From: an uncultured Phycisphaerales bacterium
GTDB lineage: Bacteria; Planctomycetota; Phycisphaerae; Sedimentisphaerales; Anaerobacaceae
DNA length: 64,000 nucleotides
Direction: 5' to 3'
Assembly (NCBI GenBank): GCA_903857265.1
Contig: CAIODZ010000010.1
Coordinates: 62,001-126,000 of the forward strand
The notes under the pieces: generated by a model
The model's database searches: none
What the model was told of the DNA's origin: nothing
The model's input: the letters and a program-made list of their open reading frames with translations, nothing else
Made by a program: the position numbers and the translations under genes
Part shown: piece by piece, positions 1 to 64,000 of the stretch
Numbering within the stretch: the first letter of the stretch is position 1
Layout: each line of letters starts with the position of its first letter

Positions 1-232
1 CGACTTCGCTTCTCATAACAACCTGACCACAGACCTGGGCTTCGCCGCCGGCGACCTTGACGGCAAATACTTCACCACAGCATGCTATGCGATTACTTTC
101 ACGAATGCTGCACCTAACCCACCCACTTATGTCATCACATGCACGGCAGCCTGTTCTACGAGCACCGACAAACCGACAACGCCCAGTAAGGTAACACTGG
201 ACCAGACCGGGCTATTTACTGAGACACCGTAA
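1..232 (+). CDS. C-terminal end of a pilin-like secreted protein (partial)
   Basis: An open frame enters from the left edge (codons begin at base 2) and ends in TAA at 230-232, giving about 76 residues. The tail contains GDLDGKYFTTACYAITF, then PTYVITCTA, then KVTLDQTGLF. Alternating beta-strand text of the type Y-x-ITATA...VTLDQTG is what one sees at the C-terminus of type IV pilin or pseudopilin globular domains, where it forms the last strands. The N-terminal methylation leader that would prove this lies outside the window, so the pilin assignment is an inference from the tail alone. Two Cys near the end (TCTAAC) could form a disulfide loop. A strong hairpin follows at 286-314. Confidence 0.55.
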   Translation, partial: DFASHNNLTTDLGFAAGDLDGKYFTTACYAITFTNAAPNPPTYVITCTAACSTSTDKPTTPSKVTLDQTGLFTETP

Positions 233-285
233 GCTTAACGCTGGTTTGTGTGGCTTAACTGCCACAGTTTTGATTATGCGGTCAA

Positions 286-314
286 AAGGTGGGGGCCTCA
301 ATGTCCCCCACCTT
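286..314 (+). terminator. Perfect GC-rich hairpin, probable terminator
   Basis: AAGGTGGGGG (286-295) and CCCCCACCTT (305-314) form a perfect 10-bp stem with a 9-nt loop. It lies between two converging genes. There is no long T-tract after it, so it may act as a bidirectional or factor-assisted terminator. Confidence 0.55.
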
Positions 315-339
315 CAATGTTCGATGAGAGGTGAATTGT

Positions 340-1761
340 TCATTCTATCAAACCCCGGAGTTCCACATCGTCAATGTTCCAGCCCGAATAAGGATAAGCC
401 CTGTCGCTAAGGATTTGATAACTCCACCTTATATAAACTTGCGAGTGTCCTGCTGCAATTTGACTGATGTCGTACTGAACTACCTGCCACTGGTTGTCTG
501 TAATCGTTGCCGTGGTAGGATTTAACCAAACAGTTTGCCAAGTGCTTCCGTCATTTGATGCTTCAACTTTGCATTGGACGTAATCTGCTGTATCGGTATT
601 CAACCATCTGGCAAAACTTACTTTGACTGTTTCATAACTATTGCAGTCAAACGGCCCGGCTGTTAGCCGGTATGGCCCGCCGACAGCCAAAGCGTAATCG
701 CCGTTAAGATTGACACCATATACATTCAGGCCCGTGTATGCTGCGTTAGGGTCAGGATACCCGTGTGAACTGCCGCCCATTCCCATTGGTGTTCCGAACT
801 GCCATTGCCCTTCTGTTGTCCAGCCGGGGTCACTGTCGAGCGTAATTTTTACAGAGGGGACATTAACGCTACTACTATTTTTCAGCCAGTTTGAAGCAAG
901 GATTGCAAAATCCTGGAAATCAACTTTACAATCTCCATTTAAATCGCCAGAAATTTGTTCGGAACAAAAGAAGAAACCATGCAACCTGAAGTTGGTATCT
1001 TCGTAACTTCCAACAATTTTGCTGCCGCTAATACCGTTAGCGTATGTATTACTTGCCCCAGGATAGTCCAGAGTAGTCCACGTTGTCCCGTCGTAGAGAA
1101 AACCAAGGCCGTGCAGACCAACAATTCTGCTGATGTTAATGCCATACGCCTCTGTAGCAAAAGCCCCAGGATAGTCCAGAGTAGTCCATGTTGTCCCATT
1201 GTAGAGAAAACCGTGCCCATTACCGGAACTGTCGTAGTAACCTCCAACAATGCTGCTGCCGCTGATACCATTAACGGTTGTATTACTTGCCCCAGGATAG
1301 TCCAGAGTAGTCCACGTTGCCCCGTCGTAGAGAAAACCGTGGACAACACCGCCGTCGCTGTTATGGTACACTCCAACAATGCTGCTGCCGCTAATGCCGC
1401 GAGCCTCTGTAGTAAGTGCCCCAGGATAATCCAGGGTAGTCCATGTTGTCCCGTCGTAGAGAAAACCGTGGCTACCGCCGTGGCTGTTCTGGTACACTCC
1501 AACAATGCTGCTACCGCTAATACTATTTATGATTGTCACAGATGCCCCAGGATAGTTCAGAGTAGTCCATGTTGTCCCGTCGTAGAGAAAACCGTGTATC
1601 CCTAATCTGTCCATGTACCATCCAACAACGTTGCTGCCGCTAATGTCATACGCCTCTGTAATTTTTGCCCCAGGATAGTCCAGAGTAGTCCAAGTGCCAG
1701 CCCTTGCATAACCTGAACTAAAAAGCACTATTACCGAACAAATTGTTATTGACATTTTCAT
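340..1761 (-). CDS. Secreted HAF-repeat protein with dockerin-like repeat and C-terminal jelly-roll-like domain
   Basis: The start is placed at the ATG at 1759-1761 because AAGGAGAAG sits just upstream and the product then opens with a signal peptide (MKMSITICSVIVLFSSGYARA). The frame is open further upstream but reads as non-coding. The 473-aa product has six tandem units of about 42 residues (TTWTTLDYPGA...GISGS.IVG.Y...HGFLYDG), which match the extracellular HAF repeat family. Next comes one dockerin-like calcium-binding motif (DLNGDCKVDFQDFAILASNW) at about residue 280-300, and then a domain of about 170 residues with aromatic strand patterns ending WNIDDVEL, as in MAM/jelly-roll adhesive domains. 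Probable role: exported surface or matrix protein; the ligand is unknown. The gene converges on the pilin-like gene to its left. Confidence 0.8.
   Translation of the reverse strand: MKMSITICSVIVLFSSGYARAGTWTTLDYPGAKITEAYDISGSNVVGWYMDRLGIHGFLYDGTTWTTLNYPGASVTIINSISGSSIVGVYQNSHGGSHGFLYDGTTWTTLDYPGALTTEARGISGSSIVGVYHNSDGGVVHGFLYDGATWTTLDYPGASNTTVNGISGSSIVGGYYDSSGNGHGFLYNGTTWTTLDYPGAFATEAYGINISRIVGLHGLGFLYDGTTWTTLDYPGASNTYANGISGSKIVGSYEDTNFRLHGFFFCSEQISGDLNGDCKVDFQDFAILASNWLKNSSSVNVPSVKITLDSDPGWTTEGQWQFGTPMGMGGSSHGYPDPNAAYTGLNVYGVNLNGDYALAVGGPYRLTAGPFDCNSYETVKVSFARWLNTDTADYVQCKVEASNDGSTWQTVWLNPTTATITDNQWQVVQYDISQIAAGHSQVYIRWSYQILSDRAYPYSGWNIDDVELRGLIE
1010..1710 (-). repeat. Six-copy tandem repeat inside the HAF-repeat gene (period about 126 bp)
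   Basis: A near-identical core (CCCCAGGATAGTCCAGAG on the plus strand) begins at 1057, 1164, 1290, 1419, 1545 and 1668, giving spacings of 107, 126, 129, 126 and 123 bp. All spacings that differ from 126 do so by multiples near 3, which keeps the frame. The low divergence at DNA level points to recent duplication or ongoing homogenisation. Confidence 0.9.
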
Positions 1762-1925
1762 TTTCTTCTCCTTTTCAGCCGCTTGCCGTCGCCAAACGGC
1801 AATGCTGCATATTATTCCACTCCTAAATAGGACTAAATGAATTATCGGCTTTTTCGTTATTTGAACCACAGCGAAAGCGGGCCAATTATTGCCATTTAAT
1901 ACACTGTAAGATATACTTTTAGGTA

Positions 1926-2642
1926 ATGGAAAAAGCGGAAAAAAGAAAAGTACTCGGAGGGAATGAATTCCCTGAGTTTTGTTACAAGGCATACCACAAC
2001 GAAGATTATGCAAAACAATTCATAGATAGCGGCAAATTTCGCTTGAACTGCCTCGGTTACTGTCGAAATATGGAAGACGCATCGCGTCGCGATCCGACTG
2101 AGGGCCGAGGGCATACAAAAGAACCGGGTATCGTAACTGAGGCTTGGGTCTCCCCGAATCCTGCGGAAAAAACTATATGGACGAAAAAACAGGGCTACCA
2201 AGAACATCATATTGAGTTTGGCAACGCAACTTTTTGTTTTTGTACATGTTTGCCTAAGGTAGATTTCAATCATATGTCCACCACTTTTGGCAAATACATC
2301 GTTAAAATCGACGAGCCTCAGAAATTAGCTGAGGATATCAATGACTTCTTTATTAGCAAAGGTCAGAGGTTTCAGATTGAGGGCTGTAGGGTTATTTATA
2401 ACAAAGGACAAGAACTGGAGAGGAAACTTACAAACAATGAAAGAATAGATTTATCCTACAAACAAAAACCAGTAAGTTTTGGGCCAGATTGCGAGTTTCG
2501 TATTGTTGCTATAAAATTTGGAGAACCATGCCCGGACGAATGTAAATATCTCGGTGGGCAATTCGAAGCAGTAGAACCGGCGTGCAAATTTATCGAGGTT
2601 AACCTAAATAAACCATTGAAATATCTAAACCTGATGAAGTAA
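1926..2642 (+). CDS. Hypothetical protein, 238 aa
   Basis: I do not recognise the family with confidence. The product has no signal peptide or membrane segment and is probably cytosolic. Its N-terminal third carries a striking pattern, FIDSGKFRLNCLGYCRNMED followed by ASRRDPTEG, that is reminiscent of small cytosolic proteins related to DUF2971, but that link is tentative. Cysteines cluster in CFCTC (about residues 106-110) and PCPDEC (about 203-208). The start ATG at 1926 has only a weak ribosome-binding site (TTTAGGTA). The gene looks more AT-rich than its neighbours, stands alone, and is followed at once by GGGGTCAGGAGTC and a MITE-like repeat, which fits an acquired gene. Confidence 0.6.
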   Translation: MEKAEKRKVLGGNEFPEFCYKAYHNEDYAKQFIDSGKFRLNCLGYCRNMEDASRRDPTEGRGHTKEPGIVTEAWVSPNPAEKTIWTKKQGYQEHHIEFGNATFCFCTCLPKVDFNHMSTTFGKYIVKIDEPQKLAEDINDFFISKGQRFQIEGCRVIYNKGQELERKLTNNERIDLSYKQKPVSFGPDCEFRIVAIKFGEPCPDECKYLGGQFEAVEPACKFIEVNLNKPLKYLNLMK

Positions 2643-2682
2643 AAAAGGGGTCAGGAGTCGTTTTTTTAACTATCTTTTCTGA

Positions 2683-2779
2683 ACGCTGAAAGCCACTTTT
2701 TGTTAATTTAGGTAACTTGCCTTTCGACTGACACACACAAAAAGGTGGGGCAAGTAGGGGCAAGTACCGTTTTCAGCGT
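2683..2779. repeat. MITE-like imperfect palindromic repeat, copy 1
   Basis: The 97-bp element is bounded by ACGCTGAAA (2683-2691) and TTTCAGCGT (2771-2779), which are inverted repeats. An inner pair, GGTAACTTGCC (2711-2721) and GGCAAGTACC (2759-2768), is also inverted. The reverse complement closely matches 31397-31483. No transposase is encoded. It lies between the hypothetical gene and arfB. Confidence 0.75.
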
Positions 2780-2791
2780 AAAATGAACGGT

Positions 2792-3211
2792 TTAATCAAA
2801 AGCGACGGATTTTCTCAACTGTTTAATTTCACTTCGGCGGCGCTTGCGGAGAAGGCGTTTCCTTTTTTCGCCGTGCGGAACGTCGGTTTCCTTTCTAACA
2901 GGTATATCTCTCAAGGCGAATTTGAGCAGCTCGACGAGACGGTTTTGTGCGGATTTACGGTTTGCGCTTTGGGTCCTGTGCATCTGTGAGACAACCGTCA
3001 AAAATCCATCATCCGAAATTCGTGATGAAAGCCGGTCAAACAGGAGTCCTTTTTGCTCAGCCGACAGGCCTCGGCTGTGGTCTATATTGAAAAGAAGCGT
3101 AACGCGGGTATTGAGTTTGTTGACGTTCTGCCCGCCGGGACCGGCGCTGCGGGAGAATCTGTAAACGATATCACCCTCACTGATGACCGTATCAGCGGTT
3201 ATCCGAATCAT
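2792..3211 (-). CDS. arfB: Alternative ribosome-rescue factor ArfB (class-I release-factor-like peptidyl-tRNA hydrolase)
   Basis: This 139-aa protein matches the YaeJ/ArfB family in size and motif order. The catalytic GGQ tripeptide sits at residues 26-28 in the context SAGPGGQNVNK, and the C-terminus is a basic tail (GEKRKRLLRKRRRSEIKQLRK) that in this family enters the empty mRNA channel of stalled ribosomes. It lacks the codon-recognition domain of full release factors. Known family role: hydrolysis of peptidyl-tRNA on ribosomes stalled without a stop codon. It starts 20 bp after the stop of the aldo/keto reductase gene, so the two are probably co-transcribed. Confidence 0.9.
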   Translation of the reverse strand: MIRITADTVISEGDIVYRFSRSAGPGGQNVNKLNTRVTLLFNIDHSRGLSAEQKGLLFDRLSSRISDDGFLTVVSQMHRTQSANRKSAQNRLVELLKFALRDIPVRKETDVPHGEKRKRLLRKRRRSEIKQLRKSVAFD

Positions 3212-3231
3212 AACTTGCTTTTCCGCACTGT

Positions 3232-4491
3232 TTAGGCCAGTTTGGCTGCCGCGTCCGCGATGAGTTTGCCTATCTGCATACGGTTCGGGCAGACGTGTTC
3301 CGCAGCGCTGTAATCGACGCTCAGCAGACGCTGTTTTACGTCAGCCGGAATCTCAGCGAACACCGCTTTGGCGTGGGCAATATCGCCGTAGCTGTCGTGA
3401 TACATCAATGCCCGCATAATATCGCCGACCGGAACGCCCAAAGCTACCGGCTCGCAAATATGCGCGCAGCCCGCGCAATATCCGCTGCAAGTCGCCTGTG
3501 CGTATTGTTTGAGCACATCCATATCTTCGGCGGCAAGTTTGGTTTTATCGTGTGCGACGGCGATATTACTCATCAGCATCGTTGTGCTGGTCATCGCCGA
3601 GCAAACACTGCTGAACCGCTGGTCATCCATAACCGCCTTAATTTTCGCCTGGCCTTCGGTGAAGCCCTTTTCGAGGAAATGAGCGAGCATTTTTCTGTCA
3701 GCTTCTGCTTCAGCCGCAACAGCATTGGGGTCCGTATTCGGGCCTCGTTGTCGCATCGCCTGCGTCTTCATCGCGATAAGGCCGATACCCGCCTTGTTGC
3801 ATGCATCTATTGCGTCCTGCATCTGCTTGTCCTGCGAAAGCCGGAAATTGTATGACGTCATTATGGCGTCAATCCAGTCGAGCTTCGAGGCGGCCATAAG
3901 ACACTGAGGCATATTCTGGTGGGTGGTAAAGCCGAAGTGTTTTATCACGCCTCGCTTCTTGGCGTCCTCGGCCCATTTCTTAATGTCATCGGTGAATCGC
4001 ACCATATCATTTACCATATAAACGCCGAAATACAGGTCGATGCAATTCGTATTAAGCTGCTTCAGTGACGTTTGCAGGCATTTTTCCAAATCGTCGGGCG
4101 TTTTCGATTTGTTTTCCTTTGTAACGAGGAATATATCTTTTCTGAGTTCGGGATTTTTGGCGATAAATTCGCCGATGCTTCGTTCACTCGTCCCGTTTCC
4201 TGCCGCAAGCGACGTGTCCCAGTAATTCACGCCCCAGTCGAGCGACTGCCTCAAAACCGCCGGCTCACCTGGCCTGCCCAGCCCCAGCGACAGTACGGGG
4301 ACCTCGACGCCCGTTTTACCGAGTTTTCGTTTCGGCACTTTTTGAATTGTGGGCTGCGCCGCCGGCACATTCGGCCCATTGGCGTCAGCGGCTTTTACTT
4401 TGGCCGCTGTGATTACGCTGCCCACGCCAACCAGTCCCGCTGTCTTCAGAAAATTCCTGCGATTGATTCTTTTATCATCTTGTCTCGACAT
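3232..4491 (-). CDS. Tat-exported aldo/keto reductase family protein with C-terminal Cys cluster
   Basis: The start ATG at 4489-4491 is preferred over one 9 codons upstream because GGAGG lies 9 nt before it and the product then begins with a Tat signal (RRNFLKTAG, followed by a hydrophobic stretch ending at AKVKA). The mature protein has the aldo/keto reductase TIM-barrel pattern (RKLGKTGVEVPVLSLGLG; DWGVNYWDTS; KHFGFTTH). Near the C-terminus GYCAGCAHIC resembles an Fe-S ligand cluster seen in predicted oxidoreductases of this family that end in a ferredoxin-like segment, although only three Cys are closely spaced here. Predicted location: periplasm. The substrate is unknown. It is probably first in a two-gene unit with arfB. 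Confidence 0.82.
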   Translation of the reverse strand: MSRQDDKRINRRNFLKTAGLVGVGSVITAAKVKAADANGPNVPAAQPTIQKVPKRKLGKTGVEVPVLSLGLGRPGEPAVLRQSLDWGVNYWDTSLAAGNGTSERSIGEFIAKNPELRKDIFLVTKENKSKTPDDLEKCLQTSLKQLNTNCIDLYFGVYMVNDMVRFTDDIKKWAEDAKKRGVIKHFGFTTHQNMPQCLMAASKLDWIDAIMTSYNFRLSQDKQMQDAIDACNKAGIGLIAMKTQAMRQRGPNTDPNAVAAEAEADRKMLAHFLEKGFTEGQAKIKAVMDDQRFSSVCSAMTSTTMLMSNIAVAHDKTKLAAEDMDVLKQYAQATCSGYCAGCAHICEPVALGVPVGDIMRALMYHDSYGDIAHAKAVFAEIPADVKQRLLSVDYSAAEHVCPNRMQIGKLIADAAAKLA

Positions 4492-4569
4492 GTCCTTATA
4501 CCTCCAAATCGATAACAACTGTTTTGTCTGACCGCGCGGTTACTGCCGCGTAATGGCACAAGCCATCCC

Positions 4570-5328
4570 TTACGGGAGCCGGTCATCCTGTCCTAAGTTA
4601 ATATATTCGGGCGGTATTGTCAAATCGGGCGGCCTTTGAGCAAGCATTGTCAGGTAGATTGCCTGCTGCTTTTCACTGTTTGCGCCGGAGAAAATGAAAA
4701 GGCCAATCAGCGCAAGCCACGGATTGTAGAAAAACCCGAGAACGACAAAAAGCACGGCTATCGCTTTGCCGATTGTTACCGCCCACAACGTGGCTCGCAG
4801 AAAACCAAATTTCAGCGCGAGGATGCTTCTAAAAACCCTACCCCCGTCCATAGGCAGCGCCGGAATAAGGTTGAATATCGCCAGCATTATATTGGCAGCA
4901 ATAAGGTCAAAGATAAACATCTCGGAAGCGGTCAGATTGGAGTGATTTTTAAGAGCGACAGCCATTGACGAGCCACCAACCAGAGCAAGCAAAATCGCTA
5001 TCACGATATTGGTGGCCGGGCCCACGATTGATATCACTATTTCCTGCAACGGCTTGTTCGGCATCATATCGATTGTCGCTACGCCACCAATGGGCAGCAG
5101 CATAATGCTCTTCGGCTCTCTGCCAAAACGGCGGGCGACCAAACTGTGCGAAAGCTCGTGAATGACCACGCAGGCGAATATGGCGCACACAAACAGCACC
5201 GATAACCCGGCCTGCCCAAAGCCCTCCTTTATATCCGAGAAGAACACAAACAGCGGAAGCAGAAAGAACGTCAGGTGAATGCGGAGTTTTATGCCGAATA
5301 TCCGGCCTGCACTTATCGACCATTTCAT
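4570..5328 (-). CDS. Site-2 protease-like M50 family membrane metalloprotease
   Basis: The 252-aa polytopic membrane protein has the zinc-binding HELSH motif at residues 57-61 in a hydrophobic segment and the partner motif NLIPALPMDGGR at about 153-164, where the Asp supplies the third metal ligand. It is shorter than family members that carry C-terminal CBS domains and has none. Members of this family cut substrates within the membrane. The substrate here is unknown, and no adjacent anti-sigma factor suggests one. It lies about 90 bp downstream of the flavoprotein gene on the same strand and may be the last gene of that run. Confidence 0.88.
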   Translation of the reverse strand: MKWSISAGRIFGIKLRIHLTFFLLPLFVFFSDIKEGFGQAGLSVLFVCAIFACVVIHELSHSLVARRFGREPKSIMLLPIGGVATIDMMPNKPLQEIVISIVGPATNIVIAILLALVGGSSMAVALKNHSNLTASEMFIFDLIAANIMLAIFNLIPALPMDGGRVFRSILALKFGFLRATLWAVTIGKAIAVLFVVLGFFYNPWLALIGLFIFSGANSEKQQAIYLTMLAQRPPDLTIPPEYINLGQDDRLP

Positions 5329-5415
5329 AAAGCAACGGTTTCCATATAAATAAAATTTTACCGATTATACGAGCGATTGCCGCAACGGGTGCTAAAGTTT
5401 GTGGGTAACAATCGG

Positions 5416-5970
5416 TTAATCCGCCAGCCGTTTGCCCAGCTCATACGCTTCATTCAGCCGGTCCGGCTTTTTGAGAATATCGCCCTTCTCGCCCACCCCG
5501 CCCGCAACTACGCTGCCGACCAATCGCATCTCAAGATAGTCGAATGACTTTTCAAAAAGCTCGACAAGGGGTCTTGCTGTGTCGAGGTCGTCGTCTTCGA
5601 AAGGTATTATTGTGGCCGCGTTTTTGCCTTTTATTTTTACCCTGTTTTCGGGGCAGTTGAAATATACGAACCGGTCGATAAATGCCTTCATAATCGCCGT
5701 AGGCCCAAACCAGTAAACGGGCGTGCCAAATACAATCGCGTCGCTTTCGCTTATTTTCTGATACAGGCCGAGCATATCGTCGCGTTTACAGCAGGATTTG
5801 CCCTTCCAGCAGACGTGACAGCCATCGCACTCGCGGATATTCAGGTCGGCAAGAAAAATCGTATCAACTTGTGCGCCTTTCGACGCTGCCCCTTCCGCCA
5901 GTTTACGAACAAGCAAATCGGTATTGCCTCCCTTGCGGGGACTTCCCATAACAACCAAGATTTTTTTCAT
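5416..5970 (-). CDS. NADPH-dependent FMN reductase / flavodoxin-like protein
   Basis: The 184-aa protein opens with KILVVMGSPRKGGNTDLL, the phosphate-binding loop typical of NADPH-dependent FMN reductases and iron-sulfur flavoproteins. A Cys-rich segment follows (ECDGCHVCWKGKSCCKRDD, about residues 48-66), where iron-sulfur flavoproteins carry a compact Cys cluster. GTPVYWFGPTAIMKAFIDR is the conserved flavin-side motif. It probably acts as a cytosolic electron-transfer flavoprotein; the partner is unknown. The gene starts 22 bp after the GH29 stop, consistent with a murA-GH29-flavoprotein transcript. An AAAGGAAAC element serves as ribosome-binding site. Confidence 0.87.
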   Translation of the reverse strand: MKKILVVMGSPRKGGNTDLLVRKLAEGAASKGAQVDTIFLADLNIRECDGCHVCWKGKSCCKRDDMLGLYQKISESDAIVFGTPVYWFGPTAIMKAFIDRFVYFNCPENRVKIKGKNAATIIPFEDDDLDTARPLVELFEKSFDYLEMRLVGSVVAGGVGEKGDILKKPDRLNEAYELGKRLAD

Positions 5971-5992
5971 TGTCGTATGTTTCCTTTACTCT

Positions 5993-7087
5993 TCATTTCA
6001 GATTTAACTGCTTTGCTGCCGCCGACAGATTCTGGCGGTTATAATCAGGTATAACACCGGTTATATCCGGGCCTGCATTGAGCAGCAGATTTGCCTGCGT
6101 CTTTCTCGCCCTCTGATACCAGTCACAGATTGTCGCTACCGACGGCTGTTTCGCATCGTCGCCTTTTTTCCAGAACCAGCCCGGCGCAAGAGAATCGCAG
6201 TATTCCAGCGGCAAATATACCTTTCGGCCGTTGGCCCCGGTAAAAATTTGGTCTGTAATCGGCTCACAGATTTTCCCATTCCGGACAAAGTCAAAACGTT
6301 CCGCCGTGCGAACATCCAAGGGAAGATATTTCACCCGGCCCGGACTGTCGCTGCTGGAATTGTTCAGGACGAGGCAATCCGGCTGCAATTTATGAACGAG
6401 CTTATAAAGCTCATTCCACTCCCATCTTTCTCCGTGCTTTAGCCCGCTGCTGGGGTTCTTTTCCCAATTCGGATCCCAGGGCCAATCTCTCGTTGGGTGG
6501 TCCTTCACCCATGCCCCATCAAACCAGAGCTCCAGCACGTCACCGTAATCGGTAAGCAGCTCGGTGACCTGGTTTCGTACGTATTCATTATAGACCTGGT
6601 CATCTCTAAACTGTCGAAAATTATTGTCAATCAGGCAATAATAGAATCCGGTTTCGAGTCCCGCTTTTCTAAATTCATCGACAAACAGGCGAGCGATGTC
6701 CTTTTTTACGGAAGAGTTCTTTACCGAATATTCGGTGTGTTTGCTTGGCCAGAGGCAGAAGCCATCGACGTGCTTGGACGTAAGCACGGCGTATTTCATA
6801 CCGGCTTCGGCTGCGACGCCCGCCCACTGCGCGACATCCAGCTTTTCAAATACGACTTTTTCGGGCGGAAATCGGCCGTCCCCATAGCTGACGCCTCTGA
6901 TTGTGTTGGGGCCAAAATGAATGAACATCCCGTAACCTAATTTCATCCAGGCCGCCTGCGGCTTTGTCGGTTTCACATCTGTATTGCTTTCTTCGGCCGT
7001 GGCATATTCGGCGGCAAGAGCGGTTGCGACCGCGGCATAACCGGTGAGCCGGAGGAAATTTCTTCTTGAAATATTTCTCCATCTCAT
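5993..7087 (-). CDS. Tat-exported alpha-L-fucosidase-like glycoside hydrolase (GH29)
   Basis: The start ATG at 7085-7087 is chosen because GGAG lies 8 nt upstream and it begins a Tat signal peptide (SRRNFLRLTG, cleavage near AEYATAEE). The mature domain carries GH29 hallmarks: WMKLGYGMFIHFGPNT, the GMKYAVLTSKHVDGFCLW segment, and VLELWFDGAW with the Asp in the position of the catalytic nucleophile. A C-terminal carbohydrate-binding module, present in some GH29 enzymes, is absent. It probably acts in the periplasm on fucosylated glycans; the exact linkage cannot be read from sequence. It sits between murA (25 bp upstream) and the flavoprotein gene. Confidence 0.88.
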   Translation of the reverse strand: MRWRNISRRNFLRLTGYAAVATALAAEYATAEESNTDVKPTKPQAAWMKLGYGMFIHFGPNTIRGVSYGDGRFPPEKVVFEKLDVAQWAGVAAEAGMKYAVLTSKHVDGFCLWPSKHTEYSVKNSSVKKDIARLFVDEFRKAGLETGFYYCLIDNNFRQFRDDQVYNEYVRNQVTELLTDYGDVLELWFDGAWVKDHPTRDWPWDPNWEKNPSSGLKHGERWEWNELYKLVHKLQPDCLVLNNSSSDSPGRVKYLPLDVRTAERFDFVRNGKICEPITDQIFTGANGRKVYLPLEYCDSLAPGWFWKKGDDAKQPSVATICDWYQRARKTQANLLLNAGPDITGVIPDYNRQNLSAAAKQLNLK

Positions 7088-7112
7088 AAAATGCTCCAAG
7101 CCGCTTTTCGCC

Positions 7113-8390
7113 CTATACTGAGCCGTCACCCTCACGGGTTATTTTTGCGCCTACGGGATTTAGCCGCTCCTCGATTTTTTCGTAGCCGCGGTCGATGTGA
7201 TAAACCCTGTTGATAATAGTCGTCCCTTCTGCTGCCAGCGCCGCGATGACAAGGGCCGCCGACGCGCGCAGGTCCGACGCCATAACAGGCGCAGCGACAA
7301 GTTTCTTGACCCCCGATACAATTACAGCCGCGCCCTCTTTTCGCAGGTCGGCTGCCATTCTCGCAAGCTCCGCGACGTGCATAAACCTGTCCGGGAAAAT
7401 CTTCTCAATTATAATGCTGTTTCCCTCCGCCAACGCGAGCAACGCCATAAACTGTGCCTGAAGGTCGGTAGGAAAACCGGGATAGGGCTGGGTCGTGATA
7501 TCCGTCGGCCTGACATGCCCTGAGCAGGCGACGATACAGCCGGAATTTTCGGCCTCGACGGTAACACCGATATTGCGAAGTTTGTCAACCACCGCCATCA
7601 GGTCTCCGAGCCGGCAGTTTTGTATGTGCAGACAACCCTTTGTAATCGCTGCCGCCGCCATAAATGTCCCCGCCTCAATCCGGTCAGGTATAACATCGTA
7701 TTCGAATGGCTTAAGCTGCTTGACTCCCTCGATTATCAGACGAGGGCTTCCGATACCGGTAATTTTTGCGCCCATTTTATTGAGGCAGTTCGCTAAATCC
7801 GTAACTTCCGGTTCACAGGCAGCGGATTCAATCACCGTCGTGCCTTTGGCCAACGTCGCCGCCATCATCACGTTTGCCGTGCCCAGAACGGTCGAGCCGA
7901 AAGGCCCGCCCAGAAATATCTCCCTGCCCCGTAAGCCCTTGGTCGCATCCGCGACGATGTAGCCATTTTCGAGGTCAATCTGAACCCCCAGCTCGCGCAG
8001 TCCGCGAATGTGAATATCGACCGGGCGATAACCGATTGCGCATCCGCCGGGCATCGAGACCTGCGCCTTGCCGCATCTCGCCAAAAGCGGGCCGAGGATG
8101 CAGATTCCCGCGCGCATCTTGCGGACGATGTCGTATTCGCCCACGGGTTTGCCTATTGATGTTGAGTCGATAGTTATATCACCATTGGCTGCTGTTGTGA
8201 CCTTGCAGCCGATGTCCACGAGCAATTGTCCGAAGACCGATATATCCGAAAGACGGGGAGCGCCCCTCAGGACTGATTTGCCCGGCGCCAGTATCGCCGC
8301 AGCCATAATCGGCAGCGCAGCGTTCTTCGACCCGTTGACGGATACCGTGCCCGAAAGACGAACCGGTCCTTCGATTCGAAATATGTCCAT
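7113..8390 (-). CDS. murA: UDP-N-acetylglucosamine 1-carboxyvinyltransferase MurA
   Basis: MurA transfers enolpyruvate from PEP to UDP-GlcNAc, the first committed step of peptidoglycan synthesis in the cytosol. The start at 8388-8390 gives MDIFRIEGPVRLSGTVSVNG, the standard N-terminus, with AAGGA upstream; the frame is open about 70 codons further but that part is not MurA. The conserved SKNAALP loop (residues 21-27) and active-site Cys117 in PGGCAIGYRPVD are present, the latter being the residue attacked by fosfomycin. Length is 425 aa, usual for the family. Its presence shows that this planctomycete encodes at least the first step of peptidoglycan synthesis. Confidence 0.96.
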   Translation of the reverse strand: MDIFRIEGPVRLSGTVSVNGSKNAALPIMAAAILAPGKSVLRGAPRLSDISVFGQLLVDIGCKVTTAANGDITIDSTSIGKPVGEYDIVRKMRAGICILGPLLARCGKAQVSMPGGCAIGYRPVDIHIRGLRELGVQIDLENGYIVADATKGLRGREIFLGGPFGSTVLGTANVMMAATLAKGTTVIESAACEPEVTDLANCLNKMGAKITGIGSPRLIIEGVKQLKPFEYDVIPDRIEAGTFMAAAAITKGCLHIQNCRLGDLMAVVDKLRNIGVTVEAENSGCIVACSGHVRPTDITTQPYPGFPTDLQAQFMALLALAEGNSIIIEKIFPDRFMHVAELARMAADLRKEGAAVIVSGVKKLVAAPVMASDLRASAALVIAALAAEGTTIINRVYHIDRGYEKIEERLNPVGAKITREGDGSV

Positions 8391-8482
8391 ATCTATTTTC
8401 CTTGAAAAGCTAAATCGACTTCGTATATGGTAATACAAACGGCTGTTTTTATCAATACTTGTACACCTAAGGTAGTGAGGCA

Positions 8483-9349
8483 ATGGCAATTGTAGGTATC
8501 GCAAAGATAACAGAGATTCTCGAAGAGCTTGGCGGCCAGACCACCACAGCCAACCTGGTTGTATGTATAGGCGGCATACTGGTGCTGTCGGTCTGGGCAA
8601 TCAGAACATCCCTGGGCACAAAGTCGCTCGACAACGCGCCAGTACGGGAAAATATTATGCCCCCCCTTTGGGCGCTTATACCGTTTTTCCTGTGGTTTGG
8701 GACGGTATCGGTATTATATTTCATCAAGGAAAAATTACTGGCGGGCCTGCCCGACTGGCAGGATGCTATAGCGGACAACCTGGCGATTTGCCTCGGCGTA
8801 ATCCCCGCAATCGTAATAAGCATTATGATAGCACGGATAACTTTTGCCCGCGGACTAAAGGGCCTGGGGCTTAATCTGAAAACCATTCCACGCGATTTTG
8901 CAGCCGCGATACTCAATCTATTTGCGATTATGCCGGTTGTCCTCGGTGCGATTGTCCTGACGACCATCATTGGCAAATTAATCTTCGGCGACAAATTTCA
9001 AATGCCGCAGCACGAGGAATTAAAACAGATAATCGCTTATTCCCAGTGGCAGGTGCGCGCACTGATTGTCTTTACCGCGATTGTGGTCGTGCCGTTTGTG
9101 GAGGAGCTTATTTTCCGCGGGATGATTCAAACTGCGCTGCGGTCATATATCGTCAGACCCTGGCCCGCGATTTTCATTGCTTCGCTTGTCTTCATTGTTT
9201 TCCACGCAAATCCAGAGCACTGGCTCGCCCTGTTCGCCCTGTCGCTTTGCCTCGGCTATACTTACGAAAAAAGCGGCTCCCTTTTCCGCTCCATTTTCGT
9301 CCACGCCCTCTTCAACGCTATGAGCGTCCTCGCCGCGCTAAATCAGTAA
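8483..9349 (+). CDS. CPBP family intramembrane glutamic-type protease
   Basis: This 288-aa polytopic membrane protein carries all three signature motifs of the CPBP/Abi family (Rce1-like): EELIFR at 207-212, FxxxH at 237-241 (FIVFH) and HxxxN at 274-278. Members cleave prenylated proteins or peptides within the membrane, or process bacteriocins; the substrate here is unknown. GAGG lies a few bases upstream of the ATG. The gene is divergent from murA with about 90 bp between them and has no obvious partner. Confidence 0.88.
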   Translation: MAIVGIAKITEILEELGGQTTTANLVVCIGGILVLSVWAIRTSLGTKSLDNAPVRENIMPPLWALIPFFLWFGTVSVLYFIKEKLLAGLPDWQDAIADNLAICLGVIPAIVISIMIARITFARGLKGLGLNLKTIPRDFAAAILNLFAIMPVVLGAIVLTTIIGKLIFGDKFQMPQHEELKQIIAYSQWQVRALIVFTAIVVVPFVEELIFRGMIQTALRSYIVRPWPAIFIASLVFIVFHANPEHWLALFALSLCLGYTYEKSGSLFRSIFVHALFNAMSVLAALNQ

Positions 9350-9372
9350 ACAAGCCGTTTGCTGCAAAAAAT

Positions 9373-9400
9373 TTGTGCTTTAGGAGAGAAAAGGTATAAT
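9373..9400 (+). promoter_or_regulatory. Predicted sigma-70 promoter for the exonuclease gene
   Basis: TTGTGC (9373-9378), a 16-bp spacer and TATAAT (9395-9400). A second TATAAT follows at 9415-9420 in a similar context (GGTGTATAAT), so two start points are possible. The gene starts at 9470. Confidence 0.6.
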
Positions 9401-9469
9401 CGGGCCATCCGGTGTATAATTGCCGAGGGTGATCGGATTCGCACAATCTGAAAGGACTCATTAACAAAT

Positions 9470-10060
9470 ATGCTCCACCCATGTTACAAAGACCAAAGAG
9501 CAGCTATTGATTGGGCGAGGATGGTTCTTGCAAACAAGGAACGGTTCGTAATCTTAGATACTGAGACAACTGGCATCGGTAGAAATGATGAAATCATCCA
9601 GATAGGAATTATAGATCTTGATGGCAATACTCTTCTAAACCAGAACATTCGTCCTCAGAAAAGAAAAGCTATCCCGAAAGATGCGACTAATGTTCATGGG
9701 CTCACTATGGACGAACTTATTAATTGCCCTGTCTTTTCGGAACTCAAGGACATACTGAAGCAGACTATCGGCCACAGGGGTATTATTGCTTACAACGCCG
9801 AATTTGACCTTCGATTATACAAACAAAGCTATAAAGTCAGTGGCGGATTCTTTCCTAACGGAAACTGGCACTGTGCCATGCGTGAATATGCTCAGTTTGT
9901 AGGCGAATGGGATGATTATCATGGGAATTATAGGTGGCACAAACTGGAAAGTGGAGATCACACCGCTATTGGTGACTGCCTCGCTACTTTGGCTATTATC
10001 CAGCAAATGGCTCAAACCAAGAAATTGAAGCGGTGGTATGCGTTTTGGATTGGAGAATAA
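9470..10060 (+). CDS. DnaQ-like 3'-5' exonuclease (DEDDh family)
   Basis: The 196-aa protein has the three exonuclease motifs of the DEDDh superfamily: LDTETTG with Asp30 and Glu32, NAEFDLRLY with the second Asp, and HTAIGDCLAT with the catalytic His and last Asp. It is a free-standing nuclease domain with no polymerase fused. It could proofread, process RNA or trim DNA ends. GAAAGGACTC upstream provides a ribosome-binding site. It stands alone, converging on the ABC exporter genes, and appears somewhat more AT-rich than surrounding genes. Confidence 0.88.
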   Translation: MLHPCYKDQRAAIDWARMVLANKERFVILDTETTGIGRNDEIIQIGIIDLDGNTLLNQNIRPQKRKAIPKDATNVHGLTMDELINCPVFSELKDILKQTIGHRGIIAYNAEFDLRLYKQSYKVSGGFFPNGNWHCAMREYAQFVGEWDDYHGNYRWHKLESGDHTAIGDCLATLAIIQQMAQTKKLKRWYAFWIGE

Positions 10061-10116
10061 TTTTTATAGATAGTAATAACCATAACCGGGGACAGCTACT
10101 ATTTTTCGATAAGCAA

Positions 10117-10908
10117 TCAGAATACCAGCCGTTTTTTGAGGCGTTTGACCGCGAAAAAGCCAACGACAGAAATGAATACTATTATGTAAAGCATATCGAG
10201 CAGAAGATACCAGTGATATTGGCCTGCGCAGACGGCGCGTGTAAGCCGGACGGAATGCGTCAGGGGTATAATTTCGGCAAACGGGCGAATATAGGCGGGC
10301 AGATTGGAAATCGGAAAGACCACGCCCGAAAAGAAAAACATCGGCGAGATAAAACCCGTGAAGTAAAAATTGAAATGGTTAATCGTCCTGACAAATGACG
10401 TAACTAATAACGCCATAACAGAAAACATCAGCCCGGTGAAAAACCCTATAAATGGAGCGAGCAAACCACGCGGCAAAGATATGATGCCGAAACAGGTCAG
10501 CACACACAATACGGCAAACGAGAAGAAAAATCCCTTTGTCCCCGCCCAGATAATTTCCCCGATAATCAGATTATTGGCGGTCAAGGGCGCTGCTAACATG
10601 CCGTCATAGACCTTCTCGAACTCCATCCTGATAAATGTGCCGAACGTGCATTCGAATGATGCGGTAAACATCGCCGAGGTCATAAGAAGTCCGGTCCCGA
10701 GAAACTCGATATAAGTCAGGCCTTCCATCGACTGGGTGATGTATTTGGCCAGACCTAAGCCGACGCCCGCCAGAAACAACAACGGCTCAAGAAACGGAGG
10801 CAAACCGTTGCTGAAGATATTCTTCGTATAGACCCGCGTATGCCGGAACCAGACGCTGAACAATCGGCTGGCAAGCGGCGGATATAAATATGACCTATTG
10901 TCTTTCAT
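10117..10908 (-). CDS. ABC-2 type transporter permease
   Basis: The 263-aa protein has six predicted membrane segments and the ABC-2 permease layout of the NodJ/daunorubicin exporter type (ASFECTFGTFIRMEFEKVYDGMLAAPL is the coupling-helix region; SPMFFFSGVVFPISNLP is the late conserved segment). It overlaps the 3' end of the ATPase gene by 14 bp, so the two form one transcription and translation unit. It probably exports a lipid, polysaccharide or small molecule; the cargo is not readable. Confidence 0.9.
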   Translation of the reverse strand: MKDNRSYLYPPLASRLFSVWFRHTRVYTKNIFSNGLPPFLEPLLFLAGVGLGLAKYITQSMEGLTYIEFLGTGLLMTSAMFTASFECTFGTFIRMEFEKVYDGMLAAPLTANNLIIGEIIWAGTKGFFFSFAVLCVLTCFGIISLPRGLLAPFIGFFTGLMFSVMALLVTSFVRTINHFNFYFTGFISPMFFFSGVVFPISNLPAYIRPFAEIIPLTHSVRLTRAVCAGQYHWYLLLDMLYIIVFISVVGFFAVKRLKKRLVF

Positions 10909-11827
10909 TTAGTGCCCTGCCCGTCGCCTTCAAAAATACATCCTCAAGATTCGACTGTCTCAAAAAGTAACGTGCGCCCTCTAATCGACCCGCCAAATTA
11001 CTTAAAAGCTGGTCATCATCGCAATACACCCGTGTTGTCTCCTGCGTGCGGTCTATTCTGACTTTCTGCAGCGTCGCGTCGTCTGCTATCGCTTCAAGCG
11101 TCTGGCTGCCCGTAATTTCAAGGACGTATTTCTCGACATTTTTCGTAAGCAGCTCAGCGGGCGACCCGCGAAGTATGCCCGCCCCTTTATCCATAATCAA
11201 AATCGTATCGCAAAGCGCAAACGCCTCTTCCATATAGTGCGTCGTCAGCAGAATCGTTGTCCCGTGTCTTTTGAGCTGCCGCAGTTTGTCCCATATCAGG
11301 TGTCGCACCTGCGGGTCAAGGCCTGTCGTCGGCTCATCGAGTATCAATAACTTCGGATTATTCATCAGCGCACGTGCGATTACCAGGCGCCGCTGCATAC
11401 CGCCCGAAAGCTCCCTGATTCTGGCGGCGCGCTTGTCCGACAATTCCATAAACCCAAGCAAATAATCAATCCTGCTCGTCGCCGCCTTGCGCGGCAAAGC
11501 GTAAAACCGCGAATAAACCATCAGGTTGCTTATTACGTCAAGCTCCTCGTCGAGATTGTTGTCCTGCGGGACGACGCCTGAGAGATATTTGATTGCAAGC
11601 TCATTGTTCGCGGGGTCATAGCCCAAAACGTTTATCGAGCCGCCGCCATTTTCCCCCCTCGTGCATTTGCCATAGAGCATCTTCATCATCGTTGTCTTGC
11701 CCGCGCCGTTTGGGCCGAGGAAACCATAGCAGGCATTGGCCTCAACCTCGAAACTCAGGTCGCGGACGGCATTCACCTTGCCGAAGCTCTTGCTTATATT
11801 TTTAACTGTAATCGCAAATTGTGTCAT
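10895..11827 (-). CDS. ABC transporter ATP-binding protein (NodI/DrrA type)
   Basis: The 310-aa ATPase shows Walker A GPNGAGKTT (about residues 38-46), signature LSGGMQRRL and Walker B LLILDEPTTGLDPQ, followed by the H-loop TTHYMEEA. The C-terminal extension of about 80 residues is typical of NodI/DrrA/CcmA-like exporters. With the overlapping permease gene it forms a complete ABC-2 exporter energised on the cytosolic face. Confidence 0.94.
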   Translation of the reverse strand: MTQFAITVKNISKSFGKVNAVRDLSFEVEANACYGFLGPNGAGKTTMMKMLYGKCTRGENGGGSINVLGYDPANNELAIKYLSGVVPQDNNLDEELDVISNLMVYSRFYALPRKAATSRIDYLLGFMELSDKRAARIRELSGGMQRRLVIARALMNNPKLLILDEPTTGLDPQVRHLIWDKLRQLKRHGTTILLTTHYMEEAFALCDTILIMDKGAGILRGSPAELLTKNVEKYVLEITGSQTLEAIADDATLQKVRIDRTQETTRVYCDDDQLLSNLAGRLEGARYFLRQSNLEDVFLKATGRALNERQ

Positions 11828-11891
11828 AGTTATTATCCGGAGGGAATTTTATCACGCCGGCGCAGTTTTGGAAACCTCAAACGCCCCGCAA

Positions 11892-12569
11892 TCAGGCACG
11901 CAAACGGGCTAATATCTTTTTGTTTGTCAGTTCCCGAATCGCGTCGGCGGCTATCCAGCGAGCCGCGGGCGAATCCATCTTCCGGATTTCCTTTGCGACA
12001 GCCACCGCTTTTTTATTGAGCCGTGTATTCCGCTTGCCAATCTGCCGCAACGCCCAGTTTACGGCTTTTTTGACGAAGTTACGCTCGTCATCGGCATGAT
12101 GTTTGATGATATCGAAGAACTGGAGGAATTTTTTATCCGGTGCTCTTTTATCGTGGACAGCCAAAGCAGCCATCAACGCAAAACCCGCTCGTCTGACAAA
12201 CTCTTCTTTGCGCCCGGACCATTCGATTGCCTTGTCCCAGGCAAATGGCGTCTTGTCGAACAGCACACCGCAACAAACATCGCACACGGCCCAGTTATCG
12301 AATTGACGCACCCAGTTATTCATCTGGGATTTGGTTACCTGCCTCGGGTCATCAATAAGCACAGCTACTATCCTCGCTTCGTGGATATTGCTTTCCCAAA
12401 GTTCCAACGCGAGTTTATGGTCGGTCCCTATTTCTTTGGCAAGTTTGCGCATGCGCGGCGCCGATACGCCCAGCGCGTGGTCTGTCTTGATTGCAAAATG
12501 GGTCATTCCCGCCAGGTAGTCCGGCTCCGCCAAAGATTTGAGCGCATCGATAACCTGATTACAATTCAT
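11892..12569 (-). CDS. AlkD-like DNA alkylation repair protein
   Basis: The HEAT-like helical-repeat architecture matches the AlkD DNA glycosylase family: LAGMTHFAIKTDHALGVSAPRMRKLAKEIG, then ELWESNIHEARIVAVLIDD, then FDNWAVCDVCCGVLF, with a C-terminal RxxGKRNTRLNKKA repeat. The family excises alkylated bases such as 3-methyladenine and 7-methylguanine without base flipping. The ATG at 12567-12569 matches the usual family N-terminus; an in-frame TTG at 12611 would add 14 unconserved residues. Neither start has a strong Shine-Dalgarno sequence. It follows a small membrane-protein gene on the same strand. Confidence 0.83.
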   Translation of the reverse strand: MNCNQVIDALKSLAEPDYLAGMTHFAIKTDHALGVSAPRMRKLAKEIGTDHKLALELWESNIHEARIVAVLIDDPRQVTKSQMNNWVRQFDNWAVCDVCCGVLFDKTPFAWDKAIEWSGRKEEFVRRAGFALMAALAVHDKRAPDKKFLQFFDIIKHHADDERNFVKKAVNWALRQIGKRNTRLNKKAVAVAKEIRKMDSPAARWIAADAIRELTNKKILARLRA

Positions 12570-12615
12570 CTCGCGACAATGGGACAATCCGCTGCCGTCT
12601 CCCGCTATCAATCGA

Positions 12616-12810
12616 TTATTTGACTATGAGAAAATATACTCCGAAAGCGACCACAACAGGGCCTAAAATTTTGGCTATCTTGCCGAATTTCCTGTGCCAG
12701 GCCTCTGCCTCATCGGGGCTTATAAACTTATCCAACTGCACCTTTTTATATGCAATCAGCGACAACAGTCCGCCCCCAACTATCGCTATCAATGAAAATA
12801 CAATATTCAT
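12616..12810 (-). CDS. Small two-helix membrane protein, 64 aa
   Basis: This 64-aa protein has two hydrophobic segments (residues 3-19 and 47-62) around a charged middle (KKVQLDKFISPDEAEAWHRK). AAGGAAG upstream of the ATG is a good ribosome-binding site. I do not recognise it. It lies just upstream of the alkD-like gene on the same strand and may share its transcript. Confidence 0.7.
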   Translation of the reverse strand: MNIVFSLIAIVGGGLLSLIAYKKVQLDKFISPDEAEAWHRKFGKIAKILGPVVVAFGVYFLIVK

Positions 12811-12866
12811 ATCTCACTTCCTTCCTTATGTTTGATACCAAACTTCGGGGCATCCCTGCCATCTCG

Positions 12867-13664
12867 TTATTTCAATCCTAATACGTCGGCCATTGAGTAA
12901 AGGCCGGGTTTTTTATTTATTAGCCAGCCCGCCGCGAGAAGAGCGCCGCGAACAAATGTGTCTCTGCTGTGAGCGGTATGATTCAGCGTTACTGTCTCGC
13001 CGAGCGTCGAGAAAATCACCGAATGAATCCCGACTATATCGCCCGCGCGAACCGCGTGCATACCGATTGTGCCTTTATCACGCAAAGCATCTTTGCCGCT
13101 CCTGCCATTGGTGAGGCAGTCGGGGAATTCCTTACCCGTCGCCTTTGCGATATTTTCCGCAAGCGTCAAAGCCGAGCCGCTCGGTGCGTCTTTTTTGAAG
13201 CGATGGTGCTGCTCGACAATCTCAATATCGTAATCAGGTCCCAGCATCAACGCCACTTTGCCGACGATGGCAAACAGGGTATTCATCCCCACACTCATAT
13301 TGGTCGCGCAGACGATTGGGATTTTCGAGGATGCTGTTTCGATTTTCTTCCGCTGGCTGTCGCTCAAGCCCGTTGTGCCCAGAACTAAACCTGTTTTATT
13401 GCCCGAACAATAATCAATCGACTTGTCCGCCGCCTCAGGCAACGAAAAATCAATTACAACATCCGCCCTTGCGGGAAAACCGTCCGCTACCTTAACATTA
13501 AGTTGGGCAACGCCCGCCAGAACGCCCGCATCTTTGCCCAAGTCGGGATGGCCCGTTTTTTCAACCGCTCCCGCGATTTCAAACACGCCTTCTTCCGTCG
13601 CCAAGGCCACAATACGCCTGCCCATTCGACCCGCAGCGCCGCAAACTATCAGTTTTGGTTTCAT
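12867..13664 (-). CDS. dapB: 4-hydroxy-tetrahydrodipicolinate reductase DapB
   Basis: DapB makes tetrahydrodipicolinate in the diaminopimelate/lysine pathway, feeding peptidoglycan and lysine synthesis. The 265-aa protein has the dinucleotide-binding motif CGAAGRMGRR near the N-terminus, VIDFSLPEAA, and the family signature EQHHRFKKDAPSGSA containing the catalytic His and Lys. Length is normal. GAGG lies upstream of the start. It is monocistronic here, divergent from the sugar-metabolism pair that follows. Confidence 0.96.
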   Translation of the reverse strand: MKPKLIVCGAAGRMGRRIVALATEEGVFEIAGAVEKTGHPDLGKDAGVLAGVAQLNVKVADGFPARADVVIDFSLPEAADKSIDYCSGNKTGLVLGTTGLSDSQRKKIETASSKIPIVCATNMSVGMNTLFAIVGKVALMLGPDYDIEIVEQHHRFKKDAPSGSALTLAENIAKATGKEFPDCLTNGRSGKDALRDKGTIGMHAVRAGDIVGIHSVIFSTLGETVTLNHTAHSRDTFVRGALLAAGWLINKKPGLYSMADVLGLK

Positions 13665-13821
13665 TTAGCTAACCTCTTATTATTCCCTAATATGCTGTCC
13701 ATCAATGATAGCTGTTTTCAACGCAATTAGCAAGAGTTACGAACTATTCGCTTGATGTTAAAAGAGGCAAGTGGTAAAAATGGGCAATGGTCTGAACCGA
13801 TAATTTTTAGGAGGCATCGCA

Positions 13822-14733
13822 ATGAACCGAAGGGCATTTGTAGCAGCAGGTCTTGCCGCCGGGATGGCGGCGATATCAAGTTCTCACGCAGAAGACAAAC
13901 CGGCAGCAAAACCATCAGGCAAATTCAAGCTCAAATACGCCCCGGAGCTTGGGAAGTATGAGGCAAGCGCAGGTAAAGACCCCATCGACCAGTTGAAGTT
14001 CTTCGCCGACGAGGGGTTCTCGGCGATGTTCGATAACGAGCTTTATAAAAAGCCGCCCGAACTGCAGGAGGCAATCGCCAAACAATGCCAGCAGCTTAAT
14101 CTTGCTATGGGGCCGTTTATCGCCTATGCGGAATTCAGCAAGCCGACATTTGTCCTGAAAGACAATACCGTCCGTGAATCTGCTATCGCTAAAATCAAGG
14201 CGGCAATCGAGGTTTCAAAACGCACCGGCTGCAAAATGGGTATCGTCGTGCCTGGGCAATATGACAACAAACAGGAATGGGCTTACCAGACTGCCAACGT
14301 TATCGATAACCTCAAGGCCTGCGCCGAGGTCTGCGAAAAAGACGGCTTCATTATGGTTATCGAGCCGCTTAATAACTGGATAAACCACCCCGGGATGTTC
14401 CTCTCCAAAATCCCTCAAGCCTACCAGATTTGCAGGGCGGTCAACAGCCCATCCTGTAAAATCTTAGACGATATGTATCATCAGCAGATTACCGAGGGCA
14501 ACCTCATCCCCAATATGGACCACGCCTGGGAAGAAATAGCCGTATTTCACATAGGCGACACGCCCGGACGAAACGAGCCGACAACAGGCGAAATCAACTA
14601 TCGAAACGTCTTCAAACATATTCACGAAAAAGGATACCAGGGCGTCCTTTGTATGGAGCACGGCAAAAGCAAACCCGGCAAAGAAGGCGAACGGGCGGTA
14701 ATCGACGCATATCGCTGGTGCGATACCTATTGA
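13822..14733 (+). CDS. Tat-exported hydroxypyruvate isomerase-like TIM-barrel protein
   Basis: The 303-aa protein starts at an ATG preceded by AGGAGG and opens with a short Tat-type signal (NRRAFVAAGLAAGMAA, cleavage near SHAED). The mature part fits the xylose isomerase-like / hydroxypyruvate isomerase barrel: EPLNNWINHPG with the metal-ligand Glu, KILDDMYHQQ, HIGDTPGRNEP and CMEHGKSKPG. Planctomycetes often carry exported members of this family with unknown substrates. It is followed 36 bp later by a Tat-exported Gfo/Idh/MocA oxidoreductase, and the pair is closed by a strong terminator, so they form a two-gene operon probably acting on a sugar or inositol-like compound in the periplasm. 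Confidence 0.85.
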   Translation: MNRRAFVAAGLAAGMAAISSSHAEDKPAAKPSGKFKLKYAPELGKYEASAGKDPIDQLKFFADEGFSAMFDNELYKKPPELQEAIAKQCQQLNLAMGPFIAYAEFSKPTFVLKDNTVRESAIAKIKAAIEVSKRTGCKMGIVVPGQYDNKQEWAYQTANVIDNLKACAEVCEKDGFIMVIEPLNNWINHPGMFLSKIPQAYQICRAVNSPSCKILDDMYHQQITEGNLIPNMDHAWEEIAVFHIGDTPGRNEPTTGEINYRNVFKHIHEKGYQGVLCMEHGKSKPGKEGERAVIDAYRWCDTY

Positions 14734-14769
14734 AACAATCCTTAACCGAAAGCTGAAAGGGTGATACTT

Positions 14770-16065
14770 ATGCACGAAATGAATAGAAGGTCGTTTATGA
14801 AAACAACCGCGGCGGTTTCGCTCGGAGCAATCGCCTCGCAAATCGGCACAAGGGCTTTCGCCGCGGGTGACGATAAAATTCGTATCGGCGTCATCGGCTG
14901 CGGCGGACGCGGAACTGATGCCGTGCGCAACTGCGTCGAATCCTCCGAATCGGTCGAGCTGGTGGCAATGGCAGACCTCTTTAAGAACCGCCTCGACGAC
15001 TCATTCAAGAATTTGAAAGAGGGCATCCCCGATAAGAAAGTCGCTCCTTTGAAAGGATTCAATGTGTCGCCCGACCAGTGTTTCGTCGGCTTCGACGCAT
15101 ACCAGAAACTTCTCGCCTGCAAACTCGACATGGTCCTGCTGACCGCCCCGCCATATACAAGACCGATGCACCTCAAGGCCGCGGTCGAGGCGGGCAAACA
15201 CGTCTTTATGGAAAAGCCGGCGGGCGTTGACCCCATCGGCATCAGGTCGGTAATCCAAACGGCTGAGCTGGCAGACCAGAAGAAACTCTCAATCGTCGCG
15301 GGCACTCAGCGCAGACATCAGAAACACTATCTCGACTTGATGAAAAAAATACAGGATGGCGCAATAGGTGAAATAATGTCCGCGCAATGCTATTGGTGTG
15401 GCGGCGATATGCTTAACTACTGGAAATGGTTCGACAGGGACAAAATGCCAAATGATATGGAATGGCAGTGCAGAAACTGGCCCTGGTTCCTCTGGACTTC
15501 GGGCGACCATATCGTCGAGCAGCACGTTCATAATATCGACGTTATTAACTGGGCGCTCGATGCGCACCCGGTCAAGGCATACGGCATGGGCGGCAGAGCC
15601 GCGAGAAAGAACGGCAACATATATGACCACTTCGCCGTCGAATTCGAATACCCCAAAGCAATCAGGGTAACCAGTATGTGCCGGCAGATGCCCGGCTGCT
15701 CTGAACGCATCTCGGAAAACGTCAAGGGAACCAAAGGAATCTGCTATACCGACGGCACAACCGGCTACATTAGAGACGAAACCACCCACAAATACGAAGG
15801 CCCCAACCCGAATGCGTATGTTGTGGAGCACACCGACCTGATACAAAGTATCAGGGATGGCAAGCCGCTCAACGAGGCCAAACGCGTCGCCGAAAGCACC
15901 CTCACCGGCATTATGGGCAGGATGAGCACATATACCGGAAGGGAAATTTCCTGGGACTGGGTTATGAAAGCCTCAAAGCTCGACCTGATGCCGGCCAAAT
16001 TGGATTTCGCAGGCGAACTGCCCGCTGAACCCGTCGCAGTACCCGGCAAAATACAGCTTATCTGA
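14770..16065 (+). CDS. Tat-exported Gfo/Idh/MocA family NAD(P)-dependent oxidoreductase
   Basis: The start at ATG 14770 is chosen because AAAGGG lies 8 nt before it; a GTG at 14761 would overlap that site. The N-terminus is a Tat signal (NRRSFMKTTAAVSLGAIAS). The Rossmann motif RIGVIGCGGRGTDA follows, then FMEKPAGVDP with the family's conserved EKP and a C-terminal alpha/beta domain (GDHIVEQHVHNIDVINW). Proteins of this architecture oxidise sugars or inositols and usually keep a tightly bound cofactor when exported by Tat. It pairs with the isomerase-like gene upstream. Confidence 0.9.
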   Translation: MHEMNRRSFMKTTAAVSLGAIASQIGTRAFAAGDDKIRIGVIGCGGRGTDAVRNCVESSESVELVAMADLFKNRLDDSFKNLKEGIPDKKVAPLKGFNVSPDQCFVGFDAYQKLLACKLDMVLLTAPPYTRPMHLKAAVEAGKHVFMEKPAGVDPIGIRSVIQTAELADQKKLSIVAGTQRRHQKHYLDLMKKIQDGAIGEIMSAQCYWCGGDMLNYWKWFDRDKMPNDMEWQCRNWPWFLWTSGDHIVEQHVHNIDVINWALDAHPVKAYGMGGRAARKNGNIYDHFAVEFEYPKAIRVTSMCRQMPGCSERISENVKGTKGICYTDGTTGYIRDETTHKYEGPNPNAYVVEHTDLIQSIRDGKPLNEAKRVAESTLTGIMGRMSTYTGREISWDWVMKASKLDLMPAKLDFAGELPAEPVAVPGKIQLI

Positions 16066-16100
16066 CAAAACGGTTTTGAGATTTATCAACTGAACCATCG

Positions 16101-16129
16101 GGGCGCTGTCCGACAGCGCCCTTTTTTTT
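16101..16129 (+). terminator. Rho-independent terminator of the isomerase/oxidoreductase operon
   Basis: GGGCGCTGT (16101-16109), a 3-nt loop and ACAGCGCCC (16113-16121) are followed by eight T. It lies 35 bp after the oxidoreductase stop codon. Confidence 0.95.
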
Positions 16130-16161
16130 GCGCAGCCGGTGTTACAACTATTAAATCGAGA

Positions 16162-16869
16162 TTACCAGATACAGGGTATGAGTCGGAAGCGGACTTGTTT
16201 TGCGTAGTCGGTATAGCCGGGAAGCTCTTTTTGAAGGGTGAGGTCTTCGAGGTACGTGCGAATGATAAGCAGGAAAATATCTATCGCTACCGGAATAAGA
16301 GCATAGATTGAGCCGAGAAGCAGGGCCAAGGCAGGCATGAAAATGATTATTCCGACGTAGCCGGGATGACGAACGTAATGGTATGGTCCTTCGGTAATAA
16401 CATAATGGCCACGGTCGGTCTGGATGCGGACCCCGCTGGAAAAAAAGTTATTTGTCCACATCGCCCAATAGATAATACAAGAGCTGGTCAGAATCAAAAC
16501 AAACATCACCGGATACAGGACAATGGGTAACTGGGGCGACCAGTGAAACCGGCCCGCGTCGAGAGCGGCAAGCAAACTAACGGATAAAGACAAGGGAACG
16601 TGGATAGCTAAAAAGATTTTATCCCACCATTTGACACCGGGGCCGGGCCTGACGCGTTCCTGCATAAGTTCCTGTTTTTTGGTGAAGAAAACGCCGAATC
16701 CCGTCATAAAAATCAGGAGAGTCGAAAAGAAAAGCCAGCCCTGCCAGTAATCCAGCCGGCCCGCCAATACGAAGATTGCAACTCCAATCGCAATAATACT
16801 GATAAAGGAGCGCATCATCGTCCTTCGGTATGAGAACTTCTTTTTTGTCCCGGTTTTTACATCTTGCAT
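16162..16869 (-). CDS. Isoprenylcysteine carboxyl methyltransferase (ICMT/PEMT)-like membrane protein
   Basis: The 235-aa protein has five or six membrane segments and the ICMT/phospholipid methyltransferase signature GPYHYVRHPGYVG followed by a C-terminal segment with E-x2-L-x7-YxxY (EDLTLQKELPGYTDYAKQV). The family binds S-adenosylmethionine at the membrane and methylates lipids or lipid-linked groups; bacterial substrates are mostly unknown. It converges on the oxidoreductase operon and lies back to back with a small membrane-protein gene. Confidence 0.82.
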   Translation of the reverse strand: MQDVKTGTKKKFSYRRTMMRSFISIIAIGVAIFVLAGRLDYWQGWLFFSTLLIFMTGFGVFFTKKQELMQERVRPGPGVKWWDKIFLAIHVPLSLSVSLLAALDAGRFHWSPQLPIVLYPVMFVLILTSSCIIYWAMWTNNFFSSGVRIQTDRGHYVITEGPYHYVRHPGYVGIIIFMPALALLLGSIYALIPVAIDIFLLIIRTYLEDLTLQKELPGYTDYAKQVRFRLIPCIW

Positions 16870-16962
16870 TTTATTTTCTCAGGGCTTCCCAAACAGCCGC
16901 CAAACAGGTAAACTCATTGTCAAAAGTATATCCTTTAACGAAATTTATTGAAAGGAGAAGAT

Positions 16963-17238
16963 ATGTACTGCACCAATATGCCCCATGACGGTATGTTACC
17001 TGTTTGTATTGTTACTATTGTGGCCCTGGCGATACTTCTTTCCCTGGTTGTGCTCCTGGTAAAAACCTGGATTAACTGCATGATTTTCCACAAGGCGGGC
17101 TATAGCTGGGCTTGGGGATTGCTGACTTTAGTGCCGATTGCAAACATAATTCTGCCGTTTGTTCTTGCGCTTGGCGACTGGCCCGTACGCAGAGAGCTTC
17201 GCCGGCTGAAAGACGCCGCCAAGACACAGGCAACCTAA
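16963..17238 (+). CDS. Small membrane protein, 91 aa
   Basis: The ATG at 16963 follows AAAGGAGAAG; a TTG at 16948 lies before that site and is unlikely. Two hydrophobic segments (about residues 12-38 and 48-68) frame a loop FHKAGYSWAWGLLTLVPIAN, followed by a basic tail RRELRRLKDAAK. The pattern (two helices, AGxxxWxxLxPIxN) is common in small uncharacterised membrane proteins. It lies 36 bp before the next membrane-protein gene and probably starts the operon that ends with lpxB. Confidence 0.78.
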   Translation: MYCTNMPHDGMLPVCIVTIVALAILLSLVVLLVKTWINCMIFHKAGYSWAWGLLTLVPIANIILPFVLALGDWPVRRELRRLKDAAKTQAT

Positions 17239-17274
17239 CTCCATCTCTTAAAAAATAGTTAAAGGAGTTACCTT

Positions 17275-18201
17275 ATGGGATTAGAGAATCCACAACGCAT
17301 CAGCGTAATCGACCCCATCAGCCCGGCCATTGAACATGTCCGGCTGATGCTTTTCAAACCGTTTGATTTATCAAAATGGCTGACAATTGGTTTTTGCGCC
17401 TGGCTGGCGCAACTCGGCCATGGAGGCGGTGGCGGCGGCGGGGGCAACGGATGGAGAGCAGATGGTCACGACCCCGTCTTTCACGCAATAAAAGACGGCA
17501 TACTCGCTCATCTGGCCGTCATAATCTTTGTGGGGGCGATAGTCATTCCGATAATCATAATTATTATGGTGGCCCTTTGCTGGCTGCGCAGCCGCGGGCA
17601 GTTCATGTTCGTCCATTGCGTTGCGGGCAATAAGGCCGAAGTCGCTGTTCCCTGGAACAAGTTTGCCCGACACGGCAACTCGCTCTTCCTGTTCCGTATC
17701 GTGCTCGGGTTTATTGGATTCCTTGCAATAGGACTTCCGGTTGCGGCCTCCGTCTTCGCCGGTTTTGTTATGTGCGCAACAGGTTTTAACCCGGCAGCTA
17801 TAATTGGTTTGACCGGGGCTGTTTTTGTTACTGTTGTTGTCGCGGTTTTAGTTGGCCTAATCGCCAAATTCACCACTGATTTTGTCGTGCCGATTATGTT
17901 TTTGAATACCGAAAGCTGCGTCGCCGGCTGGAAACAATGCCTCGCACTCATAGGCAGCAATAAAGCACAAATGCTTCTGTATATCCTGTTTCAGATTGTT
18001 ATATGTTTGGTTATAGCATTTATCGCTTTGGCTATTTGCCTGATTGGCTGCTGCTGTTGCTGCGCGAGCATACTTTTATTGATACCGTATATAGGAACTG
18101 TGATTCTATTGCCTCTTATCGCTTTCAAACGGGCATATTCGCTCTTTTACCTTCGCCAGTTCGGGACGCAATTTGACGTCTTCAGCGTGCAGCCAGCATA
18201 G
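17275..18201 (+). CDS. Polytopic membrane protein of the DUF7544-like type
   Basis: The 308-aa protein has six hydrophobic segments after an N-terminal amphipathic part (IDPISPAIEHVRLMLFKPFDLSKWL). This opening, then a glycine-rich linker (HGGGGGGGGNG) and a C-terminal SLFYLRQFG, matches a planctomycete-rich family of unknown function. The last-but-one segment contains five adjacent cysteines (IGCCCCCAS), which is unusual and could be a palmitoylation-like, metal or disulfide site; no role is known. AAAGGAG precedes the ATG. It ends 6 bp before lpxB, implying co-transcription. Confidence 0.75.
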   Translation: MGLENPQRISVIDPISPAIEHVRLMLFKPFDLSKWLTIGFCAWLAQLGHGGGGGGGGNGWRADGHDPVFHAIKDGILAHLAVIIFVGAIVIPIIIIIMVALCWLRSRGQFMFVHCVAGNKAEVAVPWNKFARHGNSLFLFRIVLGFIGFLAIGLPVAASVFAGFVMCATGFNPAAIIGLTGAVFVTVVVAVLVGLIAKFTTDFVVPIMFLNTESCVAGWKQCLALIGSNKAQMLLYILFQIVICLVIAFIALAICLIGCCCCCASILLLIPYIGTVILLPLIAFKRAYSLFYLRQFGTQFDVFSVQPA

Positions 18202-18207
18202 GCGGTT

Positions 18208-19389
18208 ATGACAGGCCAGGGCAGGAAACAGACTATTTTTATCAGCGCTGCCGAACCCAGCGCCGACAGGCATTGCGCCGCCCTGATACGCACTATGCGA
18301 CAGGCAAATCGGGATTTGGAATTTGTCGGCATAGGCGGCCCCAAAATGGCCCAGGCCGGCTGCACACTAATCGAAGATGCCGTCGGCCGGGCAGCAATGA
18401 CTTATAACGCCTTTGCGCATATCTCTCATTATTACCGGCTCATAAAACAAGTAGCGAAGTTCATAGCCGCCAATAAACCGAATCTCGTCATTGTCTGTGA
18501 TTCGCCCGCCTTCAATTTTCATATCGCAAAAGCCGCCAAAAAATCAGGAATAAAAACGCTTTTCTATGTTGCGCCTCAGCTCTGGGCCTGGGCTCCCTGG
18601 CGAATCCGCAAACTTCGAAAATGCTGCGATAAACTATGTTGTCTTTTGCCCTTCGAGCAGGAATGGTTCACAAGCCGGGGTGTCCCCGCGGAATTCGTCG
18701 GCAACCCCCTGCTCGACGAGCTGACCCAGTCTGATTTGAACAGGGCTAAACGTGATTACCGCAAGTTCAATCCCGCCAACGCCAAAATAGCAATTGTCCC
18801 CGGCTCAAGGACCGCCGAAGTCGGAACGCTTTGGCGACCAATGCAGCAAATCGCGATTGCCCTGCGAAAAATATATCCCCATGCCACATTTACGACGGTG
18901 GCCGTCGATGAGGCAACCAGTGGCGCACTGGATTCGACCCGCCTGATGGGATTTCGAACCGACTACTCGATTGACTCCGTATATCAGACGACAAGAAATT
19001 CCGATTTCGCTCTTGTCGCGAGCGGCAGCGCAACTTTGCAGGTGGCTTCCGCGGGCTGCCCAATGGTGATTATGTATCAGACCAGCCCCATGCTCTGGCA
19101 TCTCGTCGGTCGATGGTTAGTTACCACTAAATACCTGTCGCTGGTCAATATCCTCGCGGGCCGCGAGCTTGTGCCGGAATATATGCCTTATTTCCGTTCG
19201 ATTGAGCCGATTATCGAAACAGTACGAAACCTGCTCGAAGATAAAACCCGGCTGGCGCAAATCAATTCCGACCTGCTTGCGCTCGTCGGGCCGTTGACCT
19301 CCAAAAAAGCAGGCAGTACCGTCGCCCAAATCGCCGCATCGATGCTGGCGTTCGATAATTACAATAAAACTGCCGAAACCGGCTTATAG
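18208..19389 (+). CDS. lpxB: Lipid-A-disaccharide synthase LpxB
   Basis: LpxB joins UDP-diacylglucosamine and lipid X to make the lipid A disaccharide on the cytosolic face of the inner membrane. The 393-aa protein shows the family opening FISAAEPSADRHCAALI, PNLVIVCDSPAFNFHIAK, YVAPQLWAWAPWR and the sugar-nucleotide segment LVASGSATLQVA. Length is normal for the GT19 family. It shows that the organism builds a lipid A outer membrane. The gene ends in TAG. Confidence 0.95.
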   Translation: MTGQGRKQTIFISAAEPSADRHCAALIRTMRQANRDLEFVGIGGPKMAQAGCTLIEDAVGRAAMTYNAFAHISHYYRLIKQVAKFIAANKPNLVIVCDSPAFNFHIAKAAKKSGIKTLFYVAPQLWAWAPWRIRKLRKCCDKLCCLLPFEQEWFTSRGVPAEFVGNPLLDELTQSDLNRAKRDYRKFNPANAKIAIVPGSRTAEVGTLWRPMQQIAIALRKIYPHATFTTVAVDEATSGALDSTRLMGFRTDYSIDSVYQTTRNSDFALVASGSATLQVASAGCPMVIMYQTSPMLWHLVGRWLVTTKYLSLVNILAGRELVPEYMPYFRSIEPIIETVRNLLEDKTRLAQINSDLLALVGPLTSKKAGSTVAQIAASMLAFDNYNKTAETGL

Positions 19390-19519
19390 CCCGTAGCCGG
19401 AATTACAAATCTACAGCAAAATCAGGGTTTTTTGAACAGCGTAGAGCCGGCGACCGTAACGCCTTTGTCTACAAGCACTTAGCGTGTGCAAAAATTTTGG
19501 CAAAACCAGCCATAATCTA

Positions 19520-19549
19520 TTGCAATAAACAGGCCCAAAGGTGTATAAT
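19520..19549 (+). promoter_or_regulatory. Predicted sigma-70 promoter inside the lpxB downstream region
   Basis: TTGCAA (19520-19525), an 18-bp spacer and TATAAT (19544-19549). No gene follows on this strand before the terminator at 19656, so it would drive a short non-coding RNA. Confidence 0.5.
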
Positions 19550-19555
19550 GAATAG

Positions 19556-19683
19556 TGAAAAGTGAATAGTTCTTTTCTTCCAATTAAGGTTTTGGGTTCT
19601 GTAGGGCAGCGGAAATCCGAATAACTGTGTAATATTTTAACCACTGTCTTACAATGGCCGGAGTGAATAACTCCGGCCTTTTT
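19556..19683 (+). ncRNA. Candidate intergenic small RNA (about 128 nt)
   Basis: This is the interval between a consensus-like promoter and an intrinsic terminator, with no open reading frame that has a ribosome-binding site. It does not show the conserved cores of SRP RNA, 6S, RNase P or tmRNA. The call rests only on the promoter-terminator arrangement; the terminator may simply serve lpxB. Confidence 0.35.
19656..19683 (+). terminator. Rho-independent terminator
   Basis: GGCCGGAGT (19656-19664), loop GAATA, ACTCCGGCC (19670-19678), then five T and ATTT. It works for plus-strand transcripts from lpxB or the small-RNA candidate; the reverse strand has no T-tract. Confidence 0.93.
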
Positions 19684-19794
19684 ATTTATGTAAAAACACT
19701 TCCCGTCCCCCACAGCACACTCAAGGACCGAAATGACCTGTCACAGAAAATCCAAAAGACATTTATGCCGACTATCCTACGGCCAGAGTATTAT

Positions 19795-22158
19795 TTACCT
19801 CCACTGCTGCCCCAGTATAGCGAAATCACCAAAGTTGACAATTTGGTTCGCATCTGTTGACAATCCCCCGTCCGTGTTGATGTTAGCCGGGGAAATCAGC
19901 GGGATAAAGATTGAGCCTATGCCGTCAGTTGCCAGATAAGCCACTTCTGCATCCGACAGACAATAGTCGTATACCTGGAAGTCATCGATTCTGCCGTTCC
20001 ACATGCCCCAGTTGCTGCCGCTTGTGCCAATGCGGAATGCTCCGACGTTCGAGTCAAACAATGGTCCATAAGCATTCGCATTCGGATCGCCAGGTTGACC
20101 ATTAGCGTCGCAATGACCTATCAGAGTACCATTATAATAAACTTTCAGACTATAGTCGGACTTTGTGAACGCCCAGTGGTTCCATTTTCCGCCATAGTCG
20201 CCTTCGTGCATGTTGAATGCCGACGCAATCGCCAAAGGTGACGTCTTCATGAAGATAGTGCCAGGACCGGTCGGGGCGGTCGGCGGGAACGGACTCGGGC
20301 AATGAGCTACCAGTGTTTCCATACTTAAAGTCCCGTTCCAGACGCTAAACAGACCGTTCCAGGAGCTTCGCATGTTGTTTGCGGTCGTATCTGCATTAAC
20401 CCAGACCGCGAAGCTTATGCCGCCTCCGCCGGGGGTGGTATGATTAGCGTCGCTCATAAAGCTCAACGCCTTTACATTCACATCCACATAGCACCCAGCA
20501 CCTGGAGGCAGGTAGAGACAGCCGCTACCATCGCGGCCACCGTCAACGTCCCAGTTTAGCGATATAAAGTTTGTAACTGTACCTGTATAGAGGTTCGGGT
20601 CGCCTGTTCCTGAGTCGGCGCAGGTTGAGCCGGCGCTATCATTAAACTCGTACCATAGGATGGGAGCTTTTGCGGGCTGCGTTACAACGAAGGTGAGGGT
20701 TTCAGCTTTCATGAGCCAGTCGTTCGCGAAGATAACCAAATCATAGATGTCCACATCACAATCCCCGTCCAGGTCGGCAGTTGGACCTCTACTCGGATCG
20801 CACGTCGGGGCGTATAGCCGGATATTGTCGAACATCACATTGCCATCGCCGCCGCCGAAATACCAGTTGTTGCATCTGATACCAAAACCTATGGCGAAGC
20901 CGCTTATCGCTTCCAGTTTTACAGGAAGTGGAGTGCCTGTGGCGTTGATGTCGGTGAGCTCGCTGTACCACGATGTCCAGCTACTAACCTGCGCAGCATT
21001 GCCATCTGGATTATCGTAAAAGCTTACATTACCCGCTGTATCTTCAATTGCCACGTACATCCTGTCATAAAGGGGGTCAACCGAGTTAAGAGCAGCGCCG
21101 AGATAATCGATTCGCAATGTCGTAAGCGAGGGAGAGAGAACGCCACCGCCTGCAAAACTGGCGCCACCGCTGTACGAACGCCTGGTCTCTGAGAAGGCCA
21201 TGACCCCGCTGCCGCCATTGTGATAGGTGCATCGCAGATGCTTTCCGGTTGCATCTCGTATCAAAGCGCGTCCAGCATTGCCGGTGATAAAAGGGCTGCC
21301 GCAACCGGTAGCCACATAACCATCTGTCCAGCTGGCGGTCAACTCAGCCGAAGAATTGTAATCCTCAAAGTCGTCGATATTGACATAATCAGCAGGAATA
21401 AAGCTCCAAGTGGGGCCTTTAAATACTGTGGTGCCGTTAACTTCATCAACGCACCAGTAATAGGTGTTTCCGGCAACTAAAGTCCAGGCGCCAGCTAAGT
21501 TCGCAAGCGAATACGTTGTGCCGGTCTGCGAACCTCTGTACTGGCTGTCAGTAGGCCGATTAGAGTCCGGATTGAGATTGGCTGAGTTTGTGCTGAAGTA
21601 AACTTTGTGTCCGTTGGTACTGGCTACCCAGTCGCCCGCCGTCCAGCTTAACTGTAGCGGCTCGCTTAGGCCGACCTGTGTGTTTGCCGGCTTGGGATTG
21701 TAGGCCTTACCGTTATGGGTTGTAAACTTCCAAACTTGGCCTTTGTATAGCACATTACCCTCGTTTGTCTCGTCGATTCTCCAATAATAATTGGCTCCTG
21801 CAGTAAAGGGGTCTGTAATAGTCCAGTTGTGCGGGTCGCCATTTGCGTCATATCTCGAACCTTTATATTCCGCTGATGCTGTTGTCGCGGAATTGACGTC
21901 CGCGAAAGATGTCCCAAAATACACATCGTGCTGTTTCGCCAAATCACCAGGCTGCCAGCTAAGCGTAATGCTATTGCCATCGGGTGTCTTGTAATGAACG
22001 TTTGTTGCGTTGTTGGCCGGCTGGGGACCCCAGGCGACATTGAAGTTGACATCGGCTACGAGTGTTGTACAGTTGCTTATTATCAGAAGGCATACAAAAA
22101 CAATGATTGAACGAATTGGGCGCGTGGTTGATATTGGTAATCTCCTCAAAATCCTCAT
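19795..22158 (-). CDS. Secreted LamG / dockerin multidomain protein
   Basis: The start at 22156-22158 follows GGAGAGG and gives a signal peptide (RPIRSIIVFVCLLIISNCTTLVADV). The 787-aa product then has two repeats of a fibronectin-like unit (HDVYFGTSFADVNSAT...YYWRIDE and HKVYFSTNSANLNPDS...YYWCVDE), a beta-rich domain starting NIDDFEDYNSSAEL, a dockerin-like motif ADLDGDCDVDIYDLVIFAND, a LamG/concanavalin-like domain (LWYEFNDSAGSTCADSG...FAVWVNAD...GRIDDFQVYDYCLSDAEVAYL) and a short final dockerin-like piece (VNFGDFAILGQQW). Such proteins bind polysaccharide or link exported enzymes; no catalytic domain is visible. Confidence 0.85.
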   Translation of the reverse strand: MRILRRLPISTTRPIRSIIVFVCLLIISNCTTLVADVNFNVAWGPQPANNATNVHYKTPDGNSITLSWQPGDLAKQHDVYFGTSFADVNSATTASAEYKGSRYDANGDPHNWTITDPFTAGANYYWRIDETNEGNVLYKGQVWKFTTHNGKAYNPKPANTQVGLSEPLQLSWTAGDWVASTNGHKVYFSTNSANLNPDSNRPTDSQYRGSQTGTTYSLANLAGAWTLVAGNTYYWCVDEVNGTTVFKGPTWSFIPADYVNIDDFEDYNSSAELTASWTDGYVATGCGSPFITGNAGRALIRDATGKHLRCTYHNGGSGVMAFSETRRSYSGGASFAGGGVLSPSLTTLRIDYLGAALNSVDPLYDRMYVAIEDTAGNVSFYDNPDGNAAQVSSWTSWYSELTDINATGTPLPVKLEAISGFAIGFGIRCNNWYFGGGDGNVMFDNIRLYAPTCDPSRGPTADLDGDCDVDIYDLVIFANDWLMKAETLTFVVTQPAKAPILWYEFNDSAGSTCADSGTGDPNLYTGTVTNFISLNWDVDGGRDGSGCLYLPPGAGCYVDVNVKALSFMSDANHTTPGGGGISFAVWVNADTTANNMRSSWNGLFSVWNGTLSMETLVAHCPSPFPPTAPTGPGTIFMKTSPLAIASAFNMHEGDYGGKWNHWAFTKSDYSLKVYYNGTLIGHCDANGQPGDPNANAYGPLFDSNVGAFRIGTSGSNWGMWNGRIDDFQVYDYCLSDAEVAYLATDGIGSIFIPLISPANINTDGGLSTDANQIVNFGDFAILGQQWR

Positions 22159-22236
22159 ATATAAAACCTCTCCAAAGCAAATCCGGCTCTCACCAGATGC
22201 CTCCTTGCATCCGGTATCAATTGTCTTACTATATAC

Positions 22237-22263
22237 TTTATAGACATGGGTTGGGTTTGTCAA
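22237..22263 (-). promoter_or_regulatory. Possible promoter for the LamG/dockerin gene
   Basis: On the minus strand TTGACA (22258-22263) and TATAAA (22237-22242) are separated by only 15 bp, below the usual 16-18. The gene starts at 22158. Confidence 0.4.
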
Positions 22264-22370
22264 GAAAATCGGGGTTTTTTGATTTGAGATTGGATTTGCC
22301 TAAATACTTCTAAATGCAGAGGTTGCGAGCGATAAAAATGTGAGAAAAATGACCGGTGTCCTGGCAGATT

Positions 22371-22568
22371 TTAGCAGGAACCGCTTGTGCTGATGTGAGC
22401 GGCAAGGAGAATGTGCCTTAGCCGGTCAATATTGAGCTGATTGAGATAGTCCTCGGTAAAATCCAGTTTGAAGCGTCCGTGGAAATTTTTGATACGTCTT
22501 TTAAGCTCATCCCTGTCGAGGGCGGCTATCGAGGTCGCCGTTTGTTCAAAAAATTCTTTTGACGTCAT
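22371..22568 (-). CDS. Small hypothetical protein, 65 aa
   Basis: AGAGGTG precedes the ATG at a good distance, which supports a real gene. The product is hydrophilic and helical (DRDELKRRIKNFHGRF, then DYLNQLNIDRLRHILLAAHI) with no signal peptide. I do not recognise its family. It lies between the LamG/dockerin gene (about 200 bp away on the same strand) and the divergent queA. Confidence 0.65.
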   Translation of the reverse strand: MTSKEFFEQTATSIAALDRDELKRRIKNFHGRFKLDFTEDYLNQLNIDRLRHILLAAHISTSGSC

Positions 22569-22746
22569 TGCATCACCTCTTAATATACGACGCTTTTGCG
22601 AAACCGGGCCAACAATTTCCCTATCGACGCGGAAATGACGCCGCTTTTGTAATAATCTGGTCTTTTACGCCCAAAGCGTCAAAATCATACTGAGATTGCG
22701 AAAAAAATTATTTTGCGATTTGAGTATGGTCTGATAAGTTTCTTGT

Positions 22747-23796
22747 ATGAAGACCAAAGAACTGGATTATAGTTTGCCCCCGGAGCTGATTGCGCAGCAG
22801 CCGGCGAAAAACCGCAGCCGGTCCCGACTGCTGGTTTTAGAGCGGCAAAAGGGGCTGTTAACCGACACCCGGTTTGACAAAATCGGAGAATTTTTGCGCA
22901 AGGGCGATTGCCTCGTTCTCAACGACACAAAAGTATTGCCCGCGAAGTTTTTCGCGAAACGCCGGACAGGGGGCTCGCTCGAAGGATTGTTTTTGCATCA
23001 GCAGGATAACGCCTTCTGGGAGGTAATGCTCAAAGGTCTCGGCAAAATCAAAACGGGAGAACGTATCCAGTTGATGGATATCGCGGGCGAGAAATTTTGC
23101 TGCGCAGAGCTTATGGAGAAAAAAACCGAGGGCAAGTGCCTCCTGAAAGTCGAGGCCGAGGAGCCGGCACAAAAAACTCTTGAGAAGATTGGTTTCCCGC
23201 CTTTGCCTCCTTATATAAGGAGAGATACCGATTTAGACCAGGCCGCCGAGGATAGATTAAGATACCAGACGGTTTACGCGAGTAACCCGGGTGCGGTTGC
23301 AGCGCCTACAGCCGGGTTACATTTCACCAAAAAGCTGATTGAGGAGCTTAAACATAAGGGGATTGAATTCGCCTATGTTACGCTTGCCGTTGGCGAGGGG
23401 ACATTTAAGCCGGTAACTACTGAAACGCTCGAAGAGCATCAAATACACCAGGAACAGTTCAGCATCGACGAAACAAACGCAGGAATAATAAATCGCGTCA
23501 AAAAAACCGGCGGCAGAATTATTGCTGTCGGGACTACCTCGGTCCGCGTTCTGGAAACCGCGGGCAAGCAGGGACAATTGTCGGCAACTGACGACTCAAC
23601 CCGCCTGTTTATCAGGCCGGGCTATAAATTCAAAATAGTCGATGCGATGATTACCAACTTTCATCTCCCGCAATCCACACTAATTGCGCTCGTCGGGGCA
23701 TTCGCGGGCCTTGATACGATACTTGCTGCCTACCGGCACGCCATCGAGAATCACTACCGCTTTTACTCCTACGGCGACGCGATGCTAATAATTTGA
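22747..23796 (+). CDS. queA: S-adenosylmethionine:tRNA ribosyltransferase-isomerase QueA
   Basis: QueA adds the ribosyl part of SAM to 7-aminomethyl-7-deazaguanine in tRNA, making epoxyqueuosine at the wobble base. The 349-aa protein shows the family opening LDYSLPPELIAQQPAKNRSR, LVLNDTKVLPAKFFAKR, the signature GAVAAPTAGLHFT and late IVDAMITNFHLPQSTLIALV. Length is normal. No other queuosine gene lies nearby. Confidence 0.96.
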   Translation: MKTKELDYSLPPELIAQQPAKNRSRSRLLVLERQKGLLTDTRFDKIGEFLRKGDCLVLNDTKVLPAKFFAKRRTGGSLEGLFLHQQDNAFWEVMLKGLGKIKTGERIQLMDIAGEKFCCAELMEKKTEGKCLLKVEAEEPAQKTLEKIGFPPLPPYIRRDTDLDQAAEDRLRYQTVYASNPGAVAAPTAGLHFTKKLIEELKHKGIEFAYVTLAVGEGTFKPVTTETLEEHQIHQEQFSIDETNAGIINRVKKTGGRIIAVGTTSVRVLETAGKQGQLSATDDSTRLFIRPGYKFKIVDAMITNFHLPQSTLIALVGAFAGLDTILAAYRHAIENHYRFYSYGDAMLII

Positions 23797-23875
23797 CATT
23801 CGATGCTGATGGGGTTATATATTTCGGGTAAGAGAATATCGAACAATGGCTTATCGTATAAACAGGAGTTTAAAA

Positions 23876-25036
23876 ATGAACAAGAAAATTATGGTTGGCG
23901 CGGTTTTGATGGCAGTTGTGGTTTATGTGAGCAGTTGCTGCGAAATGAAATGCTGTGCTAAAAAATGTAAGGAGCCGGGAAAAATGAGCGTTAAAACGGA
24001 ACCATTCGGGAAAACCACTGACGGGCAGCAGGTTGATATTGTAACACTGACGAACGGTAAAGGGCTTACTGCCAGGATAATGACCTACGGCGGAATCATC
24101 GTCTCGTTTGAGGCCCCAGACAGAAACGGAAAACCGGGAGATATTGTCCTCGGATTTGATAACCTGGACGGGTATCTCAAGGGGAATCCGTATTTCGGCG
24201 CGATAATCGGGCGATATGGCAACCGTATCGGCGGGGCAAAGTTCACGCTGGACGGCAAGGAATATAAGCTTGCGAAAAACGAGGGAGAGAACATTTTGCA
24301 CGGCGGAGCCGGGGGGTTCGACAAGGTTGTCTGGAAGATTGAAAAAGCGGAAGTAAAGGGCAACAAGGCCGAATTGAAACTCAGCTACACGAGCAAAGAC
24401 GGCGAGGAAGGTTTCCCCGGCAATCTCAAGTGCCTCGTTACTTATGCCCTTACATCGGATAATAAGCTGGAAATGAAATATGAGGCGACAACAGATAAGC
24501 CCACCGTAGTGAATATGACGAACCACGCTTACTGGAATCTCGCGGGCGCAGGCAGCGGCGACGTTCTTGGCCACGAGCTGACGATAAACGCTGACAAATA
24601 CACCCCGGTCGATAAAGGCCTGATACCGACGGGAGAGTTGAAAGATGTTAAGGATACGCCGCTGGATTTCACAAAACCGATGACGATTGGCGCGAGGATA
24701 AAACAAATCGATATCGGCGGCTACGACCATAACTTTGCGCTCAACGGCAAAGCGGGCAAAATGAAATTCGCCGCGAAAGTTTATGAGCCGACAAGCGGGC
24801 GGGTGATGGAGATACAGACGACCGAGCCGGGAATACAGTTCTACAGCAGCATCGGGCTTAATGGTTCGCTTAAGGGCAAGGACGGCAAGGCCTATATCAA
24901 ATACGGCGCGTTATGCCTCGAAACACAGCATTATCCCGATTCGCCCAACAAGCCGATGTTCCCATCGACTGTTTTAAGACCGGGCGAAAAAGAAAAATAC
25001 GAGACAACTACAATACACACGTTCTCGACAAAATAA
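23876..25036 (+). CDS. Aldose 1-epimerase (GalM-like) lipoprotein
   Basis: The start at ATG 23876 follows CAGGAG; an earlier ATG at 23846 lacks one. The N-terminus is a lipoprotein signal with the lipobox VSSC, so the enzyme is probably membrane-anchored outside the cytosol. The mature domain is a full aldose 1-epimerase: YGGIIVSFEAPDRNG, IGRYGNRIGGA, the catalytic His in MTNHAYWNLAG and the catalytic Glu in CLETQHYPDSPN. It interconverts alpha and beta anomers of sugars. Location next to GH28 and a sugar-nucleotide enzyme (opposite strand, converging) fits extracytoplasmic sugar processing. Confidence 0.92.
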   Translation: MNKKIMVGAVLMAVVVYVSSCCEMKCCAKKCKEPGKMSVKTEPFGKTTDGQQVDIVTLTNGKGLTARIMTYGGIIVSFEAPDRNGKPGDIVLGFDNLDGYLKGNPYFGAIIGRYGNRIGGAKFTLDGKEYKLAKNEGENILHGGAGGFDKVVWKIEKAEVKGNKAELKLSYTSKDGEEGFPGNLKCLVTYALTSDNKLEMKYEATTDKPTVVNMTNHAYWNLAGAGSGDVLGHELTINADKYTPVDKGLIPTGELKDVKDTPLDFTKPMTIGARIKQIDIGGYDHNFALNGKAGKMKFAAKVYEPTSGRVMEIQTTEPGIQFYSSIGLNGSLKGKDGKAYIKYGALCLETQHYPDSPNKPMFPSTVLRPGEKEKYETTTIHTFSTK

Positions 25037-25051
25037 ACCGTCAGCCGGCGT

Positions 25052-26746
25052 TTACTTCGACTCGTAGTTGCCGAACTCGTGGAAAATCGATTCCGTCAAT
25101 TCTGTTTTCTGCTGAGCACGTGACAGGTCGTTATTCACAAACAGCCGCCCGTCATTTACATCAACGGCCTGTAGGAAAACACCCGTTCCCTCAGCCGCCC
25201 TGCAGTTTCGGATTGTCGCGCCATTCACTTTTTCGAGGACGATAGCGGCTCGACTGTCACCAAGATGTGCCTGTCTGCCGATAAAGCCGTCGATTTCGAC
25301 GTCGCTTACGTTCTCGCACCATATACTATTGCTGAAAAAGTCAGGCAATCCTTCATCCCATTCTGTTTCAAACCCGCTTATTTTCAATCCGGCAACATCT
25401 CTACAGTAAATCGCCGGAATATCGTGCTTGAATTGCGCGGTCGCCAGATTGCCGTTGGTCCGCAAATCGAAATTCCCACCGTATGACTCGCTTAACGGCC
25501 CCTTTTTAATTTTCACTTTAACGTTATCGAATGAGAGGTCTTTTATGATGCTGCCCTTACAGCCCCAAACGACGACGCCGCTCTCGGATTCCGCGATGAT
25601 GTTTGAAAAGCGAACGCCCTTTATCAGACCGAGTTTTTTAATATCAGCCGAATTAGCCAAAGCGGAAACCTGAATCGGCTCACCGTGTCCCCACCAGTGG
25701 CCCGTGTGTAATCGTGTTTGAATAATAATGTTCGAGAACAGGATGTTTTCAACCGAGGCCTCGTCGCGGACGTTAACCAGCAGCCCTCGATTGGATTCGC
25801 GGATGATAATATTTGAAAAGGCGCAGTTTTTAATGTCCCCGCCCGTATAGCCGACGCGAAGCGCGGTTGACCGCGATTGCAGCGTGCAATTGGTCACCGT
25901 TATATTTTCGGTCTTGCCCGGCCCGAGCGGGTCGCCGCCGAGAATCTGGTGATGGCGCGGGTCGCCTATCGAGGTAATCGCAATCCCGTCGTCGCCCGCC
26001 CAGATAACGCAATCGCTAATATGAACGTTGGCACACGAGGTGCAGTGAATCCCGTCGTTATTGGGCACTCCAAGCGGATTATCTATGTGAATGCCAGAAA
26101 CAACGACATCCCTGCATCTATCTAAATGAACCGTCCAGAGCGGGGCGTCTGCGATTGTAACATCCCGAATCAGCACATTCTTGCAGAGTGAAAAGGCGAC
26201 AAGCCGGCCGGGCCTTTCGTAAGGAATAACCGGACCATCCGCTGTGCCGAACTTCGGGTCCATATATTCCCTGCCCTGTCGCGTAAATTTCGGGTCAAAA
26301 TCACCGAACCTCTCGGCCCCGGTGCGAGTGCTCTTCATATCCATAAAACTTGTTCCGCTGCCGTCAATTATGCCCCTGCCTGTGATTGCGATGTTGTCTG
26401 CGTTTGCAGCAGATATGAGACCGTATCTTTGACCATTGATGATGTAGTCGTTGAGGTCATCGCTGCCTTTAATAACTGCCCCTGCTTCGAGATGCAAAGT
26501 TGTATTGCCTGATATTCTTATCGGCCCCGTGCGAAACACCCCCGCCGGAATCGTAACCGTGCCCCCGCCCGCTCTCGCACAATCAACAAACGCCTTATTT
26601 ATCGCGGCGGTGTTGAGCGCCTTCGCGTCGCCAATCGCCCCATACTCGGTAACGACAAAAGTTTTGCTCGTGTTTTTTGCGCAGGAGCTCAATCCCAGAA
26701 CAGCCGCTATTGCCGCTGACACCAGAATAATTTTGCTAAGGCGCAT
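25052..26746 (-). CDS. GH28-like polygalacturonase family lipoprotein
   Basis: The 564-aa product starts with a lipoprotein signal (lipobox LSSC). A right-handed beta-helix follows, opening with VTEYGAIGDAKALNTAAINKAF, the standard N-terminal cap of pectate-lyase-like GH28 enzymes. Candidate catalytic Asp are in NNDGIHCTSC and WAGDDGIAITS, in the right order. The RIK motif of typical polygalacturonases is not evident (LRVGYTGG appears in that area), so the substrate may not be polygalacturonate. It starts 6 bp after the stop of the pyrophosphorylase gene, so the two form an operon. Confidence 0.85.
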   Translation of the reverse strand: MRLSKIILVSAAIAAVLGLSSCAKNTSKTFVVTEYGAIGDAKALNTAAINKAFVDCARAGGGTVTIPAGVFRTGPIRISGNTTLHLEAGAVIKGSDDLNDYIINGQRYGLISAANADNIAITGRGIIDGSGTSFMDMKSTRTGAERFGDFDPKFTRQGREYMDPKFGTADGPVIPYERPGRLVAFSLCKNVLIRDVTIADAPLWTVHLDRCRDVVVSGIHIDNPLGVPNNDGIHCTSCANVHISDCVIWAGDDGIAITSIGDPRHHQILGGDPLGPGKTENITVTNCTLQSRSTALRVGYTGGDIKNCAFSNIIIRESNRGLLVNVRDEASVENILFSNIIIQTRLHTGHWWGHGEPIQVSALANSADIKKLGLIKGVRFSNIIAESESGVVVWGCKGSIIKDLSFDNVKVKIKKGPLSESYGGNFDLRTNGNLATAQFKHDIPAIYCRDVAGLKISGFETEWDEGLPDFFSNSIWCENVSDVEIDGFIGRQAHLGDSRAAIVLEKVNGATIRNCRAAEGTGVFLQAVDVNDGRLFVNNDLSRAQQKTELTESIFHEFGNYESK

Positions 26747-26752
26747 ATTCTC

Positions 26753-28180
26753 TCACCCAAGATAAACTTTGTCGCCGGGTTTGATGGCGGGTATCTTATC
26801 TCGCTTTTTAGCAACGTCTTCTCTTGTAAGGGCAAAGCCCGGCGAAATCTCGATAACACAATCAGGTGAGCCGTCGGCCTTTCGCGGGACCTTCACGCCC
26901 GCCGATTCGAGCCAGACAGCCGAACGGTCAACCATCATTTGCCTCGCGGTCTGGGCGCTGTCAACGCCTGTCGCGTTTTTCGCCGGCGCAAATTCCTCGC
27001 TGCGGACAGTTTGAAGGATAATCGACTTCCCGGCGAGAGGCAGTGCGTCAAAAACAAAACTCTCCAGCTTAATGCCGTTCGGCTCTTTCGATTCGATTCG
27101 CTGCCCCTTGTCGTCGATGTGCGAGATTTTCTTTACCGCCCTGTGCAAAGGCAATACGAAACCGTGCTTGTTGAGCCGCTCAATAAAACTGACGCTGATA
27201 ATATGAATGGCGATACTACCAAGCTCAAACGCAAGCGAGCCGTCAGGATTCCTCTTCTCCGCAAGCTCATCCGGCAAATCGCTGTATTCGATAACGGTTA
27301 CTTTTCCGTCAGCCAGACAAAAGTTGCCGAGTTTCTCAAACGGCCCCGTTTTGCTCAGCCCCTTCGACGACATCTCCGCCCCGTCAAATGCGTGCAGCCC
27401 GATGAACAGCGGGTCAAAGATATTGATGAGAGAATTATCAACCTGCCAGTAGCTGACGAACTCGATGCCGCGTTTTTGCATATCAGCCATCGCGCCCGAA
27501 TTGTAAAGCGCACGCAAGCTACCGCCGTGACCGTCGGGCGAGGTGGCGATTGTGTCAATGTCGGCCAGCAGTATTTTGCCGTCCAATGAGAAGTTGGGCA
27601 GCGTCCCCTGCTGGAATATGAATACATCTTTTTTATCCAGCCCGTAGTAATTGTTGGCGGAAAAAATATCCAGTGTTTGCTGATAATTGAGAGGACTGGT
27701 CATAATATACCAGGGACAACTGGTATGGTATTTTTCACGGGCCGCCGAAATACCCTCCGCGAAAATCTGGAAAAGCGTCTTATTCTTAACCGGGCTTATG
27801 GGAAAATTCCCTTTCGGCCCGTCGAAACCCAGCCGGGTTCCCTGTCCGCCGGCAACAACAAACGCCGCGACTTTACCCTGAGAAATCAGCTTGTCACCCA
27901 GTTGACGCGCCTGGTCGTATTTTTCTCGTTGTCCGGCATCACCCGGCTGCTGAGCGTAAAACGGAGCTGGTACAAACTTGCCAGGCAGCTTAAAAGGCGA
28001 GGCCTTCAGGACAAACTCTTCCCGCCAGCGGTCTAACTGGGCAAAATCCAGTTGGTTAATCTGGGCAAGAAGCCAGCCCCGCCTGGCAGGGTCAAGCCGG
28101 TCCCAGAAGGCCAAAATGTGGCTTTGACCATATTTTTTTAGGACGGTTTTCAGCTTTTGAAGCTTGTTTTGGTCTGTCAT
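26753..28180 (-). CDS. UDP-N-acetylhexosamine / UTP-sugar pyrophosphorylase family protein
   Basis: The start at 28178-28180 is preceded by AAAGG; the open frame upstream is unconserved. The 475-aa product is of the eukaryotic-like UAP type rather than the GlmU type: VVAGGQGTRLGFDGPKGNFP is the nucleotide-binding signature, YIMTSPLNYQQTLDIF and IFQQGTLPNF follow, and SPDGHGGSLRAL is the uridine-site motif. It forms a UDP-sugar from UTP and a hexose or N-acetylhexosamine 1-phosphate in the cytosol. It heads a two-gene operon with the GH28-like lipoprotein. Confidence 0.88.
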   Translation of the reverse strand: MTDQNKLQKLKTVLKKYGQSHILAFWDRLDPARRGWLLAQINQLDFAQLDRWREEFVLKASPFKLPGKFVPAPFYAQQPGDAGQREKYDQARQLGDKLISQGKVAAFVVAGGQGTRLGFDGPKGNFPISPVKNKTLFQIFAEGISAAREKYHTSCPWYIMTSPLNYQQTLDIFSANNYYGLDKKDVFIFQQGTLPNFSLDGKILLADIDTIATSPDGHGGSLRALYNSGAMADMQKRGIEFVSYWQVDNSLINIFDPLFIGLHAFDGAEMSSKGLSKTGPFEKLGNFCLADGKVTVIEYSDLPDELAEKRNPDGSLAFELGSIAIHIISVSFIERLNKHGFVLPLHRAVKKISHIDDKGQRIESKEPNGIKLESFVFDALPLAGKSIILQTVRSEEFAPAKNATGVDSAQTARQMMVDRSAVWLESAGVKVPRKADGSPDCVIEISPGFALTREDVAKKRDKIPAIKPGDKVYLG

Positions 28181-28207
28181 AGGCCTTTTCCCACGCCAAA
28201 AACAGCA

Positions 28208-28236
28208 TTTATAAGGTATCGATGCAGAATTTTCAA
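28208..28236 (-). promoter_or_regulatory. Predicted sigma-70 promoter for the pyrophosphorylase-GH28 operon
   Basis: On the minus strand TTGAAA (28231-28236), 17-bp spacer, TATAAA (28208-28213). The start codon lies 28 bp downstream. Confidence 0.65.
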
Positions 28237-28266
28237 GAGTTATCACATTTTTTGCCGAAAACCCTC

Positions 28267-28295
28267 TTGACAACAGTATGGGGCGGCGCTATACT
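28267..28295 (+). promoter_or_regulatory. Strong predicted sigma-70 promoter with a long leader to the pseudopilin gene
   Basis: TTGACA (28267-28272), 17-bp spacer, TATACT (28290-28295) on the plus strand. The next plus-strand gene begins at 28644, so transcripts would carry a leader of about 340 nt. It is divergent from the promoter at 28208-28236. Confidence 0.7.
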
Positions 28296-28643
28296 GGATG
28301 GTGAAGTTAGGCAGGTACAAAAGTAGTGATTATATAATGTTGGCCGTAATTATAATGTACCCCCCGATATCATAACCTGCCTGTTAGAAGTGGTTTGGTA
28401 TTGCTTGACTCGAATTAGCGGCGTTTTTGAGTCAGCAAAACCAGCCAACAAGTCCTATAAAACCTGGTTTGAATGTGTTTTTTGCCGGCCGGTTCCGAGC
28501 GAAAAAGTTTAACAGAGATTCGCGAAGAATTCGGGCGATAATGTGTGGTTGAGAACAGATTGTAATAATCCGTCTTTTACCATGCCCGTTTGTGCTTAGG
28601 ACGGCCGGGTAGCGAATCTCAAAAAATGTATAGGAGAAAACAA
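28296..28643 (+). other. Long untranslated leader of the pseudopilin gene
   Basis: No open frame with a ribosome-binding site is present. Inverted repeats include GGCAGGT (28310-28316) with ACCTGCC (28375-28381), and TGACTC with GAGTCA about 25 nt later in the middle part. The last third contains a 106-nt segment closed by a 9-bp perfect stem (28515-28620). AGGAG at 28632-28636 serves the pseudopilin start. Confidence 0.55.
28515..28620 (+). ncRNA. Candidate structured leader RNA (possible riboswitch or cis-regulator)
   Basis: GAGATTCGC (28515-28523) pairs perfectly with GCGAATCTC (28612-28620), closing an 88-nt interior. Inside, CCGTC (28570-28574) can pair with GACGG (28600-28604), and CGGGC (28532-28536) with GCCCG (28584-28588) in that hairpin's loop, which would make a pseudoknot. 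It ends 23 nt before the pseudopilin start codon. I do not see the conserved cores of c-di-GMP-I or other riboswitches that I know. Confidence 0.4.
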
Positions 28644-29714
28644 ATGAGAAAGAAAGGTTTTACGTTGGTTGAGTTGCTGGTCGTTATCGCGATCATCGCT
28701 CTGCTGATGGGTATCCTGATGCCGGCTCTGGCCAGGGTCAGGATGATTGCCTACCGTATGGTCTGCGGGTCAAACCTGTCAGGCATAGGCAAGGCGCTTT
28801 TGCTGTATGCCGGTGATTCACAGGAGTCATATCCAATGCCCGGCTTTAAGGCAGGGCCGATAGTTTACGCCCTGAGTGGAGAAATTGGCACTAACCCTGG
28901 TTATTTCGACGGCTACGGCGGCGGTGCTACTGCACTAGCACTCACAGATATCTTCAGTGGCTTTACTAATGGCCAGGCAACTATGGGCTCATTGTTCTAT
29001 ATGCTCGTAAAATACCAGGATGTCTCACCAAAACAGTTTATCTGCAAGGGCGACTCCGGCTCAGAAGTTTTCAAGATCACGAGTTACTCCTCATCAACAG
29101 TAACAGACCTGACCAAGATTTATGATTTTGGCAACAGGCCGGGCAAACACGTTAGTTATGCTTACCATTTCCCCTTTGCCAAGGACAGAGTTGCCAATGC
29201 AGCAGCAGGGTTCCCGATTTCAGTTAGCAGCGCGCCAAGCAGCCCCCTCGCGGCGGATAGAAACCCGGGCCTGGATAAAAACGCCTCTACTTATATAAAG
29301 GGCGGAGATGCTACCGGGACTTTGGTGGTGCCGGCTACACCAGATAATTCACCTTGTAAAAAATGGAGCGATAACAGTTGTCAGTACTCGGACAAAGATT
29401 TCGTGTATAACGCCTATGCCCATCAGCGCGAAGGCCAAAACGTCCTGTACAATGACGGCCACGTGAAATTTGAGTCACAAGCCAACGTGGGCATAAATAA
29501 CGACAACATCTATCAAAGATGGGGGTCTGGAGCTAATGCCGCCCCCGCAACAGTAACAGTGCCGGATAAGATGGGCTTGGAAGCATGCGGGCGACTCCCG
29601 AGCATGACTACTACAGGTAGTACTTGGAAGCCAGCCAGTTACTACGACCTCGTGCCGTGGGATGTGACGGATGCACTTTTGATTAATGACGTCCTTGACA
29701 ACGGCGGCTATTAG
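28644..29714 (+). CDS. Prepilin-type (pseudopilin, DUF1559-like) secreted protein
   Basis: The ATG at 28644 follows AGGAG and gives the class III signal [18 protein letters not shown], cut by prepilin peptidase after the Gly with the new Phe methylated. The hydrophobic helix is followed by a globular domain with the C-terminal H-x(9,10)-DG pattern ([17 protein letters not shown]), characteristic of the large planctomycete family of type II-like pseudopilins. The 356-aa product is probably assembled into a pilus or secretion filament at the inner membrane. It has its own long leader and a strong terminator, so it is a single-gene unit. Confidence 0.9.
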
Positions 29715-29740
29715 TAGCCCAAAACATCATTGTTTAAAAC

Positions 29741-29775
29741 AAGCGGCCTTATCTCGTATAAGGCCGCTTTTCTTT
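29741..29775 (+). terminator. Intrinsic terminator of the pseudopilin gene
   Basis: AAGCGGCCTTAT (29741-29752), loop CTCGT and ATAAGGCCGCTT (29758-29769), then TTCTTTT. On the other strand the stem is followed by TTGTTTTA, so it may also stop the converging DUF4139 transcript. Confidence 0.93.
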
Positions 29776-29818
29776 TGCGCCAAGTCCGGAATTTTAACAG
29801 ACGATATCCGTCTTCGGA

Positions 29819-31246
29819 CTACCATTTCCACGTTGACCAGACAACCGTGTATTCCAGCGTTACCGTCGCGTTCGCGCCAACCTTCACCGGGAACCTCGCC
29901 GTATATGCGTCTTTCTTCTCATAATCCTGCGTTGACTTCTCAACCTCCCAGTAAACCCATCTCGCAAACTTCTCATCCACCAAAACCGTTACCTCCTCAT
30001 TCTTCCTGTTTCGCAGCTCAATCTTGTGCGACTCCCGATGTTTGCCGAATTGCTCCTTGTTGTCAACCAGCGTATGCTCCGCGACAATATCGAACGCGTC
30101 GCCGATATAAAGCGACAGCTTCTCGTCCTTCGGCGTATGGTCAATCTCGTCTTCGCCCACAAACTGCAAACTGTTGTCCGCAGGGTCATTCTTGAAAACT
30201 CTTATTTTGCCCTTCGGCAAAGCAATCCCTAATTTGTTTTCCTTCTTGTTCTCGAACTCAATCTTGACCATCACCTTTTTATTCTGGTCGCCGCCCCGCG
30301 TGTTCCAGTAGTCGCTCCGCTCGTAAACATAAACCTTCTTCGCATTCACTCCCTCCGCCGGCTCAATGAATTCAATCTGCTTGACCTGGTTATTATTTAT
30401 CGTGCTCTTTCGCCCAAGCGTGTACATATGATATTCCATAAACGACTTTTCCTCAAAAGCCGGCGCTGCCCTTCCCGCCATTGCCCTGACTTCGCCAAAT
30501 CCTGCTGTAACAATAGACATCGGCGGCTGAATCCTTCGCACGTCTCCGGCAATCAGTTTCAGCGTCGCATCCTTATAGCCCGCACCGCTGTCGTTATTTA
30601 TTGTCACCCAGCCCGAAAAATCCAGCGCGGTATCGTCCTTGTTCAAAATAGCTGTGTAATCCGCTTTCCACCCAATCGCCGCCGTCGTATAAGTAACCTC
30701 GCAAAGCTGCTCACCCGATTTTTCCGCACTCGTCAGCCACACTAATGTTGGCCTTGTCACCAAATCATCGGGCAATTCCTTTAAAGCAATCTCCTCGACA
30801 TTTTTTCGCTCAATCACCTCGATGCCATTACTGCTCTGCAAAATCAAATCCTGACCCACCGCCGCTGATAGTTTGCCCTCAATAACTTTTTTCGCATCCG
30901 ACCCGCTGCCCTGGACTACTACCTTGACGTCCTTATCGATATACCGTTTCAGCAAACTGTCCGTATTCACAAGGTCATATTCGTAATTCTGTTCCAGCAC
31001 AGACACCGCTCCAGGCGCAGATAAACACGTAAACTTCACGCTCGTCGGGTCTATTGCCGATGCCACGTCCGTGAACCGCACCGTGTTTTGTCCCTTCTCG
31101 AAATTCATCTTGCGCCCCTCGCGCACCACTGCGAAATTATCGTTGTAAATCGTCAGCCCCACGCTCGGCTTTGATACCTCAACACCAAAAACATAACTGC
31201 TGACAATCAACACTAATACCAATGAGTAAAATTTCTCTCGCTTCAT
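29819..31246 (-). CDS. DUF4139 domain-containing secreted protein
   Basis: AAGGAG precedes the start. The 475-aa product has an N-terminal signal peptide (YSLVLVLIVSSYVFGVEV) and then the DUF4139 layout: LTIYNDNFAVVREGR, DIDPTSVKF-like segment (AIDPTSVKFTCL), ITYTTAAIGWKADY equivalent (VTYTTAAIGWKADYTAIL) and GWVTINNDSGAGYKDATLKLIAGDV. Family members are exported beta-rich proteins with no established function. It is a single gene converging on the pseudopilin gene. Confidence 0.88.
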   Translation of the reverse strand: MKREKFYSLVLVLIVSSYVFGVEVSKPSVGLTIYNDNFAVVREGRKMNFEKGQNTVRFTDVASAIDPTSVKFTCLSAPGAVSVLEQNYEYDLVNTDSLLKRYIDKDVKVVVQGSGSDAKKVIEGKLSAAVGQDLILQSSNGIEVIERKNVEEIALKELPDDLVTRPTLVWLTSAEKSGEQLCEVTYTTAAIGWKADYTAILNKDDTALDFSGWVTINNDSGAGYKDATLKLIAGDVRRIQPPMSIVTAGFGEVRAMAGRAAPAFEEKSFMEYHMYTLGRKSTINNNQVKQIEFIEPAEGVNAKKVYVYERSDYWNTRGGDQNKKVMVKIEFENKKENKLGIALPKGKIRVFKNDPADNSLQFVGEDEIDHTPKDEKLSLYIGDAFDIVAEHTLVDNKEQFGKHRESHKIELRNRKNEEVTVLVDEKFARWVYWEVEKSTQDYEKKDAYTARFPVKVGANATVTLEYTVVWSTWKW

Positions 31247-31396
31247 TTGATTTCTCCTTAATTGTTTTCCTTTTCTTATATATATGCGTTAACCCGACGA
31301 ATTACTCAAGCTATCAACTGCTCTACTATCTATTTTTCCGCCGGGCGTGTCAATCGCGAGTAAATAAACAGGTCGATTTTGAATCCTCATTTTTAT

Positions 31397-31483
31397 GCTG
31401 AAAACGGTACCTGCCCCTACTTGCCCCAGGTTTTTGTGTATGGGGGTAGAGGAGGGCAAGTTACCTATTTTGACATTTTTCAG
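31397..31483. repeat. MITE-like imperfect palindromic repeat, copy 2
   Basis: The element runs from GCTGAAAACGGTAC to TTTTTCAG and includes TGCCCCTACTTGCCCC and GGCAAGTTACCT. It matches the reverse complement of 2683-2779 over most of its length, with a shortened middle. It encodes nothing. Confidence 0.75.
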
Positions 31484-31545
31484 ACGCTGATTGCGCTGGT
31501 TACGCTGTTTTTTACCACTACAGAGAACGGAAGGAACACAAAGAG

Positions 31546-31575
31546 TATATAAGTATATGCGTATATACTTATATA
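31546..31575. repeat. Perfect 13-bp AT-rich palindrome
   Basis: TATATAAGTATAT (31546-31558), loop GCGT and ATATACTTATATA (31563-31575). It has no T-tract and sits in a gene-free region, so it could be a cruciform, a protein-binding site or part of a mobile repeat. Confidence 0.7.
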
Positions 31576-31792
31576 GTGGTTTAATGGCCAATTCTTTTAG
31601 ACACGGAGTTAATTCGTCGTTAGTCGATAGTCGTTAGTATTGCCGAAGCGGGCTCGTCGCTTTGCTCCGTGTAGTATGTCATAATTAGGAGGCCGCTGTG
31701 CTATGCCTCAAAAAACGTGGGCGAGGCGGATTGAATGCGTCGTTCGTGACTCGTTGCTTGGAGGCGGTCGCACTACACTTCGAAATAAAATT

Positions 31793-31829
31793 GTGCGGGG
31801 TGGCAACACACACAGAGCCAGCCCCGCAC
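31793..31829 (-). terminator. Probable terminator of the SUMF1-like PEP-CTERM gene
   Basis: GTGCGGGGTGGC (31793-31804) pairs with GCCA-G-CCCCGCAC (31817-31829) leaving one bulged G. On the minus strand the stem is followed by AATTTTATTTC. It lies about 80 bp past the stop of the 31912 gene. Confidence 0.6.
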
Positions 31830-31898
31830 GTATTTTAAGCCACATTGCATGGCTTGTTTTGCTATTCTAACGTTTCCCCGTCTCAAATCAAGAGAAGA

Positions 31899-31940
31899 CG
31901 GATTTTACGATTTAACGTTTTCTACGCAAGGCGAGGCCGC
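31899..31940. repeat. 42-bp perfect direct repeat, copy A (3' end of PEP-CTERM gene)
   Basis: The 42 bases are identical to 33064-33105. They cover the last codons of the PEP-CTERM tail, the stop codon and 13 bases beyond it. Confidence 0.9.
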
Positions 31941-32829
31941 CGAAGGTTAATAGTAAAAGCGTTGCGGGTTCGGGAACGACGGAGGCGACACGGAACCCTA
32001 TATCGTCGCCCTCGCTATTCGGGTTGTGGTATTCCAGCCAGAACGAACTGCAGTCGTAGTCGAATCCGTAGTACGAGCCACCACGCATGCCGAAATCGGA
32101 ACCGTATAGAGTCTCGTTCCATTCAAAGACATTGCCCATCATATCAAAAGTGCCGTTCTGTTCCTGTTCGCCGCTGCCTATATTCCACGGCTGGCCATTA
32201 TAGTAGTGATGAAATGAATAATAATTCGTTTGCGCGCCGGCAACAGGGGCAATATCTGTGCCGTTGGCATAGAACGAATAGCCGGAGCCATCGGGCTTGA
32301 AATAAGCTGCCTTGTACCATTCATCTTCGGTTGGGATTACGTAGGTTGTTCCATAAGCCGAAATTGATGAAGCCCTGTCGATTCCCAGAAAACTACCGGG
32401 ATTGGTCTTATTCCCGCTGAACTGATATGCACCCTTGCTCTTGTCGCCGCTGGTCAGGTAATTACAGAACTGGGCCGCTTCATACCAGCTTACCATATTG
32501 GTCGGCTGCTGAGCGCCGGTCCAATGTGAACTATAGCCATAACCATCGTTCGTGCCTGTGGGAGCACCGGCGACAGTTATAAAGGCATTCCACTGAGCAT
32601 TGGTTACCTCGTATTTGCCGATACGGTAATTATAACTAACTGCACCACAACCGTACGGATTTGCTAAAAGACGCCCAAACGCGTCTGTTCCGGTTCTTGT
32701 ATCCCCGGCATTACCGGCGTTGCCGATAGGTACGAAATCAATGCTAATTCCTCGTATGGTGTCAGCCGAAGCAAAATTAGCTACAGCCATCACACACGCA
32801 ATAATTGCTAAAACTCTTATATTTTTCAT
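31912..32829 (-). CDS. SUMF1/formylglycine-generating-enzyme-like PEP-CTERM protein
   Basis: The 305-aa product has a signal peptide (VLAIIACVMAVANFASA), a sulfatase-modifying-factor fold and a C-terminal PEP-CTERM sorting tail (VPEPATLLLLTFGGLALRRKR without the first residue being essential). SUMF1-type motifs are visible: YRIGKYEVTNAQWNAF, PTNMVSWYEAAQFCNYL, IPTEDEWYKAAYF, DMMGNVFEWNE and GIGFRVA-like DDIGFRVA. The active-site Cys pair of true formylglycine-generating enzymes is not evident, so a structural or binding role on the cell surface is more likely than sulfatase activation. PEP-CTERM proteins are anchored or released by exosortase at the envelope. It is the third of three adjacent PEP-CTERM genes on this strand. 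Confidence 0.88.
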   Translation of the reverse strand: MKNIRVLAIIACVMAVANFASADTIRGISIDFVPIGNAGNAGDTRTGTDAFGRLLANPYGCGAVSYNYRIGKYEVTNAQWNAFITVAGAPTGTNDGYGYSSHWTGAQQPTNMVSWYEAAQFCNYLTSGDKSKGAYQFSGNKTNPGSFLGIDRASSISAYGTTYVIPTEDEWYKAAYFKPDGSGYSFYANGTDIAPVAGAQTNYYSFHHYYNGQPWNIGSGEQEQNGTFDMMGNVFEWNETLYGSDFGMRGGSYYGFDYDCSSFWLEYHNPNSEGDDIGFRVASVVPEPATLLLLTFGGLALRRKR

Positions 32830-32978
32830 TTTCTTACCCTTTCAGATGTGGTTTATATTTGAGGTGTGCGCAGCTCGCACCGATTCCGCCTGATTGAAAA
32901 CGATTAACGGTGACCCTTCTCTGGTCATTCTCATCTTCTCCTTCTTTGCCTTTTGCCCCCAGACAAAAAGACGATTGT

Positions 32979-33006
32979 ATTATAGTCTTTAAATGGTAAC
33001 AGTCAA
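32979..33006 (-). promoter_or_regulatory. Predicted promoter of the SUMF1-like PEP-CTERM gene
   Basis: On the minus strand TTGACT (33001-33006), 16-bp spacer and TATAAT (32979-32984). The sequence TTGACTGT.ACC is shared with the promoter at 34628-34655. Confidence 0.65.
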
Positions 33007-33063
33007 GCGGTTTTGCCCAGAAGGCGGGGAAAATCGTAGCTCGTGACTCGAATTTTGGCGAGG

Positions 33064-33105
33064 CGGATTTTACGATTTAACGTTTTCTACGCAAGGCGAG
33101 GCCGC
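33064..33105. repeat. 42-bp perfect direct repeat, copy B (3' end of PEP-CTERM gene)
   Basis: Identical to 31899-31940, and similarity continues with few changes for about 30 further bases into the coding sequence. Confidence 0.9.
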
Positions 33106-33691
33106 TGAAGGTTAATAATAAAAGCGTGCAGGGTTCGGGGGCCGGAGCAAATTTAAAATTTGGGCCGAAATAATCATATTGAGGAGAAAACAAATCCGGC
33201 TTGGTGAAGTAATCAATTGATATCTCAGAACCAAAGTAATTTATATACGGGCTGATTGTTTTCGAAAGTGGATTTGAAGCTACCCAGTCCGATTGAGGGG
33301 CAGGCATAGAAGCACCTATGATATAAGTAGTATTTTTTGCCAGAACAACGGGTGATACTTCCACAAAAACGAAATTGTCAGCATTACCCGACGTTGCCAG
33401 GATAGTTGCACTAACCAGCGGCGAAGAATCACTCTCGTCCCAGATCCCGATTTGGTGAGATTTGCTGAATCCGAAAGGCGCCACATCATATAAACCAAGA
33501 TGGGTTACGGTTATGTCAACATCCCCAACTGAAAACTTCCATCCATACGTGGTCATTGCAAATGGAACATAGTAACATTCCGGGCGTTTATTAATTGTAA
33601 CAGCAGGCGTAGACGCAGCCTTAAGAACATTATCGTTGAGCAGCAGTACATTCAGAATTATCAGCAAAATATGGAATGGTCTGAGATTCAT
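33077..33691 (-). CDS. PEP-CTERM protein with DUF4082-like domain
   Basis: The 204-aa product has a signal peptide (PFHILLIILNVLLLNDNVLKA), a beta-sandwich body with VTHLGLYD, SHQIGIWDESDSSPLVSATI and NTTYIIGA that resembles DUF4082 exported domains, and a C-terminal tail of PEP-CTERM type (PEPCTLLLLTFSGLALRRKR) in which Cys replaces the usual Ala after PEP. DUF4082 domains occur in bacterial surface proteins of unknown ligand. The last 30 bp and the flank after the stop are identical to those of the neighbouring gene. Confidence 0.8.
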   Translation of the reverse strand: MNLRPFHILLIILNVLLLNDNVLKAASTPAVTINKRPECYYVPFAMTTYGWKFSVGDVDITVTHLGLYDVAPFGFSKSHQIGIWDESDSSPLVSATILATSGNADNFVFVEVSPVVLAKNTTYIIGASMPAPQSDWVASNPLSKTISPYINYFGSEISIDYFTKPDLFSPQYDYFGPNFKFAPAPEPCTLLLLTFSGLALRRKR

Positions 33692-33712
33692 TTTTTTTCC
33701 GCAAAAAGAACA

Positions 33713-34567
33713 TTAGTATTTCTTTCTTAATATTAAACCGCCAAGGCCGAGAAGCAAAAGCGTGGCGGGTTCTGGAATTGGCTGCACTACAACACCTTGC
33801 GGTCTATCCACGCCCGATGCTAAATAAGATTTATTTCCGTATGAATCAAATTTCAGGATTGCTCCTGTGCCACTTACGCCTCCAAATAAAGTCATGAAGA
33901 GATTCCCACTACTATCAATCGCAATATTTCCAGTGTCAGGCAAGTTATTGGCGAAGATAGCACCGTTTCCTATAGAATCAAACTTCATAATCTTCTTATT
34001 TTCTGATGCATAGAGAAAGCCGCTACTATCAAACGCAAGCCCACCGTACCCTCCCGAAGCGAAGGCTGAGCGATTTCCGCTCGAATCTAATTTATAAATA
34101 ATTCCGTAACTGGAAACAAATAGATTATCGCTGCTGTCAAAGGCGAGCCATGTGGGGAAGTCTAATCCTGATGCGAAGACAGACCTGTTTCCACTTACAT
34201 CAAATTTATATATCAAGCCCTCATCTGAACTTGTCGCGTAGAAATTTCCGTTTTTATCAAATGCCAATCCTCCTGGATGATATAAATCTGTAGCAAACGT
34301 GGTCATATTTCGCTGTGAATCAAATTTATAGACAACATCACCATACCAACTGGCCAAGTAGAGATTGTTATTGCGGTCAAAGGTAAGAGCGCCGGGGGAA
34401 TATATATTCGAAGCAAAGACAGACACGTTTCCACTTGAATCATACTTTTGAATCTCGCCCGAACCACAAGAAACAAAAATGTTATCGGCGAAAGCAAGGA
34501 TACTCAGAAAAAGAACCAGAAAAGGAACAGAAATTAGAATGCTATTGGATATGCAGCGTGTGTTCAT
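33713..34567 (-). CDS. PEP-CTERM protein with beta-propeller (NHL/SMP-30-like) repeats
   Basis: The 284-aa product has a signal peptide and about six repeats of the form GLAFD..GN.Y......IYKFD.SGN.S.FASG, the pattern of a six-bladed NHL- or SMP-30-like propeller, followed by IPEPATLLLLGLGGLILRKKY, a canonical PEP-CTERM tail. No catalytic residues can be assigned; such proteins are likely surface-displayed binding propellers. It has its own promoter (34628-34655) and lies 21 bp upstream of the DUF4082-like gene on the same strand, so read-through is likely. Confidence 0.85.
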   Translation of the reverse strand: MNTRCISNSILISVPFLVLFLSILAFADNIFVSCGSGEIQKYDSSGNVSVFASNIYSPGALTFDRNNNLYLASWYGDVVYKFDSQRNMTTFATDLYHPGGLAFDKNGNFYATSSDEGLIYKFDVSGNRSVFASGLDFPTWLAFDSSDNLFVSSYGIIYKLDSSGNRSAFASGGYGGLAFDSSGFLYASENKKIMKFDSIGNGAIFANNLPDTGNIAIDSSGNLFMTLFGGVSGTGAILKFDSYGNKSYLASGVDRPQGVVVQPIPEPATLLLLGLGGLILRKKY

Positions 34568-34627
34568 AAAAACAATCCTTCCCTCTCTTCGCTAATGATT
34601 TCTAAATCTCTCCCGAAAACGTTTTAT

Positions 34628-34655
34628 ATTATACCCTTTTTCCGGTGACAGTCAA
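34628..34655 (-). promoter_or_regulatory. Predicted promoter of the propeller PEP-CTERM gene
   Basis: On the minus strand TTGACT (34650-34655), 16-bp spacer, TATAAT (34628-34633). Spacing and flanks match the promoter at 32979-33006. Confidence 0.7.
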
Positions 34656-34966
34656 GAGAAATCGGACTCGTAAGACCGGTAGGGCAGGTCGGACGGAGAA
34701 GGATTAGAAATTTGAAATTTAAGATTTGAGATTTGAAACTGGATTCCTGCTTGCGCAGGAATGACAACAACAACCCCCCCCCCACCACGCGGGGTGGGGG
34801 CTAAATCAAGAACCCTCATTTTGTGGTCAAAAACAGGGGTGGCATTTTACCCAAATTAATATTATTGAAGTTTCGCAACATTGTTGTTGCATAAACATAT
34901 AACTTTTTATATTGTTCGTTGTTTATGGCTCATTGTTCGTAGTTTGAAAGTAAGGAAAAATAAAAA
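34656..34966. other. Hairpin-rich region upstream of the RepA-like ATPase
   Basis: No gene is present. Three palindromes stand out: ATTCCTGC (34743-34750) with GCAGGAAT (34755-34762); CCCCCACC (34779-34786) with GGTGGGGG (34793-34800); and GCAACA (34875-34880) with TGTTGC (34885-34890) in AT-rich DNA before the ATPase gene. The first belongs to a type of small hairpin repeat seen scattered through many bacterial genomes. The last could be an operator for the ATPase gene. Confidence 0.6.
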
Positions 34967-36220
34967 ATGGAAACGGTAAGTGAATGGGTGAAAAGGGCAG
35001 AAATAGTTTCGTTAGACAAGGTTACGCCATTAGAGATTGACTGGCTGTGGCCTAACCGTGTGCCGATGGGAATGCTAACGCTCATCGCAGGTGACCCGGG
35101 AGTAGGCAAAAGTTTTTTGACACTGTATATGGCGGCAATCGTTTCTTCGGGGCAAGGGTGGCCCGAAGAAACTTCGATACTCGATACTGGATTCTCGATT
35201 CTCGATAATGATGCGGAAGCAAATAAAGTAAAAGAACTGGGCCCCAGATCGGAGTCTGGGGTCTCCGTTGCGCTTCGAGGTTCGGTGATAATTTTGAATA
35301 ATGAAGATTCGGCGGAGAAGGTGATATGTCCGCGATTGGCGGCGTTAAACGCGGACCTGTCCAAGATAAAGACGATTCCTTTCGTATGGCACAGGGACAA
35401 AAACGGCAATCAATTCACCAACTATTTCAATATCATAACAGACCTGTTCGAGCTTGAGACGACAATCAGCGAAAACCCGGACACAAAGCTAATCATCCTC
35501 GACCCATTGAGCGGATTTTTCGGATGCCTCGATACGCACAATGATTCATACGTCCGCGCTATTTTGACGCCGATAGTTGCGCTTGCGGGCAAATACAACG
35601 TCGCAATCGTCGGAGTGATGCACCTTAATAAAGGCAGCTCAACCAAGGCGCTTTATCGAACGATGGGGTCATTAGCTTTTCCGGCGGCAGCACGGACGGT
35701 GTGGCTTGTAAGCAAAATACCCAACAGCCCGGACGACCCGAGACGGCTGTTTATACCGGCAAAGCATAATATATTAGAGAAGCCAACGACTTTGGCGTTC
35801 GAGATTAAAGACAACCGAATTGTTTTTGAAAAGGGGCCAGTGGATATTCCGGCTGAGGCGGTATTATCATCGAAAAGCAATATTGAAGCTCCTGAACGGA
35901 ACCGGGCAATCGAATGGCTCAAAAAACTATTGGCGGAGGGGAAAGAAATGCCTGCCAAGGAAATAGCAAAGATGGCAGCGGCGGAAGGTTTTACGGAAAA
36001 GACACTAAGAAACGCGAGAGAGGAAATAGAAATCAAATGTTTCCCTGAGTACGATGAGCAAGGCAACAAATTCTGGTGCTGGAAATTAAACGAGCCGATG
36101 AAGATACCCGGCATGGCTGAAATGCTTAGAAAGACACGTAAACAAGTGGAAAATATGCAAAAGTCCAAGCATGCAGCCGGAACATTAAGGGAAGGCAAAC
36201 AGCCGAACTGCCCTGCCTGA
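34967..36220 (+). CDS. RepA-like AAA/RecA-fold ATPase with winged-helix C-terminus and an in-frame repeat insertion
   Basis: The 417-aa protein has Walker A GDPGVGKS (residues 42-49), Walker B LIILDP and the following PLSGFFG, as in hexameric RepA-type helicase ATPases of plasmids and phages (AAA_25). The C-terminal 100 residues (RNRAIEWLKKLLAEGKEMPA...FTEKTLRNAREE) look like a winged helix for DNA binding. Between the conserved GQGWPEE and SVIILNNEDS lie about 36 extra residues (69-104) encoded by heptamer repeats and a palindrome. In relatives a short loop is expected there, so this is an insertion that has kept the frame. It stands next to tRNA-Leu with no other replication gene, suggesting a remnant of an integrated element. 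Confidence 0.8.
   Translation: METVSEWVKRAEIVSLDKVTPLEIDWLWPNRVPMGMLTLIAGDPGVGKSFLTLYMAAIVSSGQGWPEETSILDTGFSILDNDAEANKVKELGPRSESGVSVALRGSVIILNNEDSAEKVICPRLAALNADLSKIKTIPFVWHRDKNGNQFTNYFNIITDLFELETTISENPDTKLIILDPLSGFFGCLDTHNDSYVRAILTPIVALAGKYNVAIVGVMHLNKGSSTKALYRTMGSLAFPAAARTVWLVSKIPNSPDDPRRLFIPAKHNILEKPTTLAFEIKDNRIVFEKGPVDIPAEAVLSSKSNIEAPERNRAIEWLKKLLAEGKEMPAKEIAKMAAAEGFTEKTLRNAREEIEIKCFPEYDEQGNKFWCWKLNEPMKIPGMAEMLRKTRKQVENMQKSKHAAGTLREGKQPNCPA
35173..35261 (+). repeat. Repeat insertion inside the RepA-like coding sequence
   Basis: Five consecutive heptamers (TTCGATA, CTCGATA, CTGGATT, CTCGATT, CTCGATA) fill 35173-35207. A palindrome follows: CCCCAGA (35242-35248), loop TCGGAG, TCTGGGG (35255-35261), extended by two more outer pairs. 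The whole segment is translated. Confidence 0.75.
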
Positions 36221-36428
36221 CATATCCTTGCTCACATAGCATAGTACAGCATCCCAAAATCGACATTCGGCAATTGCCAATGTTTTATCCTTCCAACGCC
36301 CGATAACATTGCAAACTCGCCGACCGCACGTTCAGGCCGCATAAATATTCTCAATATTGGGATTCCCAAAATCAGCGAAACCCGCCGCGTCGCCCGTTTA
36401 TTATCCACGCGCGATTGCGCCTTCTTCC

Positions 36429-36457
36429 TTGACGGGCCAGCCAAAAACCGTTATTAT
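36429..36457 (+). promoter_or_regulatory. Predicted promoter of tRNA-Leu
   Basis: TTGACG (36429-36434), 17-bp spacer, TATTAT (36452-36457), 11 bp before the tRNA 5' end. The 200 bases between the ATPase stop codon and this promoter show nothing recognisable. Confidence 0.7.
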
Positions 36458-36468
36458 CGGCTCGTTAC

Positions 36469-36552
36469 GCGGATGTGGCGGAACTGGCAGACGCACAGGC
36501 TTCAGGTGCCTGCGGGCTTATGCCCTTGGAGGTTCGACTCCTCTCATCCGCA
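36469..36552 (+). tRNA. tRNA-Leu (anticodon CAG)
   Basis: The 84-nt sequence folds as a class II tRNA. The acceptor stem is GCGGATG with CATCCGC; the anticodon arm CAGGC-TTCAGGT-GCCTG gives anticodon CAG; a long variable arm (CGGGC TTAT GCCC) and T arm with GGTTCGACTCC follow. CCA is not encoded. Confidence 0.96.
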
Positions 36553-36680
36553 TTACCTCGCCCGCCCCCCTGCGGGCTTCCCCAATCAACTCAGGACTTA
36601 ACGAAGGGGCCTCATTAGGCCGATAAACACTTGGGCTAAAACCGCATTCTAAGGACGTTTTTTCGAGATACTAAAAACTT

Positions 36681-37436
36681 ATGATGAACTTGTTATTGAC
36701 ATTTCAAAATCGCGTAACGCATTTGCAGCCGGCGCTGCTTTTGACGCTCGCGGCCGTTACTATTGCCTCTGGTCTGTTTATATTGCTCGGCGGACTCGGC
36801 TTCAAAAAAGCTATGTTTGTCCTGACGGGCCTCTTTGTCGGAGCATTCTGCACTTTATTTTCTTCCGGCACAAATCTGTTTCTCGCTGCCGCCATAATGG
36901 GCATCTTTGCCCTGACTGCATTTAAATTGGAGGAGACGTTTCTTGTGCTGACTGCCTCAGCCATAGCCGTCGTAATCGGCTATTTTCTGCTCATTAGGCC
37001 TTACTTCCGCCCCTCAAGCGACATCCTCGCGGTAATCAGAGAGTTGACCATAGGTGTCCCATACTACAACTGGCCCCTGCTGCTCGCGCTAGCTGTCTTG
37101 CCCTTCGCGATTATATCCTGGCGGAGCGCCCCGGCGATCTTCACCTCCGCCGCAGGAGCGATACTTGTCCTGGCAGGAACAGTTATGGCTTTGCTGAATT
37201 TCGGCTATCCCGCCGTCGGCTATATCACCACACAACAGGGTGTTTTCTTTGCGGCACTCGCCCTGGCAACAATAGCGGGCGCTATCATCCAGTTGTGGCT
37301 CTTGCCTGAAATTAATGTGCGATTTGCCGTTGCAAGGAAGGCCGCCAAAACCGCCCAGATTAAAGTTGAAAAAGTCAAAGCCGGCAAAGGCGATGCCGCG
37401 GAAACACCAAAAAACACAACTTGGCGCACGGCTTAA
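36681..37436 (+). CDS. Polytopic membrane protein, 251 aa
   Basis: Seven or so hydrophobic segments fill most of the protein, followed by a basic cytosolic tail (RKAAKTAQIKVEKVKAGKG). I do not recognise it, but FILLGGLGFKKAMFVLTGLFVGAF resembles the repeated GxxxG-rich helices of DUF4203/TMEM198-like proteins, and the neighbour downstream has the same look, so the pair may be diverged paralogues. The ribosome-binding site before ATG 36681 is weak. Confidence 0.72.
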   Translation: MMNLLLTFQNRVTHLQPALLLTLAAVTIASGLFILLGGLGFKKAMFVLTGLFVGAFCTLFSSGTNLFLAAAIMGIFALTAFKLEETFLVLTASAIAVVIGYFLLIRPYFRPSSDILAVIRELTIGVPYYNWPLLLALAVLPFAIISWRSAPAIFTSAAGAILVLAGTVMALLNFGYPAVGYITTQQGVFFAALALATIAGAIIQLWLLPEINVRFAVARKAAKTAQIKVEKVKAGKGDAAETPKNTTWRTA

Positions 37437-37481
37437 CCGCCCGGCTTATAGGGCTTGATTTTTGAAAAAGGAGAAGTGTAA

Positions 37482-38177
37482 ATGAGTTTTTCGCTGCTTT
37501 TGGCGCGAACAGCGCAACATCTTGACAATCTCAATGTTGAGTACGGCACTAAATACGTCCTGCGTGTCCTCGATTACATCTGGCAGCAGACCTCTCTTCT
37601 CACCTGGCTTCAGGCGGTCATTGGTATTGCATTCGGCGTCATCATCCTTATGTATGGCTGGAAAATCTATAAGACGCTCACCGTCATCGGCTTTGGCCTC
37701 CTCGGCCTCTTTCTCGGCCAGTGGGTCGGCACTTTGCTCCAAAAACCACTCCCCGGTGCAATCATCGGCTGCGCCCTTCTCGTCATCCTCGCCATCCCAC
37801 TTATGCGGTGGGCGGTGGCGATTCTTGGCGCCGTGGCCGGCGCGATACTCGCGGCGGGAATATGGCACTCGTGTAACCTTCCGCAGGAATTTGTCTGGGC
37901 GGGGGCACTAACCGGCTTTGTCGCAGGCGGGATGATATCCTTCGTGGTCTTTAAACTCTCCGTTATGTTATTCACAAGCTTGGCCGGAACATCGCTTATC
38001 GTCATCGGCGTGCTCTCCCTTATTTACCAGTACGAAAACATGCCAGGCAGGCCGGCAACAATGCATCTCAACCATCTCTATTACGATAACCCCTGGTTCC
38101 TGCCCCTATTGCTCACTGGGGGGACCATTTTAGGCATACTTATTCAGCTCAGGTCAGGCAAGGGCTCAAAAGAATAG
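37482..38177 (+). CDS. DUF4203-like polytopic membrane protein, 231 aa
   Basis: AAGGAG lies upstream of the ATG. The protein has about six membrane segments with glycine-rich repeats (VIGFGLLGLFLGQWVGTLL, AVAGAILAAGIW, GALTGFVAGGMISF), typical of DUF4203/TMEM198-type proteins of unknown function. It begins 45 bp after the preceding membrane-protein gene, and the two are probably one operon. Confidence 0.75.
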   Translation: MSFSLLLARTAQHLDNLNVEYGTKYVLRVLDYIWQQTSLLTWLQAVIGIAFGVIILMYGWKIYKTLTVIGFGLLGLFLGQWVGTLLQKPLPGAIIGCALLVILAIPLMRWAVAILGAVAGAILAAGIWHSCNLPQEFVWAGALTGFVAGGMISFVVFKLSVMLFTSLAGTSLIVIGVLSLIYQYENMPGRPATMHLNHLYYDNPWFLPLLLTGGTILGILIQLRSGKGSKE

Positions 38178-38404
38178 GCCGTCTAATACCGAATTCTGAG
38201 TGATTCTTTAATCTCCTGCAAAGAAAACTGTCTAATTTGACATCAAAGGCCCTATAATATTGCAGACCGAATGTTCCTTTTCGGGAAAAGCAAAATTTTT
38301 TAAGTAAAGCTCGTAAATTGCCCAAATACTCTAATCATCCCAAATTAACACTGCCGATAGAGATAGGTATCGAAGTCAAATTACTCTAATATGGAGATTA
38401 GATT

Positions 38405-38746
38405 ATGAGTGAAGCGACAGTAGCGACTGAACAAAGGAAAAACACACGAACACAGGTTACATGGCCTGTAAGCGTCTGGCTGCCTGAGGCAAACAGCTTT
38501 TTTAACGGCAGAAGCAGCAACATAAGCAGCAGCGGCGTGCTGGTTCGAGTTCCGGCAACTACGCCTTTGCGGACCGGACACATTATCGAATTGAATTTCC
38601 CGCGCACAATGGCCCTTGCCAAAAGAAAAGGCAGTTTCGCGAGGATAAAGAGCGGAAGAGTTGTGCGAATCGAACGAGGCGAATTGCTTGACGATGCAAC
38701 GATTGGCATCGGCGTAATCTTCGAAGGTATCGAGGCACAAGCTTAG
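38405..38746 (+). CDS. PilZ domain protein (predicted c-di-GMP receptor)
   Basis: The 113-aa protein is a single PilZ domain. The N-terminal RKNTR fits the RxxxR motif, and NISSSGVLVRV fits the (D/N)xSxxG motif with Asn in the first position; together these bind cyclic di-GMP. It ends with GIGVIFEGIE, the last strand of the barrel. GGAG precedes the start. It may control pili, secretion or adhesion; no partner gene adjoins it. Confidence 0.88.
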   Translation: MSEATVATEQRKNTRTQVTWPVSVWLPEANSFFNGRSSNISSSGVLVRVPATTPLRTGHIIELNFPRTMALAKRKGSFARIKSGRVVRIERGELLDDATIGIGVIFEGIEAQA

Positions 38747-39112
38747 ACATCCCCGCCGTTTTGCAAAGCAGCCACGACCCCTGCCGTTTTGCAAAGCAAA
38801 ACGAGACGCAGGGGCGGCGGACGCGGGGGCAGGCGGATTAACGTTGAAATAAGAAATGCCGAGGGGCATTTTCTGACAGCACATCCTCGACAGCGCGACC
38901 CGATGGGTAGCAGTTGGGGGCAAACAGGGGTATGAGCAAACTATTGGCCGGCGAAGATTTGAGGGTCGCCGGCCAGTTTTTTTTTAACCACAGATTACAC
39001 AGATTACACTGCCTAATTCAATCAGCCACGACCCCTGCCTACTGCTTGCAGGGGCAGGAAAGGCGCGAAAATCACAGATTCACCCCGTGGCCGCCATCTA
39101 ACGGGGTCGGCA
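38747..39112. other. Hairpin-rich intergenic region after the PilZ gene
   Basis: No gene is seen. It contains two copies of GCCACGACCCCTGCC (from 38771 and 39025), each paired with a nearby GCAGGGGC; a hairpin AAATGCC-GAGG-GGCATTT (about 38853-38870); a strong terminator-like hairpin (38945-38985); and the direct repeat CAGATTACACAGATTACAC. Confidence 0.65.
38945..38985 (+). terminator. Strong Rho-independent terminator without an adjacent gene
   Basis: TGGCCGGCGA (38945-38954), an 11-nt loop and TCGCCGGCCA (38966-38975), then G and nine T. The nearest plus-strand gene (PilZ) ends 199 bp earlier, so an independent short transcript may end here. Confidence 0.85.
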
Positions 39113-39256
39113 TTAAGTTTGTTTCATCCGGCCAAGTTTATAACCAATATACCCGACCACGGATATGCCAATAATATGTACTAAAAACCATCCGCCGTGA
39201 AGAAACTGCAAGGTCTCGGGCAGGGCAACTAAAAGCAGATTCGTATGCGCGACCAT
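39113..39256 (-). CDS. 47-aa single-span membrane peptide
   Basis: ATG at 39254-39256 is preceded by AAAGGAG at ideal spacing. The 47-residue product has one hydrophobic helix (WFLVHIIGISVVGYIGYKLG) and a short basic end (RMKQT). The glycine pattern in the helix suggests packing with a partner. I know no family for it. It stands alone in a gene-poor region, upstream of and on the same strand as nothing obvious, so its role is open. Confidence 0.6.
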   Translation of the reverse strand: MVAHTNLLLVALPETLQFLHGGWFLVHIIGISVVGYIGYKLGRMKQT

Positions 39257-39333
39257 TGTTCTACTCCTTTACCTAAACCAGCATTAGTTTCGAACGCATG
39301 TTTTTAAGACATGATGCCGGGGGGCATTGTCTC

Positions 39334-39386
39334 AAAGCCGACACAAAACCGCAACTGTTTTCTGGGTTGCAGTTTCTGGCTTTTTT
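39334..39386 (+). terminator. Terminator-like hairpin
   Basis: AAAGCC (39334-39339) pairs with GGCTTT (39378-39383), and inside it ACCGCAAC pairs imperfectly with GGGTTGCAGT; a run of six T follows the outer stem. No plus-strand gene precedes it. Confidence 0.5.
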
Positions 39387-39483
39387 ATTAGCCACTAAGA
39401 CACTAAGACACAAAATTTTTCAGACACGGATTAGACCCGCCTTTGGTGAGAGTCGAGGCGGACGAAGATATGTTTGCCGTGGG

Positions 39484-39518
39484 AAAAAAGAAAACCCCGA
39501 CGTAACAATCGGGGTTTT
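39484..39518 (-). terminator. Intrinsic terminator of the Cys-rich pseudopilin gene
   Basis: AAAACCCCGA (39491-39500) and TCGGGGTTTT (39509-39518) form a perfect stem. On the minus strand it is followed by CTTTTTT. It lies about 50 bp past the stop of the 39565 gene. Confidence 0.85.
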
Positions 39519-39564
39519 ATTCAGGTTATTAAAATTTAAGCTCCTTCGTGTCTTAGCGGCAACC

Positions 39565-40494
39565 TCAATAGTCGCATTTCTTGCCAGTAGTACAATTAAG
39601 CGAAACACTGCCCCAGGTAGCGTGGCAAAACCATCGCCAGTCACAACGACAAGCATTACCAGCAGCAGTTATCCCCCCCCATGTCGTGGGGTCATCATAC
39701 GCTGGAGGTCCCGGAGGTCCGTCTACCCATTTATGATATTCGACGTGCTGATCAGCAAAAACAAATGTCGTTCCATGACCATGCCGACACGGGGCGTGGT
39801 CGCCAAATGTTCCAGGCGGAGCAGCACCAGTACCATCATAATTCAGAAAAAACCCGCCAGCTTTCAGGTGACCGGCGTCTAAAAAGACAAACCTCTCGGC
39901 TGTCCTTCTAATCTGACTTCTGAGAGTTATCATCCGGGCAAGACCGCCAGGACCAGCTGAACTTGTAACAGGACTACCACCAACCCAAGTATTCATAGCT
40001 TGAGACATATAATATGTTACACGTTGACCCTTTTCGCCGACGGGGCACTTGTAAACTTTATAATCCTTGATGTATCTCCACATCAACCCCTCTTCCATAA
40101 CGTGCCACCATATATTATCTGGCGCGGCGGCAGCATCGTCAAAAGAAAGCGTAGGAAGCGTACCTACGTTACAAGTAGCGCCACAACTACACCAATTAGT
40201 ATGACAGGATGGCACCACGCCAGGATGAAGAATATGTGGCCACTCAACCCAGCCACCCTGGCTCGGATTCATGGTCCAGGAGTATCCTACATCGCCGACA
40301 GGAACCTTTTCGTTGTTGTTATCACAATACAGAATCCAGGCGAGCCCCAACTGTTTTAGATTGTTCGTACAGACGGCGCGTTTGCCCAATTCTCTTGCGC
40401 GGGCCAGGGCGGGGAGCAATATCGCCATCAACAAAGCGATAATTGAGATTACAACCAGAAGCTCAACCAGGGTAAAGCCCTTTTGTTTATTCAT
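39565..40494 (-). CDS. Prepilin-type pseudopilin with Cys-rich segments
   Basis: The ATG at 40492-40494 follows GAGGTG and gives the leader [20 protein letters not shown] with the processing site after Gly. The 309-aa product resembles planctomycete DUF1559-like pseudopilins, with [17 protein letters not shown] after the helix and [11 protein letters not shown] in place of the usual H-x9-DG strand. Unlike most relatives it has Cys-rich stretches ([14 protein letters not shown] in the middle; CRCDWRWFC and NCTTGKKC at the end), suggesting several disulfides or a metal site. It probably belongs to a periplasmic filament or a secretion pseudopilus. Confidence 0.88.
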
Positions 40495-40585
40495 AAAATA
40501 ACACCTCGAAAACAAAAACGGCAATTCATTTCACAACAATCAACACTAAATATATTATCGGCCTCACAGGGGGGCTGATTACCTA

Positions 40586-40614
40586 TTTTATCATAATTAC
40601 TGCCCCGCTTCAAG
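40586..40614 (-). promoter_or_regulatory. Predicted promoter of the Cys-rich pseudopilin gene
   Basis: On the minus strand TTGAAG (40609-40614), 17-bp spacer and TAAAAT (40586-40591), about 90 bp before the start codon. Confidence 0.55.
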
Positions 40615-41081
40615 AGATTTTATCGCATCTATAGGGCGCGAAGATATCATACAGTTATTCTTTACAAATGTAAACCCTGAAACAACAAATAATCTCAAAC
40701 TCTACACTTATGGCGAATAAAGGATATTCGAGCGGATGGCCTGAAGAAAAAAGCTGGGCTGAGGCCAGGAGGGAGGAAGAGGAGGATTTAACCTCAGCCC
40801 GTGGTTCATATAAACCCGCATACAGCGGATAATTTTTCAGAGTTCTATCTCACTATACTACAACCTTGACCCCCCCTGTATCGAGGTCAAGTTACCCCTG
40901 ACGTGCTCTAATATAACAGTTCGTAAAACAATTGCAACAAAAAAATGCCCGTCTGATAAAATTTTTTATCGTCATAATACCCTGAAAAACTTATCAGGGA
41001 TTCCCTTATAATCGGCTCAGGCAAACCCTTACCGTGAGTCGCAGCAGGATAAAAAACGGCGATTACGGGCGTCAAAACACT
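40615..41081. other. Intergenic region with three inverted repeats
   Basis: The repeats are GGGCTGAGG (40756-40764) with CCTCAGCCC (40792-40800), CTTGACC (40865-40871) with GGTCAAG (40885-40891), and CCCTGA (40980-40985) with TCAGGG (40994-40999). A 40-codon frame at 40710-40832 lacks a ribosome-binding site and is not called as a gene. Confidence 0.55.
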
Positions 41082-41110
41082 TTGACAAACCGCGAGGCAT
41101 TGGCCATACT
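41082..41110 (+). promoter_or_regulatory. Predicted promoter of mprF
   Basis: TTGACA (41082-41087), 17-bp spacer, CATACT (41105-41110). The start codon at 41128 would leave a leader of only about 10 nt, so the message is nearly leaderless. Confidence 0.65.
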
Positions 41111-41127
41111 ATGAAAACAAATCAGTT

Positions 41128-43674
41128 ATGAGAAAAATCCTTCACAATATAACTCCGTGGTTGAGCGTTATCCTGTTCGGGACAGCGGCGGTAATAATCC
41201 ATCACAAGCTGCGGCTGTATCATTATCACGACATCGCGGCGGAGCTTAGGAATATGCCGGCGCGATACGTGCTCGCGGCGATTGCGTTAACGTTCCTCGA
41301 CTATTTTATTCTGACCGGCTATGACACGCTTGCGCTTTTCTACATCGGGCATCGATTGCCTTACCGCAAAATAGCGGTTGCGTCATTTGTCGGATACGTG
41401 TTCAGCCACAACGCGACAATCCTCGGCGGCAGCGCGGCCCGCTACCGGATATACTCAGGTTTGGGTCTTTCGGCGGGCCAGGTCGCACGACTGATTTTAT
41501 TCTGCTCAATCACCTTCTGGCTGGGCTTTCTGGCGCTGGGCGGGTTCACCTTCGTGCTTCACCCGCAGGCCATCGAGCATGGCACTCACCTGCCCTTTAA
41601 GACAACCTGGCCAATAGGCGTCATATTTCTTATCCTGCTCGCGACATACCTCATCGTAACAGCGGTGCGAAAAAAATCTGTTACAATTCGCGGCTGGGAC
41701 CTCGCTATACCATCACCGGGCCTGTCGCTTTGCCAGATTGCGCTGGCCTCAATCGACTGGGCGGTTGCCGGAAGCGTCCTGTATGTTTTACTGTCCAATA
41801 TCATACAGATGGACTACCCGGAATTTATCGAGATTTTCCTGCTCGCACAGATTACGGGTCTTGTCAGCTCGGTTCCCGGCGGCTTAGGGGTATTTGAAGG
41901 AGTGATGCTGCTGTTGCTCTCCGAGGTGGCGCCGGCTTCATCCTTAATCGGCTCGCTGCTTTTGTACCGGGTGATTTATTATCTCCTGCCTCTCGGTCTT
42001 GCCTCAATTATTCTCGGCCTCGAGGAAATGTCTGCGCGCAAAGAAACACTAAAACGATTCGGGGAGTCAATCGGCAAGTGGGCCGCTATGCTCATACCCC
42101 AGGTGTTCGCCGTCGGCAGTATGGCCGCGGGTGCAATCCTGCTCGTATCAGGCGCTCTGCCGGCGGAAGGAAGCAGGATGGACATAATACGAGACATACT
42201 GCCGCTGTCGGCGGTGGAAATATCGCACTTCCTCGGCAGTGTCGTCGGAGCGGGACTGATTATTCTCGCAAGAGGTCTGCAGCGCCGGCTGGATGCCGCG
42301 TATCACCTTACAATAATACTGTTCGCCGCGGGCATTGTATTTTCACTTGCCAAGGGCTTCAATTATGAAGAGGCGATTATTCTTGCCGTTATGTTGGCCG
42401 CTCTTATCCCCTGTAAGAATCGTTTTTATCGCAAGACATCGCTGCTTCGGGACAGATTTTCATTACCCTGGGCGGTTTTGGTAGTAGCCGTAGCGGCAAG
42501 CTCTATCTGGCTCGGGTTTTTCACATACAGGCATATCGGGCAGGCAGACCAGTTGTGGTGGAAGTTTGCGTTCGACGCCAACGCGCCGAGATTTCTGCGT
42601 GCAAGCACGGGCGTCATTGTTGTTATCCTGCTTTTCGGTCTTGCCCGGCTGCTTGTCCCGGCGAAACCCGTCTTTTTGCCGCCGCCTGATACCGAAATTA
42701 AAATCGTTGAAAATATTGTCCGGAACAGTCCGCGGACTTACGCGTGGCTTGCGCTTCTCGGCGACAAAAGATTCCTTCTGGACGATAACAAAGACGCGTT
42801 TTTGATGTTCAGCGTCCATGGCAGAAGCTGGATATGTATGGGCGACCCCGTAGGCCCGGAAGACGATGCAAGAGAGCTTGCCTGGGAATTCCGCGAACTC
42901 TGCGACGAATATGACGCATGGCCCGTCTTCTACCAGGTCGATACCGAGCACCTCGATATCTACCTCGACCTGGGTTTGACGTTCCTCAAATTCGGCGAGG
43001 AAGCCAGGGTGGAGCTTACCGGGTTCTCGCTCGAAGGCCAGGAACGCAGAGACCTTCGCTACGCGTATAACAAAATGACAAAACTCGGATTAACTTTCTC
43101 CGTCATCGAGCCCGCACAGGTTGAGACGGCTCTCGTCGAGATGAAACATGTTTCCGACGCCTGGCTTGAAACCAAAAACACAAGGGAAAAGAAATTTTCG
43201 CTCGGCTCGTTTGAACCGGAATACATCAGAAAAATGCCCGCCGCATTAATTACTCAGCAGAATAAAATCCTCGCTTTCGCCAATATCTGGCAGGGAGCAA
43301 ACAAAGAAGAACTGTCGGTAGACCTTATGCGTTATATGCCGGACAGTCCTGAAGGAATTATGGATTATCTATTCACCGAGCTTCTGCTGTGGGGCAAATC
43401 GCAGGGCTATAAGTGGTTTAATTTCGGAATGGCGCCGTTTTCGGGATTTGAAGACAGGCAGCTTGCGCCATTATGGTCACAGGCGGGGGCATTTTTATTC
43501 CGTCACGGCGAACACTTCTATAACTTCCAGGGTCTGCACGAATACAAGGACAAATTCGCTCCGGTCTGGCAGCCGAAATATATCGCCTGTCCCCGCGGGC
43601 TTATGCTGCCCAGAATTCTCGCTAACGTCGCCGCGCTGGTCTCCGGCGGCATAAAAGGCGTCGTCGCAAAATAA
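41128..43674 (+). CDS. mprF: Phosphatidylglycerol lysyltransferase/flippase MprF-like protein
   Basis: The 848-aa protein has the two-part MprF layout. The N-terminal half is a flippase domain with about eight membrane segments (GYVFSHNATILGGSAARYRIYS and LVSSVPGGLGVFEGVMLLLL are the conserved parts), followed by more membrane helices. The C-terminal 300 residues form a DUF2156-type aminoacyltransferase domain (FLMFSVHGRSWICMGDPVGP, AYNKMTKLGLTF, KWFNFGMAPFSGF). MprF uses aminoacyl-tRNA to add Lys or Ala to phosphatidylglycerol and flips the product outward, lowering surface charge and raising resistance to cationic peptides. The amino acid used here is not readable. Confidence 0.9.
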   Translation: MRKILHNITPWLSVILFGTAAVIIHHKLRLYHYHDIAAELRNMPARYVLAAIALTFLDYFILTGYDTLALFYIGHRLPYRKIAVASFVGYVFSHNATILGGSAARYRIYSGLGLSAGQVARLILFCSITFWLGFLALGGFTFVLHPQAIEHGTHLPFKTTWPIGVIFLILLATYLIVTAVRKKSVTIRGWDLAIPSPGLSLCQIALASIDWAVAGSVLYVLLSNIIQMDYPEFIEIFLLAQITGLVSSVPGGLGVFEGVMLLLLSEVAPASSLIGSLLLYRVIYYLLPLGLASIILGLEEMSARKETLKRFGESIGKWAAMLIPQVFAVGSMAAGAILLVSGALPAEGSRMDIIRDILPLSAVEISHFLGSVVGAGLIILARGLQRRLDAAYHLTIILFAAGIVFSLAKGFNYEEAIILAVMLAALIPCKNRFYRKTSLLRDRFSLPWAVLVVAVAASSIWLGFFTYRHIGQADQLWWKFAFDANAPRFLRASTGVIVVILLFGLARLLVPAKPVFLPPPDTEIKIVENIVRNSPRTYAWLALLGDKRFLLDDNKDAFLMFSVHGRSWICMGDPVGPEDDARELAWEFRELCDEYDAWPVFYQVDTEHLDIYLDLGLTFLKFGEEARVELTGFSLEGQERRDLRYAYNKMTKLGLTFSVIEPAQVETALVEMKHVSDAWLETKNTREKKFSLGSFEPEYIRKMPAALITQQNKILAFANIWQGANKEELSVDLMRYMPDSPEGIMDYLFTELLLWGKSQGYKWFNFGMAPFSGFEDRQLAPLWSQAGAFLFRHGEHFYNFQGLHEYKDKFAPVWQPKYIACPRGLMLPRILANVAALVSGGIKGVVAK

Positions 43675-43715
43675 CCGTAACCAACCGGTTAACTGAAAAA
43701 ATAAGGAACTATACG

Positions 43716-44618
43716 ATGAAAAACAGCGTCACCCTTCAAATCGCTGCGGGACTTTTGGTTCTCGCCGGATTATCGATATCGACCACGTACGGAATTGAGC
43801 CGGGCACAAAGACGGAGCTGCTCTGGCCCAATGGTGCTCCGGGAGCGAAAGGTAATGATACAAACGATAAACCGACAATGACGATTTACCTGCCGGCAAA
43901 AGAAAAGGCAGCCGGCTCGGCGGTCGTTATCTTTCCGGGCGGCGGATACCAGCATGTCGCAATCGACCACGAGGGACACCAGGTCGCGCGCTGGTTAAAC
44001 GAATTGGGCATCGCTGCGTTTGTTGTCGATTACCGCCATCGAGGCAGGGGCTACGGACACCCCGCTCCTATCCAGGACGCGCAACGGGCGATAAGAACCG
44101 TGCGAAGCAGGTCGACGGAATTCAGCATCGAGCCGAACAAAATAGGCATCATCGGTTTTTCCGCCGGAGGCCATTTGGCATCAACCGCTGGCACTCACTT
44201 CAATGAGAAATTCTACGAGCCGGTTGACGCAAACGACAGAGCAAGCGCAAGACCCGATTTTATGATTCTGATTTACCCGGTCATTTCGATGGGACCGCTC
44301 TCGCACAGCGGCTCTCGCAGCGCACTGCTGGGCGGGAACGCGTCGCAGGAGCTGGCAGATAAATTCTCGAACGAAAAACAGGTGGATTCCAACACCCCGC
44401 CGACTTTCCTGGTTCATGCGACAGACGACAAAACCGTGCCGGCAGAAAACAGCATCTTATTTTATCTGGCCTGCAAAAAAGCCCATGTGCCTGCCGAAAT
44501 GCATATCTGGCAAAAAGGCGAGCACGGATTCGGCCTGGGAAAATCCGGAACCCCCGTTTCCCGCTGGCCCGTCTTATGCGCTGACTGGATGGATAAAATG
44601 GGCCTTTGCAGCAAATAA
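43716..44618 (+). CDS. Exported alpha/beta-hydrolase (xylan esterase-like)
   Basis: The 300-aa product has a signal peptide (AAGLLVLAGLSISTTYG) and an alpha/beta-hydrolase fold of the BD-FAE/acetyl xylan esterase type. VIFPGGGYQHVA is the oxyanion-hole region, GFSAGGHLAS the nucleophile elbow with the catalytic Ser, TDDKTVP carries the Asp and GEHGFGL the His. It probably removes acetyl or feruloyl groups from hemicellulose in the periplasm. It follows mprF by 41 bp on the same strand. Confidence 0.88.
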   Translation: MKNSVTLQIAAGLLVLAGLSISTTYGIEPGTKTELLWPNGAPGAKGNDTNDKPTMTIYLPAKEKAAGSAVVIFPGGGYQHVAIDHEGHQVARWLNELGIAAFVVDYRHRGRGYGHPAPIQDAQRAIRTVRSRSTEFSIEPNKIGIIGFSAGGHLASTAGTHFNEKFYEPVDANDRASARPDFMILIYPVISMGPLSHSGSRSALLGGNASQELADKFSNEKQVDSNTPPTFLVHATDDKTVPAENSILFYLACKKAHVPAEMHIWQKGEHGFGLGKSGTPVSRWPVLCADWMDKMGLCSK

Positions 44619-44772
44619 GGCCGACCTAAACCCTGGCCCGGTCAAAAAACAATTACTTTTTTTGTACGCTACCAGGACCACCGGCTGGTCCCCCCGAAAA
44701 CACTGAAAGCCGGCCTTAGGTCCTGTAATGCTCATATTTTACGCGATTTATGGGGTTTCCGGCCTGTTGCTA

Positions 44773-44801
44773 TTGCTCTAAATACTCAAAACTGCTATAA
44801 T
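44773..44801 (+). promoter_or_regulatory. Predicted promoter of the CotH/lamin-tail gene
   Basis: TTGCTC (44773-44778), 17-bp spacer, TATAAT (44796-44801), about 40 bp before the start codon at 44843. Confidence 0.7.
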
Positions 44802-44842
44802 AAATAGCCACATCCCAAAAGGGGTCTAAAATTGAGAGGTAG

Positions 44843-47800
44843 ATGAAAATAATGATGACCAGCCGCAAGGGATATTGTTTTTTGCTTCCCGCTGTTATCT
44901 GCATATTAACTGCAACTGCGTTTGCGGGCCGCTGCCCCTCAGCCGACCTGAACGGTAACTGCTTGGTCAACATCTACGATTTGGAGATATTCGCAGACCA
45001 GTGGCTTGATGCGGAGTCATGCGAAGAAACAACCACCTGTGCGGACTTCGACGGCCTGAACGGCATTGATTTCGCCGATTTCTCAATCCTGGCAGGCCAG
45101 TGGCAAACACACGGCAGCATGCTTTTTATCAACGAGTTTATGGCCTCCAACAACAGCTCAAGCGGCTACCACGACCCAAATGGCAACTACGACGACTGGA
45201 TTGAAATCTATAATCTTGGCGACACATCGGTCAATATGGCGGGAATGTATCTGACAGACAACCTCGCCAACACAACTAAATTCCATATTCCCGCCGGCTA
45301 TTCCTCGCAAACCACTATCCCTGCCCGTGGATTTCTCGTATTCTGGGCCGATGATGAAACAATACAAGGCCCGCTTCACACCAATTTTAAACTCTCAGCC
45401 GACGGCGAGGAAATAGGGCTTTACGATACCGATGGCGTTACACAGATTGACGCCGTTGCTTTTCTTGAGCAGACAGCCAACGTCTCTTATGGACGTTACC
45501 CGGACGCAGAAGAAAACTGGCGTTTCTTCTCTACCGCAACGCCCGGCGCTTCTAACAGCAACGCCTATCTCGGCGATATAGATAACGTTGATTTCAGCAA
45601 AGAACGCGGCTTCTACGACTCTAATTTTATGCTCACTTTGGCCTGCACCACCTCAGGCGCCAATATCTACTATACCACCGACGGTCGAGATCCAATTGCA
45701 GGCGAGGTAAATACTCCAACCAGTGTCCGTTATACCTCACCCATATTCATCAGCGCCACAAAATGTATCAGGGCAGCCGCCATCAAAACCAGCTACAAAC
45801 CCTCACCCATAGAAACGCATACTTACATCTTCGGGGCAAGTGCCGCCGCCAAAGCAATGCCTCTCGTCTCGCTTGTCGGCGACCCCAACAAGACCTTTTA
45901 TGAGCCAAACGGCATCATGGCAATCGTCGGCGGCTACTACAACAGTGATGGCGTCTGGACATCGGGCGGCACAGGAACTTACAACAATATGATTATGCAG
46001 GGAAGCGCCTATGAACGGCCCGTCTCACTTGAAATCATAGACCCCCAAACAAGCTCCAACATCCAAGTCAACTGCGGCATTCGCGTCCACGGCAGCGGCT
46101 ATACACGACCGCGCTACACCAGAGGCAATGACTGGAACACCTGCTGGATAAACTGGTGGCCGAACTGGAACAGCAACAAAATAAGCTTCAATCTCTTCTT
46201 CGACAGCGACTACGGCAGCAGCCGGCTCGAATACCCATTCTTCCCGTTCATTGATGTCGCACGTTTCAAAAGTATCTGCCTGCGGGCGGGCCATAACGAT
46301 TCCTGCACCCCGTTTATCAAGGACGAATGGATGAGACGGCTATTCCAGGAAATGGGCGGAACCCAGGAAACAGGCACGTATGCCAATCTCTATATCAACG
46401 GCGATTTCAAGGCATATTACAACCCGACAGGGAGAGCCGATAATGGATTTTATCAGGAATGGTACGGTACTGATAATGACTTCGATATTATTACCCAGGG
46501 CGGACTCCGGAACGGCGACTTGACTGCCTTGAACAACCTTATTAATTATGTTAACACCCACAACCTGTCCAACACAACCTATTATAATTATGTCGCCGGC
46601 CAGTTCGATATAACACAGTTCGTAGATTATCTCATTCTCCAAATCTACTCTTCCAATTTCGACTGGCCAGGCAATAATTACACTATCCACCGCGAGAGGT
46701 CATCCACAGGAAAATTCCGGTTCTCCGTCTGGGATGCCGAAGGCATTGAAACCTGGGTAGCTGAAAACCACATGGACGTAAACGCCTTTGAGGACCTCCC
46801 CAGCTGGACAAGCCCCACAGGATTGAACCATTTACAGTGGGATTACATCTCGCAATTTTATCGCGCCCTCAAGGCGAACCCGGACTTCCAACTGCTTTTC
46901 GCAGACCGTATCCACAAATACTTCCGCAACAGCGGTATATTGACGAAACCACATTTACTGGCGAAGTGGTGGGAGGTATTCAGCGAAGTATCACCCGTCC
47001 TGCCTTATATAGATTACCCAGCGTCGTTCATTCCCAATACCTTCATACCGAACCGTGAAGACCCGATACTGGGCGTATTTGAACAACAGGGTCTGTTCAC
47101 CCGCGCCTTCGGCGCACCGGTCTTTAACGTCAACGGCTCGTATAAATTCGGCGGCTATGTATCATCCACCGACTCGTTCACCCTCACTGACCCCTGCAGT
47201 TCGGGCGGCACAATTTATTACACCATCGACGGCAATGACCCGCGAACCCCATTTACCGGGACAATTTCATCGAGCGCAATCCAATATACCGGCACTTTCA
47301 CTCTCAACAAAAGCACCGACCTCAAATCAAGAATATATAAGAGCAGCACACAAAAATGGAGTCCGCTGAATGAGGCCATTTATGAAGTGGGAAATCTTAA
47401 AAATTCTCTGCGAATCACCGAGATTATGTATAATCCGCTGGATACCAGCGACCCCAATGACCCGAACAAGGAATACATCGAATTGAAGAATGTCGGCTCA
47501 GGCACAATCAACCTCAACTTAGTCAGATTCGACAAGGGAGTCGATTTCATATTCGGGCCTAATACGCTTACGACTGGTCAACACATTCTCGTTGTCAAAG
47601 ACATAAGCGCCTTTACGACCAAATACGGCACAGGACGCTATATCGCGGGCCATTATGCCGGCTCATTAGACAACGGCGGCGAAAGATTACGCCTGCTCGA
47701 CGCGGTAGGCGGGACTATTCTCGACTTCAACTATAGTGACGGCTGGAGAGATATTACCGACGGCGACGGCTACTCGCTTACCATTGTCAACCCATCTGAT

Positions 47801-48910
47801 TCTGATACAAACGACTGGGGTAAAAAAGACAGTTGGCGCGCAAGCGCATATATCAATGGCTCGCCCGGCTGGGATGACTCAAACATCATCCCAAACCCCG
47901 GCGCAATCGTCATCAATGAGGTACTGGCGCATTCCCACGATATCACCTCCGACTGGATTGAACTGAAAAACACCACCACAAACGCGATTAACATTGGCAA
48001 CTGGTATCTCAGCGATAGCGACTCCAATATTATGAAGTATCGCTTCGCCACAGGCACAAGCATACCGGCAAATGGCTATCTGGTCGTTTATGAAGGCAGC
48101 AACTTCGGTTCAACCAGCAGCGACCCCGGGCGGCTTATACCATTTGCCCTGAGCGAAAACGGCGAATCCGTATGCCTGACTTCGGCGCTCGACGCCAACA
48201 GCAAACTCACCGGCTATCGCGAAAAAGAGGACTTCGGCGCATCCGATACGAACGTGGCATTCGGCAGGTATTACAAGGGCAGCACGAAAACTTACAACTT
48301 TGTCCCGATGAGCACAAACACCCCGGGCGCAGCAAATTCTTATCCAAAAGTCGGCCCGATTATCTTCTCCGAGATTATGTATCACCCCGACTGGCCAGCG
48401 AGCGGCTCATATTCAAACAACGAATACGAATACATCGAGCTTTTAAACGCATCATCTTCAGCGGTAACGCTCTATGATTCCAATGTAAGCACCCCCTGGA
48501 AATTCACCAACGGCATCGATTACACGTTCCCGACCTCGCCAAGCACTGTTACAATCGCCGCCGGCTCCAAAATTCTGGTCGTCAAGAATGTCGCAGCTTT
48601 CGAGGCAAGGTATCCGTCCGTACCTACCGGCATTATTTACGGGCCTTACAGCGGAAAGCTCGCCAACGAAGGCGAACAGCTCGAATTATCGAAGCCGGGC
48701 GACGTTAACGACATGGGCATAAGACAATATATTCGTGTTGAGCGGGTTGATTATAGCGACGGCTCGCATCCAAGCGGTGAGCCGTGCGACGTTGACCTCT
48801 GGCCAACGGGGGCTAATGGTTCGGGCAAATCGTTGATACGAACAAACACAACGCAATACGGCAACGACCCAAACAACTGGACCGCCGCTACGCCTACGCC
48901 TGGCTCATAA
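44843..48910 (+). CDS. Giant secreted protein with dockerin, lamin-tail and CotH kinase-like domains
   Basis: This 1355-aa protein begins with a signal peptide (FLLPAVICILTATAFAG). In order: two dockerin-like repeats (about 30-88), a lamin-tail domain (LFINEFMASNN...DDWIEIYN, about 93-200), a chitobiase-like unit (NIYYTTDGRDP), a CotH kinase-like domain (about 340-740, with FRFSVWDAEGIETW), a second chitobiase-like unit (TIYYTIDGNDPRTP), and three further lamin-tail domains starting LRITEIMYNP, IVINEVLAHS and IIFSEIMYHP. CotH kinases phosphorylate spore-coat or secreted proteins. Here the context is extracellular, and the kinase may be degenerate. GAGAGG lies just before the ATG. Confidence 0.88.
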   Translation: MKIMMTSRKGYCFLLPAVICILTATAFAGRCPSADLNGNCLVNIYDLEIFADQWLDAESCEETTTCADFDGLNGIDFADFSILAGQWQTHGSMLFINEFMASNNSSSGYHDPNGNYDDWIEIYNLGDTSVNMAGMYLTDNLANTTKFHIPAGYSSQTTIPARGFLVFWADDETIQGPLHTNFKLSADGEEIGLYDTDGVTQIDAVAFLEQTANVSYGRYPDAEENWRFFSTATPGASNSNAYLGDIDNVDFSKERGFYDSNFMLTLACTTSGANIYYTTDGRDPIAGEVNTPTSVRYTSPIFISATKCIRAAAIKTSYKPSPIETHTYIFGASAAAKAMPLVSLVGDPNKTFYEPNGIMAIVGGYYNSDGVWTSGGTGTYNNMIMQGSAYERPVSLEIIDPQTSSNIQVNCGIRVHGSGYTRPRYTRGNDWNTCWINWWPNWNSNKISFNLFFDSDYGSSRLEYPFFPFIDVARFKSICLRAGHNDSCTPFIKDEWMRRLFQEMGGTQETGTYANLYINGDFKAYYNPTGRADNGFYQEWYGTDNDFDIITQGGLRNGDLTALNNLINYVNTHNLSNTTYYNYVAGQFDITQFVDYLILQIYSSNFDWPGNNYTIHRERSSTGKFRFSVWDAEGIETWVAENHMDVNAFEDLPSWTSPTGLNHLQWDYISQFYRALKANPDFQLLFADRIHKYFRNSGILTKPHLLAKWWEVFSEVSPVLPYIDYPASFIPNTFIPNREDPILGVFEQQGLFTRAFGAPVFNVNGSYKFGGYVSSTDSFTLTDPCSSGGTIYYTIDGNDPRTPFTGTISSSAIQYTGTFTLNKSTDLKSRIYKSSTQKWSPLNEAIYEVGNLKNSLRITEIMYNPLDTSDPNDPNKEYIELKNVGSGTINLNLVRFDKGVDFIFGPNTLTTGQHILVVKDISAFTTKYGTGRYIAGHYAGSLDNGGERLRLLDAVGGTILDFNYSDGWRDITDGDGYSLTIVNPSDSDTNDWGKKDSWRASAYINGSPGWDDSNIIPNPGAIVINEVLAHSHDITSDWIELKNTTTNAINIGNWYLSDSDSNIMKYRFATGTSIPANGYLVVYEGSNFGSTSSDPGRLIPFALSENGESVCLTSALDANSKLTGYREKEDFGASDTNVAFGRYYKGSTKTYNFVPMSTNTPGAANSYPKVGPIIFSEIMYHPDWPASGSYSNNEYEYIELLNASSSAVTLYDSNVSTPWKFTNGIDYTFPTSPSTVTIAAGSKILVVKNVAAFEARYPSVPTGIIYGPYSGKLANEGEQLELSKPGDVNDMGIRQYIRVERVDYSDGSHPSGEPCDVDLWPTGANGSGKSLIRTNTTQYGNDPNNWTAATPTPGS

Positions 48911-48956
48911 AGGCCGAAATCTTCTGAAACAGGCAAATCACGCGCAAAGCCGGTTA

Positions 48957-48985
48957 TTGACTATTTAACCGCGACAAGGTATCCT
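48957..48985 (+). promoter_or_regulatory. Predicted promoter of aspS
   Basis: TTGACT (48957-48962), 17-bp spacer, TATCCT (48980-48985). A small hairpin ACCTGT-AAAT-ACAGGT lies at 48991-49006, at the likely start of the transcript. Confidence 0.6.
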
Positions 48986-49041
48986 CAACCACCTGTAAAT
49001 ACAGGTTTTGCAATATTCAACAGCTTTTAGGCGGATTTTCA

Positions 49042-50871
49042 ATGCTCAAAAGGACAGTCAATTGCGGCCAGCTTCGTCTGGTGGATAAGGATAAAAGGGT
49101 CATTCTGGCCGGCTGGGTAAGGTCATCCCGCGACCACGGCGGACTTATATTCTTTGACCTGCGCGACAGGGAAGGCATCACGCAACTGGTCTTCAATCCC
49201 GAAAAGTTTCCCGATGCCCATAAACTTGCACAGACAGTGCGCAGCGAATGGGTTGTGGCAATTGAAGGTGTAGTAGAGCCGAGGGGCGAAGGACTGGAAA
49301 ACCCCAAACTCGCCACGGGCCAGATTGAAGTGGCGGTCGAGAAACTTGAAATCCTCAATACCGCAAAGACGCCGCCCTTCGAGATTGACACAGCCGAAAA
49401 GACAGGCGAAGAGGTCCGGCTGCAATATCGATATATCGACCTGCGCAGGCCCGCGATGCAGGAAAAGCTCAAGGTTCGTCATCGCGTTACAAAAATCGCA
49501 CGCGATTATCTCGATTCGCTGGGCTTCTGGGAAATTGAGACGCCTATGCTGGGCAAAAGCACCCCGGAAGGGGCACGCGACTTCCTTGTCCCCAGCCGAT
49601 TGGTGCCGGGAACGTTTTACGCATTGCCCCAGTCGCCCCAGTTATTCAAACAGATACTTATGGTCAGCGGCACAGACAAATATTTCCAGATTGTCCGCTG
49701 CTTCCGTGACGAGGACCCGCGAGCCGACAGGCAGGCAGAATTCACCCAAATCGATGTGGAGATGAGTTTCGTCGAGGCAGACGACGTTATCAAGGTTCAC
49801 GAAGTGCTGGTTGCCAAAATTTTCAACGAGGTGCTCGGCCTTAATATCAAGACGCCGATTCGACGAATGACTTATAAAGAAGCGCAGGATGATTATGGCA
49901 TCGACAGGCCCGACCTGCGATTCGATATGAAACTCAAAGACGTGTCCGATATTGCCAGTAAAAGCACGTTCAAGGTATTTACATCGGCTATACAATCAGG
50001 CGGCATCGTCAAGGGACTTTGCGCTCCCGGTGGCGGCAACAAATACTCACGTAACGATGTTGAAAAGACGCTGACGAGTTTTGCAGCCGACTACGGGGCG
50101 AAAGGACTTGCCTGGTTCAAGGCGAAAAACGAAAACGGCAAAATGACCCTTGTCAGCAACCTGTCAAAATTTTTCAGCCCCGAGCAACTCGAAGAAATGG
50201 CCAATCGCTTCGGCGCAAAGGACGGCGACCTGGTCCTGCTGGTGGCAGCCGACGAAAAAGGTGTCAATAAGGCCCTTGCACCGCTTAGATGTAAAATCGC
50301 GAAGGAACTCAAACTCTACGACGAAAGTAAATTTGAATTCGTCTGGATTGTTGATTTTCCGCTGTTCGAATGGAACGCCGACGAAAAACGATACGACTCG
50401 ATGCATCACCCGTTTACCGCGCCGATTCCGGCAGACATCCCGAAGCTGGAAACCGACCCGGGGCATATTATAGCCCAGGCATACGACATCGTCGTCAACG
50501 GCTCGGAAATAGGCGGGGGCAGCGTCCGTATCCACAGGCCTGAAATGCAGGCGAAGGTATTCGACCTGCTGAATATTACCAGAGAACAGGCACAGTTACG
50601 ATTCGGCTTCTTCCTGCGTGCGCTGGAGCACGGGGCACCGCCCCACGGCGGAATCGCGCTGGGATTGGACCGGATGATTATGCTGCTGACGGGTACCGAC
50701 AATATCCGCGACGTCATCGCCTTCCCGAAGACGCAGCGGGGCCAGTGCCTGCTCACCGACGCACCGAGCGAGGTCGAGCAAAAACAACTCGATGAGCTGA
50801 ACCTGCGAACACAGAAACATTCGCACGAGCTTGCAGACAAGGCAGAAGAGCAGAAACCAAAGCATTCATAA
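49042..50871 (+). CDS. aspS: Aspartate--tRNA ligase
   Basis: The 609-aa protein has the bacterial AspRS plan: N-terminal OB-fold anticodon domain ([23 protein letters not shown]), class II catalytic core with motif 1 (FWEIETPML), motif 2 ([18 protein letters not shown]), a GAD insertion domain in the middle and motif 3 ([14 protein letters not shown]) near the C-terminus. It charges tRNA-Asp with aspartate in the cytosol. Whether it is discriminating or also charges tRNA-Asn cannot be settled from the window. Confidence 0.96.
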
Positions 50872-50884
50872 TAACGAGGCGGTA

Positions 50885-51556
50885 GTGCTTAATCAGCATA
50901 GTGAATGCAAAGATATACCAACCGTTGTGCCCCGCGGCTGGATGGAAAGACAGTCATGGGCGTTCCAGACCGGGCTGCTTATCGGCGTCACACATATGCT
51001 TTTTATGCTCATGAGCATCATCTATATAATTAACCATCATGAGGGGCAATGGCATTTGTTCTGGATTGTATGCGGCTACATCGATTATCCTGTGTCGCTG
51101 TTGCTGCCAAAGGTCATACTGCCTGCTTTGTCGCATTTTTTTACACGCGGCGACTCGTATCTTGCCTCCGCCCGCAGCTTGCAGATTTTCTTAATCTTTT
51201 CGCTTTTCTATATACTTGTCGGTTCGGCATGGTATTTTGCCCTGCCCATTCTCGTTCACAAGGTCTCTAAGAAAATCGCAGCCACAACGACAGGGGCCTG
51301 GGCTGCCGCAACAATGACGATTATTCCCATTCCATCGCACTGGTTACAATTGCTGAGGTTCATCGGCGGTAACACCAAGCCAACCGCAATCGGATTAAAC
51401 AGCGCTTTGCCGGCTGTGTGGATTATTTTATTTGTCTGGCTGTTTTTCACAAATGTCAAACAAAAGGCAATGTTGTGGCTGCTCTGCCTTGTGCCTGGGG
51501 TTTTTTACTACTTAATTCTGGATTTATATTATTATATGTTGCGGGCCGGTCGCTGA
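50885..51556 (+). CDS. Membrane protein of unknown function
   Basis: The start is uncertain. GTG at 50885 follows GAGGCGG and begins just after aspS; ATG at 50942 is an alternative; an earlier in-frame start would overlap aspS. The product has five hydrophobic segments (for example LLIGVTHMLFMLMSIIYII, FLIFSLFYILVGSAWYFALPI, AVWIILFVWLFF and LLCLVPGVFYYLILDLYYYML). I do not recognise it. It lies 14 bp after aspS, implying shared transcription. Confidence 0.65.
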   Translation: MLNQHSECKDIPTVVPRGWMERQSWAFQTGLLIGVTHMLFMLMSIIYIINHHEGQWHLFWIVCGYIDYPVSLLLPKVILPALSHFFTRGDSYLASARSLQIFLIFSLFYILVGSAWYFALPILVHKVSKKIAATTTGAWAAATMTIIPIPSHWLQLLRFIGGNTKPTAIGLNSALPAVWIILFVWLFFTNVKQKAMLWLLCLVPGVFYYLILDLYYYMLRAGR

Positions 51557-51593
51557 CTTATCAAAATAAGTAAGCCATAACAGCCACAATTTT

Positions 51594-53210
51594 ATGCTGA
51601 AAAGAATAGGTAAAATTTATCACAGGATTCTGGTTTTCGTGCACTTATCGCCTTTATCGCTGGCGGAAAAGTGCAGAATCGCGTTCGGCACGGCGGTGGT
51701 GCTGATACTGGCTTTGGCGCTGCTCATCCCATACGGCTGGATGCGCCAACTCACCAGGCAGAATCGGCTTGACGCCAGCAGGGCCTGGGCGGAAACGCTG
51801 GTTCGGAATCATTTTCAGACGCGTCCACCAGCCGACACAAAACTGGCGATGCTCGATGACCGGGGCAACGTGCTGGACCCGAACAAAACCGACATTCGCT
51901 GGGTCCGCTTCAAAAAAGACGATAAAAAAATAGCAGGATTGACTGTCCAGCAGCGGCTTATGGTTGAGGACCTGCGCAACGACGAGGATTCCTCCGACCA
52001 GATACGCTTTGAGACCAGGAAAAACACGCTTTATTCCAGCTATGTGCGCGTCTTCCGGGCGACCGAGGGCTGCATAACCTGCCACAACCCACAGGGCTCC
52101 GCGGGCGCATTTAATCGCAACGAGGCAATAGGCGCAGTGGTAGTCGAAAGGCCGGCCGCCGAAATACGCAGGGCGGTTCTCTTGAACCGTGTCTGGATTA
52201 TCGTCGCCGGCTTAATCAGCGGAACAGGCGCAATCGTGGCATTTTACATCATAACGCAACGGGTCATTCTGAGTCCTATTCGCCAGCTGCGCGCGCTTGC
52301 CAACAATGTTGCAGAAGGCAACCTCGACATCAGAAGCTCGATAAATACCCGCGACGAATACGAGAAGCTTGCCGAGGCATTCAACCACATGCTCGACGGG
52401 CTTCAGGCAGCCCAGGAAAAGCTGCGCCAGGCAAACAGGCAGCTCGACGACAAAATCATCGAACTTTCGGAGCGCAACATCGAGCTTTTCAAGGCAAACA
52501 AAATCAAAGGCGAATTCCTCGCGAATATCTCGCACGAATTCAGAACGCCGCTTAATTCCATTATGGGTTTTGCCCAGGTGCTGCGCGACAAGCCGGAGCT
52601 GCTCAGGGAAGACAAGGGAAAACGCTACGCCGAAAACATCATCGTCGGAGGTCAGCGGTTGCTTAATATGATTAACGACCTGTTGTACCTGGCAAAAGCC
52701 GAGGCCAATAAGATTCAATTGCATATCGAGCAGATAAAAGTCGATGAAATATGCGACGCCGTTATGTCTTCGTTTTCTGAAATGACACGGGAAAAGGACA
52801 TCAAGGTTGAGCTTGAAGTGCAGCGGGACATACCGATCCTTGTAACCGACGCGGGAAAAATCCAGCAGATTCTCGAAAACTATATGAGCAACGCGGTAAA
52901 GTTCACGCCCGCGCAGGGCAAAATAACACTAAGCGTTGTGATACTCGACGATAAAACAATCCGGTTTTCCGTAACCGATACCGGCTGCGGAATAGCCGAG
53001 GCCGACAAGGAAAAACTGTTCCAGAAATTCGGCCAGCTTGGTAATCCTCTTACGCGGGAATCTGGCGGCACAGGATTGGGGCTTGCAATCAGTAAAGAGC
53101 TTGCAGATATGCTCGCCGGACAAGTCGGCTTCGAAAGTCAACTCGACAAGGGTTCTACCTTTTGGCTCGATATACCGCCATCCCTCATTAAAGACCAGCC
53201 ACAGTCGTAA
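51594..53210 (+). CDS. Sensor histidine kinase with c-type heme-binding (Tll0287-like) sensor domain
   Basis: The 538-aa protein has a first membrane helix (residues 31-48), an external DUF3365/Tll0287-like domain with a heme-attachment motif CITCH (Cys160, Cys163, His164), a second helix (about 201-221), a HAMP linker and a coiled coil, then a kinase core. His314 in NISHEFRTPL is the phosphorylated residue; N-box NYMSNAVKF and G-boxes DTGCGIA and GGTGLGLAI bind ATP. It probably senses redox state or a gas such as NO through the heme. No response regulator lies beside it, so it is an orphan kinase, followed 160 bp later by the efflux operon. Confidence 0.92.
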   Translation: MLKRIGKIYHRILVFVHLSPLSLAEKCRIAFGTAVVLILALALLIPYGWMRQLTRQNRLDASRAWAETLVRNHFQTRPPADTKLAMLDDRGNVLDPNKTDIRWVRFKKDDKKIAGLTVQQRLMVEDLRNDEDSSDQIRFETRKNTLYSSYVRVFRATEGCITCHNPQGSAGAFNRNEAIGAVVVERPAAEIRRAVLLNRVWIIVAGLISGTGAIVAFYIITQRVILSPIRQLRALANNVAEGNLDIRSSINTRDEYEKLAEAFNHMLDGLQAAQEKLRQANRQLDDKIIELSERNIELFKANKIKGEFLANISHEFRTPLNSIMGFAQVLRDKPELLREDKGKRYAENIIVGGQRLLNMINDLLYLAKAEANKIQLHIEQIKVDEICDAVMSSFSEMTREKDIKVELEVQRDIPILVTDAGKIQQILENYMSNAVKFTPAQGKITLSVVILDDKTIRFSVTDTGCGIAEADKEKLFQKFGQLGNPLTRESGGTGLGLAISKELADMLAGQVGFESQLDKGSTFWLDIPPSLIKDQPQS

Positions 53211-53371
53211 CACACGCTCCAATATAGAGTTACGTATTGCATAGGGTTCAATTTCGGAAGTTTTTTCATATCGACCGACTAAACATGTGGAAAATGCCGC
53301 AGAAAATGTTAAAATGGGAAAGATTATTGGAAATTCACCCCTAATATTGGACGATTATCGTATTATTGAAG

Positions 53372-55027
53372 ATGTTAGCGAAAAAATTTTCAATATTATA
53401 TAAAACCGCGATAACACTCGGCTTACTGGTGGCGATGTGCCTGCTCAGCTCGTGCACCGAGCCGGAGGCAACTGATAAGCAGGATTATATAGGACCTTCC
53501 GATTCGCAATCAGCTATTCAGCCGCCTCTGGAAAATAAAAAAACACAGGAACCCAATTCTTCGCCTATAGTGAAAATCGAACAGAATGGGCCTATTGATA
53601 TAACGATAAATGAGGCGGTCCTTATATCTCTGCAGAAAAACAAATCGCTGGCAGTTGAAAAACTAAGCCCGCAGATAAAAAGAACCTTCGAGCAGCAGGC
53701 GTTAGCGGTATTCGACCCGGACTTGAAAGGAACAGTTTCGGGAGGCCAAACACGATTAGAGTCGCCCCCGGCACCAGGCGCTGGACCTCTTAAATCAATT
53801 GAAAAGACATTCGGCGCAGACGCTTCGTTAAACGAGTTTTTGCCTACAGGTACAACCTTGTCGCTTGACGGCAGCGTAAATCGGCTCGATGAGTCATATG
53901 CCGACCCGTTCGTATCAAGCCGGCTGGGTGGGAGCGTAACGCAATCACTTTTGAGAGGTTTTGGTACCGCAGTAAATCTTGTCTCGGTAAACCAGGCCAG
54001 GATAGATACGAAGATATCGCAATATGAACTTCGCGGATTCGTCGAGTCGCTTGTGGCGCAGATTGAGGAAGCATACTGGAATTATTCGCTGGCGGAAAAG
54101 AGCATAGAGATATACGAACAATCGCTGCTAGTGGCGGAATAGCAGCAACAGGAAACCGAGGAGCGGATTAATATTGGTTCGCTGGCTCGGAGCGAGCTTG
54201 CCGCGGCCAAGGCGGAAACAGCGCTTAGGCAACAGGACCTCATCGTCGCGGAAAACACGCTTGCCCAGAGCCGGCTCAATCTTTTGCGGCTGCTGAACCC
54301 CAGCGGCAACGAAATCTGGGACAGAAAAATCATTCTCAAAAGCGAGCCGACGACGCCGGCAATCGAGCTTAGCCCCGTGGAGACATACGTCCTGCGCGGT
54401 TGGCAGATGAGGCCGGAGCTGAACCAGGCGCGACTCCAGATAGACCGCGATGAGCTTGAAATTGTAAGGACTCGCAACGGCCTGCTGCCGCAGCTCGATT
54501 TTTTCATTACTCTCGGCAAGACGGGATATTCCGACTCATTCGATGCTTCGGCCCAGAACATTTTTAAGAAAAATGATTATGACATCGCAGCCGGGATAAC
54601 TTTCGAGTACCCGCCGATGAACCGCTCGGCGCAGGCGAAAAACCAGCAGGCCACACTGTCGCGCCAACAGGCGCAGGAGGCGCTCGGCAATCTCGAACAA
54701 TTAGTCGAGGTTGATATAAGAGGCGCTTATTTGCAGATTACAAGCGTTCAGCAGCAGGTTGTCGCGGCAAAAGCGAGCAGAGAGCTGCTGGAGGAAAAAC
54801 TCAAGGTCGAAACCGGCAAATTCGAAGTCGGCAAATCAACGTCGATTCTCGTCGCGCAGGCGCAAAGAGATTTTCTGCAGAGCCAGATAGCCGAGCTTAC
54901 AGCCGCAATAAATTATCAGATAGCGATAGTGGAGCTTCATCGGCTTGAGGGAACGCTCTTGATGCGAAGCGGGATTGCCAGTCCGGGCAGTGAACCGGTA
55001 AAAACGTCTAAAATCACGTCGAGCTAA
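53372..55027 (+). pseudogene. TolC/OprM-type outer-membrane efflux lipoprotein interrupted by one amber codon
   Basis: A single frame runs from ATG 53372 to TAA 55025-55027 (551 residues) except for TAG at 54140-54142. The N-terminus is a lipoprotein signal (LLSSC), and both halves show the helical repeats of outer-membrane efflux proteins (INEAVLISLQKNKSLAVEK, LRQQDLIVAENTLAQSRLNLLRLLNP, GAYLQITSVQQQVVAAKASRELL). The codons around the stop read LLVAE-stop-QQQETEERI, so CAG to TAG is the simplest change. TAG is an ordinary stop elsewhere (lpxB, PilZ gene), so general recoding is unlikely. It may be a real nonsense mutation, a polymorphism or a base error. It is first in an operon with MFP and RND genes. 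Confidence 0.85.
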
Positions 55028-55047
55028 TTTGGGTTGGTAAATTATTT

Positions 55048-56181
55048 ATGAATAAAAACAACAGTAAAATAAAAATATGGTCGGCGGCAGCGCTGGCGGT
55101 TGCAGCCCTGCTTACCGGCTGTTCACGGAAAACGCCCCCTGCCTCCCCGGTAGTGCCGGTATTGGTGGCGCAGGTAACACAACAAACCCTGCCTCTTGAG
55201 CTGAGCAGCTTCGGGACGGTCGAAGCAAATATGAGCGCCACGATAAAATCGCAGGTGGCCGGCATTCTTACAGAAGTCCATTTCAAAGAAGGCCAGGAGG
55301 TTAAAAAGGGCGATTTGCTGGTGACGATTGATTCGCGGTCTTTCGAGGCGGAGCTCAAAGCGGCACAGGCAAACCTTGAAAAAGACGAGGCGCAACTGAA
55401 GAACGCCGAAAAAGAGGCGTCCAGGCAAACGGAATTGCTGAAGAAGGGCTATGCCTCGCAGAACGATTATGACAACAGCGTAACGGCAGTGGGTGTGCTC
55501 AAGGCCACCGTGGATTCCGATAAAGCGGCGGTGGAGAACGCGGCGGTACAGCTTGATTATTGTTTAATCCGCTCGCCCATCAGCGGCGTCATCGGGGCAA
55601 TTTCCATCGACCAGGGCAATTTGATTAAGGAAAAAGACGTCCCCATCGCGAGCATAAACCAGGTAAGCCCCATCAGGATAAGTTTCACACTGCCTCAGCA
55701 GTATCTGCCCCTGATACGCAAGTATATGGCAAGCAGCACACTCGAGGTAATCGCTAAAATTCCCGGCGCAGAGGGACAGGAGCCGGTGCGGGGGGCTTTG
55801 CTTTTCATCGATAACTCGGTAGATACCGGCACGGGAACAATTCGGCTGTGGAGCATATTTCAGAACGAAAAACGCGTGCTCTGGCCCGGGCTGTTTGTAA
55901 ACGTTGTTCTTAACCTTGCGCAGGAACCTAACGTCATAGTTGTGCCTTCACAGGCGGTCCAAAACGGCCAACAGGGCCAGTTTGTTTACGTGGTGAAGGA
56001 GGACAACACTGCTGAAGTCCGGCCCGTTACCGTGCAGCGCACAGCAAACAACAGTTCTGTTGTCGATGGAGTCAAGCCGGGCGAAACAGTGGTAACGGAC
56101 GGACAGCTCCGGCTGGTGGCCGGCACAAAAGTTCAAATAAAGGAAACTACAGGTAATAAAAACCAAGCGGATAAAAAATGA
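55048..56181 (+). CDS. RND efflux periplasmic adaptor (membrane fusion protein), lipoprotein
   Basis: The 377-aa protein has a lipoprotein signal with lipobox LTGC, then the adaptor plan: lipoyl-like half-motif (GTVEANMSATIKSQVAGIL, VKKGDLLVTIDSRSFEAEL), an alpha-hairpin coiled coil (about 90-150), the second lipoyl half (DYCLIRSPISGVIGAISIDQGNLI), a beta-barrel and a membrane-proximal domain. It joins the outer-membrane channel to the RND pump. Its last bases overlap the pump start (ATGA at 56178-56181), showing translational coupling. Confidence 0.94.
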   Translation: MNKNNSKIKIWSAAALAVAALLTGCSRKTPPASPVVPVLVAQVTQQTLPLELSSFGTVEANMSATIKSQVAGILTEVHFKEGQEVKKGDLLVTIDSRSFEAELKAAQANLEKDEAQLKNAEKEASRQTELLKKGYASQNDYDNSVTAVGVLKATVDSDKAAVENAAVQLDYCLIRSPISGVIGAISIDQGNLIKEKDVPIASINQVSPIRISFTLPQQYLPLIRKYMASSTLEVIAKIPGAEGQEPVRGALLFIDNSVDTGTGTIRLWSIFQNEKRVLWPGLFVNVVLNLAQEPNVIVVPSQAVQNGQQGQFVYVVKEDNTAEVRPVTVQRTANNSSVVDGVKPGETVVTDGQLRLVAGTKVQIKETTGNKNQADKK

Positions 56182-59100
56182 ACTTTACAGCTCTGTTTAT
56201 AAGTCGCCCCGTAATGACAACCCTTGTGATGCTGGGGATATTAATCTTCGGCATCACGGCTTTTTTGCAGCTTCCCGTAAGCGATTTGCCAAACGTGGAT
56301 TTCCCGACAATACAGGTTTCCGTCTCGCTTCCCGGGGCAAGCCCGGAGACAATGGCCTCGGCGGTGGCGACGCCTCTCGAAAAGCAATTCTCCACGATTG
56401 CCGGCATCGACTCAATGACATCAACAAGCGTGCTTGGAAACACACAAATAATCATTCAGTTCAGCCTAAGCCGCAATATTGACGGGGCAGCACAAGACGT
56501 CCAGGCGGCAATCACACAGGCACAAAGACAACTGCCCCAGAATCTGCCGAGCCCTCCCACTTACCAGAAGGTCAACCCGGCGGACCAGCCGATTCTATAT
56601 ATTGCTTTGACCGGACCGACGATACCTATGTATTCGCTGGATGAATATGGCGAGACCCTTATGGCGCAGCGAATTTCGATGGTCAGCGGCGTGGCGCAGG
56701 TGCTGGTATATGGCGCGCAAAAATACGCTGTCCGTATATGGCCTAATCCGACGGCGCTGGCCAGCAGAGGTCTCGGAATCGACGAGGTCGCGAACGCTGT
56801 CGCAAACGGCAACGTGAATCTGCCCACAGGGATACTTTACGGACCGGATAAAGCCGTAACGGTGGAGGCAAGCGGACAACTAAACGACGCTGCCGCATAC
56901 AAACCGCTGATTGTAGCGTATCGCAACGGCTCGCCGGTTCGGCTTGGAGACCTGGGTAAAGTTGTGGACAGCGTTGAAAACAGCAAGACCGCCGCATGGT
57001 ATATTACTTCGAACGAAGCGCGGCGAGGGATTATTCTGGCAATACTGAGGCAGCCCGGAACAAATACGGTGGCGGTAACAGATGCGGTGAAGAAACTCTT
57101 GCCGAGCTTCCGGCAGCAGATGCCTGCGTCGGTTTCGCTGGACATTCTTTTTGACAGGTCGATGTTTATCAGAGAATCGGTCAAAGACGTCGAATTTACG
57201 CTTGTTTTGACGCTGATACTGGTAGTTCTGGTAATATTCCTTTTCCTGCGGAATATGTCGGCGACGGTAATACCGAGCTTGACGCTGCCGATGTCGATAG
57301 TCGCGACTTTTGCCATAATGTATATTGGAGGATTCAGCTTAAACAACCTGTCGCTGATGGCACTTACGCTGTCGGTGGGATTTGTGGTCGATGACGCGAT
57401 TGTTATGCTGGAAAACATATTCCGGCACATGGAAATGGGCAAAAGCGCTATCAAGGCGGCGGTTGACGGGGCGAAGGAAATTGCGTTTACGATTGTAAGC
57501 ATGACGCTGTCGCTGAGCGCTGTTTTCATCCCGATTGTTTTTATGGGCGGCCTGATAGGACGGCTGTTCAGAGAATTTTCCATAACAATCGGAGTGGCCG
57601 TACTGGCGTCCGGGTTTATCGCGCTTAGTTTGACGCCGATGCTATCGAGCAGATTTTTGAAAAAACCTGAAACCGTCAAGCACGGCCATGCCTATGCGTT
57701 TACTGACTTGATGTATAACAAAATGACCGCATTTTATGAACGAAGCCTGAAATGGGTCCTTCTGCACAGACGCGGCGCGATGGTTTTTTCGGCGATTATT
57801 CTGGCGGGGACATTTTATCTGTTCGTGGCCATCCCCAAAGGTTTTTTACCCAGCGAGGACCGCGCACAGATATTCGGGTTTACAGAAGGAATAGAGGGAA
57901 TATCGTTCGACTCGATTACGGCTCATCAAAGGACGATAAACGCCATTTTACAAAAAGAACCGGAGATAGGTTCGTTTATGTCAAGCGTCGGCAGGGGCGG
58001 GGGCAACATGGGAACGGTGTTTATCCGTCTGAAGCCGAAGTCCGAACGCAAACTTTCCGCCGACCAGCTTATCCAGAAATGGCGCGGTCTTCTGAGTAAT
58101 ATACCTGGAATGAGGGTTTATCTGCAGAATCCGCCGTCTATCCAGCTTGGCGGAAGAATGTCGAAGAGCCAGTATCAATACACGCTTCAAAGCTATAACC
58201 TCGATGAGTTATACAAATACGCCGGGATAATGGAGCAGAAGATAAGACAAATGCCCGGCTTACTTGACGTAACCAGCGATTTGCAAATAAAAAATCCGCA
58301 GGTTAATGTTGATATAGACAGGGATAAGGCGTCGAGTTTGGGTGTAACAGCCCAGCAAATCGAAGATGCTTTGTATTACGCATACGGCTCACGCCAGATA
58401 TCAACAATACTGGCACCGAACAACGAGTACGAGGTCATACTTGAGCTTGAACCGAAATACCAACTTGACCCCGCATCGCTGGGTATGCTTTACGTAAGGT
58501 CGAGCAGCGGGCAGCTCGTTCCGTTGAAATCCGTGGCCAACCTGAGTAACAGCGTCGGGCCGCTGAGCGTAAATCACCAGGGGCAATTGCCTGCCGTAAC
58601 GATTTCATTCAATCTTCCGCCGAATTTCCCTCTTGGAAACGCGGTCGATGCAATAAATCGCCTGGCAAAAGATACTCTGCCTGATACGGTAACGGCAAGC
58701 TTCCAGGGAACGGCGCAAGCATTCGCGGCGTCGATGCGCGGTCTTGGGCTTCTGCTGACACTTGCCATACTGGTGATTTACCTTGTCCTGGGTATTTTGT
58801 ATGAGAGCTTCATTCACCCGCTGACGATATTGTCGGCCCTTCCGTTCGCGGGTTTCGGGGCGCTGATTACGCTGATAATTTTCGGCGAAGACCTTTCGAT
58901 ATATGCGTTCGTGGGCATAATTATGCTCGTGGGTCTGGTCAAAAAGAACGGTATAATGATGATAGATTTTGCCATCGATGCGCAAAAACACGGCAAAAGT
59001 CCTTATGACGCGATAGTCGAGGCAAGCATAATACGTTTTAGGCCTATAATGATGACGACAATGGCGGCGCTTATGGCGGGTCTTCCCATCGCTATCGGGT

Positions 59101-59288
59101 TCGGCGCAGGCGCCGAATCGCGAAGACCGCTGGGTCTTGCCGTAGTCGGGGGCTTGCTGTTCTCGCAAAGTATTACGCTTTATGTCACACCGGTATTTTA
59201 TCTTTATATGGAATCACTGCAGAAAAAGACCCGCACATGGTTCAAAAGAGAACAGAGTGCCGCTAACGGCGAGAATGCTCGACAATAA
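56178..59288 (+). CDS. RND multidrug efflux permease (HAE-1/MdtB-like)
   Basis: The 1036-aa protein has the standard RND repeat: helix 1 (RPVMTTLVMLGILIFGITAF), a large periplasmic loop with porter subdomains (DLPNVDFPTIQVSVSLPGAS), a helix block with the proton-relay pair Asp-Asp in FVVDDAIVMLENI, then the second half with the same order ending PLGLAVVGGLLFSQSITLYVTP. It exports drugs, bile-like compounds or other amphiphiles using the proton gradient in a trimer. With the adaptor and the interrupted TolC-like gene it would form a tripartite pump; loss of the outer channel could be made good by a TolC encoded elsewhere. Confidence 0.95.
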   Translation: MNFTALFISRPVMTTLVMLGILIFGITAFLQLPVSDLPNVDFPTIQVSVSLPGASPETMASAVATPLEKQFSTIAGIDSMTSTSVLGNTQIIIQFSLSRNIDGAAQDVQAAITQAQRQLPQNLPSPPTYQKVNPADQPILYIALTGPTIPMYSLDEYGETLMAQRISMVSGVAQVLVYGAQKYAVRIWPNPTALASRGLGIDEVANAVANGNVNLPTGILYGPDKAVTVEASGQLNDAAAYKPLIVAYRNGSPVRLGDLGKVVDSVENSKTAAWYITSNEARRGIILAILRQPGTNTVAVTDAVKKLLPSFRQQMPASVSLDILFDRSMFIRESVKDVEFTLVLTLILVVLVIFLFLRNMSATVIPSLTLPMSIVATFAIMYIGGFSLNNLSLMALTLSVGFVVDDAIVMLENIFRHMEMGKSAIKAAVDGAKEIAFTIVSMTLSLSAVFIPIVFMGGLIGRLFREFSITIGVAVLASGFIALSLTPMLSSRFLKKPETVKHGHAYAFTDLMYNKMTAFYERSLKWVLLHRRGAMVFSAIILAGTFYLFVAIPKGFLPSEDRAQIFGFTEGIEGISFDSITAHQRTINAILQKEPEIGSFMSSVGRGGGNMGTVFIRLKPKSERKLSADQLIQKWRGLLSNIPGMRVYLQNPPSIQLGGRMSKSQYQYTLQSYNLDELYKYAGIMEQKIRQMPGLLDVTSDLQIKNPQVNVDIDRDKASSLGVTAQQIEDALYYAYGSRQISTILAPNNEYEVILELEPKYQLDPASLGMLYVRSSSGQLVPLKSVANLSNSVGPLSVNHQGQLPAVTISFNLPPNFPLGNAVDAINRLAKDTLPDTVTASFQGTAQAFAASMRGLGLLLTLAILVIYLVLGILYESFIHPLTILSALPFAGFGALITLIIFGEDLSIYAFVGIIMLVGLVKKNGIMMIDFAIDAQKHGKSPYDAIVEASIIRFRPIMMTTMAALMAGLPIAIGFGAGAESRRPLGLAVVGGLLFSQSITLYVTPVFYLYMESLQKKTRTWFKREQSAANGENARQ

Positions 59289-59348
59289 ACTCCTTTTGGG
59301 GGCCCGGCGTAACGTTATCGCTCGTAAAAAATCAGCGGATAAATCCTG

Positions 59349-59969
59349 TTAGTGATTATTGTGTTGCTCGTGCTGTTCGATGAATTTTGAGCCAGCGCGG
59401 ATATAGACAAGCGTTGCAAGGACCGCCGCCCCTGCCGCTGACCACCATAAGACCTGCACAAAATAAACCCACCAATGAAAAACTGTTGAGACCTCCGGCG
59501 CAATTAGTATCGCCGCCACCATCGAAAGCTGTAATGCCGTTGATGCCTTGCCCGCAAAAACCGGAACAACGAGGACTTTATCCGTAAGAAAATAGACAAT
59601 CAAAAAACCGAGGAATATGAGGACGTCTTTGCCGATAATCAGCACGACCACGGTTGGCGGCAGTATGAAGCCGGCGACACCGGCGTGGTGCGAGGCAAGA
59701 AGCAGGGAAGCCGAAGTAATGAGCAGTTTGTCGGCTGTCGGGTCAAGAAACGTCCCTAACCTGGTCGTCTGCCCGTTTTTACGCGCCAGATACCCGTCGA
59801 TACCGTCGCTTATCGCCATTAGGAAAAATATCGTCACAGCCGAATAACGAATCAGGTGCCGGATATGCTCACTCATCTCAGCATCGTTTATCTGGAGCAT
59901 ACAACTGACAAACGGCGCTATCAGCAGTATCCTCAGAATGGTTATTCTGTTTGCCCAGCTTAATGTCAT
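59349..59969 (-). CDS. CDP-alcohol phosphatidyltransferase (PgsA-like)
   Basis: The 206-aa membrane protein carries the full signature of the family: D55-x2-D58-G59-x2-A62-R63-x8-G72-x3-D76-x3-D80, whose Asp residues bind metal and the CDP-diacylglycerol. Length and the opening SWANRITILRILLIAPF fit phosphatidylglycerophosphate synthase, the entry to phosphatidylglycerol, which is also the substrate of MprF encoded 16 kb away. Other alcohols (glycerol phosphate versus inositol or serine) cannot be excluded. Confidence 0.85.
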   Translation of the reverse strand: MTLSWANRITILRILLIAPFVSCMLQINDAEMSEHIRHLIRYSAVTIFFLMAISDGIDGYLARKNGQTTRLGTFLDPTADKLLITSASLLLASHHAGVAGFILPPTVVVLIIGKDVLIFLGFLIVYFLTDKVLVVPVFAGKASTALQLSMVAAILIAPEVSTVFHWWVYFVQVLWWSAAGAAVLATLVYIRAGSKFIEQHEQHNNH

Positions 59970-60060
59970 CTCTTATTTCCGATGGATTATTTATTATTTT
60001 TTAATATCCGCTTGCGCGGGGATTATACAAATTCAAATCGCAAACTGCCAACTTATAATC

Positions 60061-60088
60061 TTGCCGATAGCGTGGGAAGCGTTATAAT
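60061..60088 (+). promoter_or_regulatory. Predicted promoter of pdxJ
   Basis: TTGCCG (60061-60066), 16-bp spacer, TATAAT (60083-60088), 25 bp before the start codon. Confidence 0.65.
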
Positions 60089-60112
60089 TGACCCGCTTTT
60101 AAGGTAAATAAT

Positions 60113-60841
60113 ATGGCAGTTCTAAATGTAAATATCGACCACATAGCGACAGTGAGACAGGCCAGGCACGCCGATGAACCGGACCCTGTCTGGGCGGCGG
60201 CGGAATGTGAATTGGCCGGGGCTAACGGGATAACTACCCACCTTCGACAGGACAGGCGACATATCAACGACCGCGACGTGCAGGTGCTTAAAGAGACGAT
60301 TGTTTCCAAATTCAATCTCGAAATGTCGATGGAAGAAGAGATTGTCCGCATCGCAGAAGGTATTGAGCCCCAGCAGGTAACGCTTGTGCCTGAAAAAAGA
60401 GCGGAATTGACCACCGAAGGCGGACTCGATTGCGTATCCTGCGGCGCACGCCTGAAAGAGGTCGTCAGAAGAATGCACGCAAGGGGCATCCTCGTCAGTG
60501 CGTTTATCGTGCCGGAAAAAGAGCAGATAGCCGCCGCGGCAAGATTCGGCTGCGACGCCATCGAGCTTCACACCGGCCAATACGCCAACGCGAAAACCGA
60601 AAAAGATATTTATCAGCATCTCAAGTGGCTGGAGGCGGGCAGAGACCTGGGTATAAAAAAGGGAATGATTGTGCACGCCGGGCATGGATTAACATATCGC
60701 AATATTGGCCCAATTGCCGCGATGGAAGACCTGAGTGAATTAAATATTGGGCACAGCATCATCGCAAGAAGTATGTTTGTAGGGATAAGAGAAGCAACAA
60801 TCGAAATGATTCGGCTGATTGATAAATTCGGCAAACACTGA
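60113..60841 (+). CDS. pdxJ: Pyridoxine 5'-phosphate synthase PdxJ
   Basis: PdxJ condenses 1-deoxyxylulose 5-phosphate with 3-amino-1-hydroxyacetone 1-phosphate to pyridoxine 5'-phosphate, the last ring-closing step of the DXP-dependent vitamin B6 route. The 242-aa protein begins with LNVNIDHIATVRQAR and has GANGITTHLRQDRRHI, FNLEMSM, LHTGQYA and HAGHGLTYRNI, all conserved family segments. AAGGTAAATAAT before the ATG is a good ribosome-binding site. No pdxA lies nearby. Confidence 0.97.
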   Translation: MAVLNVNIDHIATVRQARHADEPDPVWAAAECELAGANGITTHLRQDRRHINDRDVQVLKETIVSKFNLEMSMEEEIVRIAEGIEPQQVTLVPEKRAELTTEGGLDCVSCGARLKEVVRRMHARGILVSAFIVPEKEQIAAAARFGCDAIELHTGQYANAKTEKDIYQHLKWLEAGRDLGIKKGMIVHAGHGLTYRNIGPIAAMEDLSELNIGHSIIARSMFVGIREATIEMIRLIDKFGKH

Positions 60842-60879
60842 TAATAAAAAGACGCTAAGTTTGTTTTGAATTGATGAAG

Positions 60880-60910
60880 ATGCGGTGGGATAAAACCTGT
60901 CGCATTTTTT
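60880..60910 (+). terminator. Probable terminator of pdxJ
   Basis: ATGCG (60880-60884) pairs with CGCAT (60901-60905), with partial inner pairing (TGGG with CCT), followed by TTTTTT. It overlaps the end of the converging lipoprotein gene. Confidence 0.5.
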
Positions 60911-61421
60911 ATTGTCTGGAACGAACGATGTAATCGGCGGTGAGACGTTTTCCTGAGGGGCAAATAACGGTAACCTGGAGGATGCAGTTTTCGGCGGAGG
61001 CTTTTTGCAGGGGCAGGGAAAAAAGATAAGCACGGAGGAAGTCCTGCCAGAGATTGCTGTTAATAGCCGGGTCGGTGAGGTCAATATCGGGCCAGACGAT
61101 TAGGCGTTTGCCTTTTGGGTCAGCGGAACGCTGTAGTCGCTGAAAGAGTTCGAAGCGGAAGATAACAGGGGCCTTAATTTGAGAGTCGAAGGCGTCGATA
61201 AGGCAGACGTAGGCGTTAATAGTAGCGTCGCGGTCGTCGGCAGGGGCGATGGAGGTGATGGGGAGGACGTCGATTCGAGCGGGGCCGAAACGGGAGCAGG
61301 AAGTGGAATCATGGAATAGTGCGGGTGAGGAATCGGCGCCTAGCGGCTGGGTTGAGCAGCCGGCGTAAAGCGTGATTGCGAAAACAAAAAACAGTTTTGT
61401 CAGAAACGATATAGTTTTCAT
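60909..61421 (-). CDS. Hypothetical lipoprotein, 170 aa
   Basis: The N-terminus is a lipoprotein signal (TKLFFVFAITLYAGCS, Cys at about residue 22). The mature part holds RIDVLPITSIA and INAYVCLIDAFDSQIKAPVIFRFELFQR, a beta-sandwich-like stretch, then LIVWPDIDLTDPAINSNLWQDFLRAYLF and a C-terminal strand pair (LQVTVICPSGKRLTADYIV). This resembles small planctomycete lipoproteins of unknown function. It is a single gene, and its 3' end overlaps the pdxJ terminator. Confidence 0.72.
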   Translation of the reverse strand: MKTISFLTKLFFVFAITLYAGCSTQPLGADSSPALFHDSTSCSRFGPARIDVLPITSIAPADDRDATINAYVCLIDAFDSQIKAPVIFRFELFQRLQRSADPKGKRLIVWPDIDLTDPAINSNLWQDFLRAYLFSLPLQKASAENCILQVTVICPSGKRLTADYIVRSRQ

Positions 61422-61497
61422 AAATATGGGCGGTATTAACGACGCCTACTATATTATTTCGGCGAGAGTTTTAGTTTTAGTTGAATCAAAAACGGGT

Positions 61498-62328
61498 TCA
61501 GCGCTTGTCGTTTTCGGAGAGTGTTTCATTTAATGAGCCGGAACGGAAGCCCTGGAGGTCGATGGTAACATATTTGAAGCCAAGGGATTTGAGTTTTTTG
61601 ATGATTCGGGAGCAGTTCGGCTCGGCGGTAATCTTTTTGAAATCTTCCTGGTGAACCTCGATTCGGGCGATTACGTCGTGATGGCGGACGCGGAACTCAA
61701 CGAGGCTAAGTGTTCTGAGAAAATCTTCCGCTTTTTCGATTTGAGTCAGGCGTTTTTCGCTTATCTGTAATCCGTAAGCAAGTCGAGACGCGAGACAGGG
61801 CGATGAGGGAACATCGGCGGTTTCGAGACGGAGTTTTCTGCTGAGCGCCCGGACGTCGTTTTTGGTGAGTTTTGCTTCTGCGAGCGGCGAGCGTATGCCG
61901 AAAAGTTTCGTCGCGCGGTTGCCTGGGCGAAAATCGTTGAGGTCATCGAGGTTTGTGCCGAAAATGACCTGCTTCAAACCGTTTTTGGCCGCGACACTCA
62001 AAAGCTCCTGACACAAATGACTCTTGCAGTGAAAGCACCTGTCCGCTTTGTTGGCGACAAAATTGGGGTCTTTAAGCTCGTCAGCATCAATGGTTTGCAA
62101 TCTAACGCCAAAATCCTTTGCGATTTTTTTAGCCCTTTTCAGAACGTTCTTCGGCTCTACGACGCCCGCGCTGATGCAGGCGAGAACATTTTGAGCGCCG
62201 AGGGTATCGATGGCGACTTTGAGCAAAAGTGTGCTATCGACACCGCCTGAATAAGCGACGACGACAGAGCCGAGGTCTTTGAGGATTTTTTTGAGTGCAT
62301 CGTATTTGCGTTGTAAGTCGCCAGCCAT
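61498..62328 (-). CDS. larE: ATP-dependent sacrificial sulfur transferase LarE
   Basis: LarE activates pyridinium-3,5-bisdicarboxylic acid mononucleotide with ATP and gives it a sulfur atom, forming the nickel-pincer cofactor first found in lactate racemase. The 276-aa protein has the PP-loop SGGVDS (residues 27-32), DRCFHCKSHLC and PSSPCLASRLAYG with Cys178 in the place of the sacrificial Cys. Genes larB, larC and larA are not in the window, so a nickel-pincer role depends on partners elsewhere. The stop is about 77 bp from the lipoprotein gene, and the start is 4 bp from the upstream C_GCAxxG gene. Confidence 0.93.
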   Translation of the reverse strand: MAGDLQRKYDALKKILKDLGSVVVAYSGGVDSTLLLKVAIDTLGAQNVLACISAGVVEPKNVLKRAKKIAKDFGVRLQTIDADELKDPNFVANKADRCFHCKSHLCQELLSVAAKNGLKQVIFGTNLDDLNDFRPGNRATKLFGIRSPLAEAKLTKNDVRALSRKLRLETADVPSSPCLASRLAYGLQISEKRLTQIEKAEDFLRTLSLVEFRVRHHDVIARIEVHQEDFKKITAEPNCSRIIKKLKSLGFKYVTIDLQGFRSGSLNETLSENDKR

Positions 62329-62332
62329 ATAT

Positions 62333-62767
62333 TTAACCGAGCATCTCGTCCAAAATTTCCGCAGCGGATATCACGTACCTGGGGCAGAGCTGTTTGAAGA
62401 GGTCTTTGGTTTTGGCCTCTTCGAAACCTTGTGGGGTGCTGATATTACAGCCAATGAGGTCGGTGCAGGTTATGTTGTGGTGGCGGGCCATGAATTTTTT
62501 GGCGAATTCATTTGTCAATTTGGCGACTTTCATTTTGGCTTCGATATCGTCAGCTCTTGTTCTTCCGAATTTGAGACCGAGGACCATAAAAGCGCCAGTT
62601 ACGGCTCCGCAGGTTTGGTCCAAGTGCATACCTCCGCCGAAGCCGGAGCTGACTTTGTATGCCAGGTTTTTATCCAGGCCGAACTGCTCGCAATAAGCTC
62701 CCAGCACCGCCATCGAACACGAAAAGCCCTCTTTGTAAATTCCTGCCGCTTTATCCGCGTTATTCAT
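62333..62767 (-). CDS. C_GCAxxG_C_C family redox-type protein
   Basis: The 144-aa protein has the family's spaced cysteines: Cys in FSCSMAV, the central CGAVTGAFMVLG, and later Cys in NITCTDLIGC and QLCPRYV. The pattern suggests metal or Fe-S binding, but the biochemical role of the family is not established. Its stop codon lies 4 bp before the larE start, so the two are probably translated from one message, hinting at a role with a sulfur or metal pathway. Confidence 0.85.
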   Translation of the reverse strand: MNNADKAAGIYKEGFSCSMAVLGAYCEQFGLDKNLAYKVSSGFGGGMHLDQTCGAVTGAFMVLGLKFGRTRADDIEAKMKVAKLTNEFAKKFMARHHNITCTDLIGCNISTPQGFEEAKTKDLFKQLCPRYVISAAEILDEMLG

Positions 62768-62807
62768 TTTTGCCTCGCATATAAATCGCTATAGATTTTA
62801 CTGCGTT

Positions 62808-63071
62808 TCAGATTCCTAAATTGCTCTGCTTAACTAATTTACTTCCATAAACTTTGCTATAAAGTTCTTCACCTAAATGACGTTTCGCCCAGATATGCCA
62901 GACTTGATTATCATCGGCATCTGGATATTGCATTCGAATACCCGCCATCGAAAGAATCTGCCCAGTGCGATACGCGTCGAAAACCAACTCTATTTTTCTT
63001 GAGGGACTCATCTTTCTGTAAAGGCCAAACAGAACTTCCCTTGCCTGCGTTGTTGTGTCGCTTACGCTCAT
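62808..63071 (-). CDS. Small hypothetical protein, 87 aa
   Basis: The ATG at 63069-63071 is chosen because an earlier one would leave almost no room after the tRNA. GGGAAAG lies upstream at a long distance. The product is soluble with the conserved-looking core PSRKIELVFDAYRTGQILSMAG and VWHIWAKRHLGEELYSKVYG. Small proteins of this shape are common in bacteria, but I cannot name a function. It precedes the C_GCAxxG gene by 40 bp on the same strand and could share its transcript with larE. Confidence 0.7.
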   Translation of the reverse strand: MSVSDTTTQAREVLFGLYRKMSPSRKIELVFDAYRTGQILSMAGIRMQYPDADDNQVWHIWAKRHLGEELYSKVYGSKLVKQSNLGI

Positions 63072-63098
63072 AAGCCAAAACTTTCCCAAAATCAATAC

Positions 63099-63170
63099 AG
63101 CCGATGACGGGACTTGAACCCATAACCCCGGCTTTACGAAAGCCGTGCTCTACCATTGAGCTACATCGGC
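63099..63170 (-). tRNA. tRNA-Thr (anticodon CGT)
   Basis: Read on the minus strand, the acceptor stem GCCGATG pairs with CATCGGC, the anticodon arm CGGCT-TTCGTAA-AGCCG gives anticodon CGT, and the T arm contains GGTTCAAGTCC. The discriminator base is T, and CCA is not encoded. Confidence 0.96.
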
Positions 63171-63265
63171 GAATGAGGATATGATACAGGGCAGCGGTGA
63201 AAAAGTAAAGGCACTTCGGGCGGCAAAGGGGGGTTGGGAAGGCGTAAAAAATGAGGTTGTCGAGG

Positions 63266-63294
63266 TTGACAAATCGCCGTAAATGTCCTATATT
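63266..63294 (+). promoter_or_regulatory. Predicted promoter of the PilT-type ATPase gene
   Basis: TTGACA (63266-63271), 17-bp spacer, TATATT (63289-63294), about 90 bp upstream of the start codon. Confidence 0.7.
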
Positions 63295-63383
63295 AAATGG
63301 TCTATAATACAATGGATGAATGCCCCTCGTTGGGTACAAAAGCCGGTTAGAAGCGGAAAAAAACCGCAAATTTCGGTTTGATT

Positions 63384-64000
63384 ATGGTCGATTCAGGACA
63401 AATCGCTGGTCAGGACGCATCGCAAAAGCGAGAGCCGGAGATAAACAAGTTTTTCCGTGTGGCGATAAAGACGCGCGCCAGTGATTTACACCTTAAGGCA
63501 GGACAGCCGGCCAGATTGCGGCTACAGGATGAGCTTCGCAGCACGACGGGTGAAACGTTGACGGAAGAGCGTCTCGAGCAGTTGACCTTCGAGATACTAA
63601 GCGAGGAGCAGAAGCAACTTTTCGCCAAAAACGGGACGCTGGATTTCGCATACAGTGTGACGGAGGAAGACCGGTTCAGGGTAAATATTTTCCGGCAGCG
63701 TGGAATGGTGAGTTTGGTAGCCAGAAGGGTCAATACGGACGTGCCGACGCTTGAGCAGCTTTACCTACCGGCGGCGCTGAAAAAAATAGCGGACGGCAAT
63801 CAGGGGCTGGTGTTAGTTGTTGGTCCGACGGGCAGCGGCAAGACGACGACGGCGGTTTCGATGATAGATTACATTAACGCCTCGCGTTCGTGTCATATCG
63901 TTACAGTCGAGGATCCAATCGAGTATTACATCAAAGATAAAAAGGCGCTGGTTTCGCAGCGAGAGATTGGTATTGACGTGCCTGATTACGATTTGGCGTT
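63384..64000 (+). CDS. PilT-type type IV pilus ATPase (N-terminal part, runs off the window)
   Basis: The frame is open from ATG 63384 to the right edge (205 codons). It starts with NKFFRVAIKTRASDLHLKAG, the PilT N-terminal PAS-like domain, and continues to Walker A VVGPTGSGKTTT and the Asp box HIVTVEDPIEY. The order and spacing fit the PilT/PilU retraction ATPase branch of the GspE superfamily, although a PilB assignment cannot be excluded until the C-terminus is seen. With the pilin-like gene at the left edge and the two pseudopilins it suggests a type IV pilus system. It probably powers pilus retraction or secretion on the cytosolic side of the inner membrane. Confidence 0.92.
   Translation, partial: MVDSGQIAGQDASQKREPEINKFFRVAIKTRASDLHLKAGQPARLRLQDELRSTTGETLTEERLEQLTFEILSEEQKQLFAKNGTLDFAYSVTEEDRFRVNIFRQRGMVSLVARRVNTDVPTLEQLYLPAALKKIADGNQGLVLVVGPTGSGKTTTAVSMIDYINASRSCHIVTVEDPIEYYIKDKKALVSQREIGIDVPDYDLA

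Follow-up and report, generated by a model that had tools for sequence, protein, structure and literature searches.

A conserved pseudoknot leader RNA preceding a pseudopilin gene in the Planctomycete order Sedimentisphaerales

The class II c-di-GMP riboswitch upstream of pilA1 in Clostridioides difficile contains a pseudoknot, and the ompA leader of Escherichia coli forms a 5'-terminal stabilizing stem-loop on the abundant mRNA of an exported protein. PMC6366702 names pilin and surface-protein genes as targets of c-di-GMP riboswitches, including those situated before pilA. For the Planctomycetes, a table row in PMC2864571 gives Rhodopirellula-1 as a candidate structured RNA obtained by comparative genomics. 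In a search of mostly open-access literature, including PMC6366702, PMC8835794, and PMC2864571, no Planctomycete leader of the type presented here was found to be described.

The prepilin-like genes of Planctomycetes number in the dozens per genome, and their role is unclear; the genome studied here (2.8 Mb in 70 contigs) has 34 N_methyl reading frames. One of these genes is preceded by a conserved element that spans positions 28304–28643 of the window, that is, of the whole 64,000-nt stretch analyzed. Comparative sequence data indicate that this leader truly folds as RNA and that the fold has been conserved in evolution; it consists of a 5'-terminal module, domain 1 (D1), and a pseudoknot domain adjoining the ribosome-binding site, domain 2 (D2). 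The earlier note had proposed a possible new structured leader at 28515–28620. That interval is indeed structured, and its proposal is borne out by orthologous pseudopilin genes, near-fixed spacing, covariation, and the absence of an Rfam match; the conserved element is nevertheless larger than the interval proposed.

Promoter, pseudopilin gene, and extent of the leader

A sigma-70-type promoter was found on the forward strand at 28267–28295, with TTGACA (28267–28272) and TATACT (28290–28295) separated by a 17-nt spacer. On the basis of this arrangement, transcription is predicted to start at about 28303, 341 nt upstream of the ATG at 28644, which gives a leader of about 340 nt and agrees with the distance at which a consensus promoter had been noted before. 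The Shine–Dalgarno (SD) sequence AGGAGA (28632–28637) is unpaired in the predicted fold. The gene that follows (28644–29714, forward strand) encodes a pseudopilin of 356 amino acids with the prepilin N-terminal methylation motif (PF07963, 33.6 bits); TIGR02532 exceeded its cut-off, and the GspG model TIGR01710 matched below its own. The upstream neighbor, a UDPGP-family gene (PF01704), is divergent, and the downstream neighbor, a gene with DUF4139, is convergent; therefore, the pilin gene appears to be monocistronic. The best explanation of this arrangement is that 28304–28643 would be the 5' part of a monocistronic pseudopilin mRNA and would act in cis. Of three named relatives, two are the Sedimentisphaerales MAG JAFGDN010000047.1 and the Phycisphaerales MAG PLLM01000009.1. 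At a relative's D1 leader (L175), a UDPGP-like gene, recognized by eye, is likewise divergent, and a run of N follows the leader.

Structure, covariation, and distribution of the pseudoknot domain

Domain 2 occupies 28484–28625 and was detected in the window with 88.1 bits (E 6.5e-23) by covariance model R1, whose training set includes this copy. The helix P1 is formed by GAGATTCGC (28515–28523) and GCGAATCTC (28612–28620); as the earlier note had reported, it is a perfect stem of 9 bp ending 23 nt before the start codon. The possible pseudoknot mentioned in the same note proved to be real and covarying, but the partner strand lies upstream of the interval given there, outside P1, at 28485–28501 (CCGGCCG..TCCGAGCG). 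This strand forms 15 pairs with TGCTTAGGACGGCCGG at 28593–28608 (−23.9 kcal/mol), and the corresponding helix has 14–16 bp among the leaders. The strand order a-b-a'-b' is that of a true pseudoknot, in which a' and b' are linked by a median of 4 nt, loop 1 (28502–28514) is A-rich (50% A over the A3 rows), and loop 2 is long (median 76 nt). Loop 2 contains a conserved unpaired motif at 28562–28570 (consensus GCAUUUAUC; GUAAUAAUC in the window), in which the columns of the G, the A, and the U in the center are 92–100% conserved. An inner hairpin, proposed previously, was unsupported, since alifold on 86 aligned loops gave no consensus pair and thus no conserved helix inside the loop.

Ordinary folding of the 141-nt stretch was by itself unimpressive (z −2.24; 5 of 200 shuffles as good). 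A search for a stem combined with a pseudoknot gave −44.6 for the window leader, a score reached by none of 400 dinucleotide shuffles (best −37.0); together with the compensatory changes observed in relatives in both helices, this excludes chance. When 40 leaders were searched automatically, 35 had a P1-like stem accompanied by a duplex of −14 kcal/mol or lower, the remaining five being L002, L027, L040, L043, and L048. An initial alignment omitted L002, L019, and L027. For alignment A1, 23 leaders were hand-picked from the 40 searched; long-insert and distant leaders were excluded. In these 23 leaders, 87.8% of 564 cells paired, compared with 27–51% when the partners were slid, and both-side changes were found in 13 of 25 pairs; neither the pairing percentage nor the covariation score was matched in 500 shuffles. 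R1, which has the long helix as its sole paired element, aligned 101 matches with both-side changes in all 16 modeled pairs, the alignment being fitted to that helix. The test of P1 is less biased, because R1 did not model P1 as pairs: over 100 distinct rows, 98.5% of the cells were paired, 6 of the 9 pairs showed both-side changes (in 18 cells), and none of 500 shuffles was as good. Kinship of the sequences inflates shuffle tests of this kind; the slid-partner controls agree with them in direction. The comparison of leaders suggested earlier showed that both helices covary across the 23 hand-picked as well as the approximately 100 model-found leaders. Among the forms of P1 seen in extracted leaders are GAAATTTGC/GCAAATTTC and GAGGTTTGC/GCAAACCTC.

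In a DNA search of 61 genomes, matches from other genera began at query positions 93–113, which lie in the leader's 3' arm, and extended into the gene. Of the 161 genomes that represent the order (Sedimentisphaerales according to the named relatives), 73 contained D2 by R1, as did 31 of the 66 good ones. There are one to three copies per genome, mostly one or two, and a single copy in the source genome. In a class-wide search with R1, matches were obtained in 43 of 397 genomes, 40 of which belong to the same order; the three weak matches from other orders of the class (E 6.6e-4 to 7.6e-3, 45–70 nt) were judged to be due to chance. Leaders of more distant families of the order (L035–L039, L044, and L045) keep both helices with other sequences, for example GAAGCCCGC/GCGGGTTTC in L038; given these leaders, R1 underestimates the true spread of D2.

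The association with one kind of gene is close. A pseudopilin gene lies downstream of 96 of the 98 distinct D2 matches, a set obtained from the 101 matches by removing a second match in L078, a cut match in L061, and L143, whose 3' end is cut. The 96 calls comprise 91 made by pattern, two with FTLVE after the cysteine, and three at contig ends with a visible start. The two exceptions are L110, where no pilin start was seen and the 3' end of the model was unmatched, and L147, a 24-bit match followed by another reading frame. The spacing noted for the window also recurs: among 94 relatives, 76 have the 3' end of P1 22–25 nt upstream of the ATG. One value in this set of distances (−1372) is an artefact of a locus that has two matches. 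Present family-wide and in single copy, the leader RNA marks one prepilin-like gene as special and offers a handle on the control of pili and secreted proteins.

The 5'-terminal domain and the genes behind it

Domain 1 (28304–28385) has a closing helix, formed by AGGCAGGT (28309–28316) and ACCTGCCT (28375–28382); the A/U-rich loop that it encloses contains three AUCAUA-like motifs. The domain is joined to D2 by a variable linker (28386–28483; median 112 nt, range 76–206 in 94 relatives). Model R2, whose training set includes the window copy, gave 57.1 bits for this domain. Model R3, built from loci with D1 only and trained without the window copy, also found it (36.7 bits, E 1.7e-6), so that recognition of D1 in the window is independent of its own inclusion in training. 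At E ≤ 0.01, R3 detected D1 in 95 of the 161 genomes of the order, and R2 in 39 of the 397 genomes of the class, all within this order. D1 was present within 320 nt upstream of D2 in 94 of the 98 D2 loci and was tandem in 21 of them. At L018 and others (e.g., L050, L087, and L098), it occurs twice, rarely three times, per locus, like tandem aptamers. Thirty weak antisense matches were removed by hand from the D1 counts and from the promoter-position and covariation analyses.

Relatives have a comparable promoter at a near-fixed distance upstream of D1, with an exact TTGACA in 76 of 136 and 17-nt spacing in 94 of 136; the best promoter score upstream of D1 averaged 9.56, compared with 7.95 in shuffles. 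The −10 box mostly begins 13–16 nt before the start of the D1 model, which makes D1 the first element of the transcript. The position of D1, mostly just downstream of the promoter, its A/U-rich repeated motifs, and its inverted repeat, which yields the weak antisense matches, could also be read as signs of a DNA operator beside the promoter rather than an RNA structure. Covariation of the helix argues against this. In 16 leaders, 88.1% of the cells were paired, and covariation was modest, 3 of 10 pairs having changed on both sides, a count reached by 92 of 500 shuffles. In 41 D1-only loci, 87.0% were paired, compared with 26–59% when the partners were slid by 1–3 columns, and both-side changes occurred in 6 of 10 pairs (5 of 500 shuffles). 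Compensatory changes thus preserve pairing over about 65 nt, pair 9-79 being paired in 95%; D2 lies outside the scope of an operator altogether, and we regard the operator reading as quite improbable. Pairwise covariation among 117 equal-length rows of 158 distinct ones gave no internal D1 helices.

D1 without D2 precedes other genes, a reading frame being present within 450 nt at 38 of 41 loci. All 38 testable genes of this group encode a hydrophobic N-terminal segment, and six of them are pilins. Since the base rate by the same lenient rule is 19 of 35 in the window and there are paralogues among the loci, this is a strong trend and not proof. The second D1 of the source genome (L150:1501-1581, contig C22) is followed after 218 nt by a gene whose product is not a pilin but an exported beta-helix protein (PF13229). 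Among the D1-only loci of relatives (L151–L190), exported beta-helix, RCC1-like (GEIVAWG, by eye), and PEP-CTERM-like proteins are encoded behind D1; by eye, the SD sequence in many of these leaders closely follows a UAUUUAUCAU stretch, which in turn has a GC-rich hairpin upstream. The window gene at 31912–32829 (reverse strand) is similar by eye to a gene located behind D1 in a sister genome (L190); a search of the window found no D1 before it.

These observations suggest a regulon of exported proteins at the RNA level. One form of it would be post-transcriptional: a small RNA or RNA-binding protein would land on the leader by recognizing UAUCAU-type motifs, of which D1 offers three and the vicinity of the SD sequence another. 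Consistent with this, the three D1 loop motifs are conserved, a related motif occurs in loop 2 of D2, and a further UAUCAU/AUUUAUC-type motif, mostly about 26–42 nt before the ATG, is found in 16 of 31 non-pilin D1-only leaders, compared with 5% in shuffles. These 31 leaders, however, include close paralogues and are not independent, and the motifs are A/U-rich; we consider a landing site rather unlikely.

Putative mode of action and relation to known systems

We favor an effect of the leader on translation or message stability, through which it probably controls the amount of a surface-filament protein made by these Planctomycetes. On balance, we lean toward a mechanism in which D1 is a portable module and the closure of P1 beside the ribosome site sets the translation or lifetime of the pilin mRNA. 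During RNA synthesis, the long helix would form first, once a' has been transcribed, whereas P1 would close last, just when the ribosome-binding site emerges. The closed pseudoknot would then border the 30S footprint on its upstream side, where it could keep the A-rich SD region open and block nucleases or alternative pairings. A factor favoring or disfavoring closure, via the GCAUUUAUC loop motif or D1, may then determine translation or lifetime; the loop motifs could be the point of action of a trans-acting protein, small RNA, or ligand. D1 itself would be a portable 5'-end module that is also carried by mRNAs of other exported proteins, and therefore probably exerts shared control over a set of surface and secretome genes. 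Covariation of both helices, the near-fixed distance between P1 and the ATG, the promoter directly before D1, and the presence of D1 at 94 of 98 D2 loci are consistent with this mechanism. Against it, the SD sequence is open in the modeled state, no switching step is apparent, and the loop motif is more constrained in sequence than a purely mechanical block needs.

Sequestration of the SD sequence by P1 was considered and, on inspection by eye, rejected: the 3' strand can pair with only about four SD bases, and P1 variants do not track the SD sequence. A possible hairpin at the end of the linker, before the pseudoknot, could compete for the 5' strand of the latter; it is below −6 kcal/mol in 50% of 101 leaders and in 30% of shuffles, a weak difference.

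It is also possible, if somewhat unlikely, that the leader is passive, stabilizing an abundant mRNA and keeping the ribosome site open without sensing. Such a role would suit the strong consensus promoter and the fact that structured elements immediately follow the 5' end and immediately precede the ribosome site, but the conservation of the unpaired motifs exceeds the needs of a structural block. This conservation, which concerns D1 as well as loop 2 of D2, would fit a riboswitch whose ligand might be a second messenger, with D1 (often tandem) or D2 as the aptamer and pili and exported proteins under its control. Tandem D1 at 21 of the 98 D2 loci and the established targeting of pilin and surface-protein genes by c-di-GMP riboswitches (PMC6366702) are in line with this, and c-di-GMP signaling is possible in the source organism, whose genome contains GGDEF domains (4 of 5 matches over the cut-off). 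On the other hand, the expected expression platform is not evident, since the SD sequence is unsequestered in the modeled fold and no U-run was seen by eye downstream of P1; moreover, there is no Rfam riboswitch match, a D1 without internal helices is unusual for an aptamer, and D2 is bound to a single kind of gene. A riboswitch appears unlikely.

A broader proposal, which we advance only as speculation and hold to be rather doubtful as a whole, would combine these elements. D1 may be the signal-sensing module, whether aptamer or regulator landing site, of a previously unknown RNA-level regulon of exported proteins across this Planctomycete order; D2 may be a new pseudoknot platform through which the state of D1 governs how well the main pseudopilin mRNA is translated or how long it lasts; and tandem D1 might permit graded or cooperative control.

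Neither domain matches Rfam 15. The search proposed in the earlier note returned only two tRNAs in the window at the gathering score, with no known family in the leader, and nothing in 20 related loci. At E ≤ 10, the window leader gave only a sub-threshold match of the SD region to freshwater-2 (RF02980, Cis-reg). This candidate was rejected, as the match (17.4 bits; gathering score 49.9) covers only 28618–28646, the SD sequence and start codon, and not the structure; the likeness is thus between the 3' end of freshwater-2 and the SD and start region of the pilin leader. c-di-GMP-I (RF01051) was found neither in the window at the gathering score, nor in the leader at E ≤ 10, nor in the 20 related loci; a search of four genomes of the genus likewise gave no match, and its control gave no signal either.

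Comparison with the systems introduced above places the leader as follows. Like the c-di-GMP riboswitches of class I (RF01051) and class II, it precedes a major pilin or surface-protein gene; unlike them, it has other helices and other conserved motifs, no terminator was found, and Rfam gives no match. With Rhodopirellula-1, a table entry in PMC2864571, it shares the derivation from comparative genomics and the listing for Planctomycetes. D1 resembles the ompA leader in that the mRNA begins with a hairpin, and differs from it in its conserved loop motifs, tandem copies, and family-wide gene set, the pseudoknot of D2 being an extra element. The leader belongs to none of the families tested. As is general for leader RNAs, the structure is conserved with compensatory changes and holds a fixed sense position before one kind of gene. 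In our best reading of these sequence comparisons, D1 and D2 together would represent a new class of cis-acting leader RNA for the translation or stability of pilin mRNA.

Follow-up and report, generated by a model that had tools for sequence, protein, structure and literature searches.

Heptanucleotide arrays and a short palindromic element in frame within conserved genes of an uncultured planctomycete and its relatives

The palindromic elements known as RPEs are 105-146 bp long, form long stem-loops and are found in frame within conserved proteins of Rickettsia, and also of Wolbachia (Ogata, 2000, as reviewed in PMC2229807). REPs tagged with GTAG or CGTC occur inside open reading frames (ORFs), including those of replication and repair genes, and have been reported in Planctomycetes; in recB of two Xanthomonas species, REPs that differ from each other occupy nearly the same position (PMC3733652). 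The heptanucleotide SSRs comprise the cyanobacterial heptamers and the G-rich heptamers of Xanthomonas and Nostoc (PMC4692102), the TAACTGA repeats of Beggiatoaceae (PMC4679880) and the GGACCGG repeats of Geobacter metallireducens (PMC2700814). These published families mainly have one unit sequence per genome and are mostly intergenic, those of G. metallireducens being located also within genes (PMC2700814). Heptamers have been reported to outnumber the other repeat classes of 5-11 nt in most of the bacterial genomes surveyed (as cited in PMC4679880); the cause is unsettled. An earlier proposal for bacterial heptamers is slippage by 7 nt, on the basis of polymerase contacts (cited in both PMC4679880 and PMC4692102). 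In-frame palindromes, the over-abundance of heptamers and heptamer elements within genes are, each on its own, already known.

The locus described here lies in a window of 64,000 nucleotides, which is the whole stretch of DNA analysed. The original prediction, made from the letters of this window, was that an ATPase gene contains a translated insertion of heptamers and a hairpin. This repeat-encoded insert is real (Table 1): TRF reports 4.9 copies of a 7-bp unit at 35174-35207 (85% matches), the sequence contains the hairpin GGCCCCAGA/TCTGGGGTC, which folds locally, the reading frame is unbroken, and there are homologues without the insert. In the window ATPase 38 residues separate W65-P66 from G105. 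The hairpin turned out to belong to a longer dispersed element of 44 bp, the end of which is near 35280; the interval originally given, 35173-35261, covers the array and only about half of the palindromic element, ending some 20 bp short. The folding energy of the whole 111-nt stretch does not stand out (z -1.46; as good a fold is reached by 13 of 200 shuffles). The spacer between array and palindrome (ATGCGGAAGCAAATAAAGTAAAAGAA) is possibly a remnant of the ancestral loop.

Table 1. Features of the ATPase locus, in positions of the window
Feature	Position	Strand	Basis
AAA_25 / RepA-like ATPase host gene, 417 aa	34967..36220	+	Pfam AAA_25, E 1.7e-26
Degenerate heptamer array TTCGATACTCGATACTGGATTCTCGATTCTCGATAATG, residues 69-82	35173..35210	+	TRF, lag-7 scan
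Non-repetitive spacer ATGCGGAAGCAAATAAAGTAAAAGAA, 26 bp, without repeat family	35211..35236	+	Read from sequence
44-bp REP-like palindromic element CTGGGCCCCAGATCGGAGTCTGGGGTCTCCGTTGCGCTTCGAGG, residues 91-105	35237..35280	+	DNA search of 21 genomes
Second heptamer array (ATTTGAA type), then palindrome ATTCCTGCTTGCGCAGGAAT; upstream of the ATPase gene	34703..34738	+	TRF, lag-7 scan, sequence

In the following, G000 is the own genome of the window, G001-G003 are its congeners and G004 is the genome of another genus. The genomes are drafts, several at least being metagenome-assembled (the own genome consists of 70 contigs), and portions of each were covered. The named relatives, MAGs of Phycisphaerales and Sedimentisphaerales, assign the window to Planctomycetota.

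Some 45 homologues of the ATPase, from the same order and from other phyla, have approximately 6-15 residues at the position where the window has 38, and the insert is absent from the homologues of distant genomes, as the original prediction had anticipated. Among viral contigs there were no relatives. The exception to the short loop is the nearest relative, G002 (Phycisphaerales bacterium fen_1345, PMZJ01000028.1), the ATPase of which is 89% identical downstream of the insert and carries at the identical site an insert of 100 residues with unrelated sequence. The DNA of this second insert is also 7-periodic, with a match of 0.47 at lag 7, lags other than multiples of seven reaching no more than 0.31. 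The AlphaFold2 model of the window ATPase (mean pLDDT 86) is matched by RecA-fold helicases, including RSF1010 RepA (1olo_A, TM 0.70 by target length). The pLDDT is below 50 for residues 70-82 and 84-95 of the insert, which are located between the helix 48-61 and the strand 106-111, and the insert is predicted to form an unstructured, disordered loop, the possibility of an exposed loop having been raised in the original prediction. On either flank of the insert dN/dS between the window and G002 is approximately 0.19, and both genes therefore appear to be under purifying selection, which suggests that the ATPase gene is working despite its insert. Most likely the insert has no dedicated function and is merely tolerated. 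At synonymous sites the two genes diverge by 0.47 before the insert (34967-35164) and by 0.20 after it; recombination at the insert is a possibility as one source of this split.

When 21 genomes were searched, matches to CTGGGCCCCAGATCGGAGTCTGGGGTCTCCGTTGCGCTTCGAGG were found in G004 (14, at up to 94% identity), G001 (four), G002 (two) and G000 (one further copy). The copies are mostly outside long ORFs and, when aligned, have common ends, CTGGG and CGAGG; the tail module gave 15 matches vs. 0 in the control. Judged by eye, a heptamer array directly precedes one G001 copy and also the second copy of the own genome. It could be proposed that heptamers and palindrome make up a single mobile element, comparable to the RPEs, which moves as a whole and is under selection to be translatable. 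Indeed, the order of array, GGCCCCAGA hairpin and tail is repeated at G000:C63:50317-50397, another heptamer family stands directly 5' of the CTGGGCCCCAGATCGGAGTCTGGGGTCTCCGTTGCGCTTCGAGG palindrome at G001:C40:45242-45274, and the leaders of four loci of the own genome repeat an array plus a different palindrome with polarity unchanged. However, the G004 copies have no obvious array (none of them directly follows one, as judged by eye), arrays are mostly without a hairpin, and both the spacers (2, about 9 and 26 bp) and the unit sequences vary. In general, adjacency of array and hairpin is not enriched, being seen for five of the 46 arrays from four congeneric genomes described below vs. about 16% in the control, so the array and the palindrome need not be mechanistically linked. 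We consider a single element of this kind rather unlikely. A fixed unit of heptamer plus palindrome was rejected, the copies having several different partners. Of the one insertion originally envisaged, both parts are present, but they represent two independent families separated by 26 bp and found with varied partners.

Transposase-like genes of the Y1_Tnp type are present in the own genome. The flanks of the three such genes, up to 1.5 kb, contain other hairpins and no GGCCCCAGA. One Y1_Tnp gene (G000:C50, L097:1156-1713) itself holds adjacent in-frame palindromes, GGGGCAGAC..GTCTGCCC and GGGCGAAC..GTTCGCCC-like, and a hairpin cluster adjoining another (G000:C43, L095:1973-2230) is possibly a REP family of the own genome. 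The leaders of four loci in the own genome share the order GGTTAGCCC-hairpin, GTATCGA heptamer array and start codon (L126:5190-5330, L131:6040-6180, L139:5430-5620 and L119:16580-16760), and at least two of these loci precede HNH/AP2-like genes.

The periodicity is by no means restricted to the ATPase gene. In 224 kb of the own genome, chosen blind to repeats, there are 16 arrays at lag 7; the remaining lags between 4 and 24 give 0-3 each, and shuffled sequence gives none. Four congeneric genomes (559 kb, a sample that includes contigs picked for mutL or purL and is hence not wholly unbiased) contain 46 lag-7 arrays. Nineteen of these are within ORFs, an upper count for coding arrays, given that the ORFs were called mechanically, with some extended at the N terminus and others probably spurious; lags 4, 5, 8, 10, 11 and 13 give 0-2 arrays in ORFs. 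The elevated ORF counts at lags 9, 12, 15, 18 and 21 are those expected from codon structure, and lag 14 is a harmonic. Among other family members, G004, G013 and G033 show arrays and others have none in 40 kb. The distant genomes of the homologue sample (438 kb) have no excess at lag 7 (seven arrays, compared with 15 and 10 at lags 8 and 10, respectively), and a universal period-7 effect was dropped on these grounds. Other copies in the own genome, another expectation of the original prediction, are many. A DNA search with the ATPase array recovered about 15 further copies (weakest E near 0.6), and the heptamer pattern CTNGATNCTNGATNCT (family CTNGATN) has 80 matches vs. eight for the reversed control. 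Three congeners have 40-51 CTNGATN matches each vs. 8-13 in the control. The ATPase array probably belongs to a genus-wide tendency to form and spread period-7 arrays.

Several arrays are in frame inside conserved genes, namely in MutL, within the linker that precedes the C-terminal domain, in the interdomain linker and at a second site of PurL, in a LysM protein and in a ParB-like protein, as well as in ValRS and WaaA of G003. At the first PurL linker, outgroups have a short LSEPSLPAK-like stretch and no array, whereas the congeners differ from each other: SSSSIEHQVSSIK is found in G000, GQRTEDRGRKTKEK in G001 and ITKTEDRRQKTEK in G003, while G002 has a palindrome cluster in place of heptamers. 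This cluster (G002:C26:79566-82484) consists of the in-frame palindromes GCCGTCGCCG/CGGCGACGGC and AGCGGCCG/CGGCCGCT within outer arms, and looks like a translated three-way junction. In mutL of G001 (G001:C103:39160-40944) an in-frame 24-bp palindrome, CCCCAAAAGGGGTCCCTTACGGGA, interrupts an array that is uninterrupted in G000 and G002. The array in ValRS of G003 replaces host residues, with a net gain of only 3 aa, and so is no simple insertion. ValRS of G001 (G001:C37:52626-55817) has roughly 90 to 110 extra residues after residue 477, in which 7-periodicity is not obvious. A systematic test of indels in orthologues gave only 16 insertions, two of them strongly 7-periodic, a sample too small to be of consequence.

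The repeated occupation of the same linkers across several congeners raises the question of function, and the heptamer elements of G. metallireducens have been annotated as predicted regulatory elements (PMC2700814). Linkers and loops might be selected for length or composition, or the arrays might be binding sites for protein or RNA. Yet the peptides encoded in different congeners are unrelated, the predicted order of the ATPase insert is low and most homologues manage without an insert, so that we regard functional inserts as very improbable. An artefact of metagenome assembly or an erroneous reading frame also deserves attention, since the named relatives are metagenome-assembled, the own genome is a draft and low-complexity repeats assemble poorly. 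However, period 7 is seen at the same linkers in the separate assemblies G000-G003, the MutL array is common to three species, long frames remain open and dN/dS is low on both sides of the ATPase insert. Such an artefact is largely excluded, and we give it hardly any weight.

At the second PurL site, TCGTCGCTCG is found in G001 and G002, four TCGTCGC units in G003 and AACTTAA units in G000. It is possible that TCGTCGCTCG represents a seed and the G003 array its expansion, a pattern expected for growth from a seed. These putative seed and expanded states, together with the degeneracy of the units and the published hypothesis of 7-nt slippage, are in favor of pure local polymerase slippage, by which random heptamer seeds would expand wherever tolerated, with no dispersal. 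Against this, arrays of the TCGATAC type are about tenfold over control genome-wide, the family being present throughout the genus and patchy over the phylum, and units recur beyond the composition-shuffled expectation. By unit sequence, the 46 arrays group as five multi-member clusters (sizes 22, 7, 5, 3 and 3, the largest loosely chained) and singletons, with 83 close pairs vs. a mean of 29 and a maximum of 43 in 200 shuffles, the shuffle keeping only the composition of each unit. Slippage alone does not account for unit families that recur at unlinked loci, and we therefore infer some copying between loci from the sequences compared. Pure slippage is in our opinion unlikely.

What the comparison demonstrates is a strict period of seven, unit families recurring over loci and over four congeners, in-frame sites in housekeeping proteins, within linkers and loops, and congener-specific arrays at the same linker. 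The constant period with a changing unit points to a 7-nt step during synthesis. The explanation we favor as the probable one is that slippage-prone heptamer families and a REP-like element are both tolerated in permissive linkers and in a surface loop. According to this explanation, slippage in steps of 7 nt would lengthen the arrays, starting either from short seeds of period 7 or from pieces of arrays, the latter being copied from elsewhere through template switching or ectopic conversion. The arrays may then serve palindromes as tolerant landing sites, and purifying selection would retain only the cases that are in frame and located in loops. Since seven equals one modulo three, a heptamer free of stops is open in all three forward frames, so that an insert has just two requirements, a tolerant loop and an overall length that is a multiple of three; for TCGATAC, GGACAGA and TCGTCGC all six frames are free of stops. 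A more far-reaching alternative is an active process of the lineage with a built-in 7-nt step (a polymerase, an HUH nuclease or a template-driven enzyme), which would write or copy arrays into chromosomal sites, including genes, and continually overwrite protein linkers with new heptapeptide-repeat sequence; we hold this to be quite unlikely. The mobile repeat able to invade genes, as originally suggested, agrees with the in-frame copies inside conserved genes, and the dispersed copies, on which its mobility is judged, suggest that both palindrome and arrays may move.

The sister species are natural replicates, in which the linkers of PurL, MutL and the ATPase bear differing 7-periodic arrays and there are candidates for both the seed and the expanded state. 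The questions of why the period is seven and how arrays move become testable through strain comparison, and a route is outlined whereby non-coding repeats turn into protein sequence in essential genes. An incomplete literature search, which is no proof of novelty, found no prior report of congeners whose housekeeping proteins carry unlike heptamer arrays in the same linkers and, with thin coverage of subscription papers, nothing specific on planctomycete heptamers.

Among the described systems, the RPEs share with this locus the in-frame palindromic repeats in conserved proteins, which are also intergenic and are tolerated rather than useful; here the copy in the window ATPase is in frame and the other copies are mostly intergenic. 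The resemblance to Rickettsia elements originally noted is thus apt for the in-frame insertion and fails for a single RPE-like repeat, as here a palindrome and a separate 7-periodic array are found, with unit families varying by locus and species. Identification of the palindrome as a Rickettsia RPE was rejected, its 44 bp vs. 105-146 bp and its missing CGTC/GTAG tags setting it apart. Similarly to the tagged REPs it is a short palindrome inside an ORF, although its ends carry neither GTAG nor CGTC, and the heptamer arrays are not REPs. The REPIN/RAYT system (PMC3116915) also has short non-autonomous palindromes, and the own genome encodes three Y1_Tnp proteins; however, no CTGGGCCCCAGATCGGAGTCTGGGGTCTCCGTTGCGCTTCGAGG copy is near their genes (flanks up to 1.5 kb) and no doublet structure was seen. 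With the bacterial heptamer SSRs the arrays share tandem 7-bp units dispersed at many loci, but in place of a single dominant unit there are several unit families here, and the arrays at the same linkers vary among congeners.
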